Assembly: GCF_014127105.1 (NCBI RefSeq) | Contig: NZ_CP059902.1 | Coordinates: 3,006,001-3,070,000, forward strand | From: Devosia sp. MC521 | Lineage (GTDB): Bacteria; Pseudomonadota; Alphaproteobacteria; Rhizobiales; Devosiaceae | DNA length: 64,000 nt | Direction: 5' to 3' | Shown: positions 1-64,000 of the stretch, piece by piece | Layout of the letters: every line of letters starts with the position of its first letter | Position numbering within the stretch: the first letter of the stretch is position 1 | Notes under the pieces: generated by a model | Told to the model about the DNA's origin: nothing | What the model saw: the letters and a program-made list of their open reading frames with translations, nothing else | Database searches by the model: none | Program-made: the position numbers and the translations under genes

Positions 1-584
1 CGGGCTTCGTGGACATGGAAGGACACAGTGGCCTCCTTGATACCCATAATGTCTGCGGCTTCCGCGTGGCTCAGCTCTTCGGCGTAGACCAAGAGCACAG
101 CGTCGCGTTGTTTCTCAGGAAGTGTGCGCACCGCCGCCCAAAGCTCATTGCTTGTGGTGGCCATTTCCTGTTCGGCAGGCTGATCATCGAGTGAGACCTG
201 CGAATAGGCCTTGGCATAGTTCCCACGCGTTTGCCGGGCGCGTTGAAAGTCGCGCACTGCATTGAACGTAATGCGATAGGCCCAACTTGAAAAAGCGCTG
301 CGTCCGTCAAACCCGGCAATGGCCTGGCCGATCTTAACGCAAACTTCCTGAGCGATGTCTTCGGCGTCATCTCGATTTCCGCACCACCGCCACGCGGTAC
401 GGTAGATTGCATCATAGTGCTCAGCTATAAGCACGCCAAAAGCCTCAGGATCACCATTGCGCGCGCGGATCGCTAGCGCATGACTCGTCGCTGTAGTTTT
501 TGGCTCTGGTGCGGCGGACAGTCCCATCACTTGAGCATGCACATTTTTACTCGAACAGCTATTGTGCAGAGTAAGACGCCCCAC
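1..584 (-). CDS. ECF-type RNA polymerase sigma factor (3' end cut by window edge)
   Basis: An extracytoplasmic-function sigma factor that would direct RNA polymerase to a stress regulon. The minus-strand frame shows region 2 (AIRARNGDPEAF followed by YRTAWRWCGNRDDAEDIAQE) and region 4 (LWAAVRTLPEKQRDAVLLVY, then a helix-turn-helix, LSHAEAADIMGIKEATVSFH). The frame runs off the left edge, so the C-terminus and any anti-sigma partner are not visible. The start is uncertain. GTG at 584 has an AAGGAG eight bases upstream. ATG at 527 gives a more usual N-terminus but has no clear ribosome binding site. It is divergent from a small membrane-protein gene. The ECF subgroup cannot be decided from this fragment. 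Confidence 0.85.
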   Translation of the reverse strand, partial: MGRLTLHNSCSSKNVHAQVMGLSAAPEPKTTATSHALAIRARNGDPEAFGVLIAEHYDAIYRTAWRWCGNRDDAEDIAQEVCVKIGQAIAGFDGRSAFSSWAYRITFNAVRDFQRARQTRGNYAKAYSQVSLDDQPAEQEMATTSNELWAAVRTLPEKQRDAVLLVYAEELSHAEAADIMGIKEATVSFHVHEA

Positions 585-632
585 AAGCACCACTCCTTAG
601 GTGTGTGCGGTAAAAAAGTTTGGAACGAGCCA

Positions 633-827
633 ATGACCGAGAAAAAGCCCCTCCCCTTCGGCCTAACCAGTGGACGCATTCTCATTCTTTGCATGGGCGC
701 GCTGCTGGCCATCATCACCATTTCGATGTCGATGGGTGGTCTGCACACCTATGAGGCGCTGAAGGAAGCGAACAACGCTGCCAAAACGGCAACGCCAGCC
801 CAGGTCGAAGTGGCACCAGCCCAATAA
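633..827 (+). CDS. small single-pass membrane protein
   Basis: A 64-residue protein of unknown function. It has a short charged N-terminus (MTEKKPLPFGLTSGR), one hydrophobic helix at about residues 16-34 (ILILCMGALLAIITISMSMGG), and a short tail rich in Ala, Lys and Pro that ends VEVAPAQ. A longer open frame begins upstream at 480. The ATG at 633 is preferred because the residues before it are Cys/His-rich and not protein-like, and because a weak GGAACGAG precedes it. It is divergent from the ECF sigma gene. A role with that sigma factor, for example as a membrane target or regulator, is only a guess from position. It ends just before a bidirectional terminator. Confidence 0.55.
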   Translation: MTEKKPLPFGLTSGRILILCMGALLAIITISMSMGGLHTYEALKEANNAAKTATPAQVEVAPAQ

Positions 828-833
828 ACAAAA

Positions 834-860
834 TGGGCCTCACCGAATTGATGAGGCCCA
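834..860. terminator. bidirectional intrinsic terminator
   Basis: A perfect 9-bp stem, TGGGCCTCA (834-842) with TGAGGCCCA (852-860), and a 9-base loop. On the minus strand it is followed by a T-rich run (TTTTGTTTATT). It sits between the convergent small membrane-protein gene and mnmA and can serve both. Confidence 0.8.
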
Positions 861-873
861 CTTCAATTTCAAA

Positions 874-2025
874 CTATGCCACCAGCGCCTGCGGCACGGC
901 TTCAGCGATAAAGCCGCCGCCGAGGACTTGGCTGGTTTGGCTATCGTCAACGTAGAAGACGCAAGCCTGCCCGGGCGAGATGCCGTATTCGCCAGTGACC
1001 AAGGTCACATATACCTCGCCGTCACGCATTTGAATGACGCCGGGCTGCGGGCCACGGGTGGACCGCACCTTCACTTCCACAGGGGCGCCATTACCCGACG
1101 CTGCTTCGGCCAACGGCACCGAACCCAACCAGTTCACATTGCGCAAACGCACGGTATGGGTCTTGAGCGCTTCGCGCGGACCCACAATGACGCGCCCGGT
1201 CTTGTGCTCGAGCTTAATCACGTAAAGCGGCTCCCCGGCGGCAACGCCGAGCCCCTTACGCTGACCAATGGTGTAATTGACGATACCGTCATGTTCGCCG
1301 AGCACGCGACCGTCCAAATGCACGATCTCGCCCGTAGAGAAGGCTTCCGGATGCATCTTGCGGATGATGTCGGAATATTTCCCCTGCGGCACAAAGCAGA
1401 TGTCTTGGCTGTCGTGCTTTTCCGCAATCTCAAGGCCGAGCTCACGCGCTAGTTCACGCACCTGCGGCTTGCCCATCCCGCCGAGCGGGAAGCGCAAAAA
1501 GTCGAGCTGGTCCTGCGTGGTGGCGAAGAGGAAGTACGTCTGGTCGCGATCGCTATCGACCGGACGGTAAAGCTCGCGCTTGCCGTCGGCACCAATCCGG
1601 TCCTGCACATAGTGCCCCGTTGCCAAAACATCGGCACCAAGGTCACGCGCGACCGTCATGAGATCAACGAACTTCACCGACTGATTGCACGCAATGCACG
1701 GCACTGGCGTTTCGCCCTGCTGATAGGCATTGGCGAAAGGCTCAATCACCGAGCTTTTGAAGCGTTCTTCGTAATCGAGAACATAGTGCGGAATGCCGAG
1801 CTTAGCGGCAACGCGACGCGCATCGTGAATGTCCTGGCCAGCGCAGCACGCACCCTTACGGTGTGTGGCTTCGCCATGGTCATAAAGCTGAAGCGTAACG
1901 CCAACAACTTCATAGCCCTGACGGGCAAGAAGGCCAGCAACAACGGAGGAGTCTACGCCACCGGACATCGCGACAACAACGCGAGTGTCTTCGGGGCGCT
2001 TGGCAATATCAAGCGAGTTCAACAT
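874..2025 (-). CDS. mnmA: tRNA-specific 2-thiouridylase MnmA
   Basis: ATP-dependent enzyme that makes 2-thiouridine at wobble position 34 of tRNAs for Lys, Glu and Gln, using sulfur relayed from a cysteine desulfurase. The N-terminal PP-loop motif SGGVDSSV is clear. The paired catalytic cysteines sit in [10 protein letters not shown] and [10 protein letters not shown], as expected for the family. The length of about 383 residues is normal. The start is placed at ATG 2025 ([13 protein letters not shown]), which has AAGAGAA just upstream. An in-frame TTG at 2052 adds nine unconvincing residues. It appears monocistronic and ends at a bidirectional terminator. Confidence 0.96.
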
Positions 2026-2275
2026 TTCTCTTTTGTGTCCGGATGGGTTCAAGGGCCAGCGGAAACTGTGGGGCGCGTTCTACGCCGAAGCGTTAGCGCT
2101 GTCCATTCCTACCCGGCAGCTTTTGCCCCAACACGGTAGTTCTTACTCGGACACCCAGAGCGGCTACCGCATAACAATCCCGCTACACCCCTGAAATCCT
2201 TGAGTTTACTGAGCAGATCTCAAAATGGCAGGGGTTTTGCATCACAACGCTCAGTATTGTGTATTGAGGCTCCCA

Positions 2276-3781
2276 GTGGCTCCTAATTCTTTCGCTATCA
2301 ATGGTGGCAGCTCCAGTGCGGCGGCTCAGGCATTTGCAAGCCAGCAGAGCCAGCCCAGCAATGGCAAAAACTCAGGCGGCAGCGATTTCGCAGCGCTGCT
2401 TTCAGGCACCAATACGAGCAAAGCGGTGGAACCTGCTCCCAAGAAGGATACCCCGCCTCCTACTGAGCCGACTAATTCTGCCGCTCACCAGCACGAACCC
2501 GCTCCTATTGAAGACAACGAAGAAATCGAAGTCGTTGATCCCACAGCTGCGCCGGTGCCGCCGCCTATCGACACCACACAATTGGTTGCGTTGAGCGACG
2601 CTCTGGCGCAGCTCCGCGACAGCTTGGAAAGTGGCCAGGCAATGGACCCGGAATTGCTGGCGCAAATCAACAACACGTTGAGCCAGCTGGCCAATCAGAT
2701 GGGCGTCAATTTTGAAGCTTTGACCGCTTCAGCTGATCTCACAGCGCTGCTCAATGGCGTGCCGAACGATGCGACCTCGGCAGAAGGCTATTTCGCCACG
2801 CTAATCCGGTCGCTCGGGGGCACCAACGGCCTCGATAAATCTGCCGAGGCCGCGGAAGCTATCGCGCAGATCAATGAGAAATTGGCCAAGCTGCTTGCCG
2901 CTATCGAGGCTGGCGAAGTCGACGCCAACAAGCTCGCTTCTTTGGGACTTGCCGCTGACAAGCCGCGTCCCAATGACGTCGAGCAATCTCTTCTCCGCCT
3001 CGCCAAATCAGCAGCAGACCAACCCACCGGCCCGGTATTGGCAGTTCGGACGCTCAAAATGTCCGACCAGCTTCTGGCAGGCAGTGCTGAAGACACGTCT
3101 TCGACGCCGACGACACTTTCCGAGCCCAAGTTTGCCGAAACCAGCACGGCATCTTCAGGCGATGACAACAGTGACGCCAAGCAGTCGAACGACGGCGCAC
3201 CTGCTGACCGTCGCCCTGTGGCTGCCCCGACCACTGCCAAGCTGGCAGATATAATTCCAGCGTCTACCCAGATCGTTGACGTTCCAACTGCGCAAACCGC
3301 AGACATAAAAATTGAAGCTGCCGCCCTGCGCACTATTCCGCAGACCTATTTGTCGAGCCAACAACAGCTCAACATTCCGGCGATAGCCTTTGAAATGTCC
3401 AGGCAGATGGAGGGCGGCATCTCCCGCTTCCAGATTCGCCTAGATCCAGCCGAGCTGGGTCGCATTGATGTGCGTCTCGACGTGGACCAGAATGGTCAGT
3501 TGAACGCCAAACTGATTGTCGAACGGCCAGAAACCCTCGACATGATGCAACGCGACCAGCGCGCACTTGAACGTGCGCTGCAACAAGCCGGCATCGATGC
3601 CCATCGCGCTACGCTCGAATTCTCGCTCAAGCAGAATGACCAGCAAGCCAATCGCGACGGCAGCCCATTTGATCGCGCAGAAGCGTTGCTCGAATCCGAC
3701 GATACGACATCCGAACCTGTTCCACAGGTCACGCTCTACCGCGGCTCACTCCAAGCTAGCGGGCTCAACATCCTTGCTTAG
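2276..3781 (+). CDS. fliK: flagellar hook-length control protein FliK
   Basis: Secreted molecular ruler that sets flagellar hook length and switches export from hook to filament subunits. The long middle part is rich in Ala, Ser, Thr and Pro and of low complexity, as usual for FliK. The C-terminal domain is recognisable: FQIRLDPAELGRIDVRLDVD, then LNAKLIVERPETLDMM and LERALQQAGIDAHRATLEFS. The GTG at 2276 is preferred because GAGG lies six bases upstream; an in-frame ATG at 2225 lacks such a site. It is followed after 10 bases by flgD, so the two are probably cotranscribed. The N-terminal half is too variable to support identity by itself. Confidence 0.88.
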   Translation: MAPNSFAINGGSSSAAAQAFASQQSQPSNGKNSGGSDFAALLSGTNTSKAVEPAPKKDTPPPTEPTNSAAHQHEPAPIEDNEEIEVVDPTAAPVPPPIDTTQLVALSDALAQLRDSLESGQAMDPELLAQINNTLSQLANQMGVNFEALTASADLTALLNGVPNDATSAEGYFATLIRSLGGTNGLDKSAEAAEAIAQINEKLAKLLAAIEAGEVDANKLASLGLAADKPRPNDVEQSLLRLAKSAADQPTGPVLAVRTLKMSDQLLAGSAEDTSSTPTTLSEPKFAETSTASSGDDNSDAKQSNDGAPADRRPVAAPTTAKLADIIPASTQIVDVPTAQTADIKIEAAALRTIPQTYLSSQQQLNIPAIAFEMSRQMEGGISRFQIRLDPAELGRIDVRLDVDQNGQLNAKLIVERPETLDMMQRDQRALERALQQAGIDAHRATLEFSLKQNDQQANRDGSPFDRAEALLESDDTTSEPVPQVTLYRGSLQASGLNILA

Positions 3782-3791
3782 GTGAACTCAA

Positions 3792-4484
3792 ATGGCTGTA
3801 AACGGCGTAACTGGCTCATCAACCACGTCGGCCTCGTCAACTGCGCGATCAACGATCGCGCAGAACTTTGACACATTCCTGTCGATTCTGACGACGCAGC
3901 TAAGAAACCAAAATCCGCTCGACCCCTTGGATACGAACCAGTTCACCCAACAACTGGTTCAATTCACTGGGGTTGAGCAGCAGCTCAAGACCAATGACTT
4001 CTTGGAAGCTCTGCTGGCCAATACGCAGAATCAGGGTCGCGTCGATGCGGTCTCCTATATTGGCAAGGAAGTGACCGCCTCGGGCAAAACTGGGGAACTC
4101 AAAGAGGGCGGGGCGATGTGGACGTACAACGCCGCCTCACCCGTCGCCAACGCGACGGTCACCATCAAGAATGCAACAGGCAGCGTGGTCTATGTGGAGC
4201 AAGGCTCGCTCAATGCGGGCGTGGGCAACTTCCTCTGGACCGGAGCGGGTTCGGACGGCAACAAGCAGCCCGACGGCGTCTACACAATCGAGATCACCGG
4301 CACCAATGTGAGCGGCAATGCCATTTCGATATCGACCTCCAGCGTTGGAGTCGTCACCGCCGTCGATTTTAGCGGTGCTGAGCCAGTCCTCACCGTTGGA
4401 CGCAACAAGGTCGCCCTCAAGGACGTCACCAGCGTGCGCAGCACCGGCCAAGTGACGACACCGCCACCCGCCACTGGCAGTTGA
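3792..4484 (+). CDS. flgD: flagellar hook cap / basal-body rod modification protein FlgD
   Basis: FlgD caps the growing hook and guides polymerisation of FlgE; it is exported through the flagellar type III apparatus. The conserved N-terminal export and cap segment is present: FLSILTTQLRNQNPLDPLDT followed by FTQQLVQFTGVEQQLKTND. The rest contains the Ig-like/tudor region typical of FlgD (WTYNAASPVANATVTIKNAT). The length of 230 residues is normal. AGGTG precedes the ATG. It directly follows fliK and comes before sciP, with a 139-base gap that lacks a convincing terminator. Confidence 0.95.
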   Translation: MAVNGVTGSSTTSASSTARSTIAQNFDTFLSILTTQLRNQNPLDPLDTNQFTQQLVQFTGVEQQLKTNDFLEALLANTQNQGRVDAVSYIGKEVTASGKTGELKEGGAMWTYNAASPVANATVTIKNATGSVVYVEQGSLNAGVGNFLWTGAGSDGNKQPDGVYTIEITGTNVSGNAISISTSSVGVVTAVDFSGAEPVLTVGRNKVALKDVTSVRSTGQVTTPPPATGS

Positions 4485-4623
4485 AATAGACTGCCGTGTG
4501 TAGGCCAAAAGCTGTCCGCAATCATACGCTACTGTTAACCTATTGTAAGTTTCCCCTTAGGGGTATTTTAAGGCCACTGCCCTACTCTCACCATCATATG
4601 GTCAGGTTTGAGTAGAGAGTAAA

Positions 4624-4902
4624 ATGACCGTACAGATGCGTCCTCGCGTGAAGTACGTTATTGGCCCGGATGGCAGCCCGCTAACTATTGCGGATCTGCC
4701 CCCAGCCAATACACGACGGTGGGTTATCCGTCGGAAGGCCGAAGTTGTTGCTGCCGTTCGCGGTGGGCTGCTAAGCCTAGAAGAAGCATGTGAGCGTTAT
4801 ACGCTCAGCGTCGATGAGTTTCTCAATTGGCAGGCAGCCATCGACAAGCACGGCCTTGCGGGGCTGCGCACCACTTGGATTCAGCATTACCGAGAGGGAT
4901 AA
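4624..4902 (+). CDS. sciP: CtrA inhibitor SciP (DUF1153)
   Basis: Small helix-turn-helix protein that, in Caulobacter, binds CtrA and blocks activation of CtrA-dependent promoters. It has the DUF1153 signature through its whole 92 residues: VKYVIGPDGSPLTIADLPP, NTRRWVIRRKAEVVAAVRGG, LSLEEACERYTLSVDEFLNW. Position also fits: in Caulobacter sciP lies just ahead of the fliF operon, and here the next gene is fliF, preceded by a consensus CtrA box. A strong terminator follows, so sciP is a separate unit from fliF. Function is inferred from the family. Confidence 0.95.
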   Translation: MTVQMRPRVKYVIGPDGSPLTIADLPPANTRRWVIRRKAEVVAAVRGGLLSLEEACERYTLSVDEFLNWQAAIDKHGLAGLRTTWIQHYREG

Positions 4903-4995
4903 AATGCGTAGGGCTCCGGCCCAACTTGGGTTTCCCACAGTTGCATCTTCCCTAGACCCTCAAAAAGGGTCAGTCACAAGTCTGCCACAAATCTT

Positions 4996-5023
4996 AACCC
5001 GCCGGCGAAAGCTGGCGGGTTTT
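4996..5023 (+). terminator. intrinsic terminator after sciP
   Basis: CCCGCCGGC (4998-5006) pairs with GCTGGCGGG (5011-5019), with one G-T pair, around a GAAA tetraloop, and TTTT follows. AA/TT pairs extend the stem. A smaller hairpin (GACCCT/AGGGTC, 4955-4971) lies just upstream, without its own T run. Confidence 0.85.
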
Positions 5024-5121
5024 CGCATTGTAAATCCACAGCTTATGACGAACGTGCCTCCCCAGCAAATGCTTGGGTGGCAGGCAGTTATTGCCGGGTA
5101 TTTGCAAAATGCGGCAATCGG

Positions 5122-5138
5122 TTAACACCTTGTTAACC
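5122..5138 (+). promoter_or_regulatory. CtrA binding box upstream of fliF
   Basis: TTAA (5122-5125), seven bases, then TTAACC (5133-5138). This is an exact match to the full CtrA consensus TTAA-N7-TTAAC. It lies 71 bases before the likely fliF start, after the sciP terminator, so it should control the fliF-fliG-fliH-fliN-flbD operon. This matches the known CtrA control of the Caulobacter fliF operon. Confidence 0.8.
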
Positions 5139-5208
5139 ATCAAATAGGTAAATTTTGCCCAGCGGTTGGTGGGGGCTCCAGCGACCGAACGAGTCGCAGA
5201 GTGAACGC

Positions 5209-6837
5209 GTGGAAACCTTAACTACATTTATCAACCGGATCGGAATGGCCCGCCTTGCGGCAATGGCTCTCGTTGCGGTTCTCATGCTCGGATTTTTCGG
5301 GTTTCTTATCATGCGCGCCCAGACCCCAAATCTGGCGCCTCTCTATTCTGGATTAACGTTAGAAGATTCATCGGCAATCATTACCGAGCTGCAGACGCTC
5401 AACATGCCGCACGAAATTCGCGGCGACGGTGACACTATTCTGATCCCGCGCGATCAGATCACCACCGTCCGTATGCAGCTTGCTGGCGAAGGTCTGCCGA
5501 CCCGCGGCCAAGTGGGCTATGAAATTTTCGACCAGCAGTCGACGCTCGGCGCGACCAGCTTTGTCCAGAACATCAACAATGTTCGCGCCCTTGAAGGCGA
5601 ACTCGCACGGACCATCACGTCCCTGACCCGCATCAAAAGTGCGCGCGTGCATTTGGTTCTGCCAGAGCGTGAACTTTTCCGTCGCGAACGCAAGGATCCT
5701 TCAGCCTCCATCGTACTTTCGGTCCGCGGTCAACTTTCGAACAACGAAATTCGCGCCGTTCAGCACATGGTCGCCTCGGCCATTGAAGGCCTGAACCCAA
5801 CCCGCGTCTCCATCGTAGACGACCAAGGCAATCTGCTCGCCTCGGGCGCCGAAGGCGACGAAGGCAGCCTCGTCACCGCCAAGAATGAAGAGCGCACGCT
5901 TTCTTATGAAAACCGCATGCGCACCCGCATCGAAGACATGCTGGCAAACGTGGTTGGTGCAGGGCGCGCCCGTGTTGAAGTTGCAGCAGAGCTCGACTTC
6001 AATCGCCAGACCGTAACGCAAGAAACCTTCGATCCTGAAAGCCAAGTTGCACGTTCTATCCAGTCGCGCGAAAGCGAGACCCTGTCGAACGGCGCGAATG
6101 GTCAGGTCACGGTTGCAAACGAGCTTCCAGGCGCCAGCGAGAACGCTGCCAATGGCTTTGCCGAACAGGGCACCTCGCTCGAAGAGACCACCAACTACGA
6201 AATCAATCGTACGACCCAGGTAGCCACCACTGAGCCGGGTGCTGTTAAGCGCCTCTCCGTCGCTGTGGTTGTGGACGGTAGCTATGCCGACGATGGCAAC
6301 GGCAACCTCGCCTACAATCCCCGTAGCGCCGACGAAGTCAGCCAGATCTTGACCCTTGTTCGCTCAGCGGTCGGCTTCTCGGCAGAACGTGGCGACACTG
6401 TTGAAGTGGTCAACATGCAGTTTGCCGAACGCCCAGGCCTTGCTGGCGTAGGCACCGACAACACCGCAGGCCTTCTCGACTTCACCCGTGATGACCTGAT
6501 GAATGGCGCAGAAATGGCCGTCACCCTGCTCATCGCTCTGGCCCTCGTGTTCTTCGTGATGCGCCCTCTGCTCAAGAAGGTTCTGAGCCCAGAAACCGAA
6601 ACGCTTGCTTTGCCCGAAGCAGCTGAGCTCGGCAACCACGCCGTCCTCACTGCCGACGGACAGCTGCTCGACGAGCAGTTGCTCCAACCCCAGGACAAAA
6701 CCCCAGCGTGGGTGGCCAACGCCAAGTCCATGGGCGAAACCCAGCTGCAGACGCTCAAGACCGTCGGCACGCTCGTTGAAGAAAACCCCAAGCAGGCCGC
6801 ACTTATCGTGCGTGACTGGCTCGGCAGCGCGGCGTAA
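5209..6837 (+). CDS. fliF: flagellar MS-ring protein FliF
   Basis: Forms the MS ring in the inner membrane, the first flagellar structure to assemble. It has an N-terminal membrane helix ([20 protein letters not shown]), the YscJ/FliF domain ([20 protein letters not shown], then [20 protein letters not shown]), the periplasmic FliF C-domain, and a second helix near residue 440 ([20 protein letters not shown]) before the cytoplasmic tail that docks FliG. The GTG at 5209 ([10 protein letters not shown]) gives a normal N-terminus. The open frame extends to a TTG at 5155, but that region lies close to the expected transcription start after the CtrA box. First gene of the operon; fliG follows after five bases. 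Confidence 0.95.
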
Positions 6838-6842
6838 TCGAA

Positions 6843-7919
6843 ATGACCCTCGTTTCTCAGTCTGGCAAAGATCAGAACCTTCAAATCGGCGCCGGCGCAC
6901 TCTTGCAGGTTGGCGGTCAGCAGCGCACCCTTAAGGGCGACGAGAAGGCCGCAGCCCTCGTCCTCGCGCTCGGTCCTGATTACGGCAAGCCCATTTTTGA
7001 CGAACTCGACGAAGTCGAAATCCGTCAGCTTTCCCGCGCCATGGCTCGTCTTGGCCCGATCACGCAGGAAATGCTCGACGATTTGTTGATCGATTTCGTC
7101 ACGAACATCTCCTCGCACGGCAATCTGACCGGCACCACGGACTCCACTGAACGCTTGCTCCTCTCCTTCCTGCCGCAGGAACGTGTGGACGCGATCATGG
7201 AAGAAATCCGCGGTCCGGCTGGCCGTAATATGTGGGAGAAGCTGTCGAACGTTCAGGCGGATGTTCTGGCCGCCTATCTCAAAAACGAATACCCGCAGAC
7301 CATCGCTGTGGTGTTGTCCAAAATCGATCCAGACCACGCCTCCAAGGTCCTCGCCGTTCTGCCAGAAGAATTGGCGATGGACGTGGTGCAGCGCATGCTT
7401 GGCCTAGACCCTGTGCAGAAGGAAATTCTCGAGAAAATCGAGAACACGCTGCGCGTCGAGTTCATGTCCACACTCAACCACCAGAAGCGTCGCGACAGCC
7501 ACGAACAGATGGCTGAAATCTTCAACGCATTCGATCGTCAGACTGAATCGCGCTTCATTACAAGTCTTGAGGAGATTAACCGAGACGATGCCGAGCGCAT
7601 CAAAGCGCTCATGTTTACCTTTGAGGATCTGGCACGGCTCGACACGTCGGCCATCCAGACCCTGCTTGCACGCCTCGACAAGCGTGACCTCGGTATCGCC
7701 CTTAAGGGGGCCAGCGATACCGTCAAGGATGTGTTCTACCGGAACATGTCTGGTCGCGCTGCCAAGGTCTTGCAAGACGATATGCGCGATATGGGCCCGG
7801 TTCGGCTCAAGGATGTTGACGAAGCCCAGACCCGCTTGGTGGCAACGGCAAAAGATCTCGCGGCCAAGGGCGAGATCGTCATCCTTAAGTCCAAAGCCGA
7901 CGACCAGATGGTGGCTTAA
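6843..7919 (+). CDS. fliG: flagellar motor switch protein FliG
   Basis: C-ring protein that couples FliF to FliM and interacts with the MotA stator to generate torque. The N-terminal domain ([20 protein letters not shown]), the middle domain with a [20 protein letters not shown] segment corresponding to the EHPQ region, and the C-terminal torque domain with charged helices ([20 protein letters not shown]) are all present in order. The length of 358 residues is slightly longer than enteric FliG (about 331), from an N-terminal extension seen in other alphaproteobacteria. It is tightly spaced with fliF and fliH (2 bases). Confidence 0.96.
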
Positions 7920-7921
7920 CC

Positions 7922-8608
7922 ATGGCCCAACCGGTCCGCTATCTTTTCGATCTCGATCTGGGCGAAGAACCCGGACACGTGATCAGACATGTGCCAGCCG
8001 AAGCGGAAGCACCCGCTCCGCCGCCCGTTCCCTCAATCCCCGAGGATTTGGTGGCGCAGCTGATAGCCGACGCCAAACGCGAAGCGTTCGCTGAGGGTGT
8101 AACACAAGGCGAACGCAATGCTGCCAACACAGCAGCACAGACGATCGCCGCACTCGGCACGACACTGGCGACCCAAGTGGCACCCTATGCCCAGGCGCTG
8201 GATGAAGCCATTCATCGCCACCAGTCAGAAGCCGCAAGCTTGGCACTGGCTGTTAGCAAAAAGCTCGCGCATCAACTCGTCGCTCGCCAGCCGACAGTTG
8301 AGCTTGAAGCATTGATAGCGGAGTGCCTCGAAGGCTTGGGGGCCGTCCCACACCTTGTGGTGCGGTGCCACCCTGAAATGGCCGACGCTATTCGGGAGTC
8401 AGCCACCCAACACGTCAATGCCACGGGATTTGCCGGGCGTTTGGTAATCATGGGTGACGAAGACATTCGCCTTGGCGATGGCCGTATGGAATGGGTCAAT
8501 GGCGGTGTCGTGCGCGACATAAGTCAAACGACCATCCAAGTGGAACGCCAAATTTCTGACTACCTTGCTGCGCGTCAGCGCAACCCGAATGCTAAGGAGA
8601 GCGGTTAA
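7922..8608 (+). CDS. fliH: flagellar assembly protein FliH (FlbE-type)
   Basis: Regulator of the flagellar export ATPase FliI. The 228 residues have a charged, Pro-rich N-terminus, a helical middle (DLVAQLIADAKREAFAEGVT then QAEAASLALAVSKKLAHQL-like helices) and a C-terminal part ending VERQISDYLAARQRNPNAK. Sequence similarity to enteric FliH is weak. The call rests on the helical pattern and on position between fliG and fliN, where Caulobacter has flbE/fliH. The stop overlaps the fliN start (TAATG), suggesting translational coupling. Confidence 0.82.
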   Translation: MAQPVRYLFDLDLGEEPGHVIRHVPAEAEAPAPPPVPSIPEDLVAQLIADAKREAFAEGVTQGERNAANTAAQTIAALGTTLATQVAPYAQALDEAIHRHQSEAASLALAVSKKLAHQLVARQPTVELEALIAECLEGLGAVPHLVVRCHPEMADAIRESATQHVNATGFAGRLVIMGDEDIRLGDGRMEWVNGGVVRDISQTTIQVERQISDYLAARQRNPNAKESG

Positions 8609-8940
8609 TGGCCGATCCTGACAACACACTTGAGAGCCTGCTCGACGAGATGGACGCGCCCGAGCGCGCCGAACGCGATGTCACCTATGTCGAACGTACC
8701 GCGGGCGACCTAGAGGCCGTTTTTGACGTACCAGTACGCGTTTCGGTCGTTCTCGGCCGGACCAAAATGCCTGTTTCTCAGCTGCTCAAACTCGATACCG
8801 GGACGGTCATCGAGCTCGACCGCCAAGTTGGCGAAGCCGTAGAAATCTATGTCAACGACCGTTTAATTGCGCGTGGTGAAATCGTGCTGGTGGAAGACCG
8901 GCTGGGTGTCACCATGACCGAAATTATCAAGCCACAATAG
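8608..8940 (+). CDS. fliN: flagellar motor switch protein FliN
   Basis: Component of the C ring that helps switch rotation and docks FliH for export. The 110 residues end in a SpoA/surface-presentation domain: VFDVPVRVSVVLGRTKMPVS, LLKLDTGTVIELDRQVGEAV, EIYVNDRLIARGEIVLVEDR. The acidic, variable N-terminus is usual. AAGGAG lies seven bases upstream of the ATG, inside fliH, so the two are coupled. flbD follows after 10 bases. Confidence 0.95.
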   Translation: MADPDNTLESLLDEMDAPERAERDVTYVERTAGDLEAVFDVPVRVSVVLGRTKMPVSQLLKLDTGTVIELDRQVGEAVEIYVNDRLIARGEIVLVEDRLGVTMTEIIKPQ

Positions 8941-8950
8941 GAGCTCTGCC

Positions 8951-10315
8951 ATGCGCCTTCTCATTATCGGTGCGCTTGAGGGTCAGCTCTCGACGGCAAC
9001 CAAAATGGCTATGGATGGGGGAGCCAAAGTCGCTCACGCCCCCTCGGTTGAGATTGCGCTGGCTTCGCTTCGTTCTGGCAAAGGGGCCGATCTGCTGCTG
9101 GTCGATGTCATGATGGACATCACCGGCCTAATCGCCGCTCTGGAAGCAGAACGCATTGTTATACCGGTCGTCGCCTGTGGCGTCGAAGCCAATGCCGCAG
9201 CAGCCGTCAACGCCATCCGCGCCGGGGCCAAGGAATACATTCCTTTGCCACCCGACGCGGAGCTCATTGCCGCCGTCATTTCCGCAGTTGCCCGCGAAAG
9301 TTCCGACTTCCTCTTCCGCGACCCTTCGATGGAACGCGTTGTCCGCATGGCCGAGCAGATCGCTGGCTCGGAAGCCTCGATCCTGATCACCGGTGAGAGC
9401 GGCACGGGCAAGGAAGTTGTGGCCAAGTTCGTCCACGCTCGTTCCAAGCGCGCCAACAAGCCCTTTATCTCGGTCAATTGCGCCGCGATCCCAGAAGCTT
9501 TGCTCGAATCCGAACTTTTCGGCCATGAAAAGGGCGCCTTCACCGGCGCCGTCGCGCGCCGAATTGGCAAGTTTGAAGAAGCCTCTGGCGGCACGTTGCT
9601 GCTCGACGAAATTTCAGAAATGGATGTTCGCCTGCAGGCAAAGCTGCTGCGTGCCATTCAGGAGCGCGTCATTGACCGCGTCGGTGGCGGCAAGCCAGTC
9701 CCCGTCGATATCCGCATTCTCGCGACCTCGAACCGCAACCTCAGCGACGCTGTGCGTGACGGCTCGTTCCGCGAAGACTTGCTCTTCCGCCTCAACGTTG
9801 TGAACCTCAAGCTGCCTCCGCTGCGCGAGCGTCCAGGCGACGTTGCCATTTTGTCGGAACACTTCGTCGCGAAGTACGCCAAGGCAAATGGCATTCCGCC
9901 GCGTCAGCTGTCGCCTGAAGCTCGTGACGCCCTCGTTCGGGCTCCATGGCCAGGCAACGTCCGCGAATTGGAAAACACGCTTCACCGCGCGGTGCTGCTG
10001 TCTTCTGGCGACACCATTGGTCCCGAGTCGATCGTTTTGCCAGATGGCATGGGCCTCGCTGAGGCAGCCCGTGCTACCTCCCCGGCACAGATGGCGGCTC
10101 AAACGGCCCAGGCTATGAATCGTGCGATTGTCGGCCGCACCGTTGCCGACGTTGAACGCGACCTCATCCTCGATACCTTGGATCATACGCTGGGTAATCG
10201 CACCCACGCGGCAAACATTCTGGGGATTTCTATCCGCACGCTGCGCAATAAGCTCAACCAGTACACCGATGAAGGGTTACATGTTCCTGAGCCAGGCGAA
10301 CGGCGGAGCGCTTAA
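8951..10315 (+). CDS. flbD: sigma-54-dependent flagellar regulator FlbD
   Basis: Activates sigma-54 promoters of late flagellar genes and, in Caulobacter, represses the fliF operon. The order is a receiver-like domain (1-120), an AAA+ domain with Walker A GESGTGKE near residue 150 and an intact GAFTGA sigma-54 contact loop near 195, then a Fis-type helix-turn-helix (NRTHAANILGISIRTLRNKL). The receiver lacks the N-terminal acidic pair (MRLLIIGALEG), as expected for FlbD, whose activity depends on FliX and not on normal phosphorylation. It is last in the fliF operon; FliX is not in this window. Confidence 0.94.
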   Translation: MRLLIIGALEGQLSTATKMAMDGGAKVAHAPSVEIALASLRSGKGADLLLVDVMMDITGLIAALEAERIVIPVVACGVEANAAAAVNAIRAGAKEYIPLPPDAELIAAVISAVARESSDFLFRDPSMERVVRMAEQIAGSEASILITGESGTGKEVVAKFVHARSKRANKPFISVNCAAIPEALLESELFGHEKGAFTGAVARRIGKFEEASGGTLLLDEISEMDVRLQAKLLRAIQERVIDRVGGGKPVPVDIRILATSNRNLSDAVRDGSFREDLLFRLNVVNLKLPPLRERPGDVAILSEHFVAKYAKANGIPPRQLSPEARDALVRAPWPGNVRELENTLHRAVLLSSGDTIGPESIVLPDGMGLAEAARATSPAQMAAQTAQAMNRAIVGRTVADVERDLILDTLDHTLGNRTHAANILGISIRTLRNKLNQYTDEGLHVPEPGERRSA

Positions 10316-10413
10316 AGGAGCGGTTGTGCAGAACCACGAGTTAATCGGAATGCAGCGAAACGAGCGCTATGCGCGGACTTCGTTTATCGCGGCCAAGCCG
10401 TTCGTGAGCGAGC

Positions 10414-12576
10414 ATGACTGACCAATCCACGAATTCGCGTAACAATTTTGGTCTGCCCGATCTCGGGCAGATCCTACAAGTCCTGCGCTCGGGCGACGTT
10501 GCCCTAGCCGCCGGCGTCATGGGTCTGATCGTTATCCTGATCGTCCCACTGCCCGCTATTCTGGTCGACCTCCTCCTTGCCATCTCGATCGTCTTCTCTG
10601 TGATGATCCTGATGACTGCCCTCTTCATCCAGAAACCACTCGAATTTTCGGCTTTCCCGACGGTTCTGCTGATCGCGACCATGTTGCGCTTGGGCTTGAA
10701 CCTGGCGACAACGCGCTTGATCCTGTCAGAAGGGCACAACGGCACCGATGCAGCTGGTCACGTTATTGAGGCCTTCGGCAACTTCGTTACTCGAGGCAAT
10801 TTCGTCATCGGTACGGTGATCTTCATCATCCTAGTGATCGTGAACTTCATCGTTATCACTAAGGGTTCTGGCCGTATCGCCGAAGTGGCGGCTCGCTTTA
10901 GCTTGGACGCCATGCCGGGCAAGCAAATGGCGATCGATGCGGACTTGTCCGCCGGTCTGATCGATGAAGACACTGCCAAAAAGCGCCGTGCTGAACTTGA
11001 GGGAGAAAGCTCCTTCTTCGGTAACATGGACGGTGCGTCCAAATTCGTGCGCGGCGACGCCATTGCAGGCCTCATTATCACCTTTATCAACGTGTCCGCC
11101 GGCATTCTCATCGGCGTCATGCAACAAGGGATGGACTTTGGCGAGGCTGCGAACGTTTATACGCTCCTGACCATTGGTGATGGCCTAGTCTCCCAGATTC
11201 CCGCTCTGATCGTTTCGACCGCAGCTGGTATTCTGGTTTCTAAGTCGGGCGTCACCGGCGCCGCTGACAAGGCCCTCAGCAGCCAGTTTTCAGGCTACCC
11301 CCGCGCACTTGGCATGTCGTCCGCAGTCATGGCCATGCTCGCCATGCTCCCAGGCATGCCAATCTTGCCGTTTCTGGCGCTCGCAGGCGGCGTTGGCTAT
11401 GCCGCGTTCCGCGCCTCAAAGTCAAAAGCTGTCAGAACGGCCGATGACGCCGCAAACGCCCTTAAGAAGTCGGCGCTGCCCGGACCAGGCGGCGCACCGG
11501 GCCTTCCGGCGAATGCTCCCGGCTCACCTTTGGCGGAGGCTCCGATCAGCGACAGCCTCAAAATCGACGATCTCAAGCTCGAACTGGGCTATGGTCTGCT
11601 CAGCCTTGTACGCGACGATGGCAATGGTTCGGATCGTTTGACTGAACAAATCAAGGCTCTGCGTCGCCAGCTGGCGATGGAGCTTGGTTTCGTCATGCCG
11701 CCCGTCCGCATTCTCGACAACATGCAGCTTGAACCAAACGACTACAAAGTTCGGATCAAAGAAGTTGAAGCAGGTGCAGGGCAGATCTTTGCCAACCAGT
11801 TGATGGTGATGGACCCCTATGGCAACAAGATCGACCTGCCGGGACACTCAACTGTCGAGCCAACTTTTGGCCTTCCGGCAACGTGGATCGACCCCGCATT
11901 GCGCGACGAGGCGGAGCTTCGCGGCCTGTCGATCATCGACCCGTCAACCGTCATTTCGACCCACCTGACCGAAATCCTCAAGGCTAACGTCTCGGATCTT
12001 CTCAGCTACGCCAACGTGCAGTCTCTGCTCTCCGGCCTTCCGAAAGATCAGCAAAAGCTCGTGGAAGACATTATCCCGAGCCAGATTACGGTTTCGGGGA
12101 TCCAGCGCGTCCTACAGGCACTCCTTGCCGAACGCATCTCAATCCGCGATCTGTCGACAATTCTCGAAGGTATTGCAGAAATCTCGGGTGCCGGTCGCTC
12201 CGTGCAAACCATTACCGAGCATGTTCGCTCGCGCCTTTCGCGCCAGATCTGCGCTGCTAATTTAGGCCCGGATGGCAGCTTGCCGCTTTTGACCCTCTCG
12301 CCCCAGTGGGAACGCGACTTCGCTGAGGCCATGGTTGGTGATGCTGATAACCGTCACCTCGCTATGGCCCCATCCAAACTTCAGCAATTCATCTCCGGCG
12401 TGCAGGCCGCTTATGAAAAGGCAGCACAGGCGGGCGAGATGCCAGTTCTGATCACATCGCCTTCAATTCGCCCGCACGTTCGCTCGATCGTAGAGCGCTT
12501 CCGTCCGCAGACCTTTGTGATGAGCCAGAACGAAGTTCATCCACGCGTTCGCCTGAAAACAGTCGGCAGCGTCTAG
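10414..12576 (+). CDS. flhA: flagellar type III export protein FlhA
   Basis: Inner-membrane core of the flagellar export gate, forming a nonameric ring that binds substrate-chaperone complexes. Residues 1-330 contain eight membrane helices with the conserved segment PLEFSAFPTVLLIATMLRLG and LNLATTRLIL. The long cytoplasmic domain (about 370-720) begins DLKLELGYGLLSLV and ends PQTFVMSQNEVHPRVRL. The length of 720 residues is normal. A 98-base gap after flbD has no terminator, so it may extend that operon or carry its own promoter. The transcript likely ends at the hairpin at 12580-12612. Confidence 0.96.
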   Translation: MTDQSTNSRNNFGLPDLGQILQVLRSGDVALAAGVMGLIVILIVPLPAILVDLLLAISIVFSVMILMTALFIQKPLEFSAFPTVLLIATMLRLGLNLATTRLILSEGHNGTDAAGHVIEAFGNFVTRGNFVIGTVIFIILVIVNFIVITKGSGRIAEVAARFSLDAMPGKQMAIDADLSAGLIDEDTAKKRRAELEGESSFFGNMDGASKFVRGDAIAGLIITFINVSAGILIGVMQQGMDFGEAANVYTLLTIGDGLVSQIPALIVSTAAGILVSKSGVTGAADKALSSQFSGYPRALGMSSAVMAMLAMLPGMPILPFLALAGGVGYAAFRASKSKAVRTADDAANALKKSALPGPGGAPGLPANAPGSPLAEAPISDSLKIDDLKLELGYGLLSLVRDDGNGSDRLTEQIKALRRQLAMELGFVMPPVRILDNMQLEPNDYKVRIKEVEAGAGQIFANQLMVMDPYGNKIDLPGHSTVEPTFGLPATWIDPALRDEAELRGLSIIDPSTVISTHLTEILKANVSDLLSYANVQSLLSGLPKDQQKLVEDIIPSQITVSGIQRVLQALLAERISIRDLSTILEGIAEISGAGRSVQTITEHVRSRLSRQICAANLGPDGSLPLLTLSPQWERDFAEAMVGDADNRHLAMAPSKLQQFISGVQAAYEKAAQAGEMPVLITSPSIRPHVRSIVERFRPQTFVMSQNEVHPRVRLKTVGSV

Positions 12577-12579
12577 CGC

Positions 12580-12612
12580 CATGCCCCTCTTGGTCGTTAC
12601 AAGAGGGGCATG
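12580..12612 (+). promoter_or_regulatory. 13-bp perfect hairpin covering the GNAT gene ribosome binding site and start
   Basis: CATGCCCCTCTTG (12580-12592) pairs perfectly with CAAGAGGGGCATG (12600-12612), with a 7-base loop. The 3' arm contains the AAGAGGGG ribosome binding site and the ATG of the next gene. No T run follows. It may end flhA transcripts through another factor, or block translation of the acetyltransferase on read-through RNA. Confidence 0.6.
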
Positions 12613-13065
12613 AGCACCACTATTCTTTCCGTTCCGGTTTTTTCCACCCTCTGCAACGCCGCCTTCGGCCTGCGCAGGGAAGTTTTCGTATGGGAACAAA
12701 AAGTGCCCGAAGAAGACGAAATGGATGACTATGATCTCACCGCAACCCATTTCGTCGCCATCCAAGAGGGCGAAGTTGTGGGCACTCTGCGGCTGATCTT
12801 TCTCGATGAGCACGTCAAAATCGGCCGGGTGGCCGTGCGACAGAGCTTCCGGGGACGCGGGATAGCCAAGGCTATGCTTCGGACAGCCATGAACGCCGCA
12901 GCCGGACAAGGGCACGACCGGTTCTTCCTTGGCGCCCAATCCGACAAACTAGGCTTTTATGAAAGCTTGGGGTTTGTTGCGTTTGGACCCGAGTTTGAGG
13001 ATGGCGGCATGCCACACCGAGCCATGCGCACCTATGACAAGGATACTGCGCAGCTGATCGATTAG
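12610..13065 (+). CDS. GNAT family N-acetyltransferase (ElaA-like)
   Basis: Predicted acetyl-CoA-dependent acetyltransferase of unknown substrate, 151 residues. The N-terminus has the R-x-x-VF segment of the ElaA/YjcF group (LRREVFVWEQKVPEEDEMDD), followed by the core strands (ATHFVAIQEGEVVGTLRLIF), the acetyl-CoA loop V-x-x-x-x-RGRGIAKAM, and the C-terminal strand FYESLGFVAFGPEFEDGGMP. The start codon is buried in a perfect hairpin shared with the flhA 3' end. It is not a flagellar gene by family, and its position after flhA is probably incidental. Confidence 0.88.
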   Translation: MSTTILSVPVFSTLCNAAFGLRREVFVWEQKVPEEDEMDDYDLTATHFVAIQEGEVVGTLRLIFLDEHVKIGRVAVRQSFRGRGIAKAMLRTAMNAAAGQGHDRFFLGAQSDKLGFYESLGFVAFGPEFEDGGMPHRAMRTYDKDTAQLID

Positions 13066-13071
13066 CGGATC

Positions 13072-13084
13072 GTTAATCATTAAC
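13072..13084. repeat. 13-bp AT-rich palindrome GTTAATCATTAAC
   Basis: Perfect palindrome GTTAAT-C-ATTAAC just after the GNAT stop codon. It carries two TTAA half-sites, but with a 3-base spacer, so it is not a standard CtrA box. It could be an operator for the region downstream. Confidence 0.4.
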
Positions 13085-13129
13085 ACGCCCTTGAGGTGCT
13101 GCTTTAGATAACTTCCGATAAGCTAAGGA

Positions 13130-13278
13130 TGTCGATGCAATGTCGGCTCCTAAGAGCACAAACATTGCGCGCGTCATAATCATCCCCTGCCCTAGCGCAG
13201 GCGCGGAAGATTAAATGATATGAGCCCGTTAACGGGAGGCAGAGAAGGCCGGCGTTGGCATCCAACGACCGGCTTTTT
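13130..13278 (+). ncRNA. candidate small RNA with intrinsic terminator, 5' end unknown
   Basis: The 365-base gap between the GNAT and PRC-barrel genes has no coding frame that can be supported, yet ends in a strong terminator. GCCGG-CGTTGG (13248-13258) pairs with CCAACG-CCGGC (13262-13273) with one bulged A, and TTTTT follows. Upstream hairpins are CCTGC/GCAGG (13186-13201) and CCCG-TTAA-CGGG (13225-13236), followed by an unpaired GAGGC. The GNAT stop is 180 bases away, so this terminator may belong to a separate transcript. No known RNA family was recognised, and the 5' end given is a guess. It could instead be the long 3' UTR of the GNAT gene. Confidence 0.35.
13248..13278 (+). terminator. 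intrinsic terminator in ORF-less gap
   Basis: An 11-bp stem with one bulged base and a 3-base loop (CAT), followed by TTTTT and then CATTTT. It clearly points to the plus strand. Confidence 0.8.
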
Positions 13279-13429
13279 CATTTTCGCTGAACCGACAAAG
13301 TAAATTTTAACGGAACGGCTGCCGCCGAAGACGCGTTGTTTCAATCATAATGGGCCGCACGGTGCGCCACAGCCAAGTTTTGCACCGCACGGCCCTGTTC
13401 ATCGCAACGACGAACCATTGGAGCTTACA

Positions 13430-14104
13430 ATGATCCGCACGCTTTTTGCTACTACCGCACTGACCGCTGTTTTGAGCATGGGTGCCATTGCCCAGGACGC
13501 CGTAGTGGTCGCCCCAGCAGAACCAACCGTTGGCCAGAAGGTCGACAATGCTCTTGATGCGGCCGGTAACGCCATGCAGAACGCCGGAGATGCCGTTAAG
13601 GACGCTGCACAGGACGCGGGCGCCGCTGTCGATAACGCAGTAGACAATGCTGGTGCCGCCGCGAACAATGCGGCTGCCAATGCCTCGGCTGCCGCAAATA
13701 ATGCAGCGACCGACTTGGCGCATGCAACCCGCCAGCCAATCGATCTGGCGACCGGTTACGTCGTGCTCGACGGTGATGCCGTCGTCAGCAAGCTGATCGG
13801 CGCGCCAGTTTACTCAGACACCACCGACACTGCTGAAGAAATCGGTACAGTGAAGGATCTCGTGATCGGCCTTGATGGCTCGATCCAGGCCGTTGTTCTG
13901 GGCGTTGGCGGTTTCCTCGGCATCGGTGAAAAGAACGTTGCTGTCGATTTCACAGCCCTCGACCACGCGATCGCCTTTGACAACACCGAACGTTGGGTCA
14001 TGCCAACAACCGCTGAAGCGCTGACCAGCGCCCCAGACTTCGTTTGGGAAACCGATGCTGTTGTTGCTCCAGCAACCGAAGTGACCCCAGCACCAGCGAT
14101 GTAA
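13430..14104 (+). CDS. secreted PRC-barrel domain protein
   Basis: Predicted periplasmic or surface protein, 224 residues. It has a signal peptide (MIRTLFATTALTAVLSMGAI, cleavage near AIAQ-DA), then an Ala/Asn/Asp-rich helical segment (about 40-100) with repeated NAAANAS-like motifs, then a PRC-barrel domain (LIGAPVYSDTTDTAEEIGTV, DLVIGLDGSIQAVVLGVGGF, IGEKNVAVDF). The end is acidic and Pro/Ala-rich. Similar Ala-rich PRC-barrel proteins are common in Hyphomicrobiales; their function is not known. GGAG lies seven bases before the ATG. It ends in a bidirectional terminator shared with fliJ. Confidence 0.82.
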   Translation: MIRTLFATTALTAVLSMGAIAQDAVVVAPAEPTVGQKVDNALDAAGNAMQNAGDAVKDAAQDAGAAVDNAVDNAGAAANNAAANASAAANNAATDLAHATRQPIDLATGYVVLDGDAVVSKLIGAPVYSDTTDTAEEIGTVKDLVIGLDGSIQAVVLGVGGFLGIGEKNVAVDFTALDHAIAFDNTERWVMPTTAEALTSAPDFVWETDAVVAPATEVTPAPAM

Positions 14105-14130
14105 TTTGATCTCGAGAGATCCAAAGCAAT

Positions 14131-14150
14131 AGGCCCGCTACGGCGGGCCT
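14131..14150. terminator. bidirectional terminator between PRC-barrel gene and fliJ
   Basis: AGGCCCGC (14131-14138), loop TACG, GCGGGCCT (14143-14150), with a T-rich stretch to the right. It lies between two convergent genes. Confidence 0.8.
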
Positions 14151-14172
14151 ATTCGTATTCTTTAACCTGTAT

Positions 14173-14583
14173 TTAGCGGCGATAGCGCAAGCGAGCGACT
14201 TCGTCGTATTCAGCCTGCTCGAGCTTGTTCTGCTCATCACGTTCACGCTGGTGCTCGCGCTGATCAAGCAGCTCGATCTTCTTGAGCTCCTCGAGCGCCT
14301 CAGCCAGCGCATCCTGCGCCGCTTCAAGTTTCACGCGCATATCGTTTGCCGAGGCGAGCAGATTGTCTCTACGACCCATCGCTGCCTTGGCAAAGGTTGA
14401 GTATGCGAAGTGAGCAATATCGGTAATACCGGTTTTGCTTTGTTCGATCTCAATCTGCTGATCGAGTTCGGTGGCCATGCGTTCGAAGTCGGCGATCATC
14501 ATTTCGATCTGGGCGACTTGGCGACGCTTCTCATCCACCTGAAATTTCTTGAGTCTAATCAGACTCTCATTGCGCGACTTCAC
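14173..14583 (-). CDS. fliJ: flagellar export protein FliJ
   Basis: Small coiled-coil component of the flagellar export apparatus that links the FliI ATPase ring to FlhA, like the gamma subunit of F1. The 136 residues are almost entirely heptad-patterned and charged (RLKKFQVDEKRRQVAQIEMM, then a long Glu/Lys/Gln-rich C-terminus). Identity rests on this and on adjacency to fliI, 60 bases away. The start is a GTG at 14583 with AAGGAG eight bases upstream. FliJ sequences diverge strongly, so similarity alone would be weak. Confidence 0.85.
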   Translation of the reverse strand: MKSRNESLIRLKKFQVDEKRRQVAQIEMMIADFERMATELDQQIEIEQSKTGITDIAHFAYSTFAKAAMGRRDNLLASANDMRVKLEAAQDALAEALEELKKIELLDQREHQRERDEQNKLEQAEYDEVARLRYRR

Positions 14584-14643
14584 GACCTGTACTCCTTACA
14601 CACCAAGTCAGTTCCGGAGCCCTGCCATACACGCATTGCTCCA

Positions 14644-15972
14644 TCAGCCCCGTGCATCCGCTTCAGCGATAATCTCAGCCAGCCCGGCATAACCGTCCTG
14701 GATCGATGTCACCTCATCCCGTCTCTGGCTCAAAAAAGCCTCAAGCTTCGGGTTGATAGCGATTGCGCGGTCCACAAGCGGATCTGACCCTTTCCGGTAA
14801 GCCCCCAGCCGGATCAGCTCCTCCATGTCCGAGAAAATGGACATGAGCTCTCGCGCTCGTGTCAGGGTTGGTCGCACCTCTTCAGGCACGCACCCCGGCA
14901 TTGTACGCGAGATGGACCGGAGCACATTGACGGCAGGGTAACGTCCCCGCTCGGCAATGCCGCGCTCCATCACAATGTGCCCATCGAGAATCCCGCGCAC
15001 GGCATCCGCAATTGGCTCGTTGTGATCATCACCTTCCACCAAAACGGTAAATAGACCTGTAATAGAACCGGTCAAAGGCGTTCCTGGCCCCGCTCTTTCG
15101 AGCAAACGAGGCAGTTCTGTGAACACTGTGGGCGGATAACCCTTCGCGGTCGGCGGTTCACCAACAGCCAGCCCGATTTCACGCTGCGCCATAGCAAAGC
15201 GTGTCAGACTGTCCATCATGCACAAGACGCGTTTGCCCTGATCGCGGAAATACTCCGCCAGAGCCATGGACATATAGCATGCCTGACGCCGCATCAGCGC
15301 CGCTTCGTCCGACGTTGCCACTACAACGATAGCGCGCTTGAGCCCCTCTTCGCCGAGATACTCGCCGATAAACTCATGCACTTCGCGCCCACGTTCACCG
15401 ATCAAACCGATGATGGAAACGTCCACATCCGTATTGCGGGCCAACATCGACATGAGCACCGACTTGCCCACGCCCGAGCCCGCAAAAATACCCATGCGCT
15501 GCCCTTCACACATGGTGGTGAAGGTGTTGAGGCATCGCACGCCAAGCTCGATAGGCTCACCAACACGGACACGGTCGTGAGCGGCCAGCGGCGACTGACG
15601 CAGCGGATAGGACATAGCCCCGCGCGGCAAAGGCCCCTTGCCGTCGATCGGCTCGCCATTAGCGTTCACAACGCGCCCGAGCCAAGCCTCACTCGGATTT
15701 ACCGCGCCATCATGGCGCCGGAAAATCGCCTTGCAGCCCAACCGCACCCCACCGAGTTCTCCAAACGGCAGGCAAAGCGCATGACCGTCCCGAAACCCGA
15801 TGATTTCAGCGAACAGCACTGTGCCGTCGCTGTTGATGATCTCAACCCGACCACCGACGCGCAATTCACGCACAGGGCCGGCAACCTCAATGAGCAGGCC
15901 TTGCACGGATTTCACCCGCCCAAACACCTCCACTTCCTCGACCGCGTCTATGGCTGAGATAAGGGCCTTCAT
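14644..15972 (-). CDS. fliI: flagellum-specific ATP synthase FliI
   Basis: Hexameric ATPase of the flagellar export apparatus. The 442 residues contain the Walker A motif AGSGVGKS near residue 168, the [10 protein letters not shown] segment, Walker B ([20 protein letters not shown]), and the conserved [17 protein letters not shown]. The length matches the family. It is followed by fliJ, so the two form a minus-strand operon. Its start is divergent from ctrA across a 437-base region, so fliI and ctrA may share CtrA control. In Caulobacter, fliI and fliJ also lie near ctrA (from memory). Confidence 0.96.
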
Positions 15973-16409
15973 ATTTCCTATATGCGCTCCATATGGCCGT
16001 CGCGCGGTAAAGGTTACCGGGGAGAGCGAATCGGCATGCGTAATTCCTCACGAGGGTAACTGAACGTTAACTGAAAATCGCTATCAGCATTCATGATTGG
16101 GGATATGTGTCCCCTGCCCAGACTTGGGCGAAACCCTTACCCTCACCGCCAAATGCCTGAGTCGAGAGAGTCCGTTGAAGGGCTTTCTTAACGTAATGCT
16201 TTAAGAATTTTTCGAGCAATTTTCCTAAGTTTTTCAACGATTTAAACTTAATTCACCCTAACGCGTTTTGCGTATTGCGGATCAGAATTAAACTTTGTTA
16301 ACTAATTGCACTTAGGGTTCAGTCATATCCAGTAGGGTTGGAGCGGAAAGGGCAATCTGGCCTTGCCTACCGCAAGTTCCAGCAGGAACGACATGACAAG
16401 GGGATTATA
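15973..16409 (+). promoter_or_regulatory. ctrA/fliI intergenic control region with GANTC sites and CtrA-like boxes
   Basis: A 437-base gap with no coding frame that can be supported. It holds three GANTC sites for CcrM methylation: GAATC at 16028-16032, and GAGTC at 16159-16163 and 16168-16172. It also holds CtrA-like elements: GTAA-N7-TTAAC at 16056-16071 (one mismatch), TTAA-N6-TTAAC at 16288-16302, and TTAA-N6-CTAAC at 16248-16262. The right half is AT-rich. In Caulobacter, ctrA promoters respond to CcrM/GcrA and to CtrA itself, so this layout suggests conserved control. Exact promoter positions cannot be set by eye. Confidence 0.65.
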
Positions 16410-17117
16410 ATGCGGGTACTCCTTATTGAGGACGACAGCGCGACAGCGCAGAGCATCGAACTGATGCTGAAGTCCGAAAGTTTCAACGTCTACACCACCG
16501 ACCTCGGTGAGGAAGGCGTGGATCTTGGTAAACTCTACGACTACGACATCATTCTTCTGGACCTGAACCTGCCCGACATGAGCGGGTATGAGGTTTTGCG
16601 CACGCTTCGCGTCGCTAAGGTCCAGACGCCAATTCTGATCCTTTCGGGTCTGGCTGGCATCGAAGACAAGGTCCGCGGTCTCGGTTTTGGCGCCGACGAC
16701 TACATGACCAAGCCTTTCCACAAAGACGAACTCGTGGCCCGCATCCACGCCATTGTCCGTCGTTCCAAGGGCCATGCCCAGTCGGTCATCTCGACCGGTG
16801 ACCTGCTTGTTAACCTCGACACCAAGACCGTCGAAGTTCAGGGCCAGCGCGTTCACCTGACCGGCAAGGAATACCAGATGCTGGAACTCCTTTCCCTGCG
16901 TAAGGGCACGACCCTGACCAAGGAAATGTTCCTCAACCATCTGTACGGCGGCATGGACGAGCCCGAACTCAAGATCATCGACGTGTTCATCTGTAAGCTT
17001 CGCAAGAAGCTGTCGGTTGCCACCGGTGGTAAGAACTACATCGAAACCGTTTGGGGCCGTGGCTACGTGCTGCGCGAGCCCGATGAGGCAGACGTTTACA
17101 GCGAGAACGTCGCTTAA
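16410..17117 (+). CDS. ctrA: cell cycle response regulator CtrA
   Basis: Master regulator of the alphaproteobacterial cell cycle; when phosphorylated it activates flagellar and division genes and can block replication. Receiver domain with D7/D8-type acidic residues (LLIEDDS), phospho-acceptor D51 ([15 protein letters not shown]) and Lys in TKPF. The OmpR-type winged helix includes [20 protein letters not shown] and [13 protein letters not shown]. The start at 16410 is set by AAGGGGA seven bases upstream; a longer frame from 16338 is unlikely. The C-terminus is SENVA, so the last two residues are Val-Ala, not the Ala-Ala used by ClpXP in Caulobacter. Controlled from the region at 15973-16409. 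Confidence 0.98.
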
Positions 17118-17139
17118 ATCTGATCCCCCAGATCGTTCC

Positions 17140-17171
17140 AAAAACCTCGTGCTCAACAGCGCGAGGTTTTT
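17140..17171 (+). terminator. intrinsic terminator after ctrA
   Basis: CCTCGTGCT (17145-17153) pairs with AGCGCGAGG (17158-17166) through nine pairs, one of them G-T, with loop CAAC. It is flanked by AAAAA and TTTTTCTTT. Confidence 0.9.
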
Positions 17172-17249
17172 CTTTATATGGTACCGCCATCGGAACTGGC
17201 GCGCGTCTGATGTCGTTCCGCTTTCAAAGACGCTGTTGAGAGCAGAACC

Positions 17250-18383
17250 ATGACCGACCTATCGCGCCGCCTCCGCGAACCTCTCCCCCTTGTGCTACTG
17301 GTCTTAGCTGTCGCTGGCTGGATTGCTTTCGTAGCCATGTGGATCAACGCAGGCCTTTCGGACCGCCAACAGCAGGAGACATTGGCCCTGCTCACAAGCG
17401 AGCGCGATCAGCTATCCGCCACCCTGGCGGAGCGTGACCGCACCCATGGGCAAATTGCGCAAGCCAATGCCAAGCTTTTGGATGTTGAACAACAGTTGGG
17501 CTCGGTGAGCACCGCGTTCACGGCAGCTTCAACCGAACTCGAGGCCCGCCAGAATGAGTTGGCACAGGCCGTCACACACCTCGAAGACACCAAATCTGCA
17601 ACGCAGGGCCTGATCCAACAGGCTGACGCCGCCAAACAATTGCTCAATGAAGCCGCGTCGCGGCAAGCCTCTATCCAGGCAGAGACCGAGTCAGCATCAC
17701 GTCAGCTCAGCGAAGTAGACACGCGCTTAACGGAGGCGCGTCGACAGGAGCAGACGGCAACAACCAATGTTGCGCAAATGGCCCAAGAGGTCGCAACGAA
17801 CTCAGCAACTCTTGCGGACCTTCAGTCCGAACTACAGTCCTCGCGAACCGAGCTCCTTGAGGCTCAGGACCGCCTAGCACAAGCAAAGCTCGCGACGGAA
17901 ACGGCGAACACGGCTGCACAAGAGGCTCAGGCTAAACTGGCAGATCTGACGCAGGCAAAGACCACTCTTGAAACACAGGTCGCGGCCTATTCAGAGCAGC
18001 TCACAACACTCCAACCGCAGGTCGAAGAGCTGACGCGGAACCTTACGCAACGCTCAACGGCGTTGCAGAGCGTCGAAACCAATATCGCTCAGGCCATAGC
18101 GCCGAGCCTAAATGGCACGACATACGAAACACCGAGCGGGCTCAAACTGACATTGCTCGATACCGGCAGCTTCACGCTCTCCGATAGTCTCAACCGCCAA
18201 GTTTCTGGAAGCTTTGTTATGGCAGAGGGAGAATTGACCTTAAGCGAGGCCAGTGGACGGCTGGGCGCAGCCCAGTTCCCGATGACCTGCCCTTACTCAG
18301 AAACCGAAGATGGCTTCACACTTGGCCAAGCTGAGGGCTGCGTCTTGTCTGATCTTACTTTTGCCAGATCAGAACCGCTCTAA
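17250..18383 (+). CDS. membrane-anchored coiled-coil protein of unknown function
   Basis: A 377-residue protein I do not recognise. One membrane helix near the N-terminus (about 14-34, LVLLVLAVAGWIAFVAMWIN) is followed by a coiled coil from about 40 to 280 that is rich in Ala, Gln, Glu and Thr with heptad repeats. A small globular C-terminal domain (about 285-377, LNGTTYETPSGLKLTLLDTG) contains two cysteines (MTCPYSE and GCVLSDL). The topology predicts a short cytoplasmic N-terminus and a periplasmic body. It overlaps the convergent CheY-like gene by 4 bases. A cell-envelope structural role near ctrA is only a guess. Confidence 0.75.
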   Translation: MTDLSRRLREPLPLVLLVLAVAGWIAFVAMWINAGLSDRQQQETLALLTSERDQLSATLAERDRTHGQIAQANAKLLDVEQQLGSVSTAFTAASTELEARQNELAQAVTHLEDTKSATQGLIQQADAAKQLLNEAASRQASIQAETESASRQLSEVDTRLTEARRQEQTATTNVAQMAQEVATNSATLADLQSELQSSRTELLEAQDRLAQAKLATETANTAAQEAQAKLADLTQAKTTLETQVAAYSEQLTTLQPQVEELTRNLTQRSTALQSVETNIAQAIAPSLNGTTYETPSGLKLTLLDTGSFTLSDSLNRQVSGSFVMAEGELTLSEASGRLGAAQFPMTCPYSETEDGFTLGQAEGCVLSDLTFARSEPL

Positions 18384-18748
18384 GCAGAGAGCAATTGCGG
18401 GTCGAATTTGATCTCTAGGAACTGCCGATCGAAGGGCTTCATCATGTAGTCATTGGCTCCCGCCTTTAGGGCGAGGGCAATGGCCCCAATGTCGTGCTCG
18501 ACTGTGCAATATATCACCCGAGGCTTTTCACCACCGACATAGGTGCGCAAAAGCTTGATGAATTCGAGGCCACTCATGATGGGCATGTGCCAGTCTACCA
18601 GCACGGCATCAGGCATGGTCTCGCGACATTTCTCGATTGCCTCCTGACCATCCTCGGCCTCGTCGACAATATAGTCGAGATCTTCCAGGATCCTGCGGGC
18701 AACCTTACGGACGACGCTAGAGTCATCAACGATTAGGCACGTGCGCAT
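18380..18748 (-). CDS. CheY-like single-domain response regulator
   Basis: Stand-alone receiver of 122 residues with no output domain. Key residues are complete: the acidic pair D8/D9 (LIVDDSS), phospho-acceptor D52 (VLVDWHMPIMSG), Thr in YCTVEHD and Lys in MMKPFD. It lies directly downstream of chpT on the same strand. ChpT passes phosphate to CtrA and CpdR in Caulobacter. This protein does not look like CpdR (the N-terminal and alpha-1 sequences differ), but it could be another ChpT partner or a phosphate sink. A terminator-like hairpin ends exactly at its start codon, so its expression may differ from chpT. Confidence 0.9.
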   Translation of the reverse strand: MRTCLIVDDSSVVRKVARRILEDLDYIVDEAEDGQEAIEKCRETMPDAVLVDWHMPIMSGLEFIKLLRTYVGGEKPRVIYCTVEHDIGAIALALKAGANDYMMKPFDRQFLEIKFDPQLLSA

Positions 18749-18780
18749 AAAAAAGCCCCAGAACGAATGTCGTTCCGGGG
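18749..18780 (-). terminator. terminator-like hairpin between chpT and receiver gene
   Basis: On the minus strand CCCCGGAACGA, loop CAT, TCGTTCTGGGG (18756-18780, one mismatch) is followed by C and six T (18749-18754). The T run abuts the ATG of the receiver gene, and GGGG of the stem is its only possible ribosome binding site. It may act as a partial terminator or attenuator. Confidence 0.7.
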
Positions 18781-18812
18781 ACTATGCAGTCTAACTGGTT
18801 GGCGAAAGGTTA

Positions 18813-19517
18813 TTAAGCCTGCTCAGGCGCCGTATTTCCTGCAGTCTCAGCCGATTTCATCTTTGGCGTTGCAGTAAAATAGAACTGCTCATTTTCAAGA
18901 CCAATTGTCAGTTCCATATCGGTCATGCGCGCGAGGAGGCCCGTATAGAAGGGCTGAATGCCACGCGCATCAACATAACCCTCTTCAGGAATGCCCATAA
19001 CCAGACCCGCGGCTCCCGCAGGGACCAATGTGCGCTGACGCTTTTCGGTGTCGCTCTTAGAATAAAACTCAAACTTTTCTTCGCCGGTCCCACCAGAAAT
19101 CTTGGCGGTCACCTGACCACCGCGCGGCACCGAACCTGCTGCGATCAGCAGCATGTTCATGAAGAGCTTTGCCTTGTGCTTTGGCAGCAGGATCAGTGGC
19201 ACATTCCACTCAAGATCGGCCTTTTCGACCTCGAACAGAATGCGCGCAACGCGTTCGCATTCGCGTGTGTCGATATCGGTGCCCGAAGTGGACGACGCGC
19301 CATAAGCCAAACGAGCGAACTCAAGCTTTGCCCGGCTCTGCGTGGCCGCGTTGGCGATCAAATCGCGCGCGCCTTCCGCCATTTCACCCTGCGAAGGGTC
19401 TGCAAGCACTTCTAGGCCATTACCAATTGCGCCAATGGGATTGATGAGATCGTGGCAAACGCGCGAGCAAAGCATAGCCGCCAGATCAGTTGCATTGAGC
19501 TCAATGATATCGGCCAT
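18813..19517 (-). CDS. chpT: histidine phosphotransferase ChpT
   Basis: Dimeric phosphotransferase that relays phosphate from the hybrid kinase CckA to CtrA and CpdR. The DHp-like helix carries the phospho-histidine H22 in CSRVCHDLINPIGAIGNGLE, and a degenerate ATPase-like domain follows (about 100-225, KLFMNMLLIAAGSVPRGGQV). The start at 19517 (MADIIELNATDL) matches the family; the frame extends upstream to 19622 but that part overlaps the region before the YHS gene and is not conserved-looking. The 234 residues are near the usual length. The C-terminal tail is Ala/Glu-rich. CckA is not in this window. Confidence 0.93.
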   Translation of the reverse strand: MADIIELNATDLAAMLCSRVCHDLINPIGAIGNGLEVLADPSQGEMAEGARDLIANAATQSRAKLEFARLAYGASSTSGTDIDTRECERVARILFEVEKADLEWNVPLILLPKHKAKLFMNMLLIAAGSVPRGGQVTAKISGGTGEEKFEFYSKSDTEKRQRTLVPAGAAGLVMGIPEEGYVDARGIQPFYTGLLARMTDMELTIGLENEQFYFTATPKMKSAETAGNTAPEQA

Positions 19518-19585
19518 GCGCCTATGCTCCAAAGCTTTATGAGGAATCAGTTCAGGGGAAGAATAAAGGTCGTTTGTCGAACGCA

Positions 19586-20086
19586 CTACCGTATTGAAAG
19601 CGTTTTGGACAATGTGACCCAATGTTCAGCGCCTTTTAAGGCTGCTGCATCTGGGGCTAAGAGGAATGCTTCCCGATTAGCCGCCGAATAGAATAAGAAC
19701 AACCGCCCTTTAAAAACGGTGTAGATTTTGGGATCGGCATCAGAAACGAAGCCTCGTGCCATGCTCATGCCACCATGCCCCCCATATTGTGGGGAGTAGA
19801 CTTCGGGATGGCCCATAAACACCTGCATATTTGCCTCGTTGGCAAACTGCCAGGGCACCCCCATCCAAGTGTACTCATACTGAGGCTGACCTTTTAATGG
19901 TGCAGGATCAGTAAAATAGGAGACAGGATCCATGCCCTCAATGGCAACGCCAGTGAGGGGATCGGTGAGAATATAGGTGACGAGTGATTGCGCCTGTGCA
20001 GGCGCAAAAACGGCCGAAACCAGCCAGAAGAATGGCAGGAAGGCGGCGATCATGGTTAAGTTTTGTTTAGAGGTTTGCTTCATCAT
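19586..20086 (-). CDS. secreted YHS domain protein
   Basis: Predicted periplasmic protein of about 166 residues with a signal peptide (a hydrophobic stretch FLPFFWLVSAVFAPAQAQ) and a YHS-type fold: VAIEGMDPVSYFTDPAPLKG, YEYTWMGVPWQFANEANMQV, then FMGHPEVYSPQYGGHGGMSM. YHS domains often bind metals; the Met/His-rich GGHGGMSM part may be relevant. The start is MM at 20086/20083; no clear ribosome binding site is seen, and the frame extends to 20158. It ends 69 bases upstream of chpT on the same strand, but it is not known to act with it. Substrate unknown. Confidence 0.82.
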   Translation of the reverse strand: MMKQTSKQNLTMIAAFLPFFWLVSAVFAPAQAQSLVTYILTDPLTGVAIEGMDPVSYFTDPAPLKGQPQYEYTWMGVPWQFANEANMQVFMGHPEVYSPQYGGHGGMSMARGFVSDADPKIYTVFKGRLFLFYSAANREAFLLAPDAAALKGAEHWVTLSKTLSIR

Positions 20087-20182
20087 GAGGACGATCGAGT
20101 GGCAGGCCGGCGCATCTCCAGTGTGGCGGCAAGACCTTAAAGTCTTCGTAAGACGCATGCCTCGAATAAGGGAGTTTTATGT

Positions 20183-20752
20183 ATGTTCAAGCGCCTAACC
20201 CAGCTGGCAGCGTTTTTAGCCGCAGTGGCGCTGTCCCCCGCTCCCACTTATGCACAGGGTTCTCTCAGCGATACTTACTCTGGTCAGGAACTTGTCGAGA
20301 GCGGACAGCAATTCTTTGGCAGTGCCGCCCAGGGCCTCGCCTCGGTTGTTGAGAAGGCAGTGAGCCAGTTTGGCCTGCCAAATGGCTACGTTCTCGGCGA
20401 GGAAGCTGGCGGCGCACTGTTCCTCGGCGCTAAATATGGTGAGGGTGTCGTTCACACCCGCAATGCCGGTCAGTTCCAGATCTATTGGCAGGGTCCAAGC
20501 ATCGGCTTCGACATTGGCGGCGATGGCTCCAAGGTCATGATGCTGGTCTATAACCTCAATAATGTTCAGGAAATTCTTGGACGTTATCCGGGCGTCGATG
20601 GCTCCGCCTATGTGTTTGGCGGCTTCGGCATGACTGTCACCAAGCGCGACAATGTTGTGATCGTTCCAATCCGCTCCGGTGTCGGTGCGCGCCTTGGAAT
20701 TAACGTTGGCTATCTCAACTTCACAGCCCAACCCACCTGGAATCCCTTCTAG
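20183..20752 (+). CDS. secreted DUF1134 family protein
   Basis: An exported protein of 189 residues with a signal peptide ending near PAPTYAQ. The DUF1134 body is Gly-rich and strand-rich (LPNGYVLGEEAGGALFLGAK, GPSIGFDIGGDGSKVMMLVY, VIVPIRSGVGARLGINVGYL). This family is widespread in Hyphomicrobiales and has no assigned function; the fold resembles the Ysc84/SYLF lipid-binding group. AAGGGAG precedes the ATG. It is divergent from the YHS gene, with about 97 bases between starts. A long hairpin follows it. Confidence 0.88.
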   Translation: MFKRLTQLAAFLAAVALSPAPTYAQGSLSDTYSGQELVESGQQFFGSAAQGLASVVEKAVSQFGLPNGYVLGEEAGGALFLGAKYGEGVVHTRNAGQFQIYWQGPSIGFDIGGDGSKVMMLVYNLNNVQEILGRYPGVDGSAYVFGGFGMTVTKRDNVVIVPIRSGVGARLGINVGYLNFTAQPTWNPF

Positions 20753-20770
20753 ATAGGCCCCTCCCCTTTA

Positions 20771-20798
20771 ATCAAGCCGAAGCGCGCTTTGGCTTGAT
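20771..20798 (+). terminator. terminator-like hairpin after DUF1134 gene
   Basis: ATCAAGCC (20771-20778) pairs with GGCTTGAT (20791-20798), with a further AAGCGCGCTT palindrome inside. There is no T run, so it may be a factor-assisted terminator or a mRNA-end stabiliser. Confidence 0.5.
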
Positions 20799-20915
20799 CA
20801 TGACGGCGGCTCAAATTCTCGCTAAGATTGGGGAACGCCAAAGGCTATAACGCCTTGTAGAATTGCTGTGTCCGGGTGCACCTCGAGCTCTCAGCGCAGC
20901 CGGAGAGTTGGCTTT

Positions 20916-21812
20916 ATGTTGGTCGAGAATATTATGTACTTCGTTTTAGGCCTGCTGATTGCAGGGTTGATGGCCTTGGTCATCATGCCCGCAGTCTGGC
21001 GCCGCGCAGTACGCCTGACCAAGCGCCGAATTGAAGCTGCCACGCCAATCTCCATGGCCGAGTTTCGGGCTGATAAAGATCATTTGCGCGCCGACTTCGC
21101 CCTACAAACGCGCCGCCTTGAACTCACAATCGAAAGTCTGCGCCAGCGTCTTTCTGAACAATTGGGCGACGTTGCTCAAGCGCGTGTTGACGCAGTTCAG
21201 ATCAGGACGGAACGCGAGCAACACGCCGCCTTTAGCGCTGAAGGCGAAAAGCGGGAGTCCCTGCTGCGGGCGCGCGTCGCCGAGCTGGAAAAAGAAGTCG
21301 CAAGCCTCAATTTTGATCTTAGACGCTTTAGCCGTGGCGAAACTGAGCCCCGTGAGCAAGCCACGCCCATTGAGCTGAGCGAAGCCGAGGCCAGCTTGAA
21401 TCGCGCAGAAATGCGCCTGAACGCGATTTTGACCAAGCCCTCAAAGGCCGACGAAGTCGAAACAGGGCAAAGTCTGCTGGCGGACGAATTGTCTAGCCTT
21501 GAGGCGTCCGACGCATTGCGCAAGCAGGTCTTGGCACTCGAAACCAGCATTAACGAAACTTGGGCGAGCGATGATTTCGATGAAGCGGTGCTTCGCCGCG
21601 AATTGATGGATGTTGCCAGCGGCATCAGCCGCTTGGTCTATGCCGCCGAAGAAAAACCAGCTGCCACCATCATCGAAGAAAGCCTGTTTGATCGTATCAA
21701 ACGCTTTGCCGACGATGGCGAAACCGAAGATCTCCTGCCCGCACCAGCTGTCACCCAGCGCGGAACAGTGACAGATCGGCTGGCCGCACTGCGCGAGCTG
21801 CGCGGCAACTAA
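20916..21812 (+). CDS. membrane-anchored helical protein of unknown function
   Basis: A 298-residue protein with one N-terminal membrane helix (IMYFVLGLLIAGLMALVIMP), a basic stretch (RRAVRLTKRRIEAA), the motif PISMAEFRADKDHLRADFAL, and a long helical cytoplasmic region (about 50-150) rich in Glu, Arg, Leu and Ala. The C-terminal part (about 190-298) is acidic and also helical. Proteins with this MAEFRADKD-type segment are common in Hyphomicrobiales, with no role I can name. The ATG at 20916 is preceded by GGAGAG; an upstream in-frame start at 20868 gives a Ser/Arg-rich extension that is less likely. Confidence 0.8.
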   Translation: MLVENIMYFVLGLLIAGLMALVIMPAVWRRAVRLTKRRIEAATPISMAEFRADKDHLRADFALQTRRLELTIESLRQRLSEQLGDVAQARVDAVQIRTEREQHAAFSAEGEKRESLLRARVAELEKEVASLNFDLRRFSRGETEPREQATPIELSEAEASLNRAEMRLNAILTKPSKADEVETGQSLLADELSSLEASDALRKQVLALETSINETWASDDFDEAVLRRELMDVASGISRLVYAAEEKPAATIIEESLFDRIKRFADDGETEDLLPAPAVTQRGTVTDRLAALRELRGN

Positions 21813-21815
21813 ACC

Positions 21816-22163
21816 TTAGAGCTTTGCGATCTCGATCGTGCGCAGCAGTGTGCCAGTGCTCGAATCGTAAACATTGAGCAGCGTGCTTTCGCCTGCGCGA
21901 TAGGTCACCTGAACTGTGCCGTCGATATTAAGTGAAGAGAGAACTTCGCTGCCGACAGGCACGCTGACAGTGGCGACGGTGGCAGGCGGCGGTGCGTCGC
22001 GCATCACGCGATAGACAATTGCAAAGCCAATCGCCATAAAGCCCAACAACATTATGCTGATCGACCATGCGAACGATCGGCGTGCTTTGCCAAACGCAGC
22101 CTTGGCTTCTGGCGACAATTCCATGTCGGCATTATCGGGCTGGTTCTGATCAGGATTACTCAT
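21816..22163 (-). CDS. small membrane protein divergent from rluD-like gene
   Basis: A 115-residue protein of unknown function. It has an acidic N-terminus (MSNPDQNQPDNADMELSPEA), one membrane helix at about 32-52 (FAWSISIMLLGFMAIGFAIV), and a strand-rich outer part (VSVPVGSEVLSSLNIDGTVQ then LLNVYDSSTGTLLRTIEI). The ATG at 22163 overlaps the ATG of the pseudouridine synthase in the sequence CATG. The frame runs further upstream across that gene, but those residues are antisense. The same pairing with an RluA-family gene appears in related bacteria as I recall it, so it may be conserved. Confidence 0.75.
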   Translation of the reverse strand: MSNPDQNQPDNADMELSPEAKAAFGKARRSFAWSISIMLLGFMAIGFAIVYRVMRDAPPPATVATVSVPVGSEVLSSLNIDGTVQVTYRAGESTLLNVYDSSTGTLLRTIEIAKL

Positions 22164-23190
22164 GGCTGACGATACCGATTTCGAGGTTGAGGGCGAGCCC
22201 GTAGAAATTTCTATAGACGAAACACTTGCCGGTGGTCGCCTCGACGCTGTTCTGGCCAAGGAACATGACGTCCTTAGCCGTAGCCGCATCAAAGAACTCA
22301 TTCTCGGCGGCGCTGTTTCTATCGACGGCAAGCCCGTAAGCCAACCCAATTATCGGCTAAAGGCCGGTGAAACTATTGTGCTTCAGGCCCCGCCTCCGGA
22401 AGATCCAGAGCCACAGGGCGAAAATATCCCGCTCGAAATCCTGTATGAGGACAATCACCTCATCGTCATTAACAAGCCAGTTGGCATGGTTGTGCACCCA
22501 GCGCCCGGCTCGCCGAACGGAACGCTTGTCAACGCGCTGATCTACCATTGCGGAGACAGTCTCAAAGGCATTGGCGGCGTCAAACGGCCCGGCATTGTCC
22601 ACCGTCTGGACAAAGACACGTCCGGCGTCATGGTCGCCGCAAAAACCGAGAAGGCGCACAAGCACCTTTCCGCTCAGTTTGCGGACCATGGGCGCACCGG
22701 TCCCCTGCACCGTGCCTATATCGCCTTCGCTTGGGGCACCACCCAATCAGGTCTGGGCACCGTCGATGCTCCATTGGGCCGCGATCCGGGCAATCGACTG
22801 AAACAGGCGGTGTTGAAGAGCGGGCGCGAAGCGATCACCCATTACGCTGTGGAAGCGCGCTATGGCGGCGAGGGCTGGGATGTGACACGCATTCAGTGTC
22901 AGCTTGAAACGGGCCGCACCCATCAGATCCGTGTGCACATGACCCACATCGGCCATCCCCTCGTGGCCGATCAGCTTTACGCGCCCGGCTACGCGACCAA
23001 AGTCAATCGTTTGCCCGAAGAGTTGGCAGATATCGTCCGCACTTTAGGTCGACAGGCGCTTCACGCGGCCGAGTTGGGCTTTGAACATCCCGCCACTGGC
23101 GAGGAAATGATGTTCGATGCCGAACTCCCTGATGATTTGGCTGAACTGGAAGAAGCGCTGCAAGTCTATGACAAGGCGCTAGCGCGATAG
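22162..23190 (+). CDS. RluA-family pseudouridine synthase (RluD-like)
   Basis: Converts uridines to pseudouridine in 23S rRNA; RluD acts on positions in helix 69. An S4 RNA-binding domain is N-terminal (GGRLDAVLAKEHDVLSRSRI, KELILGGAVSIDGKPV). The catalytic domain has the RluA signature HRLDKDTSGVMVAAKT with the catalytic Asp, and GRTHQIRVHMTHIGHPLVAD later. The length of 342 residues fits RluD. AGGA precedes the ATG. The start codon overlaps the start of the divergent small membrane protein. Assignment to RluD rather than RluC rests on the S4 domain and overall pattern and is not certain. Confidence 0.92.
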   Translation: MADDTDFEVEGEPVEISIDETLAGGRLDAVLAKEHDVLSRSRIKELILGGAVSIDGKPVSQPNYRLKAGETIVLQAPPPEDPEPQGENIPLEILYEDNHLIVINKPVGMVVHPAPGSPNGTLVNALIYHCGDSLKGIGGVKRPGIVHRLDKDTSGVMVAAKTEKAHKHLSAQFADHGRTGPLHRAYIAFAWGTTQSGLGTVDAPLGRDPGNRLKQAVLKSGREAITHYAVEARYGGEGWDVTRIQCQLETGRTHQIRVHMTHIGHPLVADQLYAPGYATKVNRLPEELADIVRTLGRQALHAAELGFEHPATGEEMMFDAELPDDLAELEEALQVYDKALAR

Positions 23191-23410
23191 TCACCAGACT
23201 GTGTCGGAACAATATCCAAACACTAGGAGTTCTGCCTAGTCGGCAAAGTTCGGTTCGCATTGAGAGGATTGTGCGCGGCATCGCGTTCAGTCCTCTTAAA
23301 TTTGCCAAACTGTGTCCTATATTGAGGCTACATCCACTTCTGTGCCGACATGGATGGGAGTGGTATTTCTGCCCGCGATAAGTGGGGGATGCTGAAAGGG
23401 GTGCGTATAA

Positions 23411-24280
23411 ATGGCCCAGACCAATTTGCCTGTGCTCTCGTCTGAGGGAGGCTTGAGCCGTTATCTTCAAGAAATTCGGAAGTTCCCAATGTTGGAACCC
23501 GATGAAGAATACATGCTCGCCAAACGCTATAAAGAACACACAGATCCTGCCGCGGCGCAAAAGCTGATCACCAGCCATTTGCGCCTCGTCGCCAAAATTG
23601 CCATGGGTTACCGCGGCTACGGCTTGCCAATTTCGGAAGTAATTTCAGAGGGCAATGTCGGTCTTATGCATGCGGTTAAGCGTTTTGAGCCCGAAAAAGG
23701 GTTCCGCTTGGCCACCTATGCCATGTGGTGGATCAGAGCTGCGATCCAAGAATATGTCCTGCGCTCTTGGAGCTTGGTCAAAATCGGTACGACCGCTGCG
23801 CAAAAGCGCTTGTTCTTCAACCTTCGCAAGGTGAAGGGGCAAATTGCGGCGCTCGAGGATGGCGCGCTCCACCCTGATCAGATCAAGCAAATCGCGACAA
23901 CGCTCAAGGTCACCGAAGCCGATGTGGTCCAGATGAACGCTCGCCTTTCCGGTGACGCGTCGCTGAACTCGCCCATGCGCGCTGACGAAGGTTCTTCAGA
24001 GTGGCAGGACTGGCTTGTCGATGACACGCCAGATCAGGAAACCACGCTTGGCGAGACCGAGGAATACACCGAACGCATGGGCTATTTGAACCAGGCGATG
24101 GAAGTCCTTAACGATCGCGAACGTGCCATCTTCCAGGCCCGCCGCCTCAAGGAAAGTCCCTCAACGCTTGAGGAATTGGCCCAGCAATATGACGTGAGCC
24201 GCGAGCGTATTCGCCAGATCGAAGTGCGTGCATTTGAAAAAGTGCAAGAAGCAGTTCAACAGGCTGCTCGAACTCAATAA
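23411..24280 (+). CDS. rpoH: heat-shock sigma factor RpoH
   Basis: Alternative sigma-32 that directs transcription of chaperone and protease genes. Region 2 shows YRGYGLPISEVISEGNVGLM and FRLATYAMWWIRAAIQEYVL. The RpoH-specific box appears as QKRLFFNLRKVKGQIAALED. Region 4 ends with ELAQQYDVSRERIRQIEVRA. The length of 289 residues is normal. A 220-base upstream gap suggests its own promoter. FtsH, the protease that degrades RpoH in other bacteria, is the next gene. Many Hyphomicrobiales carry more than one rpoH; only one is visible here. Confidence 0.96.
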   Translation: MAQTNLPVLSSEGGLSRYLQEIRKFPMLEPDEEYMLAKRYKEHTDPAAAQKLITSHLRLVAKIAMGYRGYGLPISEVISEGNVGLMHAVKRFEPEKGFRLATYAMWWIRAAIQEYVLRSWSLVKIGTTAAQKRLFFNLRKVKGQIAALEDGALHPDQIKQIATTLKVTEADVVQMNARLSGDASLNSPMRADEGSSEWQDWLVDDTPDQETTLGETEEYTERMGYLNQAMEVLNDRERAIFQARRLKESPSTLEELAQQYDVSRERIRQIEVRAFEKVQEAVQQAARTQ

Positions 24281-24284
24281 TAAG

Positions 24285-24309
24285 CAGTGCCCCTTGCTTT
24301 GGGGCACTG
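24285..24309 (+). terminator. terminator-like hairpin after rpoH
   Basis: CAGTGCCCC (24285-24293) pairs perfectly with GGGGCACTG (24301-24309) around a 7-base loop. No T run follows, so termination efficiency is uncertain. A second hairpin, CTGGAC/GTCCAG, lies at 24380-24396. Confidence 0.6.
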
Positions 24310-24414
24310 ATCAACAAGGGTGCACGATCCGAAATACCGGCGAGTTGCGATTTTCATTAACGCTCTCGCTACAAAAAGACTGGACATCTCGTCCAGAACG
24401 GAACAGGCATCACC

Positions 24415-24443
24415 CTTGTAACACCCCACGCGGGGACTTACAT
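24415..24443 (+). promoter_or_regulatory. possible heat-shock type promoter of ftsH
   Basis: CTTGTAA (24415-24421), 16 bases, then TTACAT (24438-24443), about 50 bases before the ftsH start. The CTTG -35 core resembles alphaproteobacterial RpoH promoters, and GC-rich sequence around CCCCACGCGGGG lies between the two boxes. The -10 match is weak. Confidence 0.4.
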
Positions 24444-24492
24444 TTGCCCAATACCCGGCGCTCTCCGCGTCGGCCTCTCCGGGACAGGATTA

Positions 24493-26421
24493 ATGAACGG
24501 AAATTTCCGCAACTTTGCCATCTGGCTGGTCGTACTCTTCATGTTGATGGGCCTATTTCAGGTCTTTCAATCGACATCGCGGACCTCGAACGTCGGCGAA
24601 AAGAGCTACAGCCAGTTCGTCTCGGATGTTGATGCGGGCCGTGTCACAAATGTGACCATCACAAATAACGTCGTTTCCGGCGTTTTGAATGATGGCACGC
24701 GCTTTGAGACGATCATTCCTCAGGGCGCAGACCTCGTGACGCGCCTCGAAGAACGCAATGTCGGCATCACTGCTCGCGCCCCTGAATCGAGCCCATTCTG
24801 GTCCATCCTCCTGTCCAGCTGGCTGCCGTTCATCGTCATCATTGGCGTGTGGTTCTTCTTTATTCGCCAGATGCAGGGCGGCGGTCGTGGCGGCGCGATG
24901 GGCTTTGGTAAGTCGCGCGCCAAGCTCTTGACCGAAACCCAGGGCAAGATCACCTTCGAAGACGTCGCTGGCGTTGATGAAGCCAAGCAGGACCTCGAAG
25001 AAATCGTCGAATTCCTGCGCGATCCAGGCAAGTTCCAGCGTCTGGGCGGTCGTATACCGCGCGGCGTACTGCTTGTCGGCCCTCCAGGTACTGGTAAGAC
25101 TCTGCTCGCCCGTTCGGTGGCAGGTGAAGCCAATGTGCCGTTCTTCACCATTTCCGGCTCTGACTTCGTTGAAATGTTCGTCGGCGTGGGCGCATCGCGC
25201 GTTCGCGACATGTTCGAACAGGCCAAGAAGAATGCGCCGTGCATTATCTTCATCGACGAAATCGACGCCGTCGGTCGCCAGCGTGGCGCTGGTCTTGGCG
25301 GCGGTAACGATGAACGCGAACAGACCCTCAACCAGCTCCTCGTCGAGATGGATGGCTTTGAAGCCAATGAAGGCATCATCCTGATCGCAGCGACCAACCG
25401 TCCGGACGTTCTCGATCCTGCGCTTCTGCGTCCAGGCCGCTTTGACCGCCAGGTCGTAGTGCCAAATCCAGACGTTTCGGGCCGTGAAAAGGTCCTCAAG
25501 GTTCACGTCCGTAAGGTGCCACTGGCTCCTGACGTTGACCTCAAGGTACTCGCGCGCGGTACTCCGGGGTTCTCGGGTGCGGATCTGATGAACCTCGTCA
25601 ACGAAGCTGCCCTTATGGCCGCTCGTAAGAACAAGCGCTTCGTCACCCATCAGGAATTCGAAGACGCCAAGGACAAGATCATGATGGGCGCAGAGCGCCG
25701 CACCATGGCCATGACCGACGACGAAAAGAAGCTGACCGCCTATCACGAAGCTGGCCACGCCATCATCGCTCTCAAGGTTGCTGGTATCGATCCGATCCAT
25801 AAGGCGACCATCATCCCACGCGGTCGCGCGCTGGGCATGGTGATGACCCTTCCAGAAAACGACACCTATTCCTTCAGCCGTGAAAAGGCGCTTGCGCGTC
25901 TGACCATGCTGTTCGGTGGCCGTGAAGCGGAAATCATCAAGTTTGGTCCTGAAAAGGTCACATCGGGCGCATCTGGCGATATTCAGATGGCAACAAGCCT
26001 AGCGCGTTCCATGGTTATGGAATGGGGCATGAGCGAACGCCTCGGCCGTGTGCGCTACAAGTCCAATGATCAGGAAGTCTTCCTCGGTCACTCGGTCACC
26101 CAGTCGACCAATATGTCGGATGAAACCGCCAAGTTGATCGATCAGGAAGTACGCAAGCTCATCGAAGACGGCGAAGCGTCTGCTCGTGACATTCTCACGA
26201 CCTATCACGACCAGTGGGAAGCGATTGCACAGGCCCTTCTCGAATTCGAAACCCTCACCGGCGACGAACTCCGTGCCCTGATGGATGGCAAGCAGCCCGT
26301 GCGCCCAGATGATGGCCCATCGGCTCCAAAGGCTTCCGGCGTTCCCGCAGCTGGCAAGGGTGCAAAAAAGCACAATGACGGCGGCGAAGAACCAGGCATG
26401 GAACCGCAGCCTGAAAGCTAA
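24493..26421 (+). CDS. ftsH: ATP-dependent zinc metalloprotease FtsH
   Basis: Membrane AAA protease that degrades misassembled membrane proteins and regulators such as RpoH. It has two N-terminal membrane helices (about 5-23 and 100-120), an AAA module with Walker A GPPGTGKT and Walker [13 protein letters not shown], the pore motif near [10 protein letters not shown], and the zinc site HEAGH. The length of 642 residues is normal. The C-terminal tail is Pro/Lys/Glu-rich. It follows rpoH and precedes glmM. A hairpin terminator lies between ftsH and glmM. Confidence 0.98.
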
Positions 26422-26441
26422 CGCTTAATCTCTACGCCTTA

Positions 26442-26467
26442 AAAGGGTCACCTAAGGGTGGCCCTTT
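26442..26467 (+). terminator. intrinsic terminator after ftsH
   Basis: AAAGGGTCACC (26442-26452), loop TAAG, GGTGGCCCTTT (26457-26467) with one T-G pair, followed by CTCTTTG. It separates ftsH from glmM. Confidence 0.75.
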
Positions 26468-26541
26468 CTCTTTGTGGCCGTCTCGGCTATTCCACTCCAA
26501 GTGGTATTCTAAAAACAACACCAGTGAATCGGGAGCGAAAC

Positions 26542-27885
26542 ATGGCGCGCAAATATTTTGGTACCGACGGCATCCGCGGTTTAGCCAATGGCGACAAGCT
26601 CACTCCTGAACTCGCGCTCAAAGTCGGCATGGCCGCGGGCACCAAGTTCGTGCGCGGCGATCACCGCAATCGCGTCGTTATCGGCAAAGACACGCGCCGC
26701 TCCGGCTATATGATCGAACAGGCTCTGACCGCGGGCTTTACGGCTGTCGGCATGGACGTCTATTTGCTGGGCCCAATGCCCACACCTGCTGTTGCCATGC
26801 TGACCCGATCCCTGCGCGCCGACTTGGGCGTGATGATCTCGGCCTCACACAACCCCTATGACGACAACGGCATCAAGCTTTTCCGCCCCGACGGCTACAA
26901 GCTCTCCGACGAGCTTGAAAAAGAAATCGAAGCATTGATCGACAGCGACATGTCCCGTCACCTCGCCAAGGGGCGTGACATCGGCCGCGCGCATCGTGAC
27001 GAAGAAGCGCGCACGCGCTACATCGAATACGCAAAGCGTACCCTGCCCCGCAGCATGGATCTGTCAGGTCTGCGGATCGTCGTCGACTGCGCCAATGGCG
27101 CTGCCTACAAGGTCGCCCCGGTCGCCCTTTGGGAGCTGGGTGCAGAAGTTTTCACCATCGGTGCCGAACCCGATGGTTTTAACATCAATCACAAGGTGGG
27201 CTCGACCGCGCCAGACGCTGTTGCCGCCAAGGTCAAAGAAGTCCGCGCTGACATCGGCATCGCTCTCGATGGCGACGCCGATCGCGTGATCATCATTGAC
27301 GAGAAGGGCCGCGTCGTCGATGGCGATCAGTTCATGGCCGTCATCGCTGAAAGCTGGGCAAAGCGCGATATGCTTGTCGGCGGCGGCATTGTGGCCACCA
27401 TCATGTCCAACCTTGGCCTAGAACGCCACCTAGCCAAGCTCGGCCTCAAGCTTGAACGCACTCAGGTGGGCGATCGGTACGTTCTCGAGACCATGCGCTC
27501 CAAGGGCTACAACGTCGGTGGCGAACAGTCCGGGCATATCATCCTGTCCGATTTCACCACGACGGGTGATGGCCTCGTTGCCGCGCTCCAGCTGTTGGCG
27601 GTCCTCAAGGAAGAAGGTGGCAGCATTTCCTCGATCTGCGCACGCTTTGAAAAAGTCCCGCAGCTCTTGCGCAGCGTCAAATTCAAGTCCGGCAAGCCGC
27701 TCGAAAACAAGCAGGTAATTCAGGCCATTGCAGATGGTCAGGCGACGTTGGGTGAAGGTGGCCGAGTGATCGTTCGCGCCTCCGGCACAGAACCGGTCAT
27801 TCGCGTTATGGGCGAAGCAGATGACGCCTCACTCGTCGAAACCGTCGTCAGCCAAATTGAGACAGCAATCAAACAAGTCGCCTAA
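26542..27885 (+). CDS. glmM: phosphoglucosamine mutase GlmM
   Basis: Interconverts glucosamine-6-phosphate and glucosamine-1-phosphate for peptidoglycan and lipopolysaccharide precursors. The active-site phosphoserine loop [18 protein letters not shown] is present, along with the metal-binding DGDADR and the sugar-binding [13 protein letters not shown], and the phosphate-binding [12 protein letters not shown] near the C-terminus. The 448 residues match the family. The start at 26542 ([13 protein letters not shown]) has GGGAGCG upstream; the open frame extends to 26458 without a suitable site. The ftsH-glmM order is common in alphaproteobacteria. Confidence 0.97.
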
Positions 27886-28036
27886 AGCATTTAAGAGTGG
27901 CTTAGAAAGTATTTGTATTTTTGTTGAGCCCCAGCACTTTATAATTTTGCATAGTTAAGCGGTTAGGTTAAGAGCGCTTTAATGAGTTCTGCGCATATTG
28001 CAGGAGACAACTGGTCTCGTGGCAACCGAGGAACTT

Positions 28037-28774
28037 ATGATGCGTACCCTAACCGCTGCGCTGCTCTCAGCAGCTGCCTTTGGCATGGCGGCACCAGCCA
28101 ATGCCGCCGACATTTTTATTCCGCCCCCAAGCGCGGGCATCGACATCCCGGATGTTGACTACGGCTATGCTGGCTCGATGTATTTGCGCGGCAGCTTAGC
28201 CGGCAATTTCCTTTGGGCGCGCAATGCCGATCACTACACCCTGCCTAACAGTCGCTATGAAACGAACAAAACCGGGTTTGGTTTCTCGGCAGGCGCCGGT
28301 GTGGGTTACGAAACCGGCACAGGCCTGCGCATGGACGTCACGGCCGATTACCTGCATAACGACGGCTTGGGCATCACTGTCCCAGCGGGTCATGCAACCC
28401 TTGCCGCGGGCGACCACAAGCTGAAGCTGCGTTCGACGCTTCTGCTTGCCAACGCCTATTACGACTTTGGCTTCGGCGATGGCTTTGGCGCGGCTGGCGG
28501 CACGTTCGGTTATGTTGGTGCCGGTGCCGGTGTGGCGATCAACCGCCTGATCACCGAAGGTCCAGGTCTCCCCGACGCCTGGGGTGGCAACACCAGCTTT
28601 GCCGCAGCAGGCATGGTCGGCCTTGGCTATGACTTCGGCCAGGTGGTCGCAGACGTTGGTTACCGCGCGGTCTACATCAACCGCATTGAAAACACAGCGA
28701 CGACCAATCCCTATCGCATAGACGACAGCTGGACCCATGAGGTTCGCGGAACTGTTCGTTATCGTTTCAACTAA
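28037..28774 (+). CDS. outer-membrane beta-barrel protein
   Basis: Predicted small porin-like or Omp25-type protein, about 245 residues. A signal peptide ends at PANAAD. The mature part alternates Gly/aromatic strands (MYLRGSLAGNFLWARN, FGFSAGAGVGYETGTGLRMD, GTFGYVGAGAGVAINRLITE) and ends in an aromatic residue plus Asn (GTVRYRFN), typical of outer-membrane barrels. GAGGAAC precedes the MM start at 28037/28040. The 150-base AT-rich gap upstream suggests its own promoter. No specific ligand can be inferred. Confidence 0.85.
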   Translation: MMRTLTAALLSAAAFGMAAPANAADIFIPPPSAGIDIPDVDYGYAGSMYLRGSLAGNFLWARNADHYTLPNSRYETNKTGFGFSAGAGVGYETGTGLRMDVTADYLHNDGLGITVPAGHATLAAGDHKLKLRSTLLLANAYYDFGFGDGFGAAGGTFGYVGAGAGVAINRLITEGPGLPDAWGGNTSFAAAGMVGLGYDFGQVVADVGYRAVYINRIENTATTNPYRIDDSWTHEVRGTVRYRFN

Positions 28775-28810
28775 AAAATAATCCGATCGCGGCTGCCACA
28801 CCGCATCGGA

Positions 28811-28843
28811 AATAAAAAAGACCGGCGCCTCGCAGCACCGGTC
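28811..28843 (-). terminator. intrinsic terminator of PQQ-type dehydrogenase gene
   Basis: GACCGG (28820-28825) pairs with CCGGTC (28838-28843), with GGTGC/GCGCC-type pairs further inside. On the minus strand CTTTTTTATT follows. It serves the convergent minus-strand gene. Confidence 0.8.
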
Positions 28844-28867
28844 CTTTCATATGAGCAGCTGTAACGC

Positions 28868-30166
28868 TTAGGCGCCTGTTACGCGCCAGATCACGTCACC
28901 AACGTCATCCGCCATCAGCACCGCGCCATCAGCAGCCAATGCCACGCCCACCGGACGGCCATACGAGTACTTCTCATCAGCCGACAGGAAATCGGTGAGA
29001 ATATCGCGCGGCATGCCGACAGGCTTACCGTTTTCAAAAGCAACAAAAGTCAGCTTATAGCCAGACAACTTGGATCGGTTCCACGAACCATGCTGGCCGA
29101 TAGCCATACCCTGCGTATACCCAGGCAAGGTGCCTTCCGGCAACCAGCACAGACCCAGCGACGCCGTATGCCCACCGAGGGCATAATCAGGCTGCAGTGC
29201 ACGCGCCACGAGATCTGCATTCTGCGGCACGCGCTCATCGACCACGCGATCCCAATAGCAATAGGGCCAGCCGTAAAAGCCGCCATCAACCACCGAGGTC
29301 AGATAGTCCGGTGGCGTTTCATCGCCCAGACCGTCACGTTCGTTGACCACAGTCCAAAGCTGATTGGTCTGCGGCTCCCAAGCCATGCCAACTGGATTGC
29401 GCAGACCGGCACCAAAAATACGGGATTGACCTGTGACAAGATCCAGCTCGTGGATCGCCGCGCGGTCTTCTTCAACTTCCATGCCGGCGTCGGCAATATT
29501 GCTGAGCGAACCGACAGCGACATAGAGCTTCTTGCCATCAGCGCTGGCGATGAGATTGCGGGTCCAGTGACCGCCCGCCTTCATCGTCATCAAAACCTTG
29601 CCAGCACCAGTTATCTTGGTCTGTCCAAGCTCATAGGGGAAGGCCAAAACCTTGTCACTGGCACCAACGTACAGCGTGCCATCGAGATAAACCAAGCCAT
29701 AGGGCTGGCGGACATTGTCAACGAGCACATGGCGCTCTTCAGCAACGCCGTCGCCATCAGCATCACGCAACAGCGTCACACGGTTGGCGCTTGAACCAGA
29801 GGCCTTAGCGCGCTCCATGGTTACATGCATTGCCCAGTCAAAAATGTTGGACGGCTTACCAGCCTCACCCATGGATTCTGCGACCAGAACGTCGCCATTG
29901 GGCAGCACCAGCATGTTGCGCGGGTGATCAAGACCAGTTGCAAACGCATTGACCTTCAGCCCAGCAGCTGCAGTCGGCTTATGGTCCCCAATCCAGCCTT
30001 TGCCGGTCGGCATTTTGAGCGTCGGCACAGTGCCCTGCGCCTTTGCGGTTGGGATAGCGGGATTGAGGCCGAACGAACGTGTGGTCAGATTGTCGTTACG
30101 GTGACGCAGCGAAATCGCGGTTGCGCCGATAACGGCAACGACTTGGGCAAAGGCTTGCTTGATCAT
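28868..30166 (-). CDS. PQQ-dependent sugar dehydrogenase family (sorbosone dehydrogenase-like)
   Basis: A six-bladed beta-propeller related to soluble glucose/sorbosone dehydrogenases, 432 residues. Propeller repeats include LDHPRNMLVLPNGDVLVAES, VRQPYGLVYLDGTLYVGASD, RNPVGMAWEPQTNQLWTVVN, and a final RPVGVALAADGAVLMADDVG. An N-terminal hydrophobic stretch (AFAQVVAVIGATAISL) suggests export or membrane anchoring. Many members of this group are annotated as PQQ-dependent, but the cofactor and substrate are unverified, and no pqq synthesis gene is in this window. GAGGTG lies upstream of the ATG at 30166. It has its own terminator. Confidence 0.88.
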   Translation of the reverse strand: MIKQAFAQVVAVIGATAISLRHRNDNLTTRSFGLNPAIPTAKAQGTVPTLKMPTGKGWIGDHKPTAAAGLKVNAFATGLDHPRNMLVLPNGDVLVAESMGEAGKPSNIFDWAMHVTMERAKASGSSANRVTLLRDADGDGVAEERHVLVDNVRQPYGLVYLDGTLYVGASDKVLAFPYELGQTKITGAGKVLMTMKAGGHWTRNLIASADGKKLYVAVGSLSNIADAGMEVEEDRAAIHELDLVTGQSRIFGAGLRNPVGMAWEPQTNQLWTVVNERDGLGDETPPDYLTSVVDGGFYGWPYCYWDRVVDERVPQNADLVARALQPDYALGGHTASLGLCWLPEGTLPGYTQGMAIGQHGSWNRSKLSGYKLTFVAFENGKPVGMPRDILTDFLSADEKYSYGRPVGVALAADGAVLMADDVGDVIWRVTGA

Positions 30167-30352
30167 GGAGCACCTCTATTGGGGCAGTGACCATTCTTTT
30201 GTCACCCACCCGCCGGGCAGGCAAGCGCTAGCACGCCAAGAGGTGTGGTTTTGTCGATTAACTGTCATCCAAGCTCCCGCCCACCGCACGGAACCAGCGA
30301 CCAGCGTTCCACATTGACCCCAACACGACACAGCTGACTGGTGGGGCACTTA

Positions 30353-31357
30353 ATGGACGCTGCGGAAACAACATCAGGGGCAGCACTGGGCCGTCATGCC
30401 AACGCGCCTTGGCACATTCCATTGTCGGGCTGGAAAGAGATTATTTTCCGTGTCGTCAGCGACTTTCTCGAGAACCGCATCTTGCTCACCGCAGCAGGCG
30501 TAACCTTCTTCGTGCTGCTTTCGCTCGTTCCCACACTCTCGGCCGTGGTCACGCTTTATGGCCTGTTTAACGACAGCAACAGCGTTCTCAATCACATCCA
30601 GTTGCTGTCCGGCTTCATGCCTCCAAGCGCGCTGGACCTTTTGAACGATCAACTCACACGCCTCATTTCCGCATCAAATGACAGCCTAGGTTGGACGTTT
30701 TTACTCTCGCTCGTCATCGCCCTGTGGAGCGCCAGCGCGGGGGTAAAAGCCCTCTTTGAAGCGATGAACGTGGCCTACAAAGAGAAAGAACGGCGCTCCT
30801 TCATAGCGGTCAACGCGCTGGGGCTGTTTTTCACCTTCGCTGGCGCAATCGTCACCGTCGTCGTGCTCACCGTTGTTCTCGTCATGCCTGCGGTGCTGCA
30901 ATTTTCTCCAGCATTCGGTCTCGATTGGGCCGTACGGCTCGGCAGTTATGCTGTCATGCTCGCCACGCTCGCCTTTATGGTGTCAGCCTTCTATCGCTGG
31001 GGCCCAAGTCGCCGTCAGGCGAAGTGGCGCTGGATCATGCCGGGCGTGCTCATATCGCTGATCCTTCTCGCCGCGACCTCGGTTGGGTTTTCTTGGTACG
31101 TTACCAATTTCCCGCAGCACAACGCAGCTTCCGGCTCACTGGGCGCCGTCATCGGCCTCATGACGTGGATTTGGCTCTCGAGCACCATCGTCATTGTCGG
31201 CGCAGTCTTGAACGCATCCATTGAGTTACAAACCGGCCGAGACTCGACCCTGGGCCCCGCGCGCCCTCTGGGTTCACGTGGGGCTTATGTTGCCGACACC
31301 ATTGCGGGCTCCCCAGCACCCAACATCGTGCAATTGGACGGTAGTCCAAGCGCTTAA
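30353..31357 (+). CDS. YihY/virulence factor BrkB family membrane protein
   Basis: Polytopic inner-membrane protein of 334 residues with about six hydrophobic helices. Conserved features of the family include the N-terminal FLENRILLTAAGVTFFVLLS LVP region, SASAGVKALFEAMNVAYKEK and the final TWIWLSSTIVIVGAVLNASI E. It was once thought to be RNase BN, which is now considered incorrect; function is unknown. The ATG at 30353 has GGGG at a good distance; an in-frame GTG at 30341 adds four residues. It comes before the serC leader. Confidence 0.9.
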   Translation: MDAAETTSGAALGRHANAPWHIPLSGWKEIIFRVVSDFLENRILLTAAGVTFFVLLSLVPTLSAVVTLYGLFNDSNSVLNHIQLLSGFMPPSALDLLNDQLTRLISASNDSLGWTFLLSLVIALWSASAGVKALFEAMNVAYKEKERRSFIAVNALGLFFTFAGAIVTVVVLTVVLVMPAVLQFSPAFGLDWAVRLGSYAVMLATLAFMVSAFYRWGPSRRQAKWRWIMPGVLISLILLAATSVGFSWYVTNFPQHNAASGSLGAVIGLMTWIWLSSTIVIVGAVLNASIELQTGRDSTLGPARPLGSRGAYVADTIAGSPAPNIVQLDGSPSA

Positions 31358-31446
31358 GCCAGAACTGCTCAGTCCAGCCACATTCGCTAGGAAATCGACG
31401 CGCCTCTAAAATTCTGTTTGACGACTCTGCCATGCAAGGCGTATTG

Positions 31447-31499
31447 GCGGCCTCAGGACATCTCGCCCTAACGCGAGACCATAGGCCTGGGAGGGCCGC
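31447..31499 (+). ncRNA. serC-type leader RNA (cis-regulatory motif)
   Basis: The 5' leader just before serC. A hairpin TCTCGC (31461-31466)/GCGAGA (31473-31478) with a CCTAAC loop is enclosed by GGCCT (31449-31453) with AGGCC (31483-31487). A competing stem pairs GCGGCC (31447-31452) with GGCCGC (31494-31499), which overlaps the GGGAGGG ribosome binding site at 31489-31495. This matches my memory of the serC RNA motif described upstream of serC-serA in alphaproteobacteria. The ligand of that motif is not known to me. The switch mechanism is inferred from the alternative pairings. Confidence 0.65.
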
Positions 31500-31505
31500 T
31501 AGAAG

Positions 31506-32687
31506 ATGGCTAATTCGCCCCTGACTGCACCGGCAGTAAAACCGGCAAACCCAAATTTTTCGTCGGGCCCGTGCTCGAAGCGTCCAGGTTGGACCATCGC
31601 TGCCCTTGAAGGCGCGCTGACCGGTCGTTCGCACCGCGCAAAGATCGCTAAGGCTCGCATCCAGCAATCCATCGACCTGACCCGTGAACTGCTTCAGGTT
31701 CCGGCTGACTACCGTATCGGTATTGTTCCTGCGTCCGACACCGGCGCGGTCGAAATGTTCCTCTGGAGCGCTCTGGGCGCTCGCGGCGTTGACATGCTCG
31801 CTTGGGAATCCTTCGGCGCTGGTTGGGTCACCGACGTGACCAAGCAGCTCAAGCTTGAAGACGTCCGCACGCTCGAAGCTCCATATGGTGAACTGCCAGA
31901 CCTCACCCAGGTCGACTTCACCCGTGACGTTGTCTTCACCTGGAACGGCACCACGGCGGGCGTTCGCGTACCAAACGCAGACTGGATCCCAGCGGACCGC
32001 GAAGGCCTGACCATTTGCGACGCCACATCTGCCGCATTTGCCCAGAACCTCGATTTCGCCAAACTCGACGTTGTCACCTTCTCCTGGCAGAAGGCCCTCG
32101 GCGGTGAAGCAGCCCACGGCATTCTGATCCTGTCGCCACGCGCTGTCGAACGCCTCGAATCCTACAAGCCAAACCGTCCTCTGCCGAAGATTTTCCGCAT
32201 GACCAAGGGCGGCAAGCTGATCGAAGGTATCTTCAAGGCCGAAACCATCAACACCGTCTCCATGCTTTGCATCGAAGACGCGATTGATGCGATGCAGTGG
32301 GGCCTTGAGATCGGTGGTCTTCCGGCCATGCAGGCCCGCGCCAATGCGAACTACAAGGTTCTGGCCGATTGGGTTGCCAAGACCGATTGGGTCGACTTCC
32401 TCGCCAAGAACGAAGACCAGCGCTCGAACACTTCAGTGTGCCTCTCGATCGTTGATCCAGAAATCGCAGCGCTCGACGCCGACGCTCAGGCAGCCTTTGC
32501 AAAGGCCATCGTTGCCCGCCTCGATAAGCTCAATGTCGCTTACGACTTCGGTTCCTATAAGGACGCTCCGGCTGGCCTGCGCATCTGGGCAGGTTCGACC
32601 ATTGAAGCTTCCGATCTTGAAGCTCTGACTCCATGGCTCGATTGGGCCTTCGCTGAAGAAAAGGCCGCCCTCAAGGCCGCCGCTTAA
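31506..32687 (+). CDS. serC: phosphoserine aminotransferase SerC
   Basis: PLP-dependent enzyme for the second step of serine biosynthesis, turning 3-phosphohydroxypyruvate and glutamate into phosphoserine. The sequence has the family start ([20 protein letters not shown]), the [20 protein letters not shown] segment, and the PLP Lys in [15 protein letters not shown]. The length of 393 residues is that of the alphaproteobacterial/archaeal-like SerC group, longer than enteric SerC (about 360). It precedes serA, separated by a repeat, and is led by a serC RNA motif. Confidence 0.96.
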
Positions 32688-32697
32688 GTTCTCGCTT

Positions 32698-32817
32698 CCC
32701 CCTCCCTTTCCTCCCCCGCCCGCGGGGGAGGGGCTGATCGAGTTGGCACCAACACATTTGCCAAACTCGGAGCCATCCCTCCCCCGCTCTCGGGGGAGGT
32801 TAGGTGGGGGTGGTTCA
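32698..32817. repeat. GC-rich inverted intergenic repeat between serC and serA
   Basis: Two palindromic units in opposite orientation. Unit one centres on CTCCCCCGCCCGCGGGGGAG (about 32713-32732), and unit two on CTCCCCCGCTCTCGGGGGAG (about 32781-32800). Between them GAGTTGGC and GCCAAACTC form a further imperfect inverted pair. The outer TTAGGTGGGGG of unit two is typical of short repeats scattered between genes in Hyphomicrobiales genomes, by memory. It may form large hairpins in the serC-serA mRNA. Confidence 0.8.
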
Positions 32818-32851
32818 CCGCAAGCACACCAAATTCAGGGACGTTCCCCAA

Positions 32852-34435
32852 ATGCCAAAAGTTCTCGTTTCCGATAAGCTGAGCCCAACCGCCGTCCAGA
32901 TCTTTAAGGACAACGGTGTTGAAGTTGACTACCTGCCAGACCTCGGCAAGGACAAGGAAAAGCTCCTTGAAGTCATCGGCAACTACGATGGCCTTGCCAT
33001 CCGTTCGGCCACCAAGGTCACCGAAAAGATCATCGCTGCAGCAACCAATTTGAAGGTTGTTGGCCGCGCCGGTATCGGTGTCGACAACGTCGACATTCCG
33101 GCTGCGACCAAGAAGGGCATCATTGTGATGAACACCCCCTTCGGCAACTCGATCACCACGGCAGAACACGCCATTGCTATGATGATGGCTCTGGCCCGCC
33201 AGCTTCCAGAAGCGGACGCATCGACCCGCGCGTCGAAGTGGGAAAAGAACCGCTTCATGGGTGTTGAAGTCACCAACAAGACCCTCGGCCTCATTGGCGC
33301 GGGCAACATCGGCTCGATCGTGGCCGACCGCGCACAGGGTCTCAAGATGAAGGTCGTTGCTTTCGACCCATTCCTGACCCCAGAACGCGCACAGACCATG
33401 GGCGTTGAAAAGGTTGAGCTTGAAGACCTCCTCGCTCGTGCCGATTTCATCACCCTGCACACCCCGCTGATCGACGCGACCCGCAATATCCTCAATGCGG
33501 AAACCATCGCGAAGACCAAGAAGGGTGTTCGCATCATCAACTGCGCGCGCGGCGGTCTCATCGACGAAGCGGCCCTTTACGACGCTCTCAAGTCCGGCCA
33601 CGTTGCTGGTGCCGCTCTCGACGTGTTCCTCGAAGAACCAGCCGAAAACAACCCGCTGTTCGAACTTCCAAACGTCATCTGCACGCCACACCTTGGCGCG
33701 TCGACCACCGAAGCTCAGGAAAACGTCGCCCTTCAGGTTGCTGAACAGATTTCGGCTTACCTGATGACCGGCGAAATCACCAATGCGCTGAACTTCCCAT
33801 CGATCTCGGCAGAAGAAGCACCGCGCCTGACCCCATGGGTCAAGCTTGCTGAAACTCTGGGCGGCTTTGCTGGTCAGCTGACCGAAACCGCCATCAAGGG
33901 CATCCGTATTGAGTTCGAAGGCTCCGTCGCTCAGCTCAATACCAAGCCAATGATCGCCGCCGCCATCAACGGCGTTCTCAAGCCATCGCTTGGCGACATC
34001 AACATGGTCTCGGCTCCGCAAATTGCTAAGGATCGCGCTATCTTGGTGGAAACCACCAACCGCGACCAGCAGGGTTCTTATGAAGGCTACATCCGCCTGA
34101 CAGTGATCACCGCTGAGCAGGAACGCGCCATCGCCGGCACCATCTTCGCCAACGGCAAGCCACGTGTCATTCAGGTCAAGAACATCAACATGGAAGCCGA
34201 GCTTTCCGACTCGATGCTCTATGTCACCAACGAAGACAAGCCAGGCCACATCGGTCGTCTGGGCACGCTCCTCGGCACGCTGGGCATCAACATCGCCAAC
34301 TTCAATCTCGGCCGTGCCGACATTGGCGGCGACGCGATTGCTCTGGTCTCCATCGACGGCACACTGACCGAAGAACAGCTCGCTCAGATCGCCGCTTTGG
34401 AAGGCGTCAAGCAGGCCAAGGCCCTTCGCTTCTAA
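32852..34435 (+). CDS. serA: D-3-phosphoglycerate dehydrogenase SerA
   Basis: NAD-dependent first enzyme of serine synthesis. The NAD-binding motif GLIGAGNIGSIV lies near residue 145; catalytic Arg, Glu and His are in the NCARGG, FLEEP and CTPHLGASTTEA segments. The long form is present: a substrate-binding part, an intervening domain (about 320-450) and a C-terminal ACT domain (YVTNEDKPGHIGRLGTLLGT), for 527 residues, which suggests serine feedback. The start at 32852 (MPKVLVSDKLSP) is preferred; the frame begins earlier inside the repeat. Cotranscription with serC is likely despite the repeat. Confidence 0.97.
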   Translation: MPKVLVSDKLSPTAVQIFKDNGVEVDYLPDLGKDKEKLLEVIGNYDGLAIRSATKVTEKIIAAATNLKVVGRAGIGVDNVDIPAATKKGIIVMNTPFGNSITTAEHAIAMMMALARQLPEADASTRASKWEKNRFMGVEVTNKTLGLIGAGNIGSIVADRAQGLKMKVVAFDPFLTPERAQTMGVEKVELEDLLARADFITLHTPLIDATRNILNAETIAKTKKGVRIINCARGGLIDEAALYDALKSGHVAGAALDVFLEEPAENNPLFELPNVICTPHLGASTTEAQENVALQVAEQISAYLMTGEITNALNFPSISAEEAPRLTPWVKLAETLGGFAGQLTETAIKGIRIEFEGSVAQLNTKPMIAAAINGVLKPSLGDINMVSAPQIAKDRAILVETTNRDQQGSYEGYIRLTVITAEQERAIAGTIFANGKPRVIQVKNINMEAELSDSMLYVTNEDKPGHIGRLGTLLGTLGINIANFNLGRADIGGDAIALVSIDGTLTEEQLAQIAALEGVKQAKALRF

Positions 34436-34458
34436 TCAAGCCACATTCGACGATAACG

Positions 34459-34486
34459 AAACGGCGCTCTTCGGAGCGCCGTTTTT
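34459..34486 (+). terminator. intrinsic terminator after serA
   Basis: ACGGCGCTC (34461-34469), a TTCG tetraloop and GAGCGCCGT (34474-34482), followed by TTTTG. It is probably also used by the convergent EamA gene. Confidence 0.93.
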
Positions 34487-34488
34487 GT

Positions 34489-35460
34489 TTAGGCTCTGGT
34501 TTTGCGCGCAGCGACTTCAGCGAGGATAATCCCGCCGACAATAATGAGCGCAGCAATGACGTGGTAAAGCTGTAGCGCCTCACCCAAGAGAAGCAGCGAA
34601 CCCAAAGCCCCAAAAACTGGAATGAGATTGTGGCTTGGCGCCGCGCGGTTTGCCCCGACCAGTTCCACCCCACGGGCATAGGCGACCTGTGAGAACATCG
34701 ACGGGAAAATCGCCACGTAAGCGATCACCAGCCACACGGCGCCAGACATATCGGCAAGCTTGGCGACCTGCCCGAGACCTCCCCCGAAAAGCGCCAACAT
34801 CACCACTCCGGTGATCGCCGCTCCCGTAAACGTCACAGCCATAAAGCTCATGATGTCCATCTTCGGCCGATATTTTAGCGCGAGGGTGTAGGCGGTGTAG
34901 GCGAGGCAAGCGAGGATCACAAAGCCGTCACCGGGGTTCACGTTCAACGTCAGCAAACGACTAATGTCGCCATGTGTGGCCGTATAGACGACGCCGAGAA
35001 TGGCGAGAACCACACCCAATACCTGTAGGGGCCGGACACGCACCCGGAACACGAAGAAATTTGCCGCCAGAATGAGCATTGGCAGCGCTGCCTGGACAAT
35101 CGCGGCATTCACCCCTGTCGTGGTTTGAAGACCCAAATACAGCAGCACGTTAAAGAGCGCGTAGCCCACAGCGCCAAAGGCCATGAGCACAGGCCAATAC
35201 TTCCGCACAACCGACCAATCTCGTTTCAACGCCGTCCATGCAAACGGCAGAATGAACAAGGTCGCCAAAACACACCGACTCGCCAGCAGCAAAAATGGGT
35301 CGATTTCATCGGCTACCAATTTGGCTGCGACGACGTTTCCGCCCCAAAAAAGAGGAGCCAATACAAGCAGAAGATAGGGCTGATTGAGAATCTGGGACGA
35401 TAAGGCGCTGTTTTGGTGTTCTTGCGGCTTTGTCATTGACGCCATGTGATGTAAGGACAT
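34489..35460 (-). CDS. EamA/DMT family transporter
   Basis: Predicted drug/metabolite-type exporter with ten membrane helices in two EamA repeats, 323 residues. Repeat one starts LVLAPLFWGGNVVAAKLVAD; repeat two starts GDGFVILACLAYTAYTLALK. The family motif PVFGALGSLLLLGEALQLYH is at the end. The start is uncertain: ATG 35460 gives a long polar N-terminus, and ATGs at 35445 and 35436 are in frame; none has a strong ribosome binding site. Substrate unknown. It lies between serA and purA without clear functional link. Confidence 0.9.
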   Translation of the reverse strand: MSLHHMASMTKPQEHQNSALSSQILNQPYLLLVLAPLFWGGNVVAAKLVADEIDPFLLLASRCVLATLFILPFAWTALKRDWSVVRKYWPVLMAFGAVGYALFNVLLYLGLQTTTGVNAAIVQAALPMLILAANFFVFRVRVRPLQVLGVVLAILGVVYTATHGDISRLLTLNVNPGDGFVILACLAYTAYTLALKYRPKMDIMSFMAVTFTGAAITGVVMLALFGGGLGQVAKLADMSGAVWLVIAYVAIFPSMFSQVAYARGVELVGANRAAPSHNLIPVFGALGSLLLLGEALQLYHVIAALIIVGGIILAEVAARKTRA

Positions 35461-35600
35461 TCCGACTTAGAGTTATCCGTCGGTATATGAACTGACAATA
35501 TCGCGCGGATGGGTAAGTCCTGATCTGGTAGCTCGACACAGCAGCGTTGGGTTTTTGACGTGTCCGACACCCGGACGCGCATTCTAGAGGAAGACTGATT

Positions 35601-36890
35601 ATGGCGAATGTGGTTGTCGTCGGCTCTCAGTGGGGCGACGAGGGCAAGGGCAAGATTGTGGACTGGCTAGCGGACCGCGCCGACGTTGTCGTGCGCTTCC
35701 ACGGTGGTCACAACGCCGGCCACACGCTGGTCATCGACGGCGTCAGCTATAAGCTGGCTCTGCTGCCGTCTGGCCTCGTGCAGGGCAAGCTTTCGGTTAT
35801 CGGCAACGGCGTCGTCGTCGACCCTCACCACTTTGTTCAGGAAATGAGCAAGCTGCGTGCCCAGGGCGTTAAAATCACCCCCGAAATCCTGCGTATCGCG
35901 GACAATGCTCCGCTGATCCTTTCGGTCCATCGTGAACTCGACGGCATCCGTGAAGACGCCAATTCCGGTCTCAAGATCGGCACGACCCGCCGTGGGATCG
36001 GCCCTGCTTATGAAGACAAGGTCGGCCGCCGCGCGATCCGCCTCATCGATCTGAGCGAGCCAGAAACTCTCATGCCAAAGATCGAGCGTCTGCTCGGTCA
36101 CCACAACGTTCTGCGTCGCGGTCTCGGCCTCACCGAAATCAGTGCTGATGCAATCTACGAAGAATTGACCTCGGTCGCCGCAGAGATCCTGCCGTTCATG
36201 GATCGCGTCTGGGAAATCCTCGACACGAAGCGTCGCGCTGGCGCACGCATCCTTTTTGAAGGTGCACAAGGCGCTCTGCTCGACAATGACCACGGCACCT
36301 ATCCGTTCGTGACCTCGTCGAACACTGTTGCTGGTCAGGCTGCTGCCGGTTCGGGCCTTGGCCCAACCGCTATCGACTACGTGCTTGGCATTACCAAGGC
36401 CTACACCACCCGCGTGGGTGAAGGTCCATTCCCCTGCGAACTCAACGACGACGTCGGCCATCACCTGGCCACCGTTGGTCGCGAAGTCGGCGTCAACACC
36501 GGCCGTCCACGTCGTTGCGGTTGGTTCGATGCGGTTCTCGTACGCCAGACCGTCAAGACGTCCGGCATCACCGGTATTGCCCTGACCAAGCTCGACGTTC
36601 TTGATGGCCTCAAGGAAATCAAGGTTTGCGTCGGCTACGAACTCGACGGCGAACGCATTGATTACTTGCCTGCCTCAATGGGAGCACAAGCGCGCGTTAA
36701 GCCGATCTACGAGACCCTCGAAGGTTGGACTGACACGACTGCAGGTGCGCGCAGCTGGGCAGAATTGCCAGCGCAGGCCGTCAAGTATGTTCGCTACATC
36801 GAAGAGCTCATTGGTGCACCGGTCGCTTTGTTGTCGACCAGCCCCGAACGTGCCGATACGATCCTTGTAGTAGACCCATTCCAAGACTAA
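35601..36890 (+). CDS. purA: adenylosuccinate synthetase PurA
   Basis: GTP-dependent enzyme for the first step from IMP to AMP. The N-terminal GTP loop ([15 protein letters not shown]) and [16 protein letters not shown] are diagnostic, as are [20 protein letters not shown] and [11 protein letters not shown]. The length of 429 residues is normal. AGAGGAAG lies upstream of ATG 35601. No terminator follows, so the next gene (36939) may be cotranscribed. Confidence 0.98.
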
Positions 36891-36938
36891 GTTTTTTTGC
36901 TACAAGTCTTCGCAGCAATAGTGAGTACCAAGTAACCT

Positions 36939-38876
36939 ATGGCGGATTACAAGGAGCTGCTCCGTCGAGCTATCTCGGCGCTTCCGGAGAACAATGGGGC
37001 TGCGCGACGCGCAGTCTATGAGAAGGCACGTTCAGCGCTCGTAGCTCAGCTACGGGCCATCGAGCCCCCATTGCCAGCAAGGGAAATCACCCAGCACCGA
37101 CTGCAGTTGGAAGACTGCATTCGGCAGGTGGAACAGGAAGCGAGCGAGGCTGTCATCAGCCTTGGTCGCGATACTGTATTCTCTCGCCCGGTCCCACCGA
37201 CGCCACGTCCAACTCCTGCCCCCGCCCCTGTGGCGCCGGCTCCCGAGCCGACGCCGCCAAAAACCGAATCAACGCCTCCACCAGCGCCCGAAAAGCTGCC
37301 GGAGCCTGAGCCGCAACCCGAGCCACAATTCGTACCGCGCCCGGTTGAAGCCTCTTCTTCAGCAGTGCCGGAAGCGCCTCCGGCTGCGCCTGCGCCGACT
37401 ATCGTGAGCGAGCCTAATCCGCTTGCCCCTGCCCCCGCGCCCGTGGCTTCCATCGAAGAAATTATCGCTGAAGCGGCCAGCACCACTGGTGTTGCAGTCG
37501 TCCAAGATGCGCAGACCGATAAGGCCGACGCTCCAGTGGCCGCGCCAGCCTTCATTGCGCCAATTGAGCGTCCGCAGCCCAAGCCGTTCTTCTTTGCCCC
37601 CCGCAAATCTGCTGAGGACACCGCTCCGCCGGTTATGACCAGCACTGCGCTCGGTAATCAGCCAGAGACCGTTCCGGTCATCATCGAGCCGCCGCTCCCT
37701 GTTGAGCCAGCTCTGTCGAGCGTGAGCGAAGTCGAGCTTGAGGGCGACACCAAAGAAGCTGAAGGCGCTATCGAACGCGCCATCGAGACTTTGGATCGTG
37801 AAGCCCGTGGTGAGACCACCGAGCCGCTGCCGGATCGGGATGCGTCGCTCAAGGCCGCCATTGGCCACACAGAAGACGACCCTAATTTTGTACCCATCCG
37901 TACTGAGACGCACTCCGGCACTGGCCTGACAATTTTCTTGATTGTCTTTGCCATGTTGCTTGTTGGCGCTGGCGGCGCTGGTTTCTGGGCGTGGCGCGAA
38001 GGCTACGTCAATCTCGACCAGATGTTCGGCCGCACCGAAGTTGCTGCGGTTCAAACCCCTTCCCCGGAACCAACTCCGGGCCCAAGCCTCGATACCACCG
38101 TGTCTGACCCAGTGGTCAGCGAAGACGGTGCCAATACCGGTCCCGGGAACACTGCAACAACGGCTCCGTCTGAACCAACGAGCAGTCTCGAAGGCACAGC
38201 CGAAGATCGTCTGGCCGCCACCCCATCTGCGCCCACAGCGCTTCCTTCTCTCAACGGCGAAGGAAAAATCGAAGAGCGCCTGACCGGTCTCGACACCCAA
38301 ATTTCGGGCACGAGCGACCCTTCAGCAACGGTTGATCCTTCGGTACTCGCTGGCAATCAGTCTCTCTTGCTTGAAGCTTCCGCCACTGGTCAATCCGGTG
38401 CAGTTCCCTATTCGGGATCGGTGGAATGGACCGAGAGCGTTGATGAACTTGGCATGCCTACTCTGGTCGGCACGGCCAGCATCCCGGCCCGAAACCTTGG
38501 TGTGAACCTGATCATCCGCCGCAACACAGATCCTGTGCTGCCAGCGAGTCACTTGATGGAAATCACCTTCAACGTCCCAGACACTTTTGCAGGTGGCAAT
38601 ATAGCGACCCTTGCAGCTGTCCTGCTCAAGGATAGTGAGCTCGTTCCGGGCACCGCTCTGGTCGGCGCTGGCGCACGCGTATTGGGGAACACATTCCTCT
38701 TTGCCCTCAGCGCCTCACCATCTGACGTTGAGTCCAATATCGATCTCCTCCAGAACCGTCGTTGGCTCGACCTTGCCATGGTCTATGGCTCAGGGCGCAA
38801 TGCCATCCTGACACTGGAAAAAGACGACGAAGCGCAAGCGGTCTTTGATCGCGTCATGGCAGAATGGGCTGAATAA
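36939..38876 (+). CDS. proline-rich single-pass membrane protein of unknown function
   Basis: A 645-residue protein. Residues 1-65 form a charged helical domain (MADYKELLRRAISALPENNG, RRAVYEKARSALVAQLRAIE). About 80-220 is rich in Pro and Ala. A single membrane helix lies at about 328-350 (GLTIFLIVFAMLLVGAGGAG). A Ser/Thr/Pro linker leads to a compact C-terminal domain (about 475-645) with NLGVNLIIRRNTDPVLPASH and VLGNTFLFALSASPSDVES. The N-terminal helical motif and the position after purA recur in Hyphomicrobiales as I recall. Periplasmic exposure of the C-terminus is inferred. No known function; a terminator overlaps its end. Confidence 0.8.
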   Translation: MADYKELLRRAISALPENNGAARRAVYEKARSALVAQLRAIEPPLPAREITQHRLQLEDCIRQVEQEASEAVISLGRDTVFSRPVPPTPRPTPAPAPVAPAPEPTPPKTESTPPPAPEKLPEPEPQPEPQFVPRPVEASSSAVPEAPPAAPAPTIVSEPNPLAPAPAPVASIEEIIAEAASTTGVAVVQDAQTDKADAPVAAPAFIAPIERPQPKPFFFAPRKSAEDTAPPVMTSTALGNQPETVPVIIEPPLPVEPALSSVSEVELEGDTKEAEGAIERAIETLDREARGETTEPLPDRDASLKAAIGHTEDDPNFVPIRTETHSGTGLTIFLIVFAMLLVGAGGAGFWAWREGYVNLDQMFGRTEVAAVQTPSPEPTPGPSLDTTVSDPVVSEDGANTGPGNTATTAPSEPTSSLEGTAEDRLAATPSAPTALPSLNGEGKIEERLTGLDTQISGTSDPSATVDPSVLAGNQSLLLEASATGQSGAVPYSGSVEWTESVDELGMPTLVGTASIPARNLGVNLIIRRNTDPVLPASHLMEITFNVPDTFAGGNIATLAAVLLKDSELVPGTALVGAGARVLGNTFLFALSASPSDVESNIDLLQNRRWLDLAMVYGSGRNAILTLEKDDEAQAVFDRVMAEWAE

Positions 38877-38904
38877 AATTGGAGCGCTAAATGCGCTCCA
38901 ATTT
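38876..38904. terminator. bidirectional terminator overlapping the thiQ stop
   Basis: AAATTGGAGCGC (38876-38887), loop TAAAT, GCGCTCCAATTT (38893-38904), a perfect 12-bp stem with A/T-rich flanks. It overlaps the stop codons of both convergent genes, so the last thiQ codons are part of the stem. Confidence 0.9.
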
Positions 38905-39525
38905 CTTTTCAACGATCTGATAGTGGCGGCTTGCGAGCGCAGCGATATCATCGCTGTGATGGCTCACCAAAACAGTGTGCCAGCCGTGTTTCTTGGTCAA
39001 GGAAGCAACAAGGTCCCGGACGGACGCGCGCGTTGTATCGTCGAGCGCCGAAAACGGCTCATCGAGCAGAAGCACCGGCCGAGCGCGCAGAAGAGTCCGC
39101 GCGAGAGCAACGCGCTGCTTTTGCCCGCCTGACAGCGTCGATGTAATTTGCTCATCCATCCCACCAAGGCCAACCTCAGCCAAAGCCTGCGCCACCAGCT
39201 GAGTGCGCTCTGCCTTGTCGCGGCCTTTAGGAATGCCCAGAACAGCATTCTCCGCCGCGCTCAGGTGGTCAAAGAGATTATCCGCCTGCAACAGCAGGGA
39301 TATTGGGCGCGTCTCGGGCGGCAGATGCAAAAGCGGTTCACCATAGACCGTGAGCGAGCCGTATACCGGGGTCAGAAATCCTGACAAGAGATCAAGCAGC
39401 GTCGATTTCCCCGACCCGCTTGCCCCCGAAACGGCCGTCACCTCCCCCGCTTCGGCCTCGAGCGAGAAGCGATAGGGCTCGGTCTGACCGGGATAGCTAA
39501 AAACCAGATCAGTGGCGATGAGCAT
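38887..39525 (-). CDS. thiQ: thiamine ABC transporter ATP-binding protein ThiQ
   Basis: ATPase subunit of the thiamine/TPP importer. It has Walker A SGASGSGKST, a Q-loop (SLLLQADNLFDHLSAAENAV), signature LSGGQKQRVALARTLL, Walker B VLLLDEPFSALD and the switch His in LVSHHSDD. The 212 residues are short for an ABC ATPase, as usual for ThiQ. The start overlaps the end of thiP by 17 bases. Last gene of a thiBPQ operon controlled by a TPP riboswitch. Confidence 0.94.
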   Translation of the reverse strand: MLIATDLVFSYPGQTEPYRFSLEAEAGEVTAVSGASGSGKSTLLDLLSGFLTPVYGSLTVYGEPLLHLPPETRPISLLLQADNLFDHLSAAENAVLGIPKGRDKAERTQLVAQALAEVGLGGMDEQITSTLSGGQKQRVALARTLLRARPVLLLDEPFSALDDTTRASVRDLVASLTKKHGWHTVLVSHHSDDIAALASRHYQIVEKKLERI

Positions 39526-41104
39526 GAGCGATTCTTTCCAAGGCGCGCGGAAGCACGATAAAGGCTAGGATTGTCCCAATGAGCAAGAGCGCAGCGATAG
39601 CTGCGGCATCATTGGACCGGTAAGCCCCAAGGGCACGGAACATCATTAGGGGCAGAGTTTCAAAGTCCTGCGTGCCAAACAGGGCGATAACGCCGAGGTC
39701 GCCCAGCGAAAAGCAGAAGGCGAGCGCGAGCATTAAGCCGATATCCCGACCTAAAAGGGGGTATTCGACCGCAGCAAACTGCCTCCACCCGCCCATTCCG
39801 AGCGACCGGATCAGCTTCCCACGATTGCGGACAATGCCGTCGAGTGGCGGCCCTAGTGTCGCCATGGCAAACGGCAGCGCCAAAAGACTGTTGGCGACGA
39901 CGACAACGATGGGCGCCGCAAAATTGATACCCATCCCCAGCGTCCGCACGATCAAGAAGAACCCCAGCGATAGAACCACCGCAGGCACAGCCAGATAAGC
40001 ATAGGCTGGTGCGCCCAAGATTGTCCGCCAAATCGGATTGGCGACGGCTGCACGCCCCAAAGCAATGATCAGAGCGAACACCAAGGTGAGCACGGCCGAG
40101 GCCGCACCAATAATGAGGCTGGTCGCACTCGCCTGCCAAAACTTTGGCTGTTCCAAAACGCGCGGCAATCCAGTCGCCAAACCGTCCCAAAGCACCGACA
40201 TCAGCGGCAATGCAAAGCCGATGGCAGCGGTCAACAGTATGGCCCACTGCACCACCCTAACGCAGATACTATCCTGCCAGCGGGGCTGCGCGGACAGTCC
40301 CAGTGCTGCCGGGACTGGGGCAAATGCCGACGCGAGGAGGATGATCACCGCGCAAACACCAATCTGCGTCATCGCCAGCCATACCGCCCCAACCAGATCA
40401 AAATTCAGTCGCACCGCAGAATAGATCGCGACTTCCAACGTCTGATTGGCCGGTCCACCGCCGAGCAACAACACAATCGGAAAGCTGGTAAAGGCGAGCA
40501 AGAAAATGATCGCCCCCAAGCCCGGCAAACTCCCCTTGAGCGCTGGCCAGTCGATCAAACGAAACCGCGTCCAGGCCGAAAGACCCAAGGACTGCCCGAC
40601 TTTAAGCCGTGTAGCAGGCACAGCATCGAGCCGCGCGAGCAGAATACGAGCGGCAAACGCGCCATCAAGAATGACATGGGCGAGCAAAATCCCCGAAAGC
40701 CCGTAGGCAGGACTATCAATCGTAAAACCGAAAAGGGATTGAAGCGTCTGGTTGATCCAGCCGTTCCGTCCCCAAATCGAGAGAATACCAAAGGCCACCA
40801 CCATGCCGGGCGTCACAATGGCCGAGGCAAAAAGCGCCACAACGAGATTCCGCCCGACAAAGCGCAGGCGATTGAGCGACCAGGCCACAGCCACGCCGAC
40901 GGTCAGCGACAGCACCGTTGTCAGACCGGCCTGCACGCTGGTCATCCGCACCAAATGCCAGATGTCGACACGGCTGGTGCCACCAGCATCATCGGCAGCA
41001 GCAGCAATGGCGAGCAGAACGGAAACGATCAGTCCCGCCACTGCCAACGCCAAGAGCGCTGCCCCCGCGATGCGATAAGGGCGAAAGGGAAGAGAATTCA
41101 CCAC
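39509..41104 (-). CDS. thiP: thiamine ABC transporter permease ThiP
   Basis: Permease with two fused inner-membrane transport domains, as in other ThiP proteins, 531 residues and about 12 helices. Both EAA-type loops are visible: ARLDAVPATRLKVGQSLGLS in the first half and DGIVRNRGKLIRSLGMGGWR in the second. The start is a GTG at 41104 (or the next codon, also GTG), with AAGGA upstream. Lies between thiB (60-base gap) and thiQ (overlap). Confidence 0.95.
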   Translation of the reverse strand: MVNSLPFRPYRIAGAALLALAVAGLIVSVLLAIAAAADDAGGTSRVDIWHLVRMTSVQAGLTTVLSLTVGVAVAWSLNRLRFVGRNLVVALFASAIVTPGMVVAFGILSIWGRNGWINQTLQSLFGFTIDSPAYGLSGILLAHVILDGAFAARILLARLDAVPATRLKVGQSLGLSAWTRFRLIDWPALKGSLPGLGAIIFLLAFTSFPIVLLLGGGPANQTLEVAIYSAVRLNFDLVGAVWLAMTQIGVCAVIILLASAFAPVPAALGLSAQPRWQDSICVRVVQWAILLTAAIGFALPLMSVLWDGLATGLPRVLEQPKFWQASATSLIIGAASAVLTLVFALIIALGRAAVANPIWRTILGAPAYAYLAVPAVVLSLGFFLIVRTLGMGINFAAPIVVVVANSLLALPFAMATLGPPLDGIVRNRGKLIRSLGMGGWRQFAAVEYPLLGRDIGLMLALAFCFSLGDLGVIALFGTQDFETLPLMMFRALGAYRSNDAAAIAALLLIGTILAFIVLPRALERIAHAHRH

Positions 41105-41163
41105 CTAATCCTTAGCCAAAGCCCACGCAGGCGCTGCGCCCGCGCGGGTCCAAAGCACAATCG

Positions 41164-42168
41164 CTATTGCAATGCCCCGAGCATCTCATCGATCCACGCG
41201 GGCGAATTGGCGATCACCTCGGCTTCCGGCAGCGTCAGCGTCTTGGTTGGCTGCGGCAGGTCCTTAAAGGAGGCATCGAGCGCGTCACCCAAATCCACCA
41301 CCGGGAACATCCAATTGGTCGTCGGGATCACAGCCTGCCCCTCCGGTGAGGTCAGATAGGCAAGGAACGACTTCGCCAAGTCCTGATGCGGCGACGATTT
41401 CAAAACGCCCGCAACTTCGATCTGCGGGAAGTGCCCTTCGTCAAACAAAGCCGCCTTGATGGTGTGATCACCTTCATCAAAGATATGGTAGGCGGGCGAC
41501 GTGGTGTAGGAGAGCACCATGTCCGCTTCCCCATCGAGGAACAGCGCATAGGCTTCCGACCAGTCCCGCGTGATGGTCAAAATCTTGGGCTTCAGCCCCT
41601 GCCAGATCTCAGCCGCACGATCCCCATAAGCTGCCTTGACCCAAAGCATAACGCCCATGCCCGGCGTCGAAGATCGTGGATCCTGGATGACAATCTTGGT
41701 GTCATCGGGCAGTGCGATCATCTCCTCAAACGAGGCGGGAGGCGTTGTGGTTTTGTCGGTGTCGTACATAAACGCGAAGTGCGAATAGTCGAACGGCGCA
41801 AATTGCGCATCGACCCAAGGCTCTGGCGTATCGAGGCCGGACAGGTCGAGACCGTGGTCGGCAAACAAGCCCGTCGCCCGCGCTTCCCCGGCGATGGCTG
41901 TATCAAGCCCGAGGATAATATCGGCTTCTGTACTCGTCCCCTCAAGCTGCGCACGACGGAGCGCGCCAATCGAGCTATCGGCCGCGACAAAATCGATGGT
42001 GCAGCCGCAGGTCTTCTCGAAACCGTCTTTAAGAGGCACACCCGGGCCCCATTCACTGGCAAAACCGTCATAGGTATAAACGGTCAAAGAGGGCTTATCT
42101 TGAGCGATCACAGTGCCGGAAACTCCGGAAAGTAGGACCGCAAGCGCAATGGAGGTGAACTTGACCAT
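41164..42168 (-). CDS. thiB: thiamine-binding periplasmic protein ThiB
   Basis: Substrate-binding protein that captures thiamine and its phosphates for ThiPQ. A signal peptide (VKFTSIALAVLLSGVSGTVI, cleavage near VIAQ-DK) precedes the mature start LTVYTYDGFASEWGPGVPLK, typical of ThiB. Other family segments are IILGLDTAIAGEARATGLFA and SYTTSPAYHIF. Two cysteines occur close together (TCGCTIDF). The ATG at 42168 has AAGGG at good distance; the ATG at 42177 touches that site and is less likely. The TPP riboswitch lies 82 bases upstream. Confidence 0.95.
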   Translation of the reverse strand: MVKFTSIALAVLLSGVSGTVIAQDKPSLTVYTYDGFASEWGPGVPLKDGFEKTCGCTIDFVAADSSIGALRRAQLEGTSTEADIILGLDTAIAGEARATGLFADHGLDLSGLDTPEPWVDAQFAPFDYSHFAFMYDTDKTTTPPASFEEMIALPDDTKIVIQDPRSSTPGMGVMLWVKAAYGDRAAEIWQGLKPKILTITRDWSEAYALFLDGEADMVLSYTTSPAYHIFDEGDHTIKAALFDEGHFPQIEVAGVLKSSPHQDLAKSFLAYLTSPEGQAVIPTTNWMFPVVDLGDALDASFKDLPQPTKTLTLPEAEVIANSPAWIDEMLGALQ

Positions 42169-42249
42169 ATTGGTCATCCCTTCAATCAGTTGCGGCCATG
42201 TGTGAAGGGGTGTCAATGGTGAGGATGTCCGTAGAGGCACCCTTGCCAT

Positions 42250-42334
42250 CTCGAACTTCCTCCGCCAGCATGACCTGGTTCAGGTTCAATGGGTAACTCT
42301 CAGCTCCGGCAGCAACCGGAACACCCCAGCGAGA
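42250..42334 (-). ncRNA. TPP riboswitch (THI element)
   Basis: Read on the minus strand, all conserved blocks of the thiamine pyrophosphate aptamer are present: GGGGTG (42327-42322), GCTGAGAGT with CTGAGA, ACCCATTGAACCTGA, CAGGTCATGCTGGCGGAGGA. Stem P1 is TCTCG (42334-42330) with CGAGA (42254-42250). The expression platform would be the 80 bases before thiB, which includes AAGGG of its ribosome binding site. It should switch off thiBPQ when TPP is plentiful. Confidence 0.96.
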
Positions 42335-42365
42335 CGTCGTGGACCATATTGAGAGTGAGCCAAGA

Positions 42366-43061
42366 GTGCAATCCCCCGGTTTGACTGAAACGACCACCCC
42401 GCTTGTCTTCGATCAACCCATCGCAATAGTTGGTGGCGGCACCACTGATCCTGCTCTTCTGCGCGATCTTGCCAAGCGCGGCGTGCCATTGATTGGCGCC
42501 GACGGCGGCGCTGACATTATCGGCGCGGCCGGGATCATTCCCGACGCCATTATTGGTGATCTTGATTCTGTTTCCGACCGCGCGGCCTGGGAGCAAAAGA
42601 CCCGCGTGATCCACATCCCTGAGCAGATCACCACCGATTTCCAAAAGACGCTGTATTCCACGCAAGCGCCCGTCACCCTGGCGCTGGGCATGACCGGCGG
42701 CCGCCTCGACCACACGCTCGCGGCCCTTAGCGCCGTGCTTCAAGTCGCGCGCAATCGCCATGTTCTCTTGGTCGACGAGGTCGACGTTGCCTTGGCCGTA
42801 TCGGGCGCCTTCAACTTTACGGCAACGAAAGGCGAGCGCGTCTCCATCCACCCCCTGCTGCCCATCACCTTTACCCATTCCGATGGGCTGTTTTATCCGC
42901 TCAACGGCCTCACGCTGGAACCGACCGGGCTTCTCGGCACGTCCAATGCCGCCCTCGGCGGGCCGGTACAGATCGTTCCTGAAACGCTAACGCCGTGGCT
43001 CCTCCTCCTTCCGCGCGAGCGTCTTTGGGACTTGGTTGCCGCCTTCACAGCGTGTCACTAG
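42366..43061 (+). CDS. thiamine pyrophosphokinase
   Basis: Makes TPP, the riboswitch ligand, from thiamine and ATP. The TPK catalytic-domain motifs are visible: LIGADGGADIIGAAGIIPDA, IIGDLDSVSDRA and TTDFQKTL, then GGRLDHTLAALSAVLQ. The C-terminal strand region (TKGERVSIHPLLP) matches the thiamin-binding domain. The start is uncertain: GTG 42366, GTG 42339 and TTG 42381 are in frame; 42366 is preferred because GAGAG lies about ten bases upstream. It is divergent from the riboswitch, whose promoter must lie inside or next to this gene's 5' end. Confidence 0.9.
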   Translation: MQSPGLTETTTPLVFDQPIAIVGGGTTDPALLRDLAKRGVPLIGADGGADIIGAAGIIPDAIIGDLDSVSDRAAWEQKTRVIHIPEQITTDFQKTLYSTQAPVTLALGMTGGRLDHTLAALSAVLQVARNRHVLLVDEVDVALAVSGAFNFTATKGERVSIHPLLPITFTHSDGLFYPLNGLTLEPTGLLGTSNAALGGPVQIVPETLTPWLLLLPRERLWDLVAAFTACH

Positions 43062-43079
43062 GCCAAACATAACGGCGCA

Positions 43080-43111
43080 CAAAAAAGCCGCCGAGATTGC
43101 TCTCGACGGCT
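43080..43111 (-). terminator. intrinsic terminator of ABC exporter gene
   Basis: AGCCG-C-CGAGA (43086-43096), loop TTGC, TCTCG-A-CGGCT (43101-43111), with one mismatch. On the minus strand six T follow (43086-43081). Could also stop the convergent thiamine pyrophosphokinase transcript. Confidence 0.8.
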
Positions 43112-43135
43112 CACATTTGCTTTTGGCTGGAAGTC

Positions 43136-44950
43136 TTACAGCCCTGCGTCATCGCTCCGGAACTGCAACGCCGCCAGATCGGCATAGCGCCCACCGGCCG
43201 CGACCAGCTCATCATGCGTACCCGCATCGACAACCTTGCCAGCTTCCATAACCAGAATGCGATCCGCATCCCGAATAGTGGCCAAGCGGTGCGCGATCAC
43301 CAAGGTTGTGCGCCCGTTCATCAGATGCTCAAGAGCCATCTGCACGAAGCGCTCGCTTTGCGCGTCCAGCGCCGAGGTCGCCTCATCGAGAAGCAGAATC
43401 GGTGCGTCCTTCAAAATAGCGCGGGCTATCGCCAACCGCTGCTTCTGCCCGCCCGAGAGCATCACCCCGCGTTCGCCGACAATTGTCTGATAGCCCAGCG
43501 GCAGGTCGGCAACGAAGTCATCAACCAGAGCAGCCTTAGCCGCTTCAACGACATCAGCATCACTCGCCCCCGGCTTGCCGAAGCGGATATTGTCCGCAAT
43601 CGTGCCCGCAAAAATGGTCGGCTCCTGCTCGACATAAGCGAAACGCTGACGCAGATCGGACGTCTTCACATCACGAATATCGACGCCATCGACGCTGATC
43701 GCGCCGCCGGTCACATCATAGAAACGCTGCAGCAAAGAGAGCGTTGTCGACTTGCCCGAGCCCGAAGGACCCACCAGCGCAACAGTCTGCCCCTTACCCA
43801 CCTCAAAGCTAAGCTTGGAGATCACCGGCTCTTCAGAACCGTAGGTAAAGGTCACATTGTTGAAGGCCACAGTGCCCAGCGACGGCACAGGCAGGGCCTT
43901 AGGCGCGACTGGATCGATGATCTGCGGCTCAGTATCGAGAATTTCAATAATCCGCTCGGTCGACCCTGCAACGTTCTGCAGCGATCCCATCACCTCAGCG
44001 AAATTAGTCAAAGCCCCCGACGCCATCAAAGCATAAACGAGGAATTGCGCCAGCTGGCCTGCTGATACCGAACCTTCAAAGACCGAGCGCGCGCCCCACC
44101 ACACAAGGCCAACAAGAGCCGCAGTGCCGAGGAAAATCACCATGCCGACGAGGAAAGCGCGGGCCCCAAGACGGCGCACTTCAGCGTCATAAGACTCTGC
44201 ATTGCGAGCGCGATAAATCTTGTCCTGAATGCCTTCCTGCGTGAAAGCCTTCACGGTGCGGTTCGAGCCCAACATTTCGGTCGCCATTGCCGAAAGCTCA
44301 GCCATCGCATCCTGCGTTGTACGGCTCATTTTCCGCAGTCGCTTGGAGAAGGCCAAAACCGGCAGCACGATTGCGGGAATCGCCACAACGACAGCCACGG
44401 TCAGGACCGGGCTGGTCAGGATCATCATGATCAGCGCGCCGACAATCGTCACCATCGAACGCAGCGCCAGCGAGAAACTCGAGCCAATAGCGCCGCGAAT
44501 AATTGACGTGTCGGTGTTGAGGCGGCTCGTGAGCTCACCCACACGATTGGTATCGAAATAGCGTGTTTCGAGCTTGAGCAGGTGGTTGAATAAGTCACCG
44601 CGCAGATCGGCGACCACGCGCTCACCAATAACGGAGATAAAATAGAAGCGCGCGCCGCTGGCAAAAGCCATAATCGCCGCGACCCCTAGGATCAGCCAGC
44701 CATAGCGCCCCACCATATCGAGGTTTTGAGCGATAAAGCCTTCATCAATGGCGCCACCCAACAGAGCGGGAATCGCCAGAGACGTCACTGCAGACGTAAG
44801 CAGAAACAGAACCGTCAGCAGAAGACGCAGCGGATAGCGCAGCAAAAAGGGCAAAAGCCGCTTGAGTGGCTGCAGACGCTTAGGTGCCGAGGTAACCTGG
44901 TCAGTAAGCTTCTGCGGATCGGTCTCAGCCGAGACGGCCTGATCTGTCAT
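43136..44950 (-). CDS. MsbA-like ABC exporter (fused permease and ATPase)
   Basis: A half-transporter of about 604 residues that would act as a homodimer. Six membrane helices lie within about 30-320 (LLLTVLFLLTSAVTSLAIPA onward), with coupling helix RYFDTNRVGELTSRLNTDTS. The nucleotide-binding domain has Walker A VGPSGSGKST, signature MLSGGQKQRLAIARAIL, Walker B ILLLDEATSALDAQSE and H-loop VIAHRLATI. Lipid A core or a drug could be the substrate; the sequence does not decide. The start at 44950 (MTDQAVSAETD) is chosen by N-terminal plausibility; in-frame ATG 44992 is also possible. Confidence 0.92.
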   Translation of the reverse strand: MTDQAVSAETDPQKLTDQVTSAPKRLQPLKRLLPFLLRYPLRLLLTVLFLLTSAVTSLAIPALLGGAIDEGFIAQNLDMVGRYGWLILGVAAIMAFASGARFYFISVIGERVVADLRGDLFNHLLKLETRYFDTNRVGELTSRLNTDTSIIRGAIGSSFSLALRSMVTIVGALIMMILTSPVLTVAVVVAIPAIVLPVLAFSKRLRKMSRTTQDAMAELSAMATEMLGSNRTVKAFTQEGIQDKIYRARNAESYDAEVRRLGARAFLVGMVIFLGTAALVGLVWWGARSVFEGSVSAGQLAQFLVYALMASGALTNFAEVMGSLQNVAGSTERIIEILDTEPQIIDPVAPKALPVPSLGTVAFNNVTFTYGSEEPVISKLSFEVGKGQTVALVGPSGSGKSTTLSLLQRFYDVTGGAISVDGVDIRDVKTSDLRQRFAYVEQEPTIFAGTIADNIRFGKPGASDADVVEAAKAALVDDFVADLPLGYQTIVGERGVMLSGGQKQRLAIARAILKDAPILLLDEATSALDAQSERFVQMALEHLMNGRTTLVIAHRLATIRDADRILVMEAGKVVDAGTHDELVAAGGRYADLAALQFRSDDAGL

Positions 44951-45132
44951 GGAAAGAATACGCCGTCTATATTGCGGAAGTATATCGTCCATATAGGCGC
45001 TGGCCGTTTCGCTCGCAACAACCACTTCTCAGCCCAATTGCCGCGCTTTTGACGCTGAGAACCGCCCTCCATGCCCTTGCAGAAGCTAAGTTCATGTTGT
45101 AGGAAGCGGCCCAAGAACCAATTCCTGCTCTC

Positions 45133-45157
45133 CGGGCGCTTCTGCGCCCGTTTGATT
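45133..45157 (+). promoter_or_regulatory. terminator-like hairpin in rpmE leader
   Basis: CGGGCGC (45133-45139), loop TTCT, GCGCCCG (45144-45150), followed by TTTGATTT. It ends 10 bases before the rpmE start, and the plus strand has no gene upstream that it could terminate. Thus it lies inside the rpmE leader and could attenuate it. TGAGGCC, the ribosome binding site, follows immediately. Confidence 0.55.
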
Positions 45158-45167
45158 TGAGGCCAAC

Positions 45168-45389
45168 ATGAAGACCGATATCCACCCGGATTACCACACC
45201 ATCAACGTCGTCATGACCGACGGCACGACCTACCAGACCCGCTCGACTTGGGGCAAGGATGGCGACACGATGCAGCTCGACATCGACCCGCTGTCCCATC
45301 CAGCTTGGACTGGTACTCAGGGCCAGCTGATGGACCGTGGTGGTCGCGTTTCCCGCTTTAAGGAACGCTTCAAGGGCCTGGGCATCTAA
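45168..45389 (+). CDS. rpmE: 50S ribosomal protein L31
   Basis: Small ribosomal protein at the subunit interface, 73 residues. The sequence [45 protein letters not shown] is diagnostic. It lacks all four zinc-binding cysteines, so it is the cysteine-free form usual in alphaproteobacteria and does not act as a zinc store. A hairpin lies just before the start, and an intrinsic terminator follows. Confidence 0.97.
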
Positions 45390-45411
45390 GCTCATTCCTA
45401 CAGGAATTTTG

Positions 45412-45438
45412 AAAGCCCGGCCTCGTGTCGGGCTTTTG
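45412..45438 (+). terminator. intrinsic terminator after rpmE
   Basis: AAAGCCCG (45412-45419) pairs with CGGGCTTT (45429-45436) around a 9-base loop, followed by TGTT. Confidence 0.85.
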
Positions 45439-45458
45439 TTTATCTGGAGCTTGAAATT

Positions 45459-45779
45459 ATGGGCTTTGCCATATTTTTCGGCGCGGCCGTTTTTGAGATT
45501 GCTGGCTGTTATCTCGTTTGGCAGGCGCTACGCACAGGCCAGCTCTGGCTCTGGGCCCCAGCTCTTGTCGCACTCGCGCTCTTTGCTTGGATATTGACGC
45601 TCACCGGCACAGCCAGCGCCGGTCGGGCCTTTGCGATCTATGGCGGAATCTACATCCTCGCCTCCCTCATCTTCATGGGAAGCGTCGAAGGCGTTCGCCT
45701 TGATCATTGGGACCTGCTGGGAGCCGGTCTCGCCCTTGCAGGCGCCGCCGTCATCTACTTTGCCCCAAGAGGCGCGTGA
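45459..45779 (+). CDS. YnfA/UPF0060 family membrane protein
   Basis: A 106-residue inner-membrane protein with four helices. Family features include FEIAGCYLVWQALRTGQLWL and GRAFAIYGGIYILASLIFMG, then a final GLALAGAAVIYFAP. It resembles small multidrug resistance proteins in topology, but transport has not been firmly shown. It sits 20 bases past the rpmE terminator and ends three bases from the convergent rcdA gene. Confidence 0.93.
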   Translation: MGFAIFFGAAVFEIAGCYLVWQALRTGQLWLWAPALVALALFAWILTLTGTASAGRAFAIYGGIYILASLIFMGSVEGVRLDHWDLLGAGLALAGAAVIYFAPRGA

Positions 45780-45782
45780 CGG

Positions 45783-46298
45783 TTAGCGCTTAAAGGCGGA
45801 CTGCAGGCGCGTCATCTGGTCGACAATCCCATTGCTGTGGATTTCGAGAGCGTCCGGCACTGCGCCCCGCTCCAGCAGGTCCAGCTGCATAACGCGATCA
45901 AACAGCCGATCACCCTTATCGATAAAGTCACGCAAGGCGCCTGGAAGGTCGTCATAGCCGGGGCCACCGCGCTCTGAAGGGGTCGCCGAAAACTTCACCT
46001 TCTCTTTTTCAGAGCGTGCGTTTTCTCGGCTAATTTCACCTTCGTTGACTGCGCGCTGGAGCAAGAGCCACGAGGCCAACTGCATCAAGCGCGTGGTCAG
46101 GCGCATCGATTCTGTGGCGTACATAAAGCTCGCTTCCCGTGACAGGATACGGCTTTCAATGCGCCCATCTGTGTCGAGATAGGCAGCAACCTGTTCGATC
46201 AGTGTCATCCCTTCACGATAGAGCACGTCAAATCCAGCGGACGCGACGATACGCGGGCCAATGGAAACGGCAGATCGATCATTAAGGGATTCGGACAC
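45783..46298 (-). CDS. rcdA: CtrA degradation adaptor RcdA (DUF1465)
   Basis: In Caulobacter, RcdA helps deliver CtrA and other proteins to ClpXP, working with CpdR and PopA. This 171-residue protein matches DUF1465: FDVLYREGMTLIEQVAAYLD, ASFMYATESMRLTTRLMQLA, then WLLLQRAVNEGEISRENARS. The disordered C-terminus of family members is replaced here by a helical end (DQMTRLQSAFKR). It starts with GTG at 46298, with TAGGAG eight bases upstream. A GANTC site (GACTC, 46302-46306) overlaps the ribosome binding site and another (GATTC, 46288-46292) lies at the start of the gene. A CtrA box lies about 235 bases upstream. Confidence 0.92.
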   Translation of the reverse strand: MSESLNDRSAVSIGPRIVASAGFDVLYREGMTLIEQVAAYLDTDGRIESRILSREASFMYATESMRLTTRLMQLASWLLLQRAVNEGEISRENARSEKEKVKFSATPSERGGPGYDDLPGALRDFIDKGDRLFDRVMQLDLLERGAVPDALEIHSNGIVDQMTRLQSAFKR

Positions 46299-46412
46299 GA
46301 GGACTCCTAAGCGCTGAGCACTTATTTAATGTCTCACGCGCGCATGTGTCATCACAAGCTGAACGATATGCTTAAAATCCGGTCGATAGCGTTAGGATTT
46401 TGGACGCCCGGC

Positions 46413-46442
46413 AGAAAAAAAGAGCCGTATGAAAACGGCTCT
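46413..46442 (-). terminator. intrinsic terminator upstream of rcdA
   Basis: An 8-bp perfect stem (46421-46428 with 46435-46442), 6-base loop, and seven T on the minus strand. It prevents read-through from the DUF1192 gene or the candidate small RNA into rcdA, so rcdA must have its own promoter at 46299-46412. Confidence 0.88.
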
Positions 46443-46505
46443 CGAAGTTAACAGGGAGGCGTCAAACAGAGAGAAAATTCGCTCTGCAGAATCCAGAAGA
46501 ACTCT
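46414..46505 (-). ncRNA. candidate small RNA between DUF1192 gene and rcdA
   Basis: The 330-base gap between the DUF1192 gene and rcdA has no coding frame, but contains a CtrA box (46533-46548) and, about 90 bases downstream on the minus strand, an intrinsic terminator. AGAGCCGT (46442-46435), loop TTTCAT, ACGGCTCT (46428-46421), then TTTTTTT. The segment between has an unpaired CGCCTCCC, which is complementary to a ribosome binding site, and a GANTC site (46489-46493). The 5' end is a guess from the box position. A transcript that only ends the DUF1192 mRNA is the simpler alternative, but the 180-base distance makes this less likely. Confidence 0.4.
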
Positions 46506-46532
46506 GAATAACCAGACCTTAACGAGCAAAGA

Positions 46533-46548
46533 TTAATTGCCACTTAAC
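46533..46548 (-). promoter_or_regulatory. CtrA binding box upstream of rcdA
   Basis: TTAA (46533-46536), seven bases, TTAAC (46544-46548): an exact CtrA consensus. It is flanked by a perfect 9-bp inverted repeat, AACGAGCAA (46521-46529) and TTGCTCGTT (46568-46576). The nearest downstream elements on the minus strand are the candidate small RNA and rcdA. Confidence 0.7.
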
Positions 46549-46626
46549 AGGTTGAAATTGCTTAACCTTGCTCGTTGGTAAAGGGTTAAACTTGGCGTCA
46601 TTGGCCGCCTAAACACCTGCTAAAAA

Positions 46627-46812
46627 TCAAAATTTGAAGGCCGCTTCGGCAGCCGCGCGACTGTCCCCTTTGGCCAGGATTGCCGCTTTTAGCCGCCCGA
46701 TCTCACCTTCGAGCAAACGAATGCGCTCCTCCAGTTCGCTCACAGAGAGGCTATCGAGCACCATTCCAAGCTCGTGTGTCTTGGCCTTCTTGGCAAATTC
46801 CTCATCCATCAT
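46627..46812 (-). CDS. DUF1192 family small protein
   Basis: A 61-residue protein (MMDEEFAKKAKTHELGMVLD, then SLSVSELEERIRLLEGEIGR) that matches DUF1192, a short coiled-coil family widespread in alphaproteobacteria. The central SVSELEERI-x-x-LEGEI helix is the signature. Function is unknown. GGGTG lies upstream of ATG 46812. It is divergent from trcR with a 295-base gap in which only the trcR promoter and leader are recognised. Confidence 0.88.
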   Translation of the reverse strand: MMDEEFAKKAKTHELGMVLDSLSVSELEERIRLLEGEIGRLKAAILAKGDSRAAAEAAFKF

Positions 46813-46996
46813 GTCGACACCCTTTCGCCTTGCCTACCGAGCCTAACTCAGCCCATCGCGAGAGAAAACCGTTAACCCGCTTGCTCCCGCACGCACTGCG
46901 GTCGCTAACTCTATGCACAAGCGCCACTTTCACTCCCAAACGCCCGCACAACAGCTTCGACCAGAACCAGATCATTCCCGACAGAGTAGTTAAGGA

Positions 46997-47025
46997 TTGC
47001 GGATTAGCGTCCTGCGCATTATATT
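46997..47025 (+). promoter_or_regulatory. predicted sigma-70 promoter of trcR
   Basis: TTGCGG (46997-47002), a 17-base spacer and TATATT (47020-47025). Transcription would start near 47032 and give a leader of about 75 bases with hairpins, including GCGGCC/GGCCGC. The leader ends in AGGAG nine bases before the trcR ATG. Confidence 0.6.
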
Positions 47026-47107
47026 GCGCTCCAGTTCCCCCTCAGATTTGTCCGTGAGGCGGAGCGGCCCGGAGGAATACCGGCCGCGCCAACAGGAGAA
47101 GTTTATC

Positions 47108-47857
47108 ATGTCCCAGCCCCTTTTGATGCCGAAGGCAACTGCCGTCTGGCTCGTGGACAATACTGCTCTGTCGTTCGAACAGATCGCCGCTTTCTGCACG
47201 CTGCACCCGCTTGAAGTGCAAGGCATTGCCGATGGCGACGTCGCCGGCGGCATTATGGGCGTCAACCCAGTTCAGAATGGCCAGCTCGAGCGTTCGGAAA
47301 TTGAAAAGGCTGAGGCCGATTCGAACTACCGTATGAAGGTAAGCGATCCAAAGGTTCGCGTTGCTGCACCAAAGCGTAAGGGTCCACGTTACACCCCGAT
47401 CTCGCGTCGTAACGAACGCCCGAACGCCATCAAGTGGCTCGTGCGTAACCACCCTGAGCTCAAGGACGCGCAGATCATGCGTCTGGTTGGCACCACCAAG
47501 ACCACAATTGAATCCGTTCGTGACAACAATCACTGGAACGCAGCGAACCTCACAGCGATGGACCCGGTTACTCTGGGTCTCTGCAGCCAGATCGATCTCG
47601 ATATGGAAGTGAAGCGCGCCTCCAAGGATGCTCCAACCGAGCGTGAATACAGTGAAGGCACCACCCTTCTCACCGCTGAAGAAGCTCTTGCCCGTGCGCA
47701 GAGCCGCGCTCAAATCGGTACTATCGATCTGGGTCTGAGCTTTGGCGCTGAAGACATGGGCGGCGCACCCGCTCCAGTGGTCGAAGACGAAATCGACGCT
47801 GATTCTGTTTTCGCTAAGCTCAAGAGCCTCAAGTCGACAGCAGACGACGAAGAATAA
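47108..47857 (+). CDS. trcR: cell cycle transcription factor TrcR (DUF1013)
   Basis: Conserved alphaproteobacterial DUF1013 protein. In Caulobacter, TrcR associates with RNA polymerase and supports CtrA synthesis (from memory of published work). The 249 residues include MSQPLLMPKATAVWLVDNTA, FCTLHPLEVQGIADGDVAGG, and a helix-turn-helix (NAIKWLVRNHPELKDAQIMR LVGTTKTTI). The acidic end has DADSVFAKLKSL. The start at 47108 follows AGGAG; the longer frame from 46997 would cover the promoter. It ends in a strong terminator. Confidence 0.92.
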   Translation: MSQPLLMPKATAVWLVDNTALSFEQIAAFCTLHPLEVQGIADGDVAGGIMGVNPVQNGQLERSEIEKAEADSNYRMKVSDPKVRVAAPKRKGPRYTPISRRNERPNAIKWLVRNHPELKDAQIMRLVGTTKTTIESVRDNNHWNAANLTAMDPVTLGLCSQIDLDMEVKRASKDAPTEREYSEGTTLLTAEEALARAQSRAQIGTIDLGLSFGAEDMGGAPAPVVEDEIDADSVFAKLKSLKSTADDEE

Positions 47858-47863
47858 GCTTTC

Positions 47864-47889
47864 AATCCCCGCTCCGGCGGGGATTTTTT
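47864..47889 (+). terminator. intrinsic terminator after trcR
   Basis: AATCCCCGC (47864-47872), loop TCCG, GCGGGGATT (47877-47885), then TTTTT. Perfect stem. Confidence 0.93.
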
Positions 47890-47931
47890 TATCCTGCCTT
47901 TTCTCCTTCCCGCGCCCTATCGGTTCCCGAG

Positions 47932-48693
47932 ATGATTGACCCCGTGTTCTTCGCTGTGGCGTCGCTCGCCATGCTCATCGTTGGCCTGTCAAAGGCTGGG
48001 CTTCTCGGTGGATTGGGCGTCATTGGGGTTCCCCTGCTTACCCTCTACATGCCTGCGCGAGACGCGGCGGGCATGATGTTGCCCATCCTCTTGTGCATGG
48101 ATGCCGTTGCTGTCTGGATGTACCGAAAGGAGTTCAGCCGCGACCTCCTCAAAATCATGATACCAGGCGCCATGATCGGGACCCTGCTTGGCTGGGTGCT
48201 CTGGGCCTTCGTCAGTGATGCTGTGGTCATCCTCATCGTTGGTGTCGTAACGCTGCTCTTCGTCCTCGACGCTCTTTTGCCTCTGCGTAAAAAGCTTGAG
48301 GGCCTTCCGCCCTCGACCGGCTGGGGGCGTTTTTGGGGCGTGATCGCTGGCTTTACCAGCTTCATCTCCCACACGGGTGGCCCCCCTTTCCAAATCTACG
48401 CGTTGCCACAAAAGCTCACACCGGCGATTTACGCGGGCACCAGCGCGGTGTTCTTTGCCATCGTCAACACCTCCAAGCTGATCCCTTATTTCTTCCTCGG
48501 TCAGCTCAATGTGAGCAATCTGCAATTGGCGGCGCTCTTTGCCCCCATTGGCATGCTCGGCGTTCTCATCGGCGTCATTCTGGTGCGCAAGATTTCCGCA
48601 AAACTCTTCTACACCATCGCCTATTGGCTGGTGTTCCTGCTGTCCTTCAAACTCATCTGGGATGGTGTGACCGGCATTCTCGCAGGCAGTTAA
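47932..48693 (+). CDS. sulfite exporter TauE/SafE family membrane protein
   Basis: Predicted anion exporter of 253 residues with about eight helices. It has LIVGLSKAGLLGGLGVIGVP near the N-terminus and GFTSFISHTGGPPFQIYALP in the centre, both typical of TauE/SafE. The exact substrate (sulfite, sulfoacetate or another organosulfur anion) is not decided by sequence. It stands alone between the trcR terminator and pepF. Confidence 0.92.
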   Translation: MIDPVFFAVASLAMLIVGLSKAGLLGGLGVIGVPLLTLYMPARDAAGMMLPILLCMDAVAVWMYRKEFSRDLLKIMIPGAMIGTLLGWVLWAFVSDAVVILIVGVVTLLFVLDALLPLRKKLEGLPPSTGWGRFWGVIAGFTSFISHTGGPPFQIYALPQKLTPAIYAGTSAVFFAIVNTSKLIPYFFLGQLNVSNLQLAALFAPIGMLGVLIGVILVRKISAKLFYTIAYWLVFLLSFKLIWDGVTGILAGS

Positions 48694-48795
48694 TCTGCAT
48701 CAAAGCGGCTCTTGCTTGGCCTAATCGACTTCACACTTTGCGAGCCGCTGGCTAAGGTCCGCCGCAAAGAAAACGATCAGGAGTCGAATTCGACC

Positions 48796-50598
48796 ATGAG
48801 CGCCGCCCCACAATCGAGCCACAACCAGTTTGGTACCCTTCCCGTCTGGGATCTCAATGATCTGTACCCCGGCAAGGACAGCCCAGAGTTCAAGACAGCG
48901 CTCGATCAATTGCGCACGCTTTCCGACGCATTCGAAGCCAAATACAAAGGTAAGCTGGTTGAGCTGACCAAGGCCGGCAAGCTCATTGAGGCCATCAAAG
49001 ACAGCGAGACCCTGTCGGACATCGGCGGTCGCGTTGGCTCCTTCGCGTTTCTGCAATATGCGCAGAATACCGTTGATCAGGATCGCGCCAAGTTCATGGG
49101 CGACATCAACGAAGTTCTCACTCAGCTCTCCATCAAAACCCTCTTCTTCGAGCTCGAGCTGAACCGCATCGAAGACGCTGATCTCGACGCCGCCCTCGCG
49201 CAAAGCGAAGAGCTGGCACGCTACAAGGTCTGGTTCGCTGAACTGCGCAAAGCCAAGCCACACCAGCTCGATGACAAGCTCGAAGAGCTGTTCAACGAAA
49301 AGTCCGTCACCGGCTTTTCCGCATGGAATCGTCTCTATGACGAAACCCTCTCCAGCCTCGAATTCACCGTCGCTGGCGAAACGCTCGGCCTTGAAGCAAC
49401 GCTAAACCTGCTGTCCGACAAAGACCCAGCCAAGCGCGAAGCAGGCTTTAAGGCACTGGCCGAGACCTTCAAAAAGAACACCCGTCTTTTCACCCACATC
49501 ACCAATGTGCTGGCGAAAGATAAAGAAATCTCCGATCGCTGGCGCGGCTATGGCGACATTGCTGACAGCCGTCACATGTCCAATTCGGTCGAGCGCGAAG
49601 TCGTCGACGCGTTGCAAACCGCTGTTCAGGCCGCCTATCCGCGCCTGTCCCACCGCTACTACAAGCTCAAGGCCAAGTGGTTCGGTCAGGAAAAGCTCAA
49701 CGCCTGGGATCGTAACGCGCCTCTACCAACCAGCGATGAACGCCTTTGGGACTGGGATAGCGCTGTCGACACCGTTCTAGACGCCTATGGCCGCTTCTCG
49801 CCAGAACTAGCCGAGTGGGCCAAGCCGTTCTTTAATTCGGGCTGGATTGATGCCCCTGCGGGCAATGGCAAGCGTTCGGGCGCCTTTGCGCACCCAACCG
49901 TGCCAAGCGCACATCCCTATTTGATGCTCAACTACCTCGGTCGCACCCGCGATATCATGACCTTGGCGCATGAGCTCGGTCATGGCGTTCACCAGCGCAT
50001 GGCCGCCGCTCAGGGTCCGATCCTCGCAAACACCCCGCTCACGCTGGCGGAAACCGCCTCGGTCTTTGGCGAAATGCTCACCTTCCGTGCGCTTCTGGCC
50101 AAAACCACCGATCCGAAACAGCGTTTTGCGCTTTTGTCTTCCAAGGTCGAAGACATGCTCAACACCGTCGTGCGGCAAATCGCCTTCTACACCTTCGAGC
50201 GCAAGGTTCACACCGCCCGCCGTCAGGGCGAGCTGCGCACCGAAGAAATCAACGCTATGTGGCTTGAAGTCCAAGCGGAATCCCTAGGCGACGCCATCAT
50301 TTCCAACGATGGCTACGAGGTGTTCTGGACCTATATCCCACATTTCATCCACTCCCCCTTCTATGTCTATGCCTATGCCTTCGGCGACTGTCTTGTGAAC
50401 TCGCTTTACGCGCAGTATGAGAAGTCCAACGAAGGCTTTGCGGAGCGCTACTTTGAGCTCCTTAAGGCCGGGGGAAGTAAGCACCACTCCGAGCTGCTCG
50501 CGCCGTTTGGTCTGGATGCCAAAGATCCCCAGTTCTGGTCGCTCGGTCTCTCCATGATCGAAGGCCTGATCGACGAATTGGAGGCGACCTCGCCTTGA
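48796..50598 (+). CDS. pepF: M3 family oligoendopeptidase (PepF-like)
   Basis: Cytoplasmic zinc peptidase that degrades short peptides. The HEXXH zinc motif is in ALAHELGHGVHQ-like sequence (MTLAHELGHGVHQRM) near residue 393, with the third ligand in ETASVFGEMLTFRALL. The 600 residues and the PVWDLNDLYPGKDSPEFKTA N-terminus fit the PepF/oligoendopeptidase F branch of M3. The start at 48796 has AGGAG somewhat far upstream (13 bases); the frame extends to 48712. Confidence 0.94.
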   Translation: MSAAPQSSHNQFGTLPVWDLNDLYPGKDSPEFKTALDQLRTLSDAFEAKYKGKLVELTKAGKLIEAIKDSETLSDIGGRVGSFAFLQYAQNTVDQDRAKFMGDINEVLTQLSIKTLFFELELNRIEDADLDAALAQSEELARYKVWFAELRKAKPHQLDDKLEELFNEKSVTGFSAWNRLYDETLSSLEFTVAGETLGLEATLNLLSDKDPAKREAGFKALAETFKKNTRLFTHITNVLAKDKEISDRWRGYGDIADSRHMSNSVEREVVDALQTAVQAAYPRLSHRYYKLKAKWFGQEKLNAWDRNAPLPTSDERLWDWDSAVDTVLDAYGRFSPELAEWAKPFFNSGWIDAPAGNGKRSGAFAHPTVPSAHPYLMLNYLGRTRDIMTLAHELGHGVHQRMAAAQGPILANTPLTLAETASVFGEMLTFRALLAKTTDPKQRFALLSSKVEDMLNTVVRQIAFYTFERKVHTARRQGELRTEEINAMWLEVQAESLGDAIISNDGYEVFWTYIPHFIHSPFYVYAYAFGDCLVNSLYAQYEKSNEGFAERYFELLKAGGSKHHSELLAPFGLDAKDPQFWSLGLSMIEGLIDELEATSP

Positions 50599-50644
50599 GG
50601 TCCTTTCATCTATAAGTTTGACGCTCCTAGTTTCAGAGGACACC

Positions 50645-50803
50645 ATGGCCAGCAAGACCGCCGACCATCACCCAGCTCCTGCAAATGGAATGGACTACCC
50701 AGAACACAACCGCACCTACAGCGGTTTCATCACCGGCGTTAAGTGGAGCTGCTATGGCGGCGCTGCGCTGATGATCATTCTCTACTTCCTGATTATCCAC
50801 TAA
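50645..50803 (+). CDS. aa3-type cytochrome c oxidase subunit IV
   Basis: A 52-residue single-helix protein. The sequence ANGMDYPEHNRTYSGFITGV KW then a helix (GGAALMIILYFLI) matches bacterial aa3 oxidase subunit IV, which lies next to subunit I in the alphaproteobacterial enzyme. GAGGACACC precedes the ATG at 50645; the in-frame start at 50618 is less likely. The other oxidase genes are not here. It sits just before pntA, so it could be transcribed with it. Confidence 0.88.
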   Translation: MASKTADHHPAPANGMDYPEHNRTYSGFITGVKWSCYGGAALMIILYFLIIH

Positions 50804-50869
50804 TCAGACCAAAACTACGCAGGCGCATGAAAACGGCCTGCTTCGCGCAGGCGGGGCAGGAGGACCTTC

Positions 50870-52351
50870 ATGAAGATTGCCGTATTGCGTGAACGTATCG
50901 GGGGGGAAAGCCGCGTTGCGGCAACCCCCGAGACCGTCAGCAAATTTATTGCCCTCGGGGCAGAAGTTGTTGTCGAACAAGGCGCGGGGGCCTTATCCCG
51001 CATCAGCGATGAACACTACGCCCAAGCGGGCGCGACCATCGCCAAAAGCACAAAGGACACCGTTAAGTCCGCCGATATTGTGCTCTGCGTCCGTCGCCCA
51101 GCGGCCGACGCCTTAGCTGGTACCAATCCCGGCGCACTGCTTATTGGTGCACTCGACCCCTACGGAAATGAAAAAGACGTTTCAGCGCTCGCCCGGTCCG
51201 GTGTGAGCGCTTTTGTTATGGAGTTCATGCCGCGCATTACCCGCGCTCAGGTCATGGATATCCTGTCCTCTCAGGCTAACCTTGCAGGCTATCAATCCGT
51301 TATCGAAGCGGCAGCCGTGTTTGAGCGTGCCTTCCCGATGATGATGACCGCCGCAGGCACCGTCCGCCCCGCCAAGGTCTTCGTCATGGGCGCAGGTGTT
51401 GCCGGTCTTCAAGCCATCGCCACCGCGCGTCGCTTAGGCGCTGTTGTGTCGGGCACTGACGTGCGCCCCGCCGCCAAAGAACAAGTCGAATCGCTCGGCG
51501 CAAAATTCATCGCTGTTGAGGATGACGAGTTCAAACAGGCTGAAACCGCTGGCGGTTATGCCAAGCAAATGAGCGCGGACTATCAAGCCAAACAGGCCGA
51601 GCTCACCGCCCAGCACATCGCCAAGCAAGACATTGTCATCACCACAGCGCTCATCCCAGGACGTCCGGCCCCACTGCTTATCACCAAAGCCATGGTCGAG
51701 AGCATGGCCCCCGGCTCTGTGATCGTTGACCTCGCCGCAGAACGCGGCGGCAATGTTGAGCTGACGCAGGCCGACAAGATTATCGAGCACAAGGGCGTCA
51801 CCCTCGTTGGCTACACCAATATGCAGGGCCGTATCCCCACCACATCGAGCCAACTCTATGCGCGCAATCTGCTCGCCTTTATTGAGACGCTCGTCGACAA
51901 AAAGGAACAGCGGATCGCCATCAATTGGGATGACGAGCTGGTCAAGGCGACGTTGCTGGCCCGCGACGGCGCGATTGTTCATCCCAATTTCGCCGCCCCC
52001 GCCGAGCAGCCCCAGGGGTCCAAACCCAAAGCTGCAAAGGCAGCCCCGGCACCAGCCAAGCCTGCTGCTAAGCCCAAGGCAGCGAAAGTAGCAGCGCCCG
52101 CCACAACTCCTGAGCCGGTCAAGCCCAAGCGCGCCGCCAAAGCGGATGTGCCAGCCATGGCCGATACGCCCAAGAAAGCGAAGACTGGTGTGGAACAATC
52201 CATTCCGGCAGGGGCAGAACCAGCGCCCTCGCCGCGCAAAACCGCTGCCACCAAAAAAGCTGAGGCTGTCATTGCAGCCGCGGCAGCAGCCGCAAAGCCA
52301 GCGCCAAAACGCACCAGAAAGACCGCCACTGCGTCCAAGGGGGACAAGTAA
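50870..52351 (+). CDS. pntA: NAD(P) transhydrogenase subunit alpha, part 1, with histone-like C-terminal tail
   Basis: Soluble NAD(H)-binding domain I of the proton-translocating transhydrogenase, which drives NADPH formation. Family segments: [20 protein letters not shown], the nucleotide motif [20 protein letters not shown], and [20 protein letters not shown]. The enzyme part ends near residue 370. About 120 more residues are Ala/Lys/Pro-rich ([20 protein letters not shown] and similar), unlike the roughly 380-residue homologs I know. AGGAGGACC gives a strong ribosome binding site, and a hairpin GCCTGC/GCAGGC (50836-50852) lies just before it. The stop overlaps the next gene (TAATG). Confidence 0.93.
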
Positions 52352-52659
52352 TGGACGTCTCTGCCATCGACCCGTTTACCTTCCGTCTGGCCATTTTCGT
52401 GCTGGCGATTTTTGTCGGCTACTTCGTCGTCTGGAGGGTGACGCCAGCCCTGCACACCCCGCTCATGAGCGTCACCAATGCCATCTCCTCAGTGATCGTG
52501 GTTGGCGCGCTCCTCGCCGTCGGGGTGCATTCCGTCAATGACGCCAGTTGGGCCAGCAAGGCCTTCGGTTTTATCGCGCTGATCTTTGCCAGCGTGAACA
52601 TTTTCGGCGGCTTTCTGGTCACCCAGCGCATGCTGGCGATGTATAAGAAGAAGGGCTGA
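52351..52659 (+). CDS. pntAB: NAD(P) transhydrogenase subunit alpha, part 2 (membrane)
   Basis: The membrane piece of the alpha subunit, separate here as in Rhodospirillum. The 102 residues have three helices ([60 protein letters not shown]) and end [12 protein letters not shown]. It forms part of the proton channel (domain II). The start overlaps the pntA stop, and pntB follows after five bases. Confidence 0.95.
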
Positions 52660-52664
52660 TAGCG

Positions 52665-54071
52665 ATGATCAACGCAAATATCGCTGCCATTCTCTACCTC
52701 GTCGCAGGCGTGCTCTTCATTCTCGCGCTGCGCGGGCTCTCTAGCCCTCGCTCGGCCCGTCAGGGCAATCTCTTCGGCATGGTAGGCATGGGCATTGCCA
52801 TCGTCACCACTCTCGCCGTTGCCGCCCCCAGTGATTGGGTCAGCTGGCTCCTCATCATCGGCGGCCTCGCCATTGGTGGGGGCATAGGGGCTTACGTCGC
52901 CAAAGCGGTGAAGATGACCGACATGCCTCAGCTTGTCGCCGCCTTCCACTCGCTGGTCGGCCTTGCTGCGGTCTTTGTGGCCGCCGGCGCGCTTTACGCG
53001 CCGGAAGCCTTCAACATCGGCACAGCCGAACACATCCACATGCAGGCGCTCATCGAAATGTCGATTGGCACTGCCATTGGCGCTTTCACCTTCACCGGTT
53101 CGGTCATCGCCTTTGCCAAGCTCAACGGCAATATGAGCGGCAAGCCGATCATCCTGCCCTATCGCCACGCCATTCACATCGCCTTTGGCATCGCCATCGT
53201 CGCGCTGGTCTGGGTCTTCTCCACCAATGGCGATCCGTGGCTCTTCTGGGGCATCACCATTTTGGCGCTCATCCTCGGTGGCTTGATGATCATCCCCATC
53301 GGCGGCGCGGACATGCCGGTGGTGGTATCCATGCTCAACTCCTATTCGGGTTGGGCCGCAGCAGGCATCGGCTTTACCCTCGGCAACACCGCCCTCATCA
53401 TCACGGGCGCGCTTGTCGGCTCCTCGGGCGCGATCCTCTCCTACATTATGTGCAAGGCGATGAACCGCAGCTTCATCTCCGTCATCCTAGGCGGTTTTGG
53501 TGGGGACACTGCGGCATCGGGTACGGGCGCGGAAGATGATCGTCCCGTAAAACAAGGTGCGGCCGACGATGCCGCCTTCCTTATGAAAAACGCGGGCAAG
53601 GTTATCATCGTCCCCGGCTACGGCATGGCCGTCGCGCAGGCCCAACACGCGCTGCGTGAAATGGCCGACCAACTCAAGGCTGCAGGGGTTGAGGTCAAAT
53701 ACGCCATTCATCCTGTGGCAGGTCGTATGCCGGGCCACATGAACGTGCTGCTCGCCGAAGCCAATGTGCCTTACGACGAAGTGTTCGAGCTTGAAGACAT
53801 CAACTCAGAGTTCGCGCAATCCGACGTTGCCTTCGTCATTGGCGCCAACGACGTCACCAATCCAGCGGCCAAGACCGACAAAACATCGCCGATCTATGGC
53901 ATGCCGGTTTTGAATGTTGAGGACGCAGGCACAGTGCTGTTCATCAAGCGCGGCATGGCAGCGGGCTATGCTGGCGTTCAGAACGAATTGTTCTTCCGTG
54001 ACAACACCATGATGTTGTTTGGCGACGCCAAAAAAGTCACCGAGGACATCGTCAAAGCGCTCGGTCACTAG
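52665..54071 (+). CDS. pntB: NAD(P) transhydrogenase subunit beta
   Basis: Membrane domain II plus the NADP(H)-binding domain III. About nine helices occur in the first 270 residues (LYLVAGVLFILALRGLSSPR SA onward), with IGADMPVV-type sequence (PIGGADMPVVVSMLNSYSGW). Domain III has VIIVPGYGMAVAQAQHALRE and the NADP motif VIGANDVTNPAAKTDK, then MPVLNVEDAGTVLFIKRGMA. The length of 468 residues is normal. Last gene of the pnt operon; a strong terminator follows. Confidence 0.97.
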   Translation: MINANIAAILYLVAGVLFILALRGLSSPRSARQGNLFGMVGMGIAIVTTLAVAAPSDWVSWLLIIGGLAIGGGIGAYVAKAVKMTDMPQLVAAFHSLVGLAAVFVAAGALYAPEAFNIGTAEHIHMQALIEMSIGTAIGAFTFTGSVIAFAKLNGNMSGKPIILPYRHAIHIAFGIAIVALVWVFSTNGDPWLFWGITILALILGGLMIIPIGGADMPVVVSMLNSYSGWAAAGIGFTLGNTALIITGALVGSSGAILSYIMCKAMNRSFISVILGGFGGDTAASGTGAEDDRPVKQGAADDAAFLMKNAGKVIIVPGYGMAVAQAQHALREMADQLKAAGVEVKYAIHPVAGRMPGHMNVLLAEANVPYDEVFELEDINSEFAQSDVAFVIGANDVTNPAAKTDKTSPIYGMPVLNVEDAGTVLFIKRGMAAGYAGVQNELFFRDNTMMLFGDAKKVTEDIVKALGH

Positions 54072-54079
54072 CAAAAATC

Positions 54080-54105
54080 AAAGGCCCGCTTCGGCGGGCC
54101 TTTTC
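54080..54105. terminator. bidirectional terminator between pntB and slyX
   Basis: AAAGGCCCGC (54080-54089), TTCG tetraloop, GCGGGCCTTT (54094-54103), then TCTTTG. Perfect 10-bp stem. Confidence 0.93.
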
Positions 54106-54110
54106 TTTGA

Positions 54111-54314
54111 TCAATAATGCGGCGGCGGACGTTCAGTGGATGGGTCTGCGATAAAGCTGCCCGAACGCACTTGCTCCTCCAGCATGCCGAGTTTTTTGCG
54201 CATCAAATCGATCACGCGCCACTGCTCGGTAATTGTTGCGTTCAGCTCTTCGATCGTCTGGTCCTGATAGGCGATCCGCATTTCGAGCGCGTCGATCCGC
54301 TCATTGGTATCCAT
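54111..54314 (-). CDS. SlyX family protein
   Basis: Short coiled-coil protein of 67 residues (MDTNERIDALEMRIAYQDQT IEELN, ending DPSTERPPPHY). The heptad pattern and the Pro-rich C-terminus ending in PPPHY are typical of SlyX. Function is unknown. The start at 54314 has AAGGTG six bases upstream; ATG 54329 is also in frame. It is convergent with pntB. Confidence 0.9.
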   Translation of the reverse strand: MDTNERIDALEMRIAYQDQTIEELNATITEQWRVIDLMRKKLGMLEEQVRSGSFIADPSTERPPPHY

Positions 54315-54463
54315 GCTGTTCACCTTCATACCTCATGTCTCCGCCCGACATAGGCTGAGCCACAGCCGTTCACAAGAGATCACGTTAAAGAGCGCAAGTT
54401 TACCTATACGGAACCTAGCAACGCCAATCGCTGTTGATACCCGAACCTTCTGGAGCGGTTGCG

Positions 54464-55006
54464 ATGGCTATCTCCCAAGCCTTTGACAAAGTACAGAGCC
54501 TGCACCTGACCCCCGCGCAGTGGTTGCGCACCTTTGTATCCGTCCTCTTCCCGCTCGGGGTCTTTGGCTTGGTCAATTTTTTGGCCGACCCACTGGGCAT
54601 GCAGCCGCTCTTCTTTTCACCCTTCGGAATGCCGGGCTGGATCGGAGCCATTTTCCATCTCAGCCAGCTCGCCTGCCTTGGCGCAGCCTATGCGGCGATC
54701 ACACGCGCGGGCAGCTCGCACTCTGCCGGGTTCTGGGTCATGCTCACCACCGCAGGCTTCATCGCCCTCCCCTTTGCCACGTCCGCGCTCGATCCGTTTC
54801 AACTCACACTGGCTGGCACGAGCCTGTTCCTGCTCACCGTCGGCACGCTTTTGCGCGTAGCTCCGCACTCGCAGGGCGCGGTCTGGTTCATGACGCCGGC
54901 CCTCGTGATGGTCGGGCTGGCGACGGTCATGGGCCTGCTGCTCGCAGCCTCATACCTTCCACCCTTCGCGCCGATCTATGTGCAGACCCACTCTGCCGCG
55001 GTCTGA
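54464..55006 (+). CDS. polytopic membrane protein of unknown function
   Basis: A 180-residue hydrophobic protein with about five helices (LRTFVSVLFPLGVFGLVNFL; GAIFHLSQLACLGAAYAAIT; GFWVMLTTAGFIALPFATSA; LTLAGTSLFLLTVGTLLRVA; VMVGLATVMGLLLAASYLPP). I do not recognise the family. The start at 54464 has GGAG nine bases upstream; the frame extends to 54434. It is alone between the slyX gene and the DsbA-family gene. Confidence 0.65.
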   Translation: MAISQAFDKVQSLHLTPAQWLRTFVSVLFPLGVFGLVNFLADPLGMQPLFFSPFGMPGWIGAIFHLSQLACLGAAYAAITRAGSSHSAGFWVMLTTAGFIALPFATSALDPFQLTLAGTSLFLLTVGTLLRVAPHSQGAVWFMTPALVMVGLATVMGLLLAASYLPPFAPIYVQTHSAAV

Positions 55007-55083
55007 CAGTTACTCAGAAGTTCCCTCTTGCAAGAGCTCATATGAAGGCTCATTTGAAACGCTCAAACGCAAGAGGAGCCACC

Positions 55084-55722
55084 ATGGCTAAACAACTCAA
55101 AATAGACGTCTTCACTGATGTGGTCTGCCCATGGTGCTTGGTCGGCTCTCTGCGTCTCGACTCAGCCCTTGCAGCGCTTCCAGACGACGTTGAAGTTATC
55201 GTCGAAAATCACCCGTTTTACCTCGATCCTACCGTGCCGCCCGAAGGTGTGGACGTGGGCAAAATGCTCGCCGAAAAATACGGCAAGGATCCCAAGGAAA
55301 TGTGGGAGCGGGTCGAGAGTGAAGCGAAAAAAGCCGGCGTCGATCTCGATTTGAGCAAGCAACCGCGCATGTTCAACACGGCCAAGGCGCACACCATCAC
55401 GCGTCTGTCCAAGCCCAATGGCAATCAGCACGAGCTGGCCAATGCCATAGCTGACGCTTATTTCCTCGAACACCGTCAGATCAATGACGACAATGTCCTA
55501 GCCGATATTGCTGTCGAATTTGGCTGGGATCGCGGCGATGTCCTCGACGCCATCAATGACGAGAACGAGCTCGCCATCACCGCTCAACTGGCCACCAGCG
55601 CTGCTGAGCAGGGCATTCGCGGCGTGCCATTCTTTGTCTTTGGTGAAAAATACGCGCTCTCCGGCGCACAACCTGCAGAAGTCTTCGCTCAGGCGCTCGA
55701 AAAAACCATTTCGGAACTCTGA
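55084..55722 (+). CDS. DsbA family oxidoreductase (FrnE-like)
   Basis: Thioredoxin-fold protein with an inserted helical domain, 212 residues, of the FrnE/2-hydroxychromene-2-carboxylate isomerase-like group. The active site is CPWC (FTDVVCPWCLVG) and the cis-Pro loop is IRGVPFFVFGEKYALSGAQP. No signal peptide is present, so it acts in the cytoplasm. The start follows AAGAGGAG; a much longer open frame begins at 54520 inside the previous gene, but in another frame, and is spurious. Substrate unknown. Confidence 0.92.
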   Translation: MAKQLKIDVFTDVVCPWCLVGSLRLDSALAALPDDVEVIVENHPFYLDPTVPPEGVDVGKMLAEKYGKDPKEMWERVESEAKKAGVDLDLSKQPRMFNTAKAHTITRLSKPNGNQHELANAIADAYFLEHRQINDDNVLADIAVEFGWDRGDVLDAINDENELAITAQLATSAAEQGIRGVPFFVFGEKYALSGAQPAEVFAQALEKTISEL

Positions 55723-55763
55723 TCGTATTATAGACCAGAGCAGCTCAGCCAAGGACGTCTCCG

Positions 55764-56573
55764 ATGAAGATCATTCGCGTTGCGGCAATTGCTCTGGTCT
55801 CCCTTGCGGCGTTGGCCTACCTCAGCGCCACGGCCTATATGTATTTCAACCAGCGCAATTTTCAGTACGACCCTGTCGGCACTCTGATCCCGCTTTCGGA
55901 CACAGCGCTAACCGAGGCACAAACCATTTCCATTGGCGATGCCGACACTCTCGTCAACGGCTGGTATCAGCCACCCGCAGAGGGCAAGCCCCTCATCCTG
56001 TTCTACAAGGGCAATACCGGCAGCTTCTCGGAAGAATACGAGCGCTACGAAACTTGGGTTGAGGCTGGCTACGGGTTTTTAGCCTTTGACTATCGCGGCT
56101 TCCCGGCCTCGCCAGGCGAGATCAACCAGACCAATATTTTGGCGGACTCCCTGGCCGTCTACGATTGGGCTGCCGCCAAGGGCGACCCGATCATGGTATG
56201 GGGGCGCTCCATCGGCACAGGCCCTGCCAATTATGTTTCGAGCTTACGCCAACCCCAAGCCTTGCTCTTAGAGACGCCATTCCTTTCGGCGGTCACCGTC
56301 GCCGCTGAATGGTATCCCATCCTGCCTGTCGCCCTAGTCATGCAAGATAAGTATCCCAGCAATGAGTGGATCAGAACTGTTTCCGCTCCGGTGCTTGTGG
56401 CACATGGAACCGCAGACAAAACTATCGACGTGAGCAACGGCGAACGCCTTTATGCCCTCGCACCCAATCCGGATGAACTCTGGATCGTCCCCGGCGCTGA
56501 CCACAGCGACCTCTGGGCCGCAGGGATTTGGGGGCAAGCCGAACCGTTTTTTGAAAGAGCACTTACCAAGTGA
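55764..56573 (+). CDS. alpha/beta hydrolase with membrane anchor
   Basis: A 269-residue hydrolase of the family that includes BEM46-like proteins. An N-terminal helix (IRVAAIALVSLAALAYLSAT) would anchor or export it. The nucleophile elbow is GRSIG (MVWGRSIGTGP, Ser near residue 137), the oxyanion region is FYKGNTGSF, and the acid and His are likely in HGTADKTID and GADHSDLW. Its last codons overlap the next gene's GTG start by four bases, so the two are translationally coupled. Confidence 0.88.
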   Translation: MKIIRVAAIALVSLAALAYLSATAYMYFNQRNFQYDPVGTLIPLSDTALTEAQTISIGDADTLVNGWYQPPAEGKPLILFYKGNTGSFSEEYERYETWVEAGYGFLAFDYRGFPASPGEINQTNILADSLAVYDWAAAKGDPIMVWGRSIGTGPANYVSSLRQPQALLLETPFLSAVTVAAEWYPILPVALVMQDKYPSNEWIRTVSAPVLVAHGTADKTIDVSNGERLYALAPNPDELWIVPGADHSDLWAAGIWGQAEPFFERALTK

Positions 56574-57778
56574 GTGAAACCAAACTGGCGGGCATGTCTG
56601 CCCGCCGTACCGCCATTATCGGCGGTCTCATGGTGGCGACCGGCCCCTTAAGTCTAGGCCTATATCAACCGGCTCTGCCCACCATTGTCCAAGAGCTGGC
56701 CATCAGCGAAAACGCTGGCAAACTCACTCTAACCGTGTACTTCGCCTCTTTCGCCCTCGCGCAGCTCCTCTGTGGCCCCCTCTCCGACCGGTTCGGTCGC
56801 CGCAGTATCGGCATGGTGTTCTTCGGCATCTATGTGCTGGGCAGCCTTCTGTGCACCTTCGCGCCCAATATCGAGATGCTGTTCGTGGGACGGTTCGTCC
56901 AGGGGTTCGGCGTCTCAGCCGGCGTAGCGCTATCGCGTGCCATGGTGCGCGATCAATTCGTCGGTGCCGAAGCCATCCGCATTCTGACGATGGTCAATCT
57001 CATTCTCACCGTCACGCCCGCCGTCGCGCCCACTTTGGGCAGCGTCATTCTCGCTTTTGGTCCGTGGCACATTATGTTCGTGATCATGGCGGGCTTCGGC
57101 TTGGCGATATTGGCACTGCTGGGCTTTTCGAGCCGTGAGACTTTGCCCCCCGAGCGTCGCATCCCGTTCAGCCCGTCGATTATTTTCAAAAACTACAAGA
57201 CCCTGCTGACCTCCAAGGATTTCATGGTCCCTGCGCTCTTGCTCGGGCTCACCTTTGGCGGTTTCCACGGCTTCACAGCACTTTTGCCCTTCGTCCTCAT
57301 CAACGATCTGGGTCTCACGCCCTTCCAATTCGCTATGGCCATGCTGGTGCAAACCGGGTGTTTCACCATTGGCAATCTGGTCGCCGGAGCCCTCGCCAGC
57401 CGCACCACGGCTGATCGGATTGTCACGTTCTCCCTCGTGGCATTTGGTCTGTCGGGCCTGAGCTTTATCATTCTCCCCACCCTGATCCCGACCAGCCTGC
57501 TGTCGATTATGGTTCCGGTCGGCATCTGGATGGTTGGCCTATCGCTGATCGGCCCCAGCGTCACAACCGCCGCTATGGCCGGTTTCGGCGCTATCGCGGG
57601 CGCAGCCGCCGCCATGAGCGGATTTCTCCAAATGGGCGGAGGCTTCGTCGGCTCGCTCATTGGCAGCACGCTGTTTCCCGACGCCCGTACAGCCATGATG
57701 GTCGAACTCCCCATCATCGCCGTGCTCATCATCGCGCTGGCGCTTTACGACAAAAAGCGCCTGAAGGTGGCCGCGTAA
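56570..57778 (+). CDS. Bcr/CflA family multidrug efflux MFS transporter
   Basis: Predicted drug exporter, 402 residues and 12 helices. The motif A loop is QLLCGPLSDRFGRRSIGMVF, and the family motif of drug/proton antiporters is seen in GVSAGVALSRAMVRDQFVGA EA. The start is a GTG at 56570 overlapping the preceding hydrolase stop (GTGA). Substrate range is unknown. It ends in a bidirectional terminator shared with rpsU. Confidence 0.92.
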   Translation: MSETKLAGMSARRTAIIGGLMVATGPLSLGLYQPALPTIVQELAISENAGKLTLTVYFASFALAQLLCGPLSDRFGRRSIGMVFFGIYVLGSLLCTFAPNIEMLFVGRFVQGFGVSAGVALSRAMVRDQFVGAEAIRILTMVNLILTVTPAVAPTLGSVILAFGPWHIMFVIMAGFGLAILALLGFSSRETLPPERRIPFSPSIIFKNYKTLLTSKDFMVPALLLGLTFGGFHGFTALLPFVLINDLGLTPFQFAMAMLVQTGCFTIGNLVAGALASRTTADRIVTFSLVAFGLSGLSFIILPTLIPTSLLSIMVPVGIWMVGLSLIGPSVTTAAMAGFGAIAGAAAAMSGFLQMGGGFVGSLIGSTLFPDARTAMMVELPIIAVLIIALALYDKKRLKVAA

Positions 57779-57787
57779 GCGCAAACG

Positions 57788-57818
57788 AAAAGGCCGCCTC
57801 CCCTTGGAGACGGCCTTT
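57788..57818. terminator. bidirectional terminator between MFS gene and rpsU
   Basis: AAAGGCCG (57789-57796) pairs with CGGCCTTT (57811-57818), with an inner CTCC/GGAG stem across one mismatch. It is A/T-rich on both sides. Confidence 0.85.
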
Positions 57819-57843
57819 CAAAATTCTCTTGAACGGTAAGGCT

Positions 57844-58074
57844 TTACCTTGGCGTTGGCGTCGGTGCAGCCACCAGACCTTCGCGCTGTAGACGCTTACG
57901 AGCCAGCTTGCGGGCGCGACGAACAGCTTCGGCCTTACGGCGAACCTTCTTTTCCGAAGGCTTCTCGAAGTAGTTGCGCAGCTTCATTTCACGGAAGACG
58001 CCTTCGCGCTGCAGCTTTTTCTTGAGCGCGCGCAGCGCCTGATCAACATTGTTATCGCGAACGACTACTTGCAA
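57844..58074 (-). CDS. rpsU: 30S ribosomal protein S21
   Basis: Small basic ribosomal protein needed for translation initiation on structured mRNAs. The sequence [41 protein letters not shown] is diagnostic; the C-terminus is extended and ends AAPTPTPR, giving 76 residues. The start is a TTG at 58074 (LQVVVRDN), because no ATG or GTG is in frame near the conserved N-terminus. An AAGGGG lies about 13 bases upstream, farther than usual. Confidence 0.95.
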
Positions 58075-58278
58075 AGGTAACCAGCCCCTTCAATGCTTGG
58101 CTAATGTGTTGAACATGTGCGCGCCGCTCGAAACAACCCACCGCCCGCACGGCCTGAATGGCGGGCTCTATACAACAACACTCCAAATATGTCCATAGTT
58201 TCCGAGCGTTGCGACCCTCAACTTGCTACAAACGATCCAGCATTGTTACAGCACCACCTCCAAACGAAAGTGCACCCC

Positions 58279-58971
58279 ATGTATCGCCCACTCGTCTTCT
58301 TGCCTGGCCTTATCTGCGATCAGCGTTTGTGGCGGGACGTCATCGATGGGCTAAGCGACACGATTGCGCCAATGGTCGCCGACCTTCGTCTGGATGACAC
58401 CATCAAGGCGATGGCCGCTCGCACACTCTCTGCGGCGCCAGATAAATTCGCCTTGGCGGGCCTCTCCATGGGCGGCTATGTGGCGCTTGAAATTATGCGT
58501 CAGGCCCCTGAACGCGTCACCCACCTCGCCCTACTGGACACCTCGGCGCGCGCCGATACGCCAGAGCGCCAAGACACGCGCCGCAAGGGCATAGCCATGG
58601 TTGGTCAGGGCAAATTCATCGGCGTGTCGCGTGGTCTCTTGGGCAATCTCATCGCGCCCCATCATTTGGGCACGCCCTTGGCAGGCGAGGTTCAAGCCAT
58701 GTCCGAACGCGTCGGGCAAGATGTCTATATCCGTCAGCAGAACGCCATTCTGAGCCGGATCGACTCCCTGCCGTCCCTGCCCGCTATCGCCGTCCCGACC
58801 TTGGTGGGCGTTGGTGCGCTCGACAAAATGACGCCACTGGACTTGGCCGAGGAAATGGCTTCAGCCATTCCCCACGCCGAATTGTCGGTCTTCCCTGATG
58901 CAGCGCACCTGCCGCCTATGGAGAACCCCGCCCCAGTGATTGCGGCGTTTAAGACGCTTCTCGCCCGCTAA
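58279..58971 (+). CDS. alpha/beta hydrolase
   Basis: A 230-residue cytoplasmic hydrolase of the abhydrolase_6 group. It starts MYRPLVFLPGLICDQRLW, with the oxyanion HG-equivalent LPGLICD, the nucleophile elbow GLSMGGYVALEIM (Ser near residue 72), the acid in GVGALDKMTPLDL, and catalytic His in FPDAAHLPPMENP. Resembles esterases near MhpC/BioH, but substrate unknown. The start at 58279 is the first ATG consistent with the fold; upstream in-frame codons from 58117 give improbable residues. Overlaps convergent purK by four bases. Confidence 0.88.
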   Translation: MYRPLVFLPGLICDQRLWRDVIDGLSDTIAPMVADLRLDDTIKAMAARTLSAAPDKFALAGLSMGGYVALEIMRQAPERVTHLALLDTSARADTPERQDTRRKGIAMVGQGKFIGVSRGLLGNLIAPHHLGTPLAGEVQAMSERVGQDVYIRQQNAILSRIDSLPSLPAIAVPTLVGVGALDKMTPLDLAEEMASAIPHAELSVFPDAAHLPPMENPAPVIAAFKTLLAR

Positions 58972-60059
58972 ACTGAGCTGCGCACGATGCGGTTGATGTG
59001 GCCCATCTTGCGACGGGGCCGCGCTTCCGCCTTGCCATAGAGGTGGGGTTGCGTATCGCCATCAAGCCCATTGGGCACCATGTCGACTTCATCGCCGACA
59101 AGGTTCTGCATGACAACGTCTGCCATGCGTTGCGGATTGCCCAAAGGCCAGCCTGCAACGGCCCGCACATGCTGCTCAAACTGGTCGGTCAGGCACACAG
59201 CCTCGGTCCAATGGCCCGAATTATGCACCCGCGGCGCGATCTCATTGACGATCAGGCTGGTTTTGCCGTCCGTCTCGACCACGAAAAACTCGACCCCCAG
59301 CACGCCCACATATTCAAGCGCGATAACAATCGCCTTGGCGATCATGCCCGCCTGCCGCTCGACGATCATCGGCAACTCGGCCGGGACCGTGGACGTGTAG
59401 AGAATGTGGTCGCGATGGACGTTTTCCGCCGGGTCAAAACTTTTCACCGCCCCGTCCAGCCCACGAGCAACGACGACCGAGATTTCCTTGCTGAACGGCA
59501 CAAAGCCTTCAAGCACCAGCGGGTGTGGCGAGAGCGCATTAAACGCCGCTTCAAGCTCCGAAGCGTCCCGCAACACACGCTGCCCTTTGCCGTCATAGCC
59601 CAGACGCGTGGTCTTAAGCACGGCCGGCAGTCCCACCTCAGCCACCGCCGCCTTCAAATCATCCAGCGAATGAATAGCGCGATAAGGCGCGACCGGAATA
59701 TTCTTGGACGCCAAAAAGCCCTTTTCGGCCAGCCGATCCTGCGAGATCGCCAGCGCTTTAGCGCCGGGACGCAACGGCTTCAGCCCCGCAAGAATTTCCG
59801 CTGTTTGCGCGGGCACATTCTCAAACTCATAGGTGATGACATCGACTTGGCTGGCAAAAGCCTTGAGCGCAGCCACATCGTCATAAGCCGCCACCGTCTT
59901 AAACGGCGTCACATCAAATGCCGGGCTCTGTGGGTCCGGGCAATAAATATGGCTTTTCAAACCCAGCTTTGCAGCGGCCAAAGCCAACATGCGCCCAAGC
60001 TGCCCCCCGCCCAAAATACCAATAGTGGAGCCAGCGGGCAGCGCGGAATCTTGGGTCAC
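58968..60059 (-). CDS. purK: N5-carboxyaminoimidazole ribonucleotide synthase PurK
   Basis: ATP-grasp enzyme that carboxylates AIR in purine synthesis. N-terminal GGGQLGRMLALAAAKLG, the central KTTRLGYDGKGQRVL, ELSV-type SKEISVVVARGLDG, and NEIAPRVHNSGHWTEAVCLT with QFEQHVRAVAGWPLG are all diagnostic. The length of 363 residues is normal. It starts with GTG at 60059, six bases after the purE stop, so they form a purEK operon. Confidence 0.97.
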   Translation of the reverse strand: MTQDSALPAGSTIGILGGGQLGRMLALAAAKLGLKSHIYCPDPQSPAFDVTPFKTVAAYDDVAALKAFASQVDVITYEFENVPAQTAEILAGLKPLRPGAKALAISQDRLAEKGFLASKNIPVAPYRAIHSLDDLKAAVAEVGLPAVLKTTRLGYDGKGQRVLRDASELEAAFNALSPHPLVLEGFVPFSKEISVVVARGLDGAVKSFDPAENVHRDHILYTSTVPAELPMIVERQAGMIAKAIVIALEYVGVLGVEFFVVETDGKTSLIVNEIAPRVHNSGHWTEAVCLTDQFEQHVRAVAGWPLGNPQRMADVVMQNLVGDEVDMVPNGLDGDTQPHLYGKAEARPRRKMGHINRIVRSSV

Positions 60060-60065
60060 GGACGA

Positions 60066-60557
60066 CTACTCAGTATCAGAGGGAAATTGGGGCACAGACG
60101 CCGTTTGGCGGGCGCGATGCGCCTCGAGGCGATCGGAAAGTTCATCATCGTTCAGCGCCAAGACAGCTGCCGCCAACAGCGCCGCATTGATAGCGCCCGG
60201 CTCGCCAATCGCGAGAGTTCCAACAGGAACTCCGCCCGGCATCTGCACGATGGAATAAAGGCTATCGACGCCCGAAAGCGCCTTGGAGCGCACGGGCACG
60301 CCGAACACCGGCAGTATCGTCATCGCGGCAATCATGCCCGGCAGATGCGCCGCGCCACCCGCACCGGCGATAATCACCTTAACGCCTTCAGCTTTGGCGT
60401 TGGTGGCAAAATCGACCATGCGCTCAGGCGTACGATGCGCCGAAACGATGCGCGCTTCATATTCGACTTCGAGACTTTCGAGGGTTTCTGCGGCCAGCCG
60501 CATAGTTGGCCAATCAGATTGGCTGCCCATAACAATGGCGACGGGTGGCTTGAGCAT
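60066..60557 (-). CDS. purE: N5-carboxyaminoimidazole ribonucleotide mutase PurE
   Basis: Rearranges N5-CAIR to CAIR, the step after PurK. The 163-residue protein has [20 protein letters not shown], the active-site [14 protein letters not shown] and [13 protein letters not shown], and [23 protein letters not shown]. The start at 60557 ([12 protein letters not shown]) is preceded by GAGGGA; the frame extends to 60611 but those residues are not conserved. First gene of purEK. Confidence 0.97.
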
Positions 60558-60630
60558 GGCGTGTCCCTCAGAGCGCTCCACAAAGCGCGGCATTAGCCCA
60601 GATTTGGCCATAACTCAAGCAGCCAAGGCC

Positions 60631-60846
60631 TCAAGCGATGATGTCAGGCAAGAGTATATTTTCCAGCTGAGCGATGCGGTCTTTGAGCGCCAGTTTGCGC
60701 TTTTTGAGCCGCTGGATCAGCATTTGATCGGCCATTTGAGACTGCGTTAAAGTCAGGATCGCAGCGTCCAAATCGGCATGTTCCTGGCGTTTTGTTGCCA
60801 GTTCAAGACCAAACTGGGCCTCAATTTCCTTAGTCAGGGGCAGCAT
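60631..60846 (-). CDS. DUF465 (YdcH-like) small protein
   Basis: A 71-residue helical protein (MLPLTKEIEAQFGLELATKR, HADLDAAILTL, then LIQRLKKRKLALKDRIAQLE) matching DUF465, also called YdcH. The signature is the H-x-x-LD start of a helix and the LK(K/R)-KLALKD segment. Function is unknown. It lies upstream of purE on the same strand, and is divergent from a second DUF465 gene at 61001. Confidence 0.88.
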   Translation of the reverse strand: MLPLTKEIEAQFGLELATKRQEHADLDAAILTLTQSQMADQMLIQRLKKRKLALKDRIAQLENILLPDIIA

Positions 60847-61000
60847 TCACGCACCAACTTTGTGGGCATATCAGTTACCTCTGGTTAGCCCATGATCATG
60901 GAAAATGCATCACATTTTCGAGGACTGCCGCATGGGTGTCGACAAAGCATGAAAGATTTGTGACGATACCCAAGTCCAACACGCTGAAAGGAGTTCTTTA

Positions 61001-61177
61001 ATGACGACTGAAGGCCACATCGCAGCGCTCGAGCGGCGCCATCAGGAACTGGATAAGCAGATCCATTCTGAAATGCAAAATCGCCTCAAAGACGATTTGA
61101 TGGTTGCTTCGCTCAAACGCAAAAAACTCGAAGTGAAGGACGAACTTTACCGTCTCCAGGGCGCCACGCGGCAATAA
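61001..61177 (+). CDS. second DUF465 (YdcH-like) small protein, 58 residues
   Basis: A short gene that is easily missed. It encodes MTTEGHIAALERRHQELDKQ, a helix with NRLKDDLMVASLKRKKLEVK, and an end DELYRLQGATRQ. This is the DUF465 pattern: H-x-x-LD, then a basic LKRKKLEVKDEL segment. AAGGAG lies nine bases upstream of the ATG. A terminator follows within 30 bases. Function is unknown. It is divergent from the DUF465 gene at 60631, with 154 bases between the starts. Confidence 0.87.
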   Translation: MTTEGHIAALERRHQELDKQIHSEMQNRLKDDLMVASLKRKKLEVKDELYRLQGATRQ

Positions 61178-61204
61178 ATTCTACGAAAGGCAGAGTTTCT
61201 CTGG

Positions 61205-61233
61205 AGGGTCACGGCACAGCCGGGACCCTTTTT
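61205..61233 (+). terminator. intrinsic terminator after short DUF465 gene
   Basis: AGGGTC (61205-61210) pairs with GACCCT (61224-61229), with GGC/GCC inside (61213-61221), followed by TTTTCATTTT. Confidence 0.85.
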
Positions 61234-61355
61234 CATTTTAGTAAACAAAAGCAAAATCAATAGGATTAACGCCCTCTTAAGGGCAGACCTTCATCGTATT
61301 CCCAAAGTGGCACACAGCGATTCGTGTGTCCTGCGACGGGAAGGCCAATAGGTTC

Positions 61356-62840
61356 ATGACGCGTGTTCTGGTGGTTGATGACGATCCGGTCCAGTTGCGG
61401 CTCACCGCCGAGATTGCAAACCGTGCCGGGTTCAAACCGCTGACCGCCACTGGTGGCGAACAGGCGCTCTCCATCCTGCGCGAAGATCGCAAAATCGGCG
61501 CGATGATTCTCGATCTGGTCATGCCAGATCTCGATGGCATGGGCGTTATGGAAGTGATGCGCCGCGAGGGCATGACGACCCCCGTTATTGTCCAGACCGC
61601 AAGCGCCTCACTTGAAACCGTTATCTCGGCCATGCGTCAGGGTGCGGCGGATTATTTCGTCAAACCCGTAAGCCCCGAGCGTCTGGTCATCTCGCTGCGC
61701 AACGCCATGAAACTGGATGCGCTCGAATCGGCGATCCGCGCCGAGCACGCCCGCAAATCTGGCACCTTCAGCCACAAGGATATGATCGCAGCGGCCCCTG
61801 CTATGGCGCGCGTCATTACCCTCTGTGGCAAAGCCGCCAAGAGCGCGATCCCGGTCCTCATTGAAGGCGAAACTGGTACAGGCAAAGAACTTGTCGCCCG
61901 CATCATCCAAGGCACGTCCGAACGTGCCGGAAAACCTTTCGTCACCGTCAATTGCGGTGCCATTCCCCCGAACTTGGTCGAGTCGGTCCTGTTTGGTCAC
62001 AAGAAGGGCGCGTTCACAGGCGCGCATGCTGACCAGAGCGGCAAGTTCGCTGAAGCCAATGGCGGCACGATCTTCCTTGATGAAGTGGGCGAGCTGCCAC
62101 TCGAAACGCAGGTCAAGCTCTTGCGTGTCCTACAAGAAGGCGAAATAGAGCCTATCGGCGCAACGCGCCCTGAGCGCGTCAATGTTCGCTTCATATCGGC
62201 GACCAACCGGCGCCTGTTGAATCTCGCCAAATCGGGCGAATTCCGCGAAGATCTCTATTACCGTCTTAACGTCTTCCCCATTTATACCCCGCCGCTGCGC
62301 GAGCGAATGGAAGACCTCAACGCGCTGGTAAGCCACTTCATTGCCCGTTTCTCAGCTGAAGCTGGCAAGCGTATTTTGGGGCTCACCGCTGAAGCGCAAG
62401 CTCTTCTTATGGGCTATGATTGGCCGGGCAATGTCCGTCAGCTCGAAAACGCGGTTTATCGCGCCATTGTGCTCACCGACGGCGCCTTCCTCGAGCCTGC
62501 CGATTTCCCCCAGATCTTGGCCCAGTCTGCCGGGCGCGAAGAAGCATTCCGCAGCGTTGCGCTGGCCCCTGTTCCGCGCAATCCAACCCACATCGACGAC
62601 GCCCCATCTCGCGTGCGCGTGGATATCCTGAGCACCCCCGCTCCCGACAGGTTCCTGAACGACAGCGGGGCCTTGCTGTCCCTGGCAGCCATCGAGCGTG
62701 ACGCCATCCAGTTTGCCATCGAGCACCACGGCGGTCGCATGTCTCGTGTCGCCAGAGCCTTGGGCATTGGCCGCTCGACCCTTTATCGCAAGCTCCATGA
62801 ATATGGCTTGGCCGAAGGTTTGGTTACCGACGCTGCTTAA
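61356..62840 (+). CDS. NtrC-family sigma-54-dependent response regulator
   Basis: Two-component transcription activator, 494 residues. A complete receiver domain (VLVVDDDPVQLRL, phospho-acceptor near D52 in MILDLVMPDLDG, Lys in FVKPVSP) is followed by an AAA+ domain with Walker A GETGTGKE near residue 171 and a GAFTGA loop near 218, then a Fis-type helix-turn-helix (GGRMSRVARALGIGRSTLYR). It is not FlbD, since the acidic pocket is intact. No sensor kinase is next to it, so the signal and target genes cannot be told. Confidence 0.93.
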   Translation: MTRVLVVDDDPVQLRLTAEIANRAGFKPLTATGGEQALSILREDRKIGAMILDLVMPDLDGMGVMEVMRREGMTTPVIVQTASASLETVISAMRQGAADYFVKPVSPERLVISLRNAMKLDALESAIRAEHARKSGTFSHKDMIAAAPAMARVITLCGKAAKSAIPVLIEGETGTGKELVARIIQGTSERAGKPFVTVNCGAIPPNLVESVLFGHKKGAFTGAHADQSGKFAEANGGTIFLDEVGELPLETQVKLLRVLQEGEIEPIGATRPERVNVRFISATNRRLLNLAKSGEFREDLYYRLNVFPIYTPPLRERMEDLNALVSHFIARFSAEAGKRILGLTAEAQALLMGYDWPGNVRQLENAVYRAIVLTDGAFLEPADFPQILAQSAGREEAFRSVALAPVPRNPTHIDDAPSRVRVDILSTPAPDRFLNDSGALLSLAAIERDAIQFAIEHHGGRMSRVARALGIGRSTLYRKLHEYGLAEGLVTDAA

Positions 62841-62949
62841 TAAAGCCAGCACGAACGTGATGAACAAACTTCGACGTTAACCACGTTGCTTACCGAGGCG
62901 TTAAGAGATTAGCGCGATTTTGCGGGAAGTTTTTAACGTCGAGGCCATC

Positions 62950-63642
62950 ATGAGACTTTCGGGCATCGCTCTTCTCGCACTTCTGGCAGGCACAGCTGCC
63001 GCCAACGCTGCTGACCTCAATTGGAACAGCAACACCACTTCCCCAATGTTCGCTGCGACGTCCGTTGCCCAATGGACTGGCTTTTACGCAGGCGTGAACG
63101 GGGGCTATGCCTTCGGTCAGACCGAAATTGACGGAGCGGGCGGTGGTGCTGCTGTTACCGGTGGCAAGCACAACAGCGGCGGTTTCAATCTTGGCGCTCA
63201 GGCTGGCTACAACATGGACATGGGCGGCTTCGTCCTCGGCGGCGAAGCTGACATCCAGTTCGGTGGTCCGGTCCACAAGGAAACCCTGACGGGCGGTACC
63301 AAGTTCGAACAGCGCACAGAATTCTTCTCGACCGTTCGCGCGCGTGCCGGTATCCCGGTTGGTCAGGTTATGCCATTTGCAACCCTCGGCGTTGCCTTTG
63401 GCCGCGGCGCTGCTGAAACTAAGAGCGGTGCGTCAACCACAACGGTCAACGCAAACCACTTTGGTTGGACCGCAGGTGTTGGTCTGGAAGCTCAGGCAAC
63501 CCAGAACCTCTCCTTCAAGGCTGAGTACCTCTATGTCGATCTGGGCACCCAGTCTTATGGCATCGATGCAGGTTTTGGCGGGGCCCGTGACGTCACCCAG
63601 CGTTTCTCGGTTGTCCGCGCTGGCGTAAACTACCGCTTCTAA
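62950..63642 (+). CDS. Omp25/RopB-like outer-membrane protein
   Basis: A 230-residue outer-membrane barrel. The signal peptide (MRLSGIALLALLAGTAAANA) ends before ADLNW. The mature protein has WTGFYAGVNGGYAFGQTEID, LGAQAGYNMDMGGFVLGGEA, TVRARAGIPVGQVMPFATLG, and ends VRAGVNYRF with the terminal Phe required for barrel assembly. This pattern is that of the Omp25/Omp31 porin family of Hyphomicrobiales. The start at 62950 has GAGG just upstream. Confidence 0.92.
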   Translation: MRLSGIALLALLAGTAAANAADLNWNSNTTSPMFAATSVAQWTGFYAGVNGGYAFGQTEIDGAGGGAAVTGGKHNSGGFNLGAQAGYNMDMGGFVLGGEADIQFGGPVHKETLTGGTKFEQRTEFFSTVRARAGIPVGQVMPFATLGVAFGRGAAETKSGASTTTVNANHFGWTAGVGLEAQATQNLSFKAEYLYVDLGTQSYGIDAGFGGARDVTQRFSVVRAGVNYRF

Positions 63643-63650
63643 TACGATCA

Positions 63651-63688
63651 GAAGTCGGCCCGTTGCAGGATCGCACCAGGCCGACTTC
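63651..63688 (+). terminator. hairpin after Omp25-like gene
   Basis: GAAGTCGGCC (63651-63660) pairs with GGCCGACTTC (63679-63688) around an 18-base loop. There is no T run, so it may protect the mRNA 3' end or act weakly as a terminator. Confidence 0.55.
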
Positions 63689-63795
63689 ACACGTTCGGGA
63701 GTGATTGCTCCCGTTAACCTTTACGGAGTATCGACAAGTTTGCGGCTAGGTTTTGGGGCAGAGTCGGCCGTGCCGCGTGCGTCTTGGAGCCAGGT

Positions 63796-64000
63796 ATGAA
63801 TAAGGTCGTCGTAAGTTTTGTCGCTCTGCTGGCAGCAGCAAGCATCGTCCAGCCTACACTGGCGCAACCCGCCGCTAATCTGACGACCTCCCGTATCGTC
63901 ATTGCCCCCGCACAAAGTCCACTCGCCCGCACGATCAAGGAAGGTCTCTCGACCGCCTATGCAAGTGCCCGCGCAGGCACTCCAGCCTATGAAGAGGCCC
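63796..64000 (+). CDS. secreted protein, cut by right edge (possibly L,D-transpeptidase)
   Basis: The first 68 codons of an exported protein: signal peptide (MNKVVVSFVALLAAASIVQP, cleavage near TLAQ-PA), then TSRIVIAPAQSPLARTIKEG and LSTAYASARAGTPAYEEA. The start ATG follows a GGAG-containing stretch. The helical segment after the signal resembles the N-terminus of YcbB-like L,D-transpeptidases in Hyphomicrobiales, but no catalytic part is visible, so the family is a weak guess. Confidence 0.6.
   Translation, partial: MNKVVVSFVALLAAASIVQPTLAQPAANLTTSRIVIAPAQSPLARTIKEGLSTAYASARAGTPAYEEA

Follow-up and report, generated by a model that had tools for sequence, protein, structure and literature searches.

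A probable CtrA-controlled small RNA of the BjrC1505 family beside rcdA in Devosia sp. MC521

The 328 bases that separate rcdA, the gene of a CtrA proteolysis adaptor, from the DUF1192 gene (46299-46626; given as 330 bases in the first-pass annotation) raise the question of whether a CtrA box in this gap serves rcdA or a transcript of its own. The first-pass annotation had proposed a CtrA-controlled small RNA beside rcdA, and this proposal is well supported by comparison with other genomes, in which the box, the core of the RNA and the terminator are conserved. We consider it likely that the gap holds a CtrA-activated, trans-acting antisense RNA of ~93 nt that belongs to the BjrC1505 family. 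The more general statement, that a real sRNA gene lies here under CtrA influence, can be made with high confidence, and action through the covering of ribosome-binding sites is about an even bet. The segment had also been described as free of coding frames, which is nearly right: a mechanical ORF of 45 aa with a TTG start is present on the minus strand (46392-46529), without a Pfam match, and compensatory base-pair changes in relatives favor an RNA over a protein for this segment. The window, i.e. the whole 64-kb stretch of DNA analyzed, contains not only rcdA and the sRNA but also ctrA (16410-17087), a sciP-like gene and trcR, which starts at ~47108 on the plus strand beyond the DUF1192 gene. 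A TPP riboswitch is found at 42238-42338 on the minus strand of the window.

The RNA as such is not a novel one, as the segment corresponds to an existing Rfam entry. The minus strand from 46554 to 46415 matches the covariance model of RF02356 (BjrC1505, an alphaproteobacterial sRNA) over its full length (model positions 1-140) with 57.2 bits, where the curated cut-off is 50 bits. The match is single-copy in this genome, and the family core CTCTGTTTGACGCCTCCCTGTT and a G+C-rich terminator lie within 46471-46415 of the same strand. A search of 297 genomes of the order recovered the family in 245, and 30 of 289 genomes sampled across the class also had it; the named control genomes, a Caulobacter among them, gave no match. 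The family search missed at least one genome, whose sRNA locus surfaced in antisense orientation during a search for complements of the seed. One further locus (L127, G329:C110), which lies apart from both rcdA and DUF1192, carries a second, diverged sRNA copy together with a perfect CtrA box. The first description of BjrC1505 reportedly came from Bradyrhizobium and was backed by northern blotting. In the literature searched, outside of which most subscription journals fall, BjrC1505 is named only as a table entry, no function is given for it, and no paper connects it with either CtrA or rcdA. Although the family has thus been catalogued, its links to CtrA and to rcdA appear to be new. The CtrA box falls within the first ~25 positions of the RF02356 model, and the conserved 5' end of the family is therefore probably promoter DNA. 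Model positions 1 to ~45 (46510-46554) would in that case represent a CtrA-box promoter and not RNA, and we suggest that this 5' part be trimmed from the model.

The minus-strand segment folds better than 200 of 200 shuffled versions of itself (z = -4.0), and its structure is conserved well beyond the genus. In an alignment of 43 sequences outside Devosia, taken from many families, 98.2% of cells pair, and 11 of the 25 base pairs show changes on both sides against a shuffled mean of 2.3; sliding the pairing partners by 1-3 columns abolishes this covariation signal. Stem 1, stem 2 and the terminator each contribute three to four of the pairs changed on both sides (Table 1), while the weak hairpin around CCTCCC, with a single such pair, is less certain. 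Stem 2 escaped RNAalifold when used alone, probably owing to a shift of the Devosia version in the alignment, and the stems were therefore counted with Devosia left out. The strong minus-strand terminator with seven T, claimed to lie about 90 bases from the box, is present, with its stem at 46443-46420 followed by T7.

Between stem 2 and the terminator, the core TTTGACGCCTCCCTGT hardly varies across 58 sequences. It includes CGCCTCCC (46454-46461, minus strand), found where an exposed pairing segment had been predicted, and in the minimum-energy fold CCTCCC occupies the six-nucleotide loop of a hairpin. Absence of the terminator and CCTCCC from close relatives would have counted against the first-pass proposal, but all 30 Devosia loci that were inspected retain both of them as well as the box, as do loci from dozens of other families. 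Genomes of the Rhizobium and Sinorhizobium type have the core altered to TTTTCTCCCTGTTTTACC, while the box, stem 1 and terminator stay. The Rhizobiaceae with this altered core, a Sinorhizobium among them, retain the CTCCCTGTT motif, which points to the anti-Shine-Dalgarno-like CTCCCTGTT as the part that selection keeps. An exposed segment of the CCUCC type is conserved, taking the form CUCCCU in Rhizobiaceae.

Table 1. Features of the rcdA-DUF1192 interval (positions in the window)
Feature	Position	Strand	Basis or remark
DUF1192 gene, upstream neighbor	46627..46812	-	Pfam PF06698, E 5e-19; upstream across families
Extra upstream half site GGTTAAG	46561..46567	-	kept in nearly all Devosia loci
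CtrA box GTTAA-N7-TTAA (TTAA-N7-TTAAC on +)	46533..46548	-	proposed to activate the sRNA promoter
Putative -10 element (GTTAAGGT)	46516..46523	-	weak T/A-rich consensus
Predicted sRNA, ~93 nt, BjrC1505 family	46415..46508	-	RF02356 match, fold, covarying hairpins; 5' end inferred, ±~5
Stem-loop 1 region ATTCAGAGTTCTTCTGGAT	46491..46509	-	homologous to ATCCAG..CTGGAT; 3 pairs changed on both sides in relatives
Stem-loop 2 CAGAG..CTCTG	46467..46486	-	equivalent stem has 3 pairs changed on both sides
Near-invariant core TTTGACGCCTCCCTGTTAA	46448..46466	-	invariant columns in 58 sequences; present across families
Proposed seed, CCTCCC loop of a weak hairpin	46454-46459	-	within the core
Intrinsic terminator GAGAGCCGTTTTCATACGGCTC-T7	46415..46443	-	covarying stem, 4 pairs changed on both sides
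rcdA (CtrA proteolysis adaptor, DUF1465 family)	45783..46298	-	Pfam PF07323, E 5e-51

The exact TTAA-N7-TTAAC box that had been reported in the gap is present, reading TTAATTGCCACTTAAC on the plus strand and GTTAAGTGGCAATTAA on the minus strand. The 64 kb contain four matches to TTAAN7TTAAC, with one palindromic site counted twice, where shuffled sequence would give 0.13. Within the 54 bases before the RNA, the box (at most one mismatch) was found in 125 of 130 loci, where dinucleotide shuffling of these bases predicts ~12, and a more diverse subset yielded 75 of 80 loci against 6.4 expected. An independent set drawn from named genomes, including Bradyrhizobium diazoefficiens, Mesorhizobium, Brucella endophytica and Phyllobacterium, has the box in 115 of 117 loci. 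The distance from the box to the core is near-constant at ~79 bases. The locus has the TTAA-N7-TTAA promoter box, conserved among relatives, that would be expected of a member of the CtrA regulon. The 9-bp inverted repeat said to bracket the box (AACGAGCAA/TTGCTCGTT, 46521-46529 and 46568-46576) does exist, but it is confined to this strain among the Devosia loci examined and was rejected as a functional element.

Other sites of this type occur in the window. A palindromic CtrA box, TTAACACCTTGTTAAC, lies at 5122-5137 just upstream of fliF (5155-6837), which is adjoined by the sciP-like DUF1153 gene (4624-4902). Perfect TTAA-N7-TTAA boxes also precede a sigma-54 response regulator ORF (box 61266-61280, ORF at 61326) and a weakly matched outer-membrane beta-barrel ORF (box 27968-27982, ORF at 27998). 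As these boxes stand before plausible CtrA targets, sites of this kind are probably functional in the genome.

Across the 130 aligned loci, a weak T/A-rich consensus appears 25-28 bases past the start of the box and the first hairpin begins at about base 40. From this layout we infer that the sRNA starts near 46508 and is ~93 nt long. The spacing of box, T/A-rich element and hairpin fits what is expected of a response-regulator site overlapping the -35 region. Under the arrangement that we propose, transcription would run leftward from ~46508 to 46415 out of a promoter responsive to CtrA~P, with the box overlapping the -35 region and most likely activating the sRNA, and the intrinsic terminator would separate the sRNA from rcdA. 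The predicted fold of the transcript comprises two hairpins, the seed segment UUUGACGCCUCCCUGUUA and the terminator. CCUCCC and its flanks would most likely pair in trans with the ribosome-binding sites of mRNAs, and this pairing could lower the translation of targets while CtrA is active.

The direction of control is one point on which the sRNA might be read differently. CtrA can repress as well as activate, and the position of the box relative to the start site is deduced from the alignment, so that a real sRNA could have a promoter repressed by CtrA, or a box that acts elsewhere, and be made when CtrA is low. We judge this unlikely, given that the spacing of the box, the T/A-rich -10 and the first hairpin suits an activator site overlapping -35 and that no good sigma-70 -35/-10 pair was found in the promoter region. 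A processed 3' end of the DUF1192 mRNA, with the box irrelevant, would agree with the usual place of DUF1192 upstream on the same strand; however, the distance from DUF1192 to the RNA varies in Devosia from ~100 to >900 bases while the box-to-core distance stays at ~79, which makes such an origin highly improbable.

The neighborhood on the other side calls for closer weighing. In each of the first 60 loci rcdA is directly downstream on the same strand, with DUF1192 upstream in most, and the same holds for rcdA in nearly all of ~190 further loci (most of 79, and 109 of the 113 named loci with rcdA-side sequence). Such strict same-strand linkage, along with the absence, in this genome, of a further perfect CtrA box ahead of rcdA, would suit a CtrA-driven rcdA leader in which the terminator mostly stops transcription and permits regulated read-through (attenuation), the small RNA being a by-product. 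Against this, in several lineages, one including Sneathiella, the box and the DUF1192 neighbor still accompany the RNA where the next gene is not rcdA; in the exceptions with enough sequence, the translation of that gene reads as an unrelated, O-acetylhomoserine sulfhydrylase-like protein. The persistence of RNA and box without an adjoining rcdA indicates that the RNA is not merely an rcdA leader. Moreover, the rcdA of Rhizobiaceae has its own perfect CtrA box (TTAACCCTTTCTTAAG) past the sRNA terminator, a non-systematic look at the folds turned up no alternative antiterminator, and the conservation of the core far exceeds the needs of an attenuator. Weighed against the linkage, these observations leave attenuation of rcdA a rather poor prospect as the role of the segment.

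Published data on CtrA binding can be read along with this. In S. meliloti, ChIP-seq located CtrA upstream of rcdA and rcdA mRNA was unchanged on CtrA depletion (PMC4433202), as expected if the bound site serves another transcript. Since the rcdA of Rhizobiaceae has its own box, this signal is not assignable to the sRNA alone. Several start sites are recorded for rcdA in three agrobacterial lineages, with CtrA sites further upstream than in Caulobacter (PMC10469942). Both sets of data are compatible with a separate CtrA-driven transcript before rcdA, which is a matter of fit and not of proof.

For the targets of a trans-acting CtrA-activated sRNA, searches by sequence gave near-chance results. 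Besides the sRNA locus, near-full complements of the seed occur three times in the genome itself, compared to three for a reversed control pattern, and the best of them falls where an IclR-like gene begins. A pattern combining the seed complement with a start codon returned 21 matches in 61 genomes against 3 for its reversed form, mostly at unrelated genes; the pattern contains a ribosome-binding site, and this enrichment is therefore expected. Three of the 21 are Devosia matches in the leader of one ABC-transporter gene. In these three genomes ACAGGGAGGCG precedes a reading frame of 15 codons and a terminator-like hairpin, an arrangement that may represent an attenuator or possibly an sRNA target. 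The ctrA mRNA was rejected as a target, pairing with its start region and leader being neither strong nor conserved.

RcdA delivers CtrA to ClpXP, and an sRNA that is induced by CtrA and blocks translation of the rcdA mRNA would let CtrA protect itself in a positive loop across the Hyphomicrobiales. We regard such a loop as unlikely. In Bradyrhizobium, an uninterrupted run of 10 base pairs is possible between UUGACGCCUC and the GAGGCGUUAA that stands ahead of the rcdA start, as read off the sequences. The rcdA loci are related genes and the following counts are consequently not independent: of 18 Rhizobiaceae loci, 10 carry [AC]CAGGGA ahead of rcdA, compared to 1 of 42 other starts, and pairing with the rcdA start region over all 226 loci is stronger than background by just 0.4 standard deviations. 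The case for rcdA as an sRNA target may be called only suggestive.

If CtrA does control the RNA, a post-transcriptional layer of the alphaproteobacterial cell cycle would be present throughout the Hyphomicrobiales, including nitrogen-fixing symbionts and relatives of Brucella. A catalogued RNA of unknown function would gain a testable role, and a reason would be offered for the binding of CtrA upstream of rcdA in S. meliloti without a change in rcdA mRNA. The order would also possess a counterpart to the Caulobacter RNA CcnA.

Several known RNAs resemble the one described here to different degrees. BjrC1505 (RF02356) itself shares sequence and structure above the cut-off, the terminator, the near-invariant core and, in Bradyrhizobium loci, the linkage to rcdA and DUF1192; it differs in that the Rfam model begins upstream of the likely transcript and takes the CtrA box as RNA. 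EcpR1 and GspR of Sinorhizobium, likened by description only, are trans-acting sRNAs on cell-cycle regulators as well, but the promoter of EcpR1 is of the sigma-70 type, with stimulation by ppGpp, and GspR does not occur outside Sinorhizobium according to the report on them (PMC7143759). PmaR of Agrobacterium was considered as a homolog and rejected, as the paper describes a C-rich and not an anti-Shine-Dalgarno seed and places it only in Agrobacterium and one Rhizobium strain. The alphaR8 family (suhB/MmgR, SisA-D; RF00519) has in common a CUCCCU anti-Shine-Dalgarno segment between hairpin and terminator. The segment scores 25 bits with RF00519, below the cut-off of 41, and no match to that family was found in this genome; the family is reported beside an N-formylglutamate amidohydrolase gene, and SisA-D share no promoter motifs (PMC12559287). 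The alphaproteobacterial SisA-D repress many mRNAs by means of their anti-Shine-Dalgarno motif (PMC12559287). CcnA of Caulobacter, for which no clear S. meliloti homolog was reported, likewise combines a CtrA site in its promoter with a C-rich loop aimed at the ribosome-binding sites of cell-cycle mRNAs (PMC8959179). CcnA is encoded at the replication origin, whereas the sRNA here lies between DUF1192 and rcdA. The Caulobacter example demonstrates that ctrA and gcrA can be acted on by an RNA linked to CtrA (PMC8959179).
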